Source: a virus. Taken from it: a stretch of DNA of 20,187 nucleotides. Within the stretch, counting starts at the first letter, position 1, and each line of letters begins with the position of its first letter. The translations under genes were made by a program, and so were the position numbers. The stretch covers positions 1 through 20,187 of IMG/VR virus record IMGVR_UViG_3300003324_000089; one strand, given 5' to 3'. Below are positions 1 through 20,187 of this stretch, one piece after another. Below the pieces are notes generated by a model, which had not been told where the DNA came from, did not search any database, and worked only from the letters and a program-made list of their open reading frames with translations.

Positions 1-1
1 A

Positions 2-58
2 CACTTTTCGCGCTTCGTACGGGTCCCAGCCAAACCAATCCAAGAAAATCGGGAGTAA
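2..58 (+). CDS. possible 3' end of an upstream gene (partial)
   Basis: An open frame runs in from the left edge and stops at TAA 56-58, three bases before the terS start, giving a C-terminal tail ending PIQENRE. The tight spacing to the next start matches the rest of this operon. Only 18 residues are visible and a second frame is also open to base 78, so the choice of frame is weak. I do not recognise the protein. Confidence 0.25.
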   Translation, partial: HFSRFVRVPAKPIQENRE

Positions 59-61
59 AAT

Positions 62-493
62 ATGCCACCTCTGCCTAAGAAACGCAGCGAAAGACGGCGC
101 CGAAATATCGTGCCGGGAGAAGTCGTAACTAGCGTGCTGGGAACTCTCAAAGTTCCACAGCCGCCTCTGCACGATTCCGAGGTGTGGTCTCAGAACGCGA
201 TTAACTGGTACGAGTCGCTCGCAGAATCCGGCCAGGCTTTGCACTACGAGCCGTCAGACTGGCAGCTTGCAAAACTCGTTGCGTCCTGGATTACAGACTA
301 CGATATGTCTGTGAAGCCTTCCGCGTCTCTCCTCGGCTACATCATGGACGGCATGACGAAGCTACTTGTTAGCGAAGGCGACAGGCGCAGAGCGCACATG
401 GAAATCGAGCGCCCAGACGAGCCCCCAGAAGAGGCGCTCCCCGAAGACATTGCGGCGATTCAAGAGTACCGCACAAAACTACGAGGCAAGTAG
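62..493 (+). CDS. terS: terminase small subunit
   Basis: The 143-residue product probably binds the packaging-initiation site and loads the large terminase subunit onto phage DNA. It begins with the basic stretch PPLPKKRSERRRRN. It then carries YEPSDWQLAKL (about residues 62-72) and a helical segment ending LVSEGDRRRAHMEIER. From memory, this layout (basic PLPKRS-type N-terminus, YEPSDW block, EGDRRR helix) is that of small terminase subunits of many actinobacteriophages. The C-terminus is acidic and Pro-rich. A GGGAG ribosome site lies 5-9 bases before the ATG. The place just before the large subunit supports the call. DNA-binding specificity cannot be judged from the sequence. Confidence 0.85.
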   Translation: MPPLPKKRSERRRRNIVPGEVVTSVLGTLKVPQPPLHDSEVWSQNAINWYESLAESGQALHYEPSDWQLAKLVASWITDYDMSVKPSASLLGYIMDGMTKLLVSEGDRRRAHMEIERPDEPPEEALPEDIAAIQEYRTKLRGK

Positions 494-494
494 C

Positions 495-815
495 ATGGCC
501 AAGTGCAAGCATCCTGTGACACTCAAGCTCAAGACAGCGGCCGATGACGCGGCGGCGAAAATGTGCATAAGCTGCCACCAGATTCTTGTGCATAACGCGC
601 GTCTCGGCTGGGTTGAAATCGAGCCGGTCCCCGCGTCGCTTTTGCAAGGCAGTAAGCCGCTCAAGATGCCGCTTACTCCGGAACAAGAGGCCGAGAGTGT
701 GTCGATAGACGAGCAGCTAGCACGCGGCGAAGTCCCCGAACAGTGGCGTGAGTCTATCGAGGCGGCGCGCGAAGTCACGAAATACGCTGCGCCTACGAGT
801 CGCGCTCTCGAATGA
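495..815 (+). CDS. small Cys/His protein between terminase genes
   Basis: The 106-residue protein is of unknown function. I place the start at ATG 495, one base after the terS stop, instead of an in-frame ATG at 366 that would overlap terS by about 130 bases. GGCAAG before it is a weak ribosome site, so translation may be coupled to terS. The N-terminal third has C4, H6, C24, C27 and H28 (CKH and CISCH), a spacing that could hold a zinc ion in a small ribbon or knuckle. The C-terminal half is charged and probably helical. The stop overlaps the terL start as ATGA. Its place suggests a packaging or DNA-handling accessory role, which is inference only. Confidence 0.65.
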   Translation: MAKCKHPVTLKLKTAADDAAAKMCISCHQILVHNARLGWVEIEPVPASLLQGSKPLKMPLTPEQEAESVSIDEQLARGEVPEQWRESIEAAREVTKYAAPTSRALE

Positions 816-2437
816 CAACTAGCGCTTTCGCAGAGGCCGGCGTAAGAACGCGCCCAGAGGGTTTGCCGAAGCTGACGCTCTTCCCCGAGATTATGGCGTG
901 GGGTAAGCGTATCATCTTGCAACCCGATGGGCCGGACGCTGGCTCGCCGTTCAAGCTAACACCTGAGCAAGAGCATTTCCTTTTGTGGTGGTACGCTGTA
1001 GATAGCGCCGGCCGCTTCGTCTACCGTCGCGGGATGCTGCGCAGAATGAAAGGCTGGGGCAAAGACCCACTCGGCGCTTACATCTGCGCAGTTGAGCTTG
1101 TCGGCCCGTCACGCTTCGACCACTTCGACGCTACAGGCTGGCCACGCGCTAAAGCGCATGATGCGGCGTGGGTACAAACAGCGGCAGTGTCGCGCGAGCA
1201 GACTAAGAACACGATGACGCTATTCCCTGGGATGCTCTCGCAAACGTTTATCGACCGCTACAAGGTTGATATCGGCAAGGAGATTATCTATGCGAACCGG
1301 GGCAAGCAACGCATCGAGGCTGTCACGTCCTCTCCGCGTTCACTTGAGGGCGCACGGTCGACGTTTGTACTCAAGAACGAGACCCATCTATGGTTTGGTC
1401 CTAACGAGGGCCACGAAATGGCAAATGTCATTGCTCGAAACCTCGCGAAGAGCCGAGACGGCAGCGCTCGTTCTCTCGCAATTAGTAATGCCCATGAGCC
1501 AGGCGCGGATAGCGATGCGGAACATGACTTTGAGGCATACGAGAAAATAAGGACCGGGAAGTCACGCGCTACAGGCTTCTTGTATGACAACCTCGAAGCG
1601 CCGCCTGACACTGACATTTACGACCCCGAATCGCTGAGGGCCGGCCTGATAGCCGCTCGTGGGGACTCTGTGTGGCTGGACGTCGACCGTCTCATTGAGG
1701 AGATTTACGACCCTAACACGAAGGTTAGTAACGCTCGCCGCTTCTATCTCAACCACATTACTGCTACGGAGGACGCGTGGGTGTCGCGTCAAGAGTGGGA
1801 CGCTTGTACGGCGCCCCGCAAGCTTATTCCTGGTGAGGAGATAACCCTGGGGCTCGACGGCTCAAAGAGCGACGACCACACAATCCTGACCGCTTGCGCT
1901 ATCTCGGACTCGCATCTAGTGCCGCTCGCTATCTTTGAGCCGTCTAAGTACGCCTCGGGAGTCGTGCCGCTTCGAGACGTTGACTCAATGGTACGCCGGG
2001 CGTTTGAGGTCTACGATGTTGTGGGCTTCCTCTCGGACGTTAAAGAGCTTGAGTCTTACATCGACCTTTGGGAGGAGCAGCTAGGTGACGACTTGTGCGT
2101 CCGTTCTAATGCGCACCACGCCATTGCTTTCGATATGCGACAGCGCAAGCGCGAAGCAACTATGGCAATTGAGGCTCTCTACGATGCTATTATCGAACGG
2201 CAGTGTTCACATGACGGAGACGCCGCAACATCTCAATATGTTTATAACGCTAGACGGGCTCCGAATCCCTTTGGTATTTCCATTCGGAAAGAGAACCCGT
2301 CAAGTGATAAGAAAATTGACTTCACCGTAACCGCCGCTTTGGCACGCAAAGCTCGTCAGGATTACTTGCTCTTGCCTGACAACAAGAAGCGGCGCAGGAA
2401 AGGGCTCTCAGTATTCATACCAGGAGATGACGAATGA
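812..2437 (+). CDS. terL: terminase large subunit
   Basis: The 541-residue packaging motor combines an ATPase that pumps DNA into the prohead with a nuclease that cuts the concatemer. The N-terminal part has the introduction LTLFPEIMAWGKRI, then a Walker A-like RRMKGWGKDPLG (about 77-88). The Walker B-like strand TFVLKNETHLW (about 184-194) has a catalytic-type Glu. The RNase H-like nuclease domain shows Asp in LGLDGSKSDD (about 347-355), in GFLSDV (about 405-410) and in KKIDFT (about 500-505), the usual three acidic positions. The phosphate loop reads GKD and not GKS/GKT. I recall that variant from actinophage terminases, so I do not read it as inactivation. Start and stop overlap the neighbours by 4 bp each. 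Confidence 0.95.
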   Translation: MTTSAFAEAGVRTRPEGLPKLTLFPEIMAWGKRIILQPDGPDAGSPFKLTPEQEHFLLWWYAVDSAGRFVYRRGMLRRMKGWGKDPLGAYICAVELVGPSRFDHFDATGWPRAKAHDAAWVQTAAVSREQTKNTMTLFPGMLSQTFIDRYKVDIGKEIIYANRGKQRIEAVTSSPRSLEGARSTFVLKNETHLWFGPNEGHEMANVIARNLAKSRDGSARSLAISNAHEPGADSDAEHDFEAYEKIRTGKSRATGFLYDNLEAPPDTDIYDPESLRAGLIAARGDSVWLDVDRLIEEIYDPNTKVSNARRFYLNHITATEDAWVSRQEWDACTAPRKLIPGEEITLGLDGSKSDDHTILTACAISDSHLVPLAIFEPSKYASGVVPLRDVDSMVRRAFEVYDVVGFLSDVKELESYIDLWEEQLGDDLCVRSNAHHAIAFDMRQRKREATMAIEALYDAIIERQCSHDGDAATSQYVYNARRAPNPFGISIRKENPSSDKKIDFTVTAALARKARQDYLLLPDNKKRRRKGLSVFIPGDDE

Positions 2438-2694
2438 TTGCACGCGACCCCGCCAAGCCGCTGCGCGGTGACCTCGTACACATAGCCGAGAACCAGGCAC
2501 AATACAAAACCCTGCCGGCGAGAGTAGCCGAAGACGGCGACGTGTTTTGCGTCTTCGACTTCACGCCCGAAGAGCGAGCGCTTATCGCAGAAGGTCAGCC
2601 GTTGCACATCCGCATCCTGACTTTCGGCTACGCGTTAGAGCCGTTTAGCCTCGCCGTTGAGGGCTCGAAAGAGTACGAGGATTTCTATGAATGA
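2434..2694 (+). CDS. conserved-looking small phage protein
   Basis: The 86-residue protein is not recognised. Its start overlaps the terL stop as ATGA, so it is probably translated by re-initiation. It has a short basic N-terminus (RDPAKPLRGD) and then beta-rich sequence (VFCVFDFTPEE, LHIRILTFGY) with an acidic C-terminus (KEYEDFYE). There are no membrane segments or Cys motifs. It could be a small beta-sandwich or OB-like protein, but no function should be assigned. Confidence 0.7.
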   Translation: MIARDPAKPLRGDLVHIAENQAQYKTLPARVAEDGDVFCVFDFTPEERALIAEGQPLHIRILTFGYALEPFSLAVEGSKEYEDFYE

Positions 2695-2893
2695 AGAGCC
2701 GCGTTACATCATGGCTGAGCCGCCAGCTAAAGAGACGCCTAAAGCGCCTCGTAATTGGCGGGCGATTGCCCTCCAGACTTTAGAGGCGATTGGCGCGTGT
2801 CTTGTTGCTTTGGGAGCCGGCATGTATGAGCCGTATCTAGGCCCTATCGTGTTGGGTGTCTATGTTTGCTACGCGGCAAACAGTTTGACTTAA
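2687..2893 (+). CDS. small membrane protein, function unknown
   Basis: The 68-residue protein starts at ATG 2687, overlapping the previous stop by 8 bases, with GAGG as ribosome site about 6 bases upstream. A TTG further upstream (2657) would give a longer product but lacks a good site. After a polar, Pro-rich N-terminus (residues 1-24) come two hydrophobic runs, about AIGACLVALGAGMY and IVLGVYVCYAANS, separated by EPYLGP, so two membrane passes are likely. Size and topology are holin-like. It sits beside the terminase rather than a lysin, so holin is only one possibility. The end of the gene carries the -35 box of the promoter at 2885. Confidence 0.7.
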   Translation: MNEEPRYIMAEPPAKETPKAPRNWRAIALQTLEAIGACLVALGAGMYEPYLGPIVLGVYVCYAANSLT

Positions 2894-2913
2894 CTTCTAG
2901 AGTGCGCTATCGT
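2885..2913 (+). promoter_or_regulatory. putative sigma70-type promoter upstream of portal leader
   Basis: TTGACT (2885-2890), a 17-base spacer and TATCGT (2908-2913) match the -35/-10 layout. The -10 region lies in TGCGCTATCGT, nearly the same element as in the promoter at 4615 (TGCGCTATAGT). The -35 box overlaps the last codons of the membrane protein gene. Transcription would start near 2920 and read through the portal leader. The -10 hexamer alone is only 4 of 6, and the shared element is the stronger argument. Confidence 0.5.
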
Positions 2914-2938
2914 ATTCAAGTCTTACCACGGCACGACT

Positions 2939-2950
2939 TAAGGGGGTGAT
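2939..2950 (+). promoter_or_regulatory. near-perfect extended Shine-Dalgarno before an ATG-TGA start-stop
   Basis: TAAGGGGGTGAT differs from the full anti-SD complement TAAGGAGGTGAT at one base, and that base can still form a G-U pair. Eight bases after the G run comes ATG (2955-2957), followed at once by TGA (2958-2960). This is by far the best ribosome site in the window, yet it opens a one-codon reading frame. It could park ribosomes on the leader mRNA, serve a GTG start at 2957, or be a relic. Confidence 0.5.
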
Positions 2951-3010
2951 TGCCATGTGACTTTCATGCTACCTCAATGCTTGACTCGTGGGTACCACCA
3001 AATAGGCCTT

Positions 3011-3041
3011 GAGGAGACCGGGAAAGCCACTCGGTCTCCTC
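3011..3041 (+). promoter_or_regulatory. 10-bp perfect hairpin in the portal leader
   Basis: GAGGAGACCG (3011-3020) and CGGTCTCCTC (3032-3041) are exact inverted repeats around an 11-base loop. No T-run follows (GCTCTAATAAC), so it is not a standard intrinsic terminator. It stands 31-61 bases before the portal ATG and leaves the portal ribosome site (GGAAAGGA, 3058-3065) free. It may be an mRNA stability or processing element, a weak terminator or a protein-binding site. Confidence 0.55.
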
Positions 3042-3071
3042 GCTCTAATAACTGCCAGGAAAGGACGAGAA

Positions 3072-4469
3072 ATGCCAGCGCTAGCCAAAGCGTTTAACAT
3101 CTTCCGTAGCGCATCGTCTCCGTTCCCGGCATTTAGCGGCCGAAACGGTCAGATAGACCATCTAGACATCTCGACAGGTGGCCTCAGCGGCGAAGGCGCT
3201 CTTCGTGTCGCGGCAGTATGGATTGCTGTTACGGTCCTGGCCGATGAAATCGCGTCGCTCTCGTACCGCCTAATCAAGCGCGAGGACAAGTCTCGTACGC
3301 CGCAGGAGCCCGACAACCTGCGCCCTCTTTGGTCTGACGACCCGAACACGCTCGACACCAAATACTCTATCGACAATACAGAGACGATTTCGCTTATGCT
3401 TCACGGCGCGTATTACACGATGCTGGACTGGGCCGGCGACGCGCTCAAAGCACGCTGGCCGCAGCCGCCCGAGTCGTCAAGCATTGAGCTTTTAGACGAC
3501 GGCTCGCTTAAACTCTCGGTGCAAGGCAAAGGCGAGCTTTTCAACAAGCCGAACGCGAAGCCGCAGTTCTGCTACGCGCCGCTCTATACGCTGCCGGGTC
3601 AGATACAGCCAGTCTCACCCGTTCGCATGGCCGCCGACCTGGCCGGCCTCTCGCGCAACTACCAGCAAACCGCGAAGCGTTTGATGGACCGCGGCTTCAA
3701 CCCGTCCGCTGTCGTTATGCTTGAGGATATGATTGACGACGAAGAGGCACTTTCGCTTTCACGTCGTCTTGAGCGCTTGCATGGGGGCGCTGCGCGTGCT
3801 GGTGGCGTCGCAGTGCTCGGCGGTCGGGGTATCAAACTAGACAAGATGGGGATGTCACTTGCCGACGCCGAGTTTATCGCTCAGAACGAATACGTCTTTA
3901 AGCTTATGCTGGCCATGTGGCGAGTCCCGCCGACAGTGGCCGGCATGGTGGACAAGCCGTCAACCTGGGGTACGGGCGTTGCTGAGTTCTCGCGCGGCCT
4001 CGAACGCTTCACGCTTCGTCCTATCGTACAGCGACGCCAGGCAGCAATGCAGAAATGGATAACGCGGCAGGTCGACCCGAACCTGACGGTTCGTTACATC
4101 TTCGACTCGCTGCTGTCTGCTGCGCCTCGGGACCGTGCTGAGATACAGCGCCAGAACTTGATGGCCGGCCTTACTAGTGTCGAGCGTGTGCTGGCTCAGA
4201 ATGACGAGCCGCCGTTTGACGATGACGAGACGATTTACAGCCAGCTATCGATGGCGACAGACGACAACCGGGTCTTCCGTACTCAGCGCGACAGAGCCGC
4301 TGCCCTGGGTGAAGAGGCTAAGGCCGTAGTTCTTATGCACGCGGCTGGTGTGCCTCTTGACGAAGCATGGCAGTACGTGAACCCCGAAGCGCCTGCGCAG
4401 AATCTAGAGCCACCGCCTGCTGCGCCACCCCCGAACACGAACCCGACAGAGAGTGGGCAGACAGCTTAA
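3072..4469 (+). CDS. portal protein, HK97 family
   Basis: The 465-residue product forms the dodecameric ring at the unique capsid vertex through which DNA passes, and it is the docking site for terminase and then for the connector. Start at ATG 3072 is preferred over an upstream in-frame codon at 3009 because GGAAAGGA lies 6 bases upstream and the longer version would run through the leader hairpin. Family-like features are the helix ALRVAAVWIAVTVLADEIAS (about 43-62) followed by LSYRLIKR, the clip/stem area around LSRNYQQTAKRLMDRG (about 195-210), and the segment QNEYVFKLMLAMWRVPPTVAG (about 277-297), resembling the fgVPp..lG block of HK97 portals. The tail is Pro-rich and probably disordered (PEAPAQNLEPPPAAPPP). 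Its stop TAA abuts the next small ORF as TAAATG. Confidence 0.92.
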   Translation: MPALAKAFNIFRSASSPFPAFSGRNGQIDHLDISTGGLSGEGALRVAAVWIAVTVLADEIASLSYRLIKREDKSRTPQEPDNLRPLWSDDPNTLDTKYSIDNTETISLMLHGAYYTMLDWAGDALKARWPQPPESSSIELLDDGSLKLSVQGKGELFNKPNAKPQFCYAPLYTLPGQIQPVSPVRMAADLAGLSRNYQQTAKRLMDRGFNPSAVVMLEDMIDDEEALSLSRRLERLHGGAARAGGVAVLGGRGIKLDKMGMSLADAEFIAQNEYVFKLMLAMWRVPPTVAGMVDKPSTWGTGVAEFSRGLERFTLRPIVQRRQAAMQKWITRQVDPNLTVRYIFDSLLSAAPRDRAEIQRQNLMAGLTSVERVLAQNDEPPFDDDETIYSQLSMATDDNRVFRTQRDRAAALGEEAKAVVLMHAAGVPLDEAWQYVNPEAPAQNLEPPPAAPPPNTNPTESGQTA

Positions 4470-4643
4470 ATGCAGGAAGTTCTCCCCGCCGAGATACTTG
4501 CCGAGATTCGAGCGCTCTTAGACAGCGGCGCTACTGGGTGCGTGTCTATCGACGTTAAGCACGGCAAGGTTATGGGATGGAGATACCAGTCTAAAGCTGC
4601 CGCAAAAATAGCTGTTGACACACGCCCCAAATATGCGCTATAG
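4470..4643 (+). CDS. 57-aa protein, DUF2292/YezD-like
   Basis: The short frame begins directly after the portal stop (TAAATG). It predicts a helix EILAEIRALLDSG followed by a beta hairpin CVSIDVKHGKVMGWRY. Helix followed by a strand-HGKV-strand pattern is what I recall for DUF2292/YezD-like small proteins, whose function is unknown. No strong ribosome site precedes it, so translation would be coupled to portal. The gene's end contains the -35 and most of the -10 of the promoter at 4615, and its TAG overlaps the -10 box. It could alternatively be a chance frame, but codon use and adjacency favour a real gene. Confidence 0.55.
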   Translation: MQEVLPAEILAEIRALLDSGATGCVSIDVKHGKVMGWRYQSKAAAKIAVDTRPKYAL

Positions 4644-4644
4644 T
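4615..4644 (+). promoter_or_regulatory. strong putative sigma70 promoter upstream of protease
   Basis: TTGACA (4615-4620), an 18-base spacer and TATAGT (4639-4644) give 6/6 and 5/6 matches to the bacterial consensus. The -10 lies in TGCGCTATAGT, the element shared with the promoter at 2885. Predicted start is near 4651, producing a leader of about 92 bases before the protease ATG. It would boost protease and capsid transcription relative to terminase. Confidence 0.65.
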
Positions 4645-4665
4645 CACTTTCAGATTCGAATTAGA

Positions 4666-4711
4666 GGCGACTAGCGCAAGCCCGCACGACTGCGGCGACT
4701 ACGCCAAGCCC
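4666..4711 (+). repeat. imperfect 18-base direct repeat in protease leader
   Basis: GGCGACTAGCGCAAGCCC (4666-4683) recurs as GGCGACTACGCCAAGCCC (4694-4711). They differ at three positions and are offset by 28 bases. Both copies present the AAGCCC that pairs with the terminator 3' arm, which makes alternative pairing possible. Confidence 0.65.
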
Positions 4712-4741
4712 TCAAAGCTGACTCAGCTTAGGGGGCTTTTT
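4706..4741 (+). terminator. intrinsic terminator-like hairpin occluding the protease ribosome site
   Basis: The 5' arm 4706-4720 pairs with 4724-4738 around a 3-base loop: 15 positions, with one G-U pair and one A-A mismatch. A T-run (4737-4741) follows. The 3' arm holds AGGGGG (4730-4735), which is also the Shine-Dalgarno for the protease ATG at 4743. Folding would thus either end transcription or mask translation initiation of the protease. Confidence 0.6.
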
Positions 4742-4742
4742 C

Positions 4743-5489
4743 ATGCCTGACTTGCTTCGCAAAACGTTCTCTCCGTCGCTCGCCTTTAAGGCGGACACTC
4801 CCGGCGCTTTGTCGGTCGAGTTTGCCAGCCTAAACACGCTCGACCATGACGGCGACATTACGCTGCCAGGAGCGTTTGGTATCCAAGAGGTTCGTATCCA
4901 GTCCCATGGACACGATATGCGCTCCTGGACTATCGGCAAGGGCACAATCAAGGAGACGCAGGATAAGGCCATCATGGACGGCCTGCTAAACCTTGAGATG
5001 ACCGATGGGCAGAATGCTCATGCGTCTTTGAAGTTCGACCTCGAACATGGAACGCCACTCCAGGAGTGGTCGTACATTTTCGAGATTCGAGACGCCGACT
5101 TTGGCGAGCGAGACGGTCAGCAAGTCCGATTTCTCAAGAGCCTTAAGGTCTACAGCGTCGACCCGGTGTTTCTGGGTGCTGGAATCGGCACCCGAACTAC
5201 CAGCGTCAAGTCTGCCGGCCTGGGTTACATGGAGTTCTGCGAAGAAGTGGACGCATTTGTCGCAGAGCTCCAACAGCGCACCAAGTCACGTATTGAAGTG
5301 CGCGGCAAGGAGGGGCGAACCCTCTCGACGGCTAATGTCAACAGGTTGACGGCCATAGCGGAGTCGCTAATGACCGCTGCAAGAGACTTGAAGACGATGC
5401 TGGAAGATGCCGCGCCTAAGAACGTTGACGAGGAGCTTCTGAAAGCGCGCTTGGAGTTCGAGCGCATCAAGACCTACGCATTTCGTTAG
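4743..5489 (+). CDS. HK97-family prohead protease (S78)
   Basis: The 248-residue serine protease is expected to cleave the capsid delta domain and itself during head maturation. The fold core is seen as LSVEFASLNTLDHDGDITLP (about 23-42), SHGHD with the probable catalytic His (about 54-58), LLNLEMTDGQNA (about 81-92), and QEWSYIFEI with the probable nucleophile Ser110. LKVYSVDPVFLGAG closes the domain. The C-terminal 90 residues are helical and charged, fitting a prohead-associated tail. The start follows AGGGGG by 7 bases, and that site is buried in the leader hairpin. No good later start exists, so ATG 4743 is kept. It sits in the standard portal-protease-capsid order. Confidence 0.92.
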   Translation: MPDLLRKTFSPSLAFKADTPGALSVEFASLNTLDHDGDITLPGAFGIQEVRIQSHGHDMRSWTIGKGTIKETQDKAIMDGLLNLEMTDGQNAHASLKFDLEHGTPLQEWSYIFEIRDADFGERDGQQVRFLKSLKVYSVDPVFLGAGIGTRTTSVKSAGLGYMEFCEEVDAFVAELQQRTKSRIEVRGKEGRTLSTANVNRLTAIAESLMTAARDLKTMLEDAAPKNVDEELLKARLEFERIKTYAFR

Positions 5490-5503
5490 GAAAGGAAAGC
5501 AAG

Positions 5504-6820
5504 ATGCCGTTTGAAATTACCATCGAAAAGCCCAGCGACATCCAGGCGCTCGACCTCGAAAAGGCCCGCAAGGCCCTAGACGAGCGAGCAACGGTGCTGG
5601 AGAAGGTCTTTGCCGAAGCCGGCGAGGCCATGGACCACACGCTCGTGAAGTCACAGGACTTCAAGACGAGCAGCGAGATGGCGGTCTACATCCGCAAGAT
5701 GAACGAGGAGCTCTCCGAAATCGGCAAGCGCCGCGAGCTCCTGGACGTCGCGGACGTTGGCAGCACGCTCGTAAAGGGCATCCGTCTCGGCCTCGAAACG
5801 CCGGACCCGCGCATGTGGATGCCCGGCCAGAGCAACGGCCAGAAGGCCGCTTCACCGCTCCCCTGGGCGTACACACACTTGTACGAGGGCAAGGACGGCG
5901 AGCCGTCCCCCATCCTCAAGGCGCTGCGCAGCAAGCAGAACGCCGTGTTCGACCTCGAAGGCGAGGACCCGGGCGTGTTTCTCAGCGGCAAGGCCGTGTT
6001 TTCTACGACCGCCGGCTGGGCGCCGTTCTCGGTGCGTCTGCCCCGCGTCGTCCCGGACGAGCAACGCCCTATCGAAGTTACGGACGTCGTACCTCAGTTC
6101 CCGACCGGCATGGCCAGCATCGTCTACATGGAAGAGACGACGTTCACCAATGCCGCTGCTGAGCGTGCAGAGGCGGCGGCCTACCCGGAGGCCACGCTCG
6201 CGCTGACTGAGCGCACGATGCCCGTTCGTTCTATCGGCGTCTCGCTGCCCGTTACTGACGAGCAGCTAGAGGACGTCGAGGGCATCCGCGCGTACCTCAA
6301 CGGCCGGCTCGGTTTTATGGTCGACCAGCGCCTGGACTCGCAGATTATCGTAGGTGACGGCAACGCCCCGAACCTGCGCGGTACGCTCAACGTGGTCGGC
6401 ATCAACACCCAGGCGAAGGGCGCCGACAACGTTCCCGACGCTATCTACAAGGCGATGGACCTCGTCCGTGTGACGGGCCGCGCCGTGCCGAACGTCGTCA
6501 TCATCCACCCGAACGACTGGCAGGGCGTGCGCTTGCTCAAGACGGCCGACGGCGTTTACATCTGGGGCTCGCCGTCCGAGGCCGGCCCGGAGCGCATCTG
6601 GGGCGTCCCCGCGGTGCTCGCGTCGGGCATCACAGAGAACACCGCCGTTACGGGCGACTATCTGCGTTACTCCGGCCTCTTCATGCGCCGCGGCCTCCAG
6701 GTCGAAACTGGCTACGTCAACGATGACTTCCTCAAGGGCAAAGTCACGATTCGGGCCGGTCTTCGCTGCGCCATGGTTCACTTCCGCCCGGCCGCATTCT
6801 CGGCAGTAACGGGCATCTAG
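5504..6820 (+). CDS. major capsid protein, HK97 fold
   Basis: The 438-residue shell protein has a helical, charged N-terminal delta (scaffold-like) domain of roughly 100 residues (LEKARKALDERATVLEKVF..., MNEELSEIGKRRELLDVAD). That domain is probably removed by the preceding protease. The mature part includes the region around PQFPTGMASIVYMEETTFTN (E-loop/strand), PVTDEQLEDVEGIRAYLNGR (spine-helix area), DSQIIVGDGNAPNLRGTL, and VPNVVIIHPNDWQGVRLLK (A-domain). It closes with VTIRAGLRCAMVHFRPAAF, all typical of the HK97 family. AGGAAAGGA is a good ribosome site. Codons here are markedly C/G-ending (CTC, GTC, GGC, CGC) compared with the GCT/CTT-rich neighbours, as expected for the most expressed gene. 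The exact cleavage site is not determined. Confidence 0.95.
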   Translation: MPFEITIEKPSDIQALDLEKARKALDERATVLEKVFAEAGEAMDHTLVKSQDFKTSSEMAVYIRKMNEELSEIGKRRELLDVADVGSTLVKGIRLGLETPDPRMWMPGQSNGQKAASPLPWAYTHLYEGKDGEPSPILKALRSKQNAVFDLEGEDPGVFLSGKAVFSTTAGWAPFSVRLPRVVPDEQRPIEVTDVVPQFPTGMASIVYMEETTFTNAAAERAEAAAYPEATLALTERTMPVRSIGVSLPVTDEQLEDVEGIRAYLNGRLGFMVDQRLDSQIIVGDGNAPNLRGTLNVVGINTQAKGADNVPDAIYKAMDLVRVTGRAVPNVVIIHPNDWQGVRLLKTADGVYIWGSPSEAGPERIWGVPAVLASGITENTAVTGDYLRYSGLFMRRGLQVETGYVNDDFLKGKVTIRAGLRCAMVHFRPAAFSAVTGI

Positions 6821-6847
6821 AGCCGCCGCCTGGCGGGTTTCTCCTCC

Positions 6848-6883
6848 GGGGCGTGGTGTGTTTGGCAGTGGCACCCACGCCCC
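6848..6883 (+). terminator. hairpin between capsid and decoration genes
   Basis: GGGGCGTGG (6848-6856) pairs with CCACGCCCC (6875-6883). After one bulged T, GTG/CAC (6858-6860 with 6872-6874) adds three pairs, leaving an 11-base loop. A smaller GC-rich hairpin (CCGC-CTG-GCGG) lies just after the capsid stop. The tail CACCAAAATAC has no T-run, so full intrinsic termination is doubtful. Partial termination, pausing or protection of capsid mRNA from 3' decay are plausible. Confidence 0.5.
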
Positions 6884-6910
6884 ACCAAAATACTTGCAAG
6901 GAGATGCGTT

Positions 6911-7384
6911 ATGACGCAGGAATTTAACCCGACATACGCGAGCATCCCCGCCGGCCGCAGCATCGCTCAGCGAAGCGTATTGGTGTCGTCTGCGGAGTTG
7001 CTCGCGCTCAACGCAGCACCAAAGACGATTGTGCCTGCACCCGGTGCGGGGCTCGCTCTTGTCTTCGACGGCATCGGCATCCACAAGCCTGCCGGTGTCG
7101 CTTACGCCGGTATCGCTGCTGGCGAGGACTTGTCTGTCAAGTACACGGACGGGGCCGGCCTTGAAGTGGCCGAAATCGAGACGACCGGCTTCCTCGACCA
7201 GGCGACCGCTCAGACGCGCTACGCTGGAGGTTTTCGCGCTGCCTCGGGCATTGCGTCGATTACGCCGGTCGTTAACTCGCCTCTCGTGCTCGCTCTACTT
7301 GCGGGCGAAATTACGACAGGCGACAGCCCCCTACACGTCCGCGTCTTCTACCGGATTATCCCGGCGGGCGCTTTCGCGAGCTAG
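6911..7384 (+). CDS. probable capsid decoration protein
   Basis: The 157-residue protein is beta-rich with no membrane segments. It contains SSAELLALNAAPKTIVPAPG, then GVAYAGIAAGEDLSVKYTDGAG and a C-terminal LHVRVFYRIIP strand. From memory, the LNaaPktlv..PG, YtdGsG and vrVyYriip blocks recur in proteins coded just after siphovirus capsid genes and often called decoration or head proteins. AAGGAG precedes the ATG by about 8 bases. Position immediately after the capsid, separated only by the hairpin leader, fits a high-copy shell-binding role. A free virion or fibre protein remains possible. Confidence 0.6.
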   Translation: MTQEFNPTYASIPAGRSIAQRSVLVSSAELLALNAAPKTIVPAPGAGLALVFDGIGIHKPAGVAYAGIAAGEDLSVKYTDGAGLEVAEIETTGFLDQATAQTRYAGGFRAASGIASITPVVNSPLVLALLAGEITTGDSPLHVRVFYRIIPAGAFAS

Positions 7385-7412
7385 TAATCTCGCAAGAAGA
7401 AGGAGAAGCAAG

Positions 7413-7835
7413 ATGGCCTTTAGCATCAACGACGTACGGAAGCCGCTCGAAGGCGGTAACTACATTGCCGACCGTCATCTGGGTGTCACGAAGGACGGCG
7501 AGGTGTGCGAAGTTGGGGACCCCGATTGCGTGCGCCAGATTGCGACGCCCGGCTACGAGATGCCGGCCGAGGAAGCGCGAGCGTACGGCCTTTTGAAGGA
7601 GACGCGCAGGACACGCTCCGAAAGCCCCTCAGCACGTCAGGGCCTGGCTTCGCCGCCTGAGCCGTCAGAAGACGACGAGGACGACGAGGAGAGCGACCTG
7701 GAGGGCATGACGGTCGCAGAGCTCCGCGAGTACGCCGAGGAGAACGATATCGACCTCGACGGCGCGACTCGCAAGGACGACATCATCGCCGCCATTCGCC
7801 TGGCCGAAGAGGCCGACGAAGACGACGAAGACTAG
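7413..7835 (+). CDS. acidic HeH/LEM-domain protein
   Basis: The 140-residue protein starts at ATG 7413 after AGGAG. A longer in-frame version would overlap the decoration gene entirely. The N-terminal half (SINDVRKPLEGGNYIADRHLG) is globular, the middle is a low-complexity acidic linker (SEDDEDDEES), and the C-terminus has MTVAELREYAEENDIDLDG followed by TRKDDIIAAI. That is the HeH/LEM or Rho-N/SAP-like two-helix signature. It ends in a second acidic run (EEADEDDED). Such proteins are common beside connector genes in actinophages, with unproven function. Binding of DNA or a protein partner by the helix-extended loop-helix is inferred from the domain. Confidence 0.7.
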   Translation: MAFSINDVRKPLEGGNYIADRHLGVTKDGEVCEVGDPDCVRQIATPGYEMPAEEARAYGLLKETRRTRSESPSARQGLASPPEPSEDDEDDEESDLEGMTVAELREYAEENDIDLDGATRKDDIIAAIRLAEEADEDDED

Positions 7836-7865
7836 CCCGTAACAAACGCTGGTTAGGGGACCGAG

Positions 7866-8474
7866 ATGGCACTGACTGACGCTTACTTCACCAAAGAAGA
7901 ATACTACGGTGCTCTTAAGATTCCGCTTTCGACGGCGGAACAGGACACCGCAGTAGAGCGCGGTGCTGTCTCGGTCTCTCGTTTTCTAGACCGCGTAACT
8001 AACCGCGGTCCTTTCGGCAAAGACGATGCGCCTGTTACGCGCCAAATTAGGGCGTCGCATGACGGCTATCTTGACTTGCGTTCTAGCGGCGTCCCTGGGA
8101 TTGCTACAACCACTGGTTTTGTTGCCACGGTCGACAGCATCATCCTCGACAATGTAAATGACCTTATCTTCCTGCCTGTTAACGCGGCGCTTGACTCGCT
8201 GCCGTACACAGAGCTTGAGCTTGCGTCTGAGTCGCAGATTAGCTCTTTTTACGACCCTACAGGCTGGATACCGATTACGGCTGTTTGGGGCTACCCGGAA
8301 GTGCCGTCTCTTGTGAAGGATACGGCCATCGAATTGCTGGGCATTTGGCGCGCCGAGTCGCCTCGCTCGACCGGCCGTATGAATGAGCTAGACCAAGTTG
8401 TGGCCGACTCGCCTATGGCTAACCAGCTTGTGCAGCGCTTCATTAAGGCGATGCGAAGGACGGCAGTAGGATGA
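7866..8474 (+). CDS. head-tail connector (gp6-like adaptor)
   Basis: The 202-residue protein probably forms the adaptor ring beneath the portal. It starts with short helices (YFTKEEYYGALKIPLSTAEQD) and then VSVSRFLDRVTNR, as in helical-bundle adaptors of the HK97 gp6/SPP1 gp15 type. A beta-rich insert follows (about residues 55-150, including TTTGFVATVDSI and GWIPITAVWGYPEVP). It returns to helices with VKDTAIELLGIW and a C-terminal tail. The WGYPEVPs.Vk.a..ll..w block is typical of phage adaptor proteins. It lies in the expected place between head and tail genes. Its last codon overlaps the next ATG (ATGA). Confidence 0.75.
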   Translation: MALTDAYFTKEEYYGALKIPLSTAEQDTAVERGAVSVSRFLDRVTNRGPFGKDDAPVTRQIRASHDGYLDLRSSGVPGIATTTGFVATVDSIILDNVNDLIFLPVNAALDSLPYTELELASESQISSFYDPTGWIPITAVWGYPEVPSLVKDTAIELLGIWRAESPRSTGRMNELDQVVADSPMANQLVQRFIKAMRRTAVG

Positions 8475-8785
8475 CGCTTAACGTTAAAGTTGTGCGCTAT
8501 CCTGCGTTCCTTCGCGGCGAGATTCTTATCCAGCCGGAAGTTGAGGACGCTATTGATACGATTAACAACCGTATCTCGCGTCGCGGCAAGGGCGCAGGTG
8601 AACGGCGTAACGAGATGCACACTCAGCGGGAGGCTTTGAGCGCTCGCTACAACATCGAGACGCAACACCATCCCCGCCGCACAGGCTGGGCTAAAAAGGC
8701 ATACATGCGTAAGACGTTCTCAGCGATGGCGCCTAACGTCATTCGTAAGATGGTCGAGCGCATCGCGGCCAGGTGGGAGGCTTAG
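8471..8785 (+). CDS. small connector/neck protein candidate
   Basis: The 104-residue basic protein starts within the previous stop (ATGA). It has a beta-like N-terminus (LNVKVVRYPAFLRGEIL), a charged helix (EVEDAIDTINNRISRRGKGAG) and RRTGWAKKAY, reminiscent of the RTG block in HK97 gp10-like tail-completion proteins. It closes with an amphipathic helix NVIRKMVERIAARW. The gene order adaptor - this gene - tail terminator suggests a head-closure or neck protein. Similarity to any family is weak, so the name is positional. Confidence 0.5.
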   Translation: MTLNVKVVRYPAFLRGEILIQPEVEDAIDTINNRISRRGKGAGERRNEMHTQREALSARYNIETQHHPRRTGWAKKAYMRKTFSAMAPNVIRKMVERIAARWEA

Positions 8786-8786
8786 C

Positions 8787-9251
8787 ATGGCTCTTGCACC
8801 GATTATGGCCGCTATCAAGACTGTCGAAGAGGCGCTTTCTATTGCGTCGCCTGTTGCGGTGTCTGTTGCTGCGAAGAATATGCACGTTTACAAGATTGCG
8901 CCTTCGCGCGGCCAGCAGCTATCGACAATGGTAACGTTTATGAACTGGCCGGACGTCGCTCGTGAAGAGCGCCTTGGAATGCAGCGCGAAGATGGGTTTA
9001 CGGTTCAAGTGGATTGTCTCGTAGACGTTGCCCATGCAGATACAGCGGCCGATATAGCGCTTGCACTGTTTGACGAAGCATGGGCAGCGTTTGACGAGCA
9101 GCGCGAAGCGTCCAAACGCTTGTCCCAAACTGTCTCTTATCTCACCTTACGCGCCGAGAGGCCGATGGTAGAGCTTATCGAATGGGGCGGTCGGGGATAC
9201 GTGGGTTTCCACATTTTCCTGGACATCGTAGATTTCGAGGTTTCTCCATGA
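8787..9251 (+). CDS. tail terminator protein
   Basis: The 154-residue product is expected to cap the tail tube and join it to the neck. It has an N-terminal helix (PIMAAIKTVEEALSIA), a strand region (KNMHVYKIAPSRGQQL, VTFMNWPDVAREERLG), then FTVQVDCLVDVAHADTAADIALALFDEAWAAFDEQ, and terminal strands (YLTLRAERPMVELIEWGGRGYVGFHIFLDIVD). This alpha/beta pattern with a final strand before the tube gene matches tail terminators of siphoviruses. It starts one base after the previous stop, with GGGAGG upstream. Its TGA overlaps the next ATG. Confidence 0.65.
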   Translation: MALAPIMAAIKTVEEALSIASPVAVSVAAKNMHVYKIAPSRGQQLSTMVTFMNWPDVAREERLGMQREDGFTVQVDCLVDVAHADTAADIALALFDEAWAAFDEQREASKRLSQTVSYLTLRAERPMVELIEWGGRGYVGFHIFLDIVDFEVSP

Positions 9252-9463
9252 CGAAATACAGAGCCTTAACCGGCCTCTCGTTGCCAGCTAACGCTGAGGA
9301 AACTGCCCGCATCATTGCGGCGCGTGACCGTGGCGAGCCTCTGCCGATGGAAGAGCGCGATATGGTTCGCGTCGAAGAGGGCGAGGTTATCGAGTACGTT
9401 CCTGATGTCAGCTTGCTTTGGCTTCTGGAGCAGAACTTGATAGAGGAGGTTGACGATGACTAA
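9248..9463 (+). CDS. small conserved-type phage protein (71 aa)
   Basis: The start at ATG 9248 (ATGA overlap with the terminator gene, GAGG site 5 bases upstream) is chosen over a longer frame starting at 9182. The protein begins MTKYRALTGLSLP, contains DMVRVEEGEVIEYVPD, and ends SLLWLLEQNLIEEVDDD. I recall small actinophage proteins with the same YRaLtGLsyP...eaGevv.dip...WLleqglIe pattern near head-tail genes, but not a proven role. It is acidic. Its last codons overlap the tail tube start region and contain that gene's GAGGAGG ribosome site. Confidence 0.65.
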   Translation: MTKYRALTGLSLPANAEETARIIAARDRGEPLPMEERDMVRVEEGEVIEYVPDVSLLWLLEQNLIEEVDDD

Positions 9464-10193
9464 ATACGGCAGTGCCGATGTCGGCTTCGTGCTCGTTAAT
9501 GGCCGTAACATCCGCGGCACGCTAACGAGCCTCGAAGACACGCGGGAAGCTCTCATCGAAGACACGACCGTTCTAGGCGCGTCTTATGAGCTACAGTCAT
9601 ACGTCGGCGTCAAGCGCTACTCGCTGTCTCAGCAAGGCTTTTACGACAGCGACGCTGATAGCAGCAATGACGCATTGCTAACGCCCGGTGACGGCCGTGT
9701 GTTCTCGTTTGCTCCCGAAGGCGCTTCTGTCGGCAAGAAGTTCGTCGGCGCGCTTCTGACTCAAGCGACGTACACGCGGCAGATTTCGCGCGGTGCGCTG
9801 CACAAAGCTAACGCGACCTATGAGTCCAATGGGGGTGCGGATGAAGGCATCATTCTACACTCGAACAGCGCCGCCGAAGTCGCCGCGGGCAATACGGAGG
9901 GAGCAAGCTCACAAGACGCGGGCGCAGCCAGCCTCAATGGTGGGGCCGGCTATTTACAAGTTTCTGCGCTCACGCTGGGCGGCTATACGTCGCTCGGTGT
10001 CAAAGTGAGGCACTCCGCAGACGACGTTACATACGCTGACCTGGTGACGTTTGCGAACGTTGCCGCCGCTCCGGCCGCTGAGCGCAAGACGGTGGCCGGC
10101 ACTGTGAATCGTCATCTTGCATCTTCATGGGCTTTCAACGGCGTAGGCGCTGGCCCTAGCGCAACGTTCGTTGTTGGTTTCGCTCGTAATTAG
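9456..10193 (+). CDS. tail tube protein with C-terminal beta domain
   Basis: I start the 245-residue product at ATG 9456, 5 bases after GAGGAGGT, in preference to a TTG two codons earlier. Residues 1-135 form a tube-like core: KYGSADVGFVLVNG, VLGASYELQSYVGVKRY, FYDSDADSSNDALL, YTRQISRGALHKANATYE. After a Gly/Ser/Ala linker (about 140-165) comes an extra beta domain (GYLQVSALTLGGYTSLGVKV... NRHLASSWAFNGVG), like the exposed decoration or sugar-binding domains on siphovirus tubes. The core resembles the next gene, so the two are paralogs. The better candidate for the major tail protein cannot be fixed from sequence alone. The larger, domain-bearing one may be either the main tube or a minor cap. 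Confidence 0.7.
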   Translation: MTKYGSADVGFVLVNGRNIRGTLTSLEDTREALIEDTTVLGASYELQSYVGVKRYSLSQQGFYDSDADSSNDALLTPGDGRVFSFAPEGASVGKKFVGALLTQATYTRQISRGALHKANATYESNGGADEGIILHSNSAAEVAAGNTEGASSQDAGAASLNGGAGYLQVSALTLGGYTSLGVKVRHSADDVTYADLVTFANVAAAPAAERKTVAGTVNRHLASSWAFNGVGAGPSATFVVGFARN

Positions 10194-10205
10194 GAGGACA
10201 AGAAC

Positions 10206-10595
10206 ATGGCTCGATATGGTCCCGCAGACGTAACTGTTACGTACGCCGGCCAGGTACTGGCTGACGTTACGGTTATCGGTGACATCCCGAAAGAGATGAT
10301 TACCGAGGAAATCACGCCCCTGGGTAGTGCGTGGGAGACTCACGCATCCGTCGGCGTCGCTCGCCTCGGGGAAATCATGCTTGAGGCGCCCTACAGCGAT
10401 GACAACAACCTTCTACGCGACAAGCTGGATGATGTTGGCATCGGGGGCACCGCAACGCTGTTGATTTCGTTCGGCGGCGCGAAGTCGCTCAGCGTCTCAA
10501 CGATTCTGCGCCGTATCGTGCGCAACATCACACGCGGCCAGCTTTCGCGCGTGCAAGGTGTTCTACAGACGACCGGCGCGCCGACCGAACTGTAG
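10206..10595 (+). CDS. tail tube protein paralog, core only
   Basis: The 129-residue protein follows a strong TTAGGAGGA site. It aligns by eye with the preceding tube protein: RYGPADVTVTYAG with KYGSADVGFVLVNG, then TPLGSAWETHASVGVARL with TVLGASYELQSYVGVKRY. APYSDDNNLLRDKL matches FYDSDADSSNDALL, and RNITRGQLSRVQGVLQTTGA matches RQISRGALHKANATYESNGG. It lacks the C-terminal beta domain. It could be the main tube subunit, with the longer protein as a variant, or a tube-initiator/terminal ring protein. It lies directly before the assembly chaperone, the usual place of the major tail protein. Confidence 0.65.
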   Translation: MARYGPADVTVTYAGQVLADVTVIGDIPKEMITEEITPLGSAWETHASVGVARLGEIMLEAPYSDDNNLLRDKLDDVGIGGTATLLISFGGAKSLSVSTILRRIVRNITRGQLSRVQGVLQTTGAPTEL

Positions 10596-10612
10596 GGAGG
10601 AGTAGCACTGCC

Positions 10613-10978
10613 ATGGAAAAATCGAAGCCGCCGGCTGTTGCGCGTCGGGTATATGGCGACTCTCTGAGCGTTGTCTACCAGCAAGAAGTCTACTACCCAC
10701 ACGCGGGCGAGTATGTAGACTTCAAGGGCCGGCCCTCTGTCGGGCTCTACGTGGACTTGATGTCTATGGCATCGAACACAAAGGGCATGGAACGTCTCGC
10801 GTCGACCATTGTCGGCTGGAACTGGACCGACGACGAAGGCCGGCCTTACGAAAACCCGCCGACGTTCGAGACGCTTATGCTCCTGCCGACTGAGGAGCTT
10901 AAGTGGCTCTTGCAAAAGGCGGGAAGTGACGAGGGAGCGCAGGACCCAAATGGTATTACACCCTCCACCGCGTCTTAA
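10613..10978 (+). CDS. tail assembly chaperone, short form (gpG-like)
   Basis: The 121-residue protein is made when the ribosome stays in frame. The fold looks alpha-helical in its second half (PTFETLMLLPTEELKWLLQKAG). The ribosome site is GGGAGGAG, about 10 bases upstream. By position, between tube and tape measure, and by the overlapping -1 frame, it is the lambda gpG counterpart that coats the tape measure during tail assembly. Codons 112-113 (CCA AAT) lie in the slippery site, and its own stop TAA (10976-10978) lies in the loop of the downstream hairpin. Confidence 0.8.
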   Translation: MEKSKPPAVARRVYGDSLSVVYQQEVYYPHAGEYVDFKGRPSVGLYVDLMSMASNTKGMERLASTIVGWNWTDDEGRPYENPPTFETLMLLPTEELKWLLQKAGSDEGAQDPNGITPSTAS

Positions 10979-11247
10979 ACGGCGCGGACGGAGGGACACA
11001 TCCTGCGCTCGTCTTGTCTCGCATTTGCGAGGAGTTTAACTGCCTGCCTTCGCAGGCGCTTAGGGAGGATATTGGCACAATACTAGACATTGTAAATGCG
11101 CGAGTTTATCGCCGCGCAAAGGCCGCAGTCGAAGACCCCGATATTGACGACGCGGCTATGGTGAAGTTAAATGTGTCACCTGAAATGGTGACTCTCGTTA
11201 TGGAGAATATCGAAAGGAGTTTAAGCGATGGTAAACGCGGCCGCTGA
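10613..11247 (+). CDS. tail assembly chaperone, -1 frameshift form (gpGT-like)
   Basis: Slipping back one base at C CCA AAT (10945-10951) joins the first 113 residues to a 98-codon frame ending TGA 11245-11247, for about 211 residues. The new part begins WYYTLHRVLNGADGG and continues through ICEEFNCLPSQALREDIGTI to a charged helix and MENIERSLSDGKRGR. No convincing independent start exists for the second frame: TTG 11014 has no ribosome site. The extension would be the T domain that recruits tube protein to the tape measure. The end overlaps the tape measure gene by 20 bases and carries its AGGAG site. Confidence 0.8.
10945..10995 (+). promoter_or_regulatory. programmed -1 ribosomal frameshift signal
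   Basis: The heptamer CCCAAAT (10945-10951) is in the correct register X XXY YYZ (C CCA AAT) for tandem slippage. Nine bases on, CCCTCC (10961-10966) pairs with GGAGGG (10990-10995). Across a small internal loop, CCGCG (10968-10972) pairs with CGCGG (10983-10987), plus a possible T-G pair. This gives an 11-12-bp stem with an 8-base loop containing the zero-frame stop. Spacing and layout match known -1 frameshift elements. Confidence 0.8.
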
Positions 11248-12805
11248 GCTTGAGCTCCGTCTAATTGCTCGTGACGAGATGTCCAAGGTCTTCAAACAGG
11301 CTAAGGACGAGGCTTCGGGGTTTTCAAAGACAATCGGGGATGTTGGCAAAGTAGCAGCCGGCTTCCTGTCAGCTAACGTGCTGGCGGGGGCCGGCGAAAA
11401 ACTTGTCGGCTTTGCTAACGATTCTATTAACGCGTTCAAAGAATCTAAGCAAGCGTCCGCCCAGCTAGAAGCCGTCCTTAAGTCTACGGGCGGCGCCGCG
11501 GGAATGACGGCTGACGAGCTTAAGGACCTCGCGAGTGCTCTTGAGCAGCAATCTCTGTTTGAAGACGAAGCGATTATAGGCGCAGAGTCGCTCCTTCTTA
11601 CATTCACCAACATCGGCAAAGATGTTATGCCGGATGCTATCAGCACTGTGCTTGATATGAGCCAGGCCCTGGGACAGGACTTGAAGTCGTCTAGTGTGCA
11701 GCTTGGCAAAGCGCTTAACGACCCGATTAATGGCATTACTGCCCTGTCTCGTGTTGGCGTCTCTTTTACAGAGGAACAAAAAGAGCAGATTAAGGCAATG
11801 CAAGAGGCCGGCGATGTTGCTGGCGCTCAGAAGCTTATCTTGGCCGAGCTTACGAAAGAGTTTGGCGGCTCAGCTAAAGCCGCGTCTGACGCCGCTGGCG
11901 GCGCCGAAAAGACGCGCGACGCTATGAACAATCTTAAGGAAGAGATTGGCGAGAAACTCCTGCCCGTTCAAGAAGCGTGGCAGAAAGCGCAACTAGCCGC
12001 TATCACTTTCATCCTTGATACGGCTATTCCTGCGCTGGAGAAGTTTATCGCGAAACACCCCGAAATACGTGAGGCAGCCGAGTCCGTTGTGTCGTTTATC
12101 ACCGAACACTGGCCGGAGATTAGCAAGGTTATCGATTTTATGGCTGATAACTTCGCTACGCGTGTTGAGGGCATGATTCAAACCGCCGAAGGAATTATCG
12201 GTTTCGTCCGTCACGTTGTCGAAGGCGTTGACGCGTTGATACATGGGGATTGGCAGCGTGCCTGGGATTCGTTCAAACAGATTCCTAGCGACATAGCTAA
12301 CATGCTCGAAGGCGAGCTTAAGAATGCATTAGGGAATCTCCCGTATGAGCTTTTCCAAGAGGGTAAGAAAGCGGGAGAGGCCCTTTACGATGGCGTTAAA
12401 GAAGGTATCAAGTCGATACCTGGTGCCATCCTCGGCGCTCTTAACCCTTTCAAAGGTGGCTCTCTCTCTAGCGCGGTTAATGAAGCGAAACAACAGCTAC
12501 AAGCGCAATCAAACCCGCTACAAGCGCCGTGGTTTGGGCAGAGCCTATTCGGCAATGCAAGCGGCACTGACTTCTGGCGGGGCGGTCGAACGCTTGTAGG
12601 TGAGAAAGGTCCTGAGATTGTCGACCTCCCGACAGGCAGCCGCATTTACAGCAACGCTGACAGCATGAAAATGGGCGGCGGTGTCGTTGTCAACTTCAAC
12701 GGCTCGACTGTGATTCAAGCGCAAGATATGGAGACTGCGCAGCGTGGCGCTCAGCGCTACGGCTGGGCTGTTGCGAGCGCGGCTCGCGCTAGGGGTGCGG
12801 CATGA
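11228..12805 (+). CDS. tape measure protein (short)
   Basis: The 525-residue protein sets tail length and is probably ejected with the DNA. It has an N-terminal helical coiled region (ELRLIARDEMSKVFKQAKDE) and GFLSANVLAGAGEKLVGF as a possible membrane-active stretch. Next come LKSTGGAAGMTADELKDLA and KALNDPINGITALSRVGVSF, motifs common in phage tape measures (Phage_tape type). The C-terminus has GGRTLVGEKGPEIVDLPTGSRIYS, the usual closing block. No lytic domain is seen. At about 0.15 nm per residue the tail should be near 80 nm, short for a siphovirus. The start follows AGGAG by 8 bases and overlaps the chaperone frame. Its TGA overlaps the next ATG. Confidence 0.9.
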   Translation: MVNAAAELELRLIARDEMSKVFKQAKDEASGFSKTIGDVGKVAAGFLSANVLAGAGEKLVGFANDSINAFKESKQASAQLEAVLKSTGGAAGMTADELKDLASALEQQSLFEDEAIIGAESLLLTFTNIGKDVMPDAISTVLDMSQALGQDLKSSSVQLGKALNDPINGITALSRVGVSFTEEQKEQIKAMQEAGDVAGAQKLILAELTKEFGGSAKAASDAAGGAEKTRDAMNNLKEEIGEKLLPVQEAWQKAQLAAITFILDTAIPALEKFIAKHPEIREAAESVVSFITEHWPEISKVIDFMADNFATRVEGMIQTAEGIIGFVRHVVEGVDALIHGDWQRAWDSFKQIPSDIANMLEGELKNALGNLPYELFQEGKKAGEALYDGVKEGIKSIPGAILGALNPFKGGSLSSAVNEAKQQLQAQSNPLQAPWFGQSLFGNASGTDFWRGGRTLVGEKGPEIVDLPTGSRIYSNADSMKMGGGVVVNFNGSTVIQAQDMETAQRGAQRYGWAVASAARARGAA

Positions 12806-13638
12806 CGGAATCGACGCGCTACGCCGCTCGTTTCGAGTCACTTGACGGCCTAACAATCGTCAACTTCGACTTGAACCGCTACGAGTTCCAGCTAACGTCG
12901 CCTTTGCGTAACGTCTACTCGGCTGCTGCCGGCTATCCGGGTGAGTATGACCACCTACGCACGGGACGAGCGCTGCGCGAGATGGTCGACGCCGAGGTCA
13001 GATACGTCATCGTCAATAGCGACTTGAGCGCTCTAGACACTGCGATAGACACGCTGAGAGCGCGCCTATATCGCATCGGCTTCGGCAAGCTTGTCACAGT
13101 CGGCCATGACGGCTCAGAGCGCTTCTATTACGGCCGTGTGAAGACGCTGCCTGATATCGAGGTCGTTGCTACGCGCCCGCGTATCGTGCCGCAAGTTATA
13201 CCGTTTCGCTTGCACCCTACCGCTTACGGGGCAGTGCAGACTTTGACGCACACGTTTAACGCTTCGGGCGCTACGTGGGTTGTCAACAACCCTGGGAGCA
13301 TTGAAGCGACGGAAGTTACTGTCCGCTTGCGCTCTAACTCCGCGGCAGGCTTTACGAACCCGAAGCTTATAAACCAGACGAACGGCTATGTTGTGCAGTC
13401 GAATCGCGACGCGATAAGCGTCAATAGCGAGATTAAACTAGACCCGTCTGTTCCCGCCATTTATTGGTCGGATAATGACGGCGCTAGTTACGTTGACGAC
13501 TTCGCCAACTATGTCGAGCAGCCGCTTCAATCGCTCTTGAGCTTTGTCCTTGAGCCTGGAAACAATACGATAGAATTGCAAAGCGCCGGCGTCGTATCTC
13601 TCGACGTGGTTCTGACGTTTAACGCGCCGTACTTGTAG
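12802..13638 (+). CDS. distal tail protein (Dit-like)
   Basis: The 278-residue protein follows the tape measure with an ATGA overlap, the usual place of the distal tail/baseplate hexamer that joins tube to tip. It has an N-terminal beta region (YAARFESLDGLTIVNFDLNRYEFQ), then GEYDHLRTGRALREMVDAEVRYVI and a helix DLSALDTAIDTLRARLYRIG. A mid-domain (SERFYYGRVKTLPDIEVV, VPQVIPFRLHPTAYG) follows, then a C-terminal galectin-like beta sandwich (THTFNASGATWVVNNPGSIEATEVTVRLR..., LLSFVLEPGNNTIELQ). The two-domain plan with NpGs.eatp.v.i and l.pG.Nti fits Dit and related minor tail proteins. Confidence 0.75.
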   Translation: MTESTRYAARFESLDGLTIVNFDLNRYEFQLTSPLRNVYSAAAGYPGEYDHLRTGRALREMVDAEVRYVIVNSDLSALDTAIDTLRARLYRIGFGKLVTVGHDGSERFYYGRVKTLPDIEVVATRPRIVPQVIPFRLHPTAYGAVQTLTHTFNASGATWVVNNPGSIEATEVTVRLRSNSAAGFTNPKLINQTNGYVVQSNRDAISVNSEIKLDPSVPAIYWSDNDGASYVDDFANYVEQPLQSLLSFVLEPGNNTIELQSAGVVSLDVVLTFNAPYL

Positions 13639-13649
13639 GAGACTAGACG

Positions 13650-16358
13650 ATGGCTTTCGACCCGCACCCTAACCACCGCTTTACGACGGTCTTCGCGCCT
13701 CCTGCTACGCCGCTTGCGGGCACGACGCTTACGCCCACTGACACGTCGTTGTTTCCCGACCCCGCGAGCGAGGGAGCCTACAACGCTATTGCGTGGGCTG
13801 CTAACGAGTTTCCTGTGTTCGGCGTTAACGTCGAAATCATCCGTGTTACTTCTAAGAACATTCTGACCGGCGAGCTAACGATTAGTCGCACTCAAGAGGG
13901 CTCAGTTAATCGCGCCATTCTTCCCGGCGACTTTATCGCTATAGCTCCGACTGAGAAAGTCTGGGAGGATATTGAGCGCCGTATCGACCCGAACACTATC
14001 GTTTTGGGGGCGTCGACCGCTTACCCCGCGACTCAAGCCGGTTTTGCTGCTGCTGTTGCTGCGATGCCTTCTACAGGCGGTCCATTCAACGAAGGCGGCG
14101 GCGTCATTCGCATTCCGTCTAACACTGAGATAACGATTACAGCCTCGGCTTACATACAGTTCGCTCGAAACGGCATCCGCCTTGAAGGCAGCGGCCGAAC
14201 GTCTGTTATCAAGCTCGGAGATGATACGACTTTCGTGCCTGTCTACTTCGACAATGGCCTTAATGTTACGCTTACATGGTACAACCTGACTGCGAACGCG
14301 CCTCAAGGTCAGGACTATGTAGACATCTCGGCCGCGAACCTCGCGACACTTAACCTGTCTCGTGGCGACACGATTATCGTGGCGAATGTCATCGGTACGG
14401 CTGGCACGGATGCGGTAGGTTTTAACGAGACTTGCGAAGTTCGTTATATTGAGGGTCAGGGCCGCATCTGGCTGAACAATGCTTTGCGCCACACTTACAA
14501 CACCGCGCAGACGGCACGAGTAACAAAGCTGACGCCACTCAAGAGGTGCTCAATTAGCAACCTCACAATTGATGGCAACAACCAGCCAGGGTACCACCAC
14601 GGTGTTCTCGGCTATTACATGGTTGATTGTGAAGTGGATGTCTGGGTGCGTAACTTCACGCAAAGCGGCATTTTTATGCAAGGCGGTTTGCGCAACAAAA
14701 TTAACATGCGTGCCGAGGACCAGCACGGCCTGCCAGACGGCAACATGGTTACGAACTACTCTTTCGAGGACTCAGCCGGCGCGTTTACCTCTACAGGATG
14801 GTCGGGCTTTCAGGCGACGCTTTCGGATGATGCTGTTAATTTCAAGTTTGGCGCTCACGCGCTCAAGCTTACAGCGACCGTTGCTGGTGGCGAGGCCGAC
14901 GCTCTTTACGTAGCGTCTATAAGCGCGACAGGCGGCACGACAGGGCGCAAGTTCGGTGTCGGACTTTGGATATACGCCCCCGCGGCAGTTGTCGGCAAAC
15001 AAGCGCGTATCGAGATAGGCGAGTCTGGTGGTGCTTCTGGTGCTGCTCAGTCTATCGTTGCCTCTACCAATCTTGTGGCCGGCTGGAACTACCTCGCGAC
15101 GGCCGCGCCATACACTGTCGTTGCAAATGACAGAACCGCTATTTTCTTCTACGTAAAAGTAGCGAACGTTACCAATATCGGAGATACCTACACGATTGAT
15201 AACGTCGTGTTGCAAGAGCTCCGCTTGATTAGCGAGCTCCAAACTATCCCTACTGTCTCCACCGGTAACTGCACGATGTTCGGCATCGGAGAAACGGATG
15301 TTGACTTGACGGTGCACTCGCGAAAGAGCGCATCATTCGACGTGGAAATGAGTCGCTGTTGTGGCGGTCGAGTACGCGGCGTTTCTATGCGCGCCGCTGC
15401 TCGCGCATTTAAGATTGCGACTTGCGCCGGAATGTCGATTAACGACTGGGCCGTACACGGCGACAAAACTCCGGTTGCTGGTACTGGCACAGGAATAGCT
15501 ATTGTTTGGGAGTCGCATGACATTCACGTAGGCCCTGGGATGATTCAAGGTACTACGGGCGGCCTTGCGTGGGGTGTTTGGATTGAAGGCGGTGTTACTG
15601 CTAATGGCGTGACTTTCGCTGAGTGTAAAGACAACACCGTCATTGGCGTTACGTCGAAAAATTGCATAACTGACTTCTTCGTGTCGGGCATTGCAAGCGG
15701 CGAGCTTACGCGCCCGACAGGCAACAAAGCTATCGGCTGCCACTTCCAAACGATTGTCGATGACTCTCAGGATATGCAATACATTGCGCTTACGTCTGCT
15801 GGTTACTTCGGCACTGAGCGCACGAATCGCGTTATACGTCGTCTGACTCCCGGCGGTGTTATCCTCTCGAATAGTGCGGCTGAGAGCGATGTCCTCGCGA
15901 CGTTCTCTATTCCCGCATATTCTCTCGGCAACGGTGTTGCTAACGCGCTTCACTTCCGAGATATGGGCTACTTCCAGAACGGCTCGGGCGCGGCTTGCAC
16001 GCTGAGAGTACGCGTGTATTGGAACGGTGTTGCTGTTATTGACTTCACTTCGCCTAACATCGCGTCTAACAACTTCATGGTGTACGAGTTCACCGTGGAT
16101 ATGTCGATACTCAACAACACGAATGTTTACTTCTCCGGGACGTTCAAGATAAGCACGGCTACAGGCCTCGGTGTGGCCGGCTTCAATGCAAATAACACCG
16201 CTGCGGCTCCTGCGGCGCTCGACGTACATTCGATTACAGGCGTAACCGCAGCTAACTTAGTGACTGCACAGAGCCTTCGTATTTCGGCGCAGTCTAGCGT
16301 GGCGAATGCCGCTATTAACATGGTCCGCTCCTGGGGCGACCTACAGCTTGTAGCTTAG
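13650..16358 (+). CDS. beta-helix tailspike with inserted CBM-like domain
   Basis: The 902-residue receptor-binding or glycan-degrading tail protein begins with a virion-attachment domain (about 1-110, TTVFAPPATPLAGTTLTPTD...). A pectate-lyase-type right-handed beta-helix follows (about 119-365, e.g. GVIRIPSNTEITITAS, NGIRLEGSGRTSVIKLG, CSISNLTIDGNNQPG). A jelly-roll carbohydrate-binding-like module (about 366-523) starts TNYSFEDSAGAFTSTGWSGF and ends YTIDNVVLQE. More beta-helix follows (about 535-705, CTMFGIGETDVDLTVHSRKS, VTFAECKDNTVIGVTSKNC). The C-terminal beta domain (about 730-902, FSIPAYSLGNGVANALHFRD...) is probably for trimerisation. Catalytic residues cannot be assigned by eye. GGAG precedes the start. 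Confidence 0.8.
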   Translation: MAFDPHPNHRFTTVFAPPATPLAGTTLTPTDTSLFPDPASEGAYNAIAWAANEFPVFGVNVEIIRVTSKNILTGELTISRTQEGSVNRAILPGDFIAIAPTEKVWEDIERRIDPNTIVLGASTAYPATQAGFAAAVAAMPSTGGPFNEGGGVIRIPSNTEITITASAYIQFARNGIRLEGSGRTSVIKLGDDTTFVPVYFDNGLNVTLTWYNLTANAPQGQDYVDISAANLATLNLSRGDTIIVANVIGTAGTDAVGFNETCEVRYIEGQGRIWLNNALRHTYNTAQTARVTKLTPLKRCSISNLTIDGNNQPGYHHGVLGYYMVDCEVDVWVRNFTQSGIFMQGGLRNKINMRAEDQHGLPDGNMVTNYSFEDSAGAFTSTGWSGFQATLSDDAVNFKFGAHALKLTATVAGGEADALYVASISATGGTTGRKFGVGLWIYAPAAVVGKQARIEIGESGGASGAAQSIVASTNLVAGWNYLATAAPYTVVANDRTAIFFYVKVANVTNIGDTYTIDNVVLQELRLISELQTIPTVSTGNCTMFGIGETDVDLTVHSRKSASFDVEMSRCCGGRVRGVSMRAAARAFKIATCAGMSINDWAVHGDKTPVAGTGTGIAIVWESHDIHVGPGMIQGTTGGLAWGVWIEGGVTANGVTFAECKDNTVIGVTSKNCITDFFVSGIASGELTRPTGNKAIGCHFQTIVDDSQDMQYIALTSAGYFGTERTNRVIRRLTPGGVILSNSAAESDVLATFSIPAYSLGNGVANALHFRDMGYFQNGSGAACTLRVRVYWNGVAVIDFTSPNIASNNFMVYEFTVDMSILNNTNVYFSGTFKISTATGLGVAGFNANNTAAAPAALDVHSITGVTAANLVTAQSLRISAQSSVANAAINMVRSWGDLQLVA

Positions 16359-16371
16359 AAGGAGAAACACG

Positions 16372-16710
16372 ATGCGAGACCCAAACGAATTACACGCTTC
16401 ACTTGACGACGTGTTACTTAACACGCCGGACGAGCTTCTGCACGACGCTGCACGCGAGCGTAAGAAGTGGCTGTTAGAAACGCCGCAGCCTGTAGACGTG
16501 CCGCTCCCCGACGGTACGACACTCAAAGCGGTTCCCAGCGCTCGCGCGCCTAACCCCGTTCTCAGCGCAGACGAAGCCCTCCGTATCGGCCTGGCAGTGC
16601 GACACGCTGAACACCGGGCCGACTCGCTTAACATCCTGCTTACTCGCTCAGAGGCCGACCGCGCCGCTCTCGCTCTTGAGCTTGAAGAGCTGCGAGCCGC
16701 TCAGGAGTAG
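16372..16710 (+). CDS. small protein with C-terminal coiled coil
   Basis: The 112-residue protein between the tailspike and the hub gene follows AAGGAGAAA. It has an acidic, helical N-terminus (MRDPNELHASLDDVLL, ELLHDAARERKKWLL), a Pro-rich mid-section with a short beta turn (PLPDGTTLKAVPSARAP), and a C-terminal Leu/Ala heptad region (LNILLTRSEADRAALALELEELRAAQE) predicted to coil. I do not recognise a family. By position it may be a minor tail or tail-tip assembly helper. Its end carries the AGGAG site for the next gene. Confidence 0.65.
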   Translation: MRDPNELHASLDDVLLNTPDELLHDAARERKKWLLETPQPVDVPLPDGTTLKAVPSARAPNPVLSADEALRIGLAVRHAEHRADSLNILLTRSEADRAALALELEELRAAQE

Positions 16711-16712
16711 CT

Positions 16713-18977
16713 ATGTACTACGGCAGCGTCGCATACGGACAATACTACCCAGCCCTAACGCTCCCGACTATCAATGAGCCGTCGGACGCGCAAGGGGTAC
16801 AGGCTGTTGTCCTCGACGTTGACGGAAACACGCGTCTCGGTCTGCTGCCTGTAATCAACACTGCTGACACTGAGGAGATGCTGGACCGCATCGGTAATTT
16901 CGAGCTTATTGTCCCAGCGTCGCACCCTGCCGTGACTCTTCTTGCGCAGCGTCGCCAGCTACTCTTGCGCAAGACAGGCGAGGGCTATTACTTCAAAGGT
17001 ATAATCGAGGAGATAGGCTGGGACGACAGCGACAAGACGACGCCTGGCACGGTAACTGTGCGCGGCTCTCAGCACTCGCGCGAGCTTGTACGGCCGAAAG
17101 CTCGTCTCGGCACGGAATACATCAACGTCGCGCCGTCGACCGTTATCGCTGCTGAGATAGCGAGACCGGCCACACCTTGGTCTATCTCGCTAATCGACGG
17201 CGGGCTAAGCAACGTAATGACGCGTTACGACGGCTCTAGCCCTATGCAAAACGTCCTAGGGCTCTCAGCGCAGCTTAACAGGCACGTTCGGTTTAGCCCG
17301 ACAGCACGAACGCTCGACTTCGGCTCGTTTGGCGAAGTGACTAGCACGCTGCTAATCAACCCCGAAGCGATGACGCCCACGCCGGGCTTGCCGCTTTACT
17401 CAAGCGTTGCGCTTATTAAAGCCGTGCGCGTCCTTGAGGAATCCTCGAAGCTCGTTAATCGCGTCTTTCCCCTGGGCGCAGGCGAAGCAAACAACCGCTT
17501 CGGCCTCGGCTCGAACCTTGTTAACGCTGTCTACACGACGCGTATAGCGCCTTACACCGTGCATTCGCTTCTGGGCCCTAAAGGCGATTGGCAATACTAC
17601 ATCGAAGACGCTGCTAGCCAGGCGTCATATGGCCTAGAGGAAGAGTTTCTTAACGTCAAAGACGTTGGCCCGCTAAGTGAGTCGGCCGGCGCGTTCGAGC
17701 TTGCGGCTAACGCGATTTATGACATCGCTTCGACGTATCTGGCGCGTAACTCGCAGCCGCAGACGACATACGAAGTTGACGTTGTGACGCTAACGCCGTG
17801 GTTCTCTGTTGGTAATGTCTTCCCTGTTCGCTATAAAGGCATCGTTACTGAGCCTACGGGCAAGCGCGTCTACAAGAGCATTAACGCTAACCTTGTCGTG
17901 CTCAGCAAGCGTCGCACAATCGGCCCCGACGGCATTACGCAATGGAAGCTCTTGCTTAGCACTGTTGCGAAGTGGCGTGAGACTGACCAGGAGCTTATAG
18001 TAGGCGCAATAGAAGACTTGGCTAATGTCAAGGTAAGTGTGAAGCCTTACACGCACACTCGAACGTTTGTCGGCGCTCGTCAGTCGATACAAAACAGCGG
18101 CAGCAAATGGGCTACGCTTCAAGTGCGCATTAGCGACAGGGTTCGCTATGTGCTTGATGCTCGTTTCAACCTACAGCTATTCCCGCTTAAGTCGAGCGTC
18201 ACGACAACTAGCGACCCCGGCAGCACCTCTAGCGGCGCGTCTAGTGTCAGTACGACGCCCTCTGGTGGTAGCAGCACCTCTGGCGCGTCAAGCACTTCGA
18301 CAACCCCTAGCGGTGGCGGCGCTACTTCGGGAGCGTCGTCTACCTCGACGTCCGGGACCGGCGGCCACCAGCACACGGTGCCTGCCGCTAACTTCGCGGG
18401 CTCGACTGCCGGCCCTAGTGGTACGGTGTTCGTGTCAACGTTCGGCCACGGACACACAGAGACCGGCGTATCTACGCTAGGTGATACGGTCTCAACGACT
18501 GTGCCTAACAGCACGCATACGCACTCTGCGCTTAGCGCTTCTGGTTCGTCTGTAAGCGCAACGACTTCGACCGAGAGCGCAGGCGCGCACTCGCACAACA
18601 TCGACCACACGCACTCGACGCCTGCGCACCAGCACAACATAGACCACACTCACAGCACGCCTAACCACAGCCACAACATCGACCACACGCACTCGATTAG
18701 TGGACACACTCACGCGCTCGTTTACGGCATCTTTGAGTCGACCTTGCCCGCAGCGCCGCAAGTGACTATCTGGAAGAATGGCGTGCAGATTTACGGGCCG
18801 ACTGACGCTAACGTTGTCGAGGCGGACTTTGCGCAATACTTCCAAGATGCTCAAGGCCGGCCTATCTGGGGCACGCATACGCTTGAGATTCGCAAGGCAG
18901 CTTCGTCCCCTGATACAATAGATGTCATACCCGACATTGAGCTTCTATTAGTCGCGACGGCTCTTGAGCCGAGTTAG
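16713..18977 (+). CDS. tail hub protein fused to His-rich fibre (Gp37-like)
   Basis: In this 754-residue protein, residues 1-480 resemble the ReqiPepy6 Gp37-like/endopeptidase-tail hub family: GVQAVVLDVDGNTRLGLLP, FELIVPASHPAVTLL, LLLRKTGEGYYFKGIIEEI, VTVRGSQHSRELVRPKARLG, and later TYEVDVVTLTPWFSVGNVFPV. Then comes a Ser/Thr/Gly/Pro linker with three 16-residue repeats (507-about 550). A fibre section with ten HxH motifs follows (HQH, HGH, HTH, HSH, ...), including three 13-residue repeats of the type AHSHNIDHTHSTP (625-663). A beta-rich tip (ALVYGIFESTLPAAPQVTIW... HTLEIRKAA) closes it. HxH in T4 long-tail-fibre gp37 binds iron in a trimeric needle, and a similar metal-filled needle is inferred here. 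Start uses AGGAG inside the previous gene. Confidence 0.8.
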   Translation: MYYGSVAYGQYYPALTLPTINEPSDAQGVQAVVLDVDGNTRLGLLPVINTADTEEMLDRIGNFELIVPASHPAVTLLAQRRQLLLRKTGEGYYFKGIIEEIGWDDSDKTTPGTVTVRGSQHSRELVRPKARLGTEYINVAPSTVIAAEIARPATPWSISLIDGGLSNVMTRYDGSSPMQNVLGLSAQLNRHVRFSPTARTLDFGSFGEVTSTLLINPEAMTPTPGLPLYSSVALIKAVRVLEESSKLVNRVFPLGAGEANNRFGLGSNLVNAVYTTRIAPYTVHSLLGPKGDWQYYIEDAASQASYGLEEEFLNVKDVGPLSESAGAFELAANAIYDIASTYLARNSQPQTTYEVDVVTLTPWFSVGNVFPVRYKGIVTEPTGKRVYKSINANLVVLSKRRTIGPDGITQWKLLLSTVAKWRETDQELIVGAIEDLANVKVSVKPYTHTRTFVGARQSIQNSGSKWATLQVRISDRVRYVLDARFNLQLFPLKSSVTTTSDPGSTSSGASSVSTTPSGGSSTSGASSTSTTPSGGGATSGASSTSTSGTGGHQHTVPAANFAGSTAGPSGTVFVSTFGHGHTETGVSTLGDTVSTTVPNSTHTHSALSASGSSVSATTSTESAGAHSHNIDHTHSTPAHQHNIDHTHSTPNHSHNIDHTHSISGHTHALVYGIFESTLPAAPQVTIWKNGVQIYGPTDANVVEADFAQYFQDAQGRPIWGTHTLEIRKAASSPDTIDVIPDIELLLVATALEPS
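18231..18362 (+). repeat. 48-base tandem repeat coding a Ser/Thr/Gly linker
   Basis: Two full units (18231-18278, 18279-18326) and a third diverging one (from 18327) encode SGASSVSTTPSGGSST, SGASSTSTTPSGGGAT and SGASSTSTSGTGG. Synonymous changes between units show the repeats are not very recent. The segment joins hub and fibre parts of the protein. Confidence 0.8.
18585..18701 (+). repeat. three 39-base repeats coding HxH-rich fibre units
   Basis: Units at 18585-18623, 18624-18662 and 18663-18701 encode AHSHNIDHTHSTP, AHQHNIDHTHSTP and NHSHNIDHTHSIS. Each carries two HxH motifs, and a fourth partial motif GHTHA follows. The unit length is 13 residues with conserved NIDHTH. Confidence 0.85.
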
Positions 18978-18986
18978 GAGAAGGTT

Positions 18987-19274
18987 ATGGAGCCTTATGT
19001 TCGCATCACAAGCGTAAGCGAGGATCCCGACGCAATACGCGTGTACTACTTCACACGCGCCACGCTTGAGGACGACGGCGCCGGTGGAGTAGTCGTGTTA
19101 GAGCGCGGCGTTAACGTGCTCAGCAACGGTGAGACAACGCGCGTGCCCAAAGAGTGGACAGAGGACGAGATTAAAGCGCACGTCAAAGCGGCTGCTCTTG
19201 CTCGCGCTAAGAACCTTGAGGAAGCGCACAGGAAAGAACACGAAGCACCCCACCCGTTAGTAGGAGAAATCTAA
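18987..19274 (+). CDS. small tail-region protein, unknown
   Basis: The 95-residue protein follows TTAGGAGAAGG. It has a predicted beta-rich N-terminus (VRITSVSEDPDAIRVYYFTRAT, GVVVLERGVNVLSNGET) and a helical Ala/Lys/Glu-rich C-terminus (EDEIKAHVKAAALARAKNLEEAHRKEHE). No family is recognised. Such small proteins after tail genes are often minor virion or assembly factors, which is inference. Its stop TAA overlaps the next start (TAATG). Confidence 0.65.
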   Translation: MEPYVRITSVSEDPDAIRVYYFTRATLEDDGAGGVVVLERGVNVLSNGETTRVPKEWTEDEIKAHVKAAALARAKNLEEAHRKEHEAPHPLVGEI

Positions 19275-19480
19275 TGCCAGACGAAGCAACGCATCCCGAA
19301 CAGCCCCACATCCACGGCTCGCGCATCTTGATAGCTTGGCTTGACGAGCGCGGAGTCGTATCGTCTTACGGCGTCGGCCTGACCAACCATCAGTGTGCAG
19401 AGATTTGCCGCATGTTAGCGGCCGATTTCGAGAAATGGGCCGAGGCCGACTTGAACAAAGTTAACGAGCACAAGTCCTGA
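19274..19480 (+). CDS. small unknown protein (68 aa)
   Basis: The start overlaps the previous stop by one base (TAATG), with AGGAG about 8 bases upstream. The protein begins MPDEATHPEQPHIHGSR, contains a probable strand (ILIAWLDERGVVSSYGVGL) and a helix (NHQCAEICRMLAADFEKWAEADL). It is not recognised. Compact alpha/beta character and codon use match the neighbours, so it is probably real. Confidence 0.6.
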   Translation: MPDEATHPEQPHIHGSRILIAWLDERGVVSSYGVGLTNHQCAEICRMLAADFEKWAEADLNKVNEHKS

Positions 19481-19495
19481 GCCATGGAGAATCAC

Positions 19496-20017
19496 ATGCC
19501 GCTATGGAGACTTCTGCACATTAAAGCGCCTCGCGGGGCGCTTCGCTATATCGAGTTCTTGCCGCTGATAGCGTTTATTGCTATCGGCGTGTACTTGACT
19601 CGGCCTAAGAGCGCTGAGGTTACGGTCTCAGAGTTCAAGCCGATAGAGCTTAAGCCGTTCAAGCTCGTTAACCCTGGGCCGTTTGCGCCTGGAGAATCTA
19701 TCGTTATTGAGAACGGCTTGTGTAACAAGTCGGAGATGGATACATCTCTCGACATTACGCTGGGTTTACAGCGAGGGGGTGCCGACCCGGTTATCGACCC
19801 GCAGCAAGTCAAACTCTTCGACACAGTTTCCTACCCTATTCGCGCGAAGACTTGTCTGGCAGATAGCGGGCCGAGACTCGTTAAACTGCCTGACAATTTA
19901 ACCACAGGTAGGTGGCGCCTTTATGCTATAATAGTCGCGCGTGGTAAGTCGTCTCTTGAGATGCAACGTGAGACTATTCTATCTGCGGACTTTAACGTTC
20001 AACCTCGCGGCCCGTAA
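19496..20017 (+). CDS. single-pass membrane-anchored protein, unknown
   Basis: I start the 173-residue protein at ATG 19496, with GGAG 6 bases before, in preference to ATG 19484, which has no clear site. A basic N-terminus (WRLLHIKAPRGALRY) precedes one membrane segment (about FLPLIAFIAIGVYLT). The rest is soluble and beta-rich: PFAPGESIVIENGLCNKSEMDTSLDITLGL, then YPIRAKTCLADSGPRLVKLPDNL and WRLYAIIVARG. That gives an Ig-like fold on the outer face if the positive-inside rule holds. Two Cys (in GLCNK and KTCLAD) could bridge. It could be a lysis, superinfection or envelope-modifying protein. No enzyme motif is seen. Confidence 0.65.
   Translation: MPLWRLLHIKAPRGALRYIEFLPLIAFIAIGVYLTRPKSAEVTVSEFKPIELKPFKLVNPGPFAPGESIVIENGLCNKSEMDTSLDITLGLQRGGADPVIDPQQVKLFDTVSYPIRAKTCLADSGPRLVKLPDNLTTGRWRLYAIIVARGKSSLEMQRETILSADFNVQPRGP
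19924..19932 (+). promoter_or_regulatory. possible extended -10 promoter (TGCTATAAT)
   Basis: TGC-TATAAT is an exact extended -10 box inside the membrane protein gene, about 100 bases before the next start. No good -35 exists at 16-18 bases, but extended -10 promoters can do without one. It could drive the genes beyond the window end. Confidence 0.35.
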
Positions 20018-20035
20018 CAACTTAGGAGGGTAGGA

Positions 20036-20187
20036 ATGGAGGCGGTATTCTACGAGGCTCTAAGGGCGGCCATTGTTGCCGGCATTTGCTATTGCTTGTA
20101 TCCGCCTAATATCACAAAGGCAGCGCGTGCAATTCGCGGGCACTTTGACAGGCTGGATGAACTGGAGGAGCGCATCGAAACTCATAT
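20036..20187 (+). CDS. membrane protein, 5' part (runs past window end)
   Basis: A strong TTAGGAGGG site precedes ATG 20036. The visible 50 residues have a short acidic start (MEAVFYEALR), one hydrophobic segment (AAIVAGICYCLYPP) and an amphipathic charged helix (FDRLDELEERIETH). A small membrane protein of this kind after tail genes may be a holin or lysis accessory. The C-terminus is outside the window, so the identity stays open. Confidence 0.6.
   Translation, partial: MEAVFYEALRAAIVAGICYCLYPPNITKAARAIRGHFDRLDELEERIETH

Follow-up and report, generated by a model that had tools for sequence, protein, structure and literature searches.

A candidate promoter-leader-terminator module ahead of the head protease gene of an uncultured phage and its recurrence in related lineages

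INTRODUCTION

Late gene expression in lambdoid phages is controlled by the arrangement pR'-6S RNA-tR' together with the antiterminator Q. Like pR'-tR', the module described here combines a constitutive-looking promoter, a short leader, and a terminator before late virion genes, and late read-through would be expected; in the DNA studied, the terminator is promoter proximal and stands ahead of late genes. Unlike its lambda counterpart, the module lies inside the late operon between portal and protease, two to four may occur per genome, its terminator arm is also the Shine-Dalgarno (SD) sequence of the next gene, and the related genomes were not seen to share a nonstructural gene that would be a candidate counterpart of Q and a possible antiterminator. 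Classical attenuators and leaders that sequester the SD sequence, of the trp or riboswitch type, likewise have a terminator in the 5' leader, alternative pairings, and an SD sequence within a stem, all of which the module shares, but no leader peptide or known ligand-binding fold was found in its leader, and both of its alternative folds keep the terminator.

Two further systems come close. The Com protein of phage Mu is a small zinc-ribbon protein; it binds RNA next to the structure that masks the mom SD sequence and is believed to open that structure, and its SELEX core is GAG(N)2CC (PMC6483171). The SAS/ESAS elements of cluster K mycobacteriophages are short regulatory units of unknown function that have a fixed sequence and a SigA-like promoter just upstream of gene starts and are repeated in one genome; their authors see little support for RNA hairpins (PMC3203893; PMC11373665). 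The module resembles SAS/ESAS as a promoter-bearing unit that is placed just before gene starts and repeated within one genome, but differs in that no terminator on the start codon has been described for SAS/ESAS. By analogy, it might be regarded as lambda pR'-tR' combined with mom masking and positioned like SAS/ESAS, defining features of each of these systems being absent or not evident here.

RESULTS

The portal-protease junction contains a promoter, a leader, and a terminator. The record, from an uncultured phage, is 40,789 bases long, and the window analyzed is its first 20,187 bases. Genes for TerL, portal, protease, capsid, and tail lie in the annotated part of the record, and DNA polymerase, helicase, and primase-like open reading frames (ORFs) (read by eye) in the remainder, nearly all on the plus strand. 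The features around the junction, all on the plus strand, are as follows.

3072 to 4469, +: portal protein gene, upstream of the module (Pfam Phage_portal, 2.6e-39; 53 to 58% identical to the portals of relatives)
4470 to 4643, +: putative 57-amino-acid ORF, similar to a 56-amino-acid ORF of L014; no family
4615 to 4620, +: -35 hexamer TTGACA
4639 to 4644, +: -10 hexamer TATAGT, spacer of 18
4651 to 4741, +: predicted leader RNA, ∼91 nucleotides (nt) if terminated, with its start placed ∼7 nt past the -10 hexamer; predicted fold of -35.3 kcal/mol (z = -3.1 versus shuffles)
4655 to 4664, +: TTCGAATTAG, degenerate counterpart of the AACCGAATAG box that other phages have at the 5' end of the RNA (weak, by-eye alignment)
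4669 to 4686, +: direct repeat copy 1, containing A1 (AAGCCC, 4678 to 4683); 14/18 identical to copy 2
4697 to 4714, +: direct repeat copy 2, containing A2 (AAGCCC, 4706 to 4711), which is the terminator 5' arm
4706 to 4741, +: predicted intrinsic terminator (stem-loop 4706 to 4738, T-run to 4741)
4730 to 4738, +: terminator 3' arm AGGGGGCTT with an SD-like stretch, GGGGG ending 7 nt before the ATG
4743 to 5489, +: head maturation (prohead) protease gene, the first after the module (tblastn to annotated capsid maturation proteases; weak phrog_80 match)
5504 to 6820, +: major capsid protein gene, directly past the protease (Pfam Phage_capsid, 5.2e-34)

The near-consensus promoter named in the original prediction, which had been made from the sequence alone, matches the sigma-70 consensus at 11 of 12 positions (4615 to 4644). 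It is the sole promoter at that level in the window and far above chance, with 0.08 expected per 20 kb of random sequence of the same dinucleotide makeup. The portal stop codon lies at 4467 to 4469, and that of the putative 57-amino-acid ORF falls within the -10 hexamer; the region may thus not be wholly noncoding, as a putative frame runs into the promoter, although there is no convincing open frame in the leader. No ATG, GTG, or TTG occurs between 4651 and 4706, which argues against a trp-type leader peptide. The stem with a T-run was confirmed as a hairpin reading AAGCCCTC-A-AAGCTG/ACT/CAGCTT-A-GGGGGCTT (4706 to 4738), a GC-rich stem with an 8-bp outer helix and a 6-bp inner helix, followed by five T residues, as is typical of an intrinsic terminator. 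A simple terminator scan omitted this stem, its rule allowing loops of 3 to 8 only. The protease SD sequence does lie in the 3' arm of the stem, as claimed: AGGGGG is the only SD-like stretch ahead of the ATG at 4743. No match was found for the window among 4,227 Rfam families (at the gathering threshold or, on the local stretch, at E values up to 1), which confirms that the leader belongs to no known RNA family there.

Farther downstream, a large ORF (16713 to 18974) has a serine/glycine/threonine-rich stretch followed by C-terminal repeated HTHS/HNIDHTH motifs and possibly encodes a metal-binding tail-tip protein. A short run of unknown bases (G000:C1, ∼20,190 to 20,220) is located about the window end and appears as X in the translation of the ORF starting at 20,073.

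Two alternative folds are possible but do not by themselves form a switch. Both AAGCCC copies (at 4678 and 4706) are complementary to GGGCTT at 4733, as originally noted; a second copy of at least 6 nt of the terminator 5' arm arises in 2% of shuffles (P = 0.02 for the window). The two small leader hairpins are present but weak, and the best fold joins them. In the relatives of the ClpP-type subgroup, the terminator 5' arm is also duplicated (GAGCGCCCC occurs twice, and L021 has several copies of ACGGCC), and the segment between the arm copies pairs with the terminator loop (GCAGCA:TGCTGC, GCGACA:TGTCGC, GCTGC:GCAGC, GCATCG:CGATGC, and TCACTC:GAGTGA). Among the five alignable leaders, two pairs of this inner helix have changed on both sides, and 97% of the cells are paired versus 26 to 54% in slid controls, small numbers in both respects; compensating changes were thus present in the inner helix. 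The repeated terminator 5' arm is a subgroup feature. Arm duplication as a general feature was rejected, most unrelated modules (see below) being without it. The energy gap between the two folds is ∼1 to 5 kcal/mol in most members and 7.5 kcal/mol in the window, where the ordinary terminator is favored. Mutually exclusive folds are real options in relatives with duplicated arms and a compensating inner helix, but in the window the alternative is much the weaker. Either predicted fold would terminate at one and the same T-run and occlude one and the same SD sequence. Exclusive folding alone would therefore not switch the gene, and a simple two-state switch is not supported.

The module recurs at the same junction in independent lineages. 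Searching IMG/VR and GTDB genomes with the capsid and the portal yielded relatives whose portals are 53 to 58% identical. In eight further lineages (L010, L014/L015, L016, L017/L018, L021, L096, L101, and L108), the order is portal, small ORF, promoter, leader, terminator, protease start, and capsid, with TTGACA-N16 to 18-TAnnnT, a leader of 60 to 130 nt, and a terminator that immediately adjoins the protease start codon; the window has the same parts in the same place. The leaders have diverged beyond alignment outside one subgroup. The protease itself is HK97-like in the window and L014 and ClpP-like (PF00574) in the other relatives with a module, and the start codon (ATG or TTG) stands directly past the T-run in the window, in L014, and in all seven ClpP-type phages. 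The head protease has thus been exchanged between the HK97 type (window and L014) and the ClpP type (L010, L016, L017, L021, L096, L101, and L108), while portal and capsid stayed homologous. In L096, the promoter is tandemly duplicated (4498 to 4557, TTGACA-N18-TAGCAT twice, 30 bases apart).

A detector requiring promoter, duplicated arm, and terminator matched the coding strands only at junction sites and at one second late site, and found nothing on 1.34 Mb of reverse strands. When the criteria were relaxed to promoter plus terminator, ten related genomes yielded 12 hits: 8 rows, representing 7 sites, fell at the junction, 4 fell at the second late site, and none fell elsewhere. This second late-region module, found in four related phages (L192 -15243, L196 +14284, L198 +19261, and L202 +2831), has a small zinc-ribbon-like ORF ahead of it, and the gene past it is weakly tail-chaperone-like in L202.

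The module is absent in the relatives L011, L019, L097, and L103 and in three cultured relatives, Sinorhizobium phages Aussie and StopSmel and Microcystis phage Mwe-Yong1, in which portal and protease are nearly adjacent. In the Mwe-Yong1 record (L003 and L007, MZ436628.1), the capsid gene is encoded on the opposite strand and at a great distance from the portal and protease genes. Two further cultured phages whose head genes are related, Gordonia phage Sidious and Pseudomonas phage Alize, have overlapping portal and protease genes, which leaves no room for a module. A blastn search with the window leader against phage records gave no match, and searches for close relatives by single protease or portal returned one distant relative or none. 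Among host genomes, a related portal was found only on one contig of a Dehalococcoidia metagenome-assembled genome (MAG), a 34-kb phage-like contig (L108; G001:C3). Because no related portal occurs in the other searched genomes of the class, the binning of this contig may be wrong.

Zinc-ribbon ORFs adjoin many modules. The ORF ending at the promoter is a small zinc-ribbon ORF in each of the seven ClpP-type phages, and the same holds for the second late sites and for several unrelated modules; across nine genomes, at least 7 of 35 zinc-ribbon ORFs end at a module, with 12 modules listed. These neighbors recall Mu, in which com overlaps the start of mom (NC_000929) and, as is predicted for the modules here, an SD-masking structure lies at the start of the target gene. 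Control might be translational as in com-mom, the zinc-ribbon protein encoded just upstream binding the leader, opening the SD-masking hairpin, and turning on the head protease, with the terminator-like appearance being secondary. Weak matches of two such ORFs to a PHROG translational regulator (PHROG 6417; L101, 2.2e-6; L096, 2.1e-4) point the same way, as does the SELEX core GAG(N)2CC, which occurs twice in the leaders of L010, L016, L096, and L101. Against this, none of the relatives' zinc-ribbon ORFs reaches the cutoff of Pfam PF10122 (Com), while Mu Com does; direct identity to Mu Com is weak; and the excess of the motif is due to four leaders that are related. The window module has neither an adjoining zinc-ribbon ORF nor the motif, and shares with L014 another small upstream ORF of no family. 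The modules also differ from com-mom in having a head protease or tail gene as target and an internal promoter and terminator. We consider com-mom-like control unlikely, and rejected the Com motif as a general feature, since it is found in few leaders only.

Modules with a 5' box occur in unrelated phages. In L010, L016, L021, and L096, the predicted RNA either has AACCGAAUAG at its very start or starts shortly past it. When IMG/VR was scanned for the pattern of promoter plus box, the full series of promoter, box, leader, and terminator turned up in many unrelated phages, with a start codon close to the T-run; these modules often begin with AACCGAAUA, and the box most often starts ∼6 nt past the -10 hexamer. 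Many members, not all, have the box: L014 is without it, and only the degenerate form is found in the window. Among the ORFs downstream of modules in unrelated phages, 14 of the 26 tested are head or packaging genes (proteases, portals, major head proteins, TerL, and a virion protein), the others including HNH and tail-like ORFs, versus 0 of 10 downstream of promoter plus box without a terminator; because the ORFs were hand-chosen, this is a comparison and not a blind test. Terminators followed the box at 21 of 107 sites versus 0 to 6 of 108 random places. Relative to other promoters of the same contigs, the full 10-mer box was enriched for terminators (10/27 versus 15/119; P = 0.005), and other 8-mer box sites were not (15/90; P = 0.26), so that the link between box and terminator is moderate. 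The idea that the box is merely a coding end (TE followed by a stop) was rejected: it is in frame in L016, L281, L302, L381, L398, and L406 and out of frame in L010, L021, L096, and L289.

One genome, G650, has four near-identical modules within 5.3 kb (L295, G650:C1:51758-57043, minus strand), two of which lack the box and keep a small hairpin at that place; the sequence of this small upstream hairpin differs and its pairing is kept (ACCG:CGGT, GACG:CGTC, and GGTA:TACC). When 16 member loci were compared with Rfam, the only matches were two type-P5 twister ribozymes (RF02684), both away from the module, on the minus strand of a contig that also carries a leader module (L400, 1318 to 1377 and 1810 to 1867).

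The pattern gave two matches in 400 Chloroflexota genomes (control, none), neither of them ahead of a phage gene as judged by eye. In one Chloroflexota genome (L418, G080:C140:9693-9741), the same promoter and AACCGAATAG stand ahead of an apparent TPP riboswitch and a terminator (by eye). The box may thus be a host-level feature of RNA 5' ends. In our view, the module has good support, and the box is a lead.

DISCUSSION

The layout at the portal-protease junction points, with slightly better than even confidence, to a gate ahead of the head operon whose default would be termination and masking and which would open once RNA polymerase or ribosomes pass it. RNA polymerase would start at the strong sigma-70 promoter, make the leader of ∼91 nt, and by default stop at the intrinsic terminator that adjoins the protease start codon; transcripts arriving from the portal operon upstream would encounter this terminator as well. 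Read-through RNA would stay poorly translated until the hairpin is opened, because the 3' arm of the hairpin is the ribosome-binding site of the protease. With termination and SD masking thus predicted to act at one hairpin, high expression of protease and capsid would need both read-through and hairpin opening, which would presumably come late in infection, via antitermination or an RNA-binding activity, or via ribosomes. Most likely, then, the module would keep expression of the head genes absent or low in two linked ways. The original prediction of a leader controlling protease and capsid by attenuation, ribosome masking, or both is supported by the comparison of independent lineages, in which the entire layout persists at this junction but the sequence does not; the simple two-state form of such control is not supported.

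The terminator could also be merely leaky and unregulated. A strong internal promoter would then boost the capsid genes, and the terminator would set a fixed leak and insulate them from upstream transcription. Capsid genes need more product than the portal gene, the terminator is strong and compact, and the cultured relatives manage without a module, all of which would suit plain tuning of expression. The order of promoter and then terminator argues against mere insulation, however, which would place the terminator before the promoter, and the terminator 3' arm is repeatedly coupled to a start codon, with multiple copies per genome, which suggests more than the setting of a leak. We hold plain tuning to be improbable. 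That the module is instead the gene for a small trans-acting phage RNA of 70 to 130 nt lying by chance before the protease, as had been offered alongside leader control, is very improbable: a predicted promoter and terminator of its own with no convincing open frame between them would fit, but the leader is not conserved where neighboring proteins are 53 to 60% identical (only the layout, the arm complementarity, and in many members a 5' box are kept, the box being degenerate in the window), and in every case the terminator sits on the start codon.

In a broader reading, which we hold to be unlikely, the modules would form a widespread and previously undescribed class of late-gene leaders, whose transcripts would start with 5'-AACCGAAUAG and end at an SD-masking terminator before head and tail genes. 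One trans factor common to them all, for example an RNA-binding zinc-ribbon protein encoded next to the module, would open these leaders; unrelated phages would then share one gate, with the window as a diverged member.

The module bears on how uncultured phages time head-gene expression with the host RNA polymerase. A compact module of promoter, terminator, and ribosome-site masking, kept despite changes of sequence and of protease family, offers a rule, open to testing, by which late operons could be located in phages from metagenomes. If it is true that adjacent zinc-ribbon proteins open the module, the com-mom principle would extend from a DNA modification gene to virion genes.
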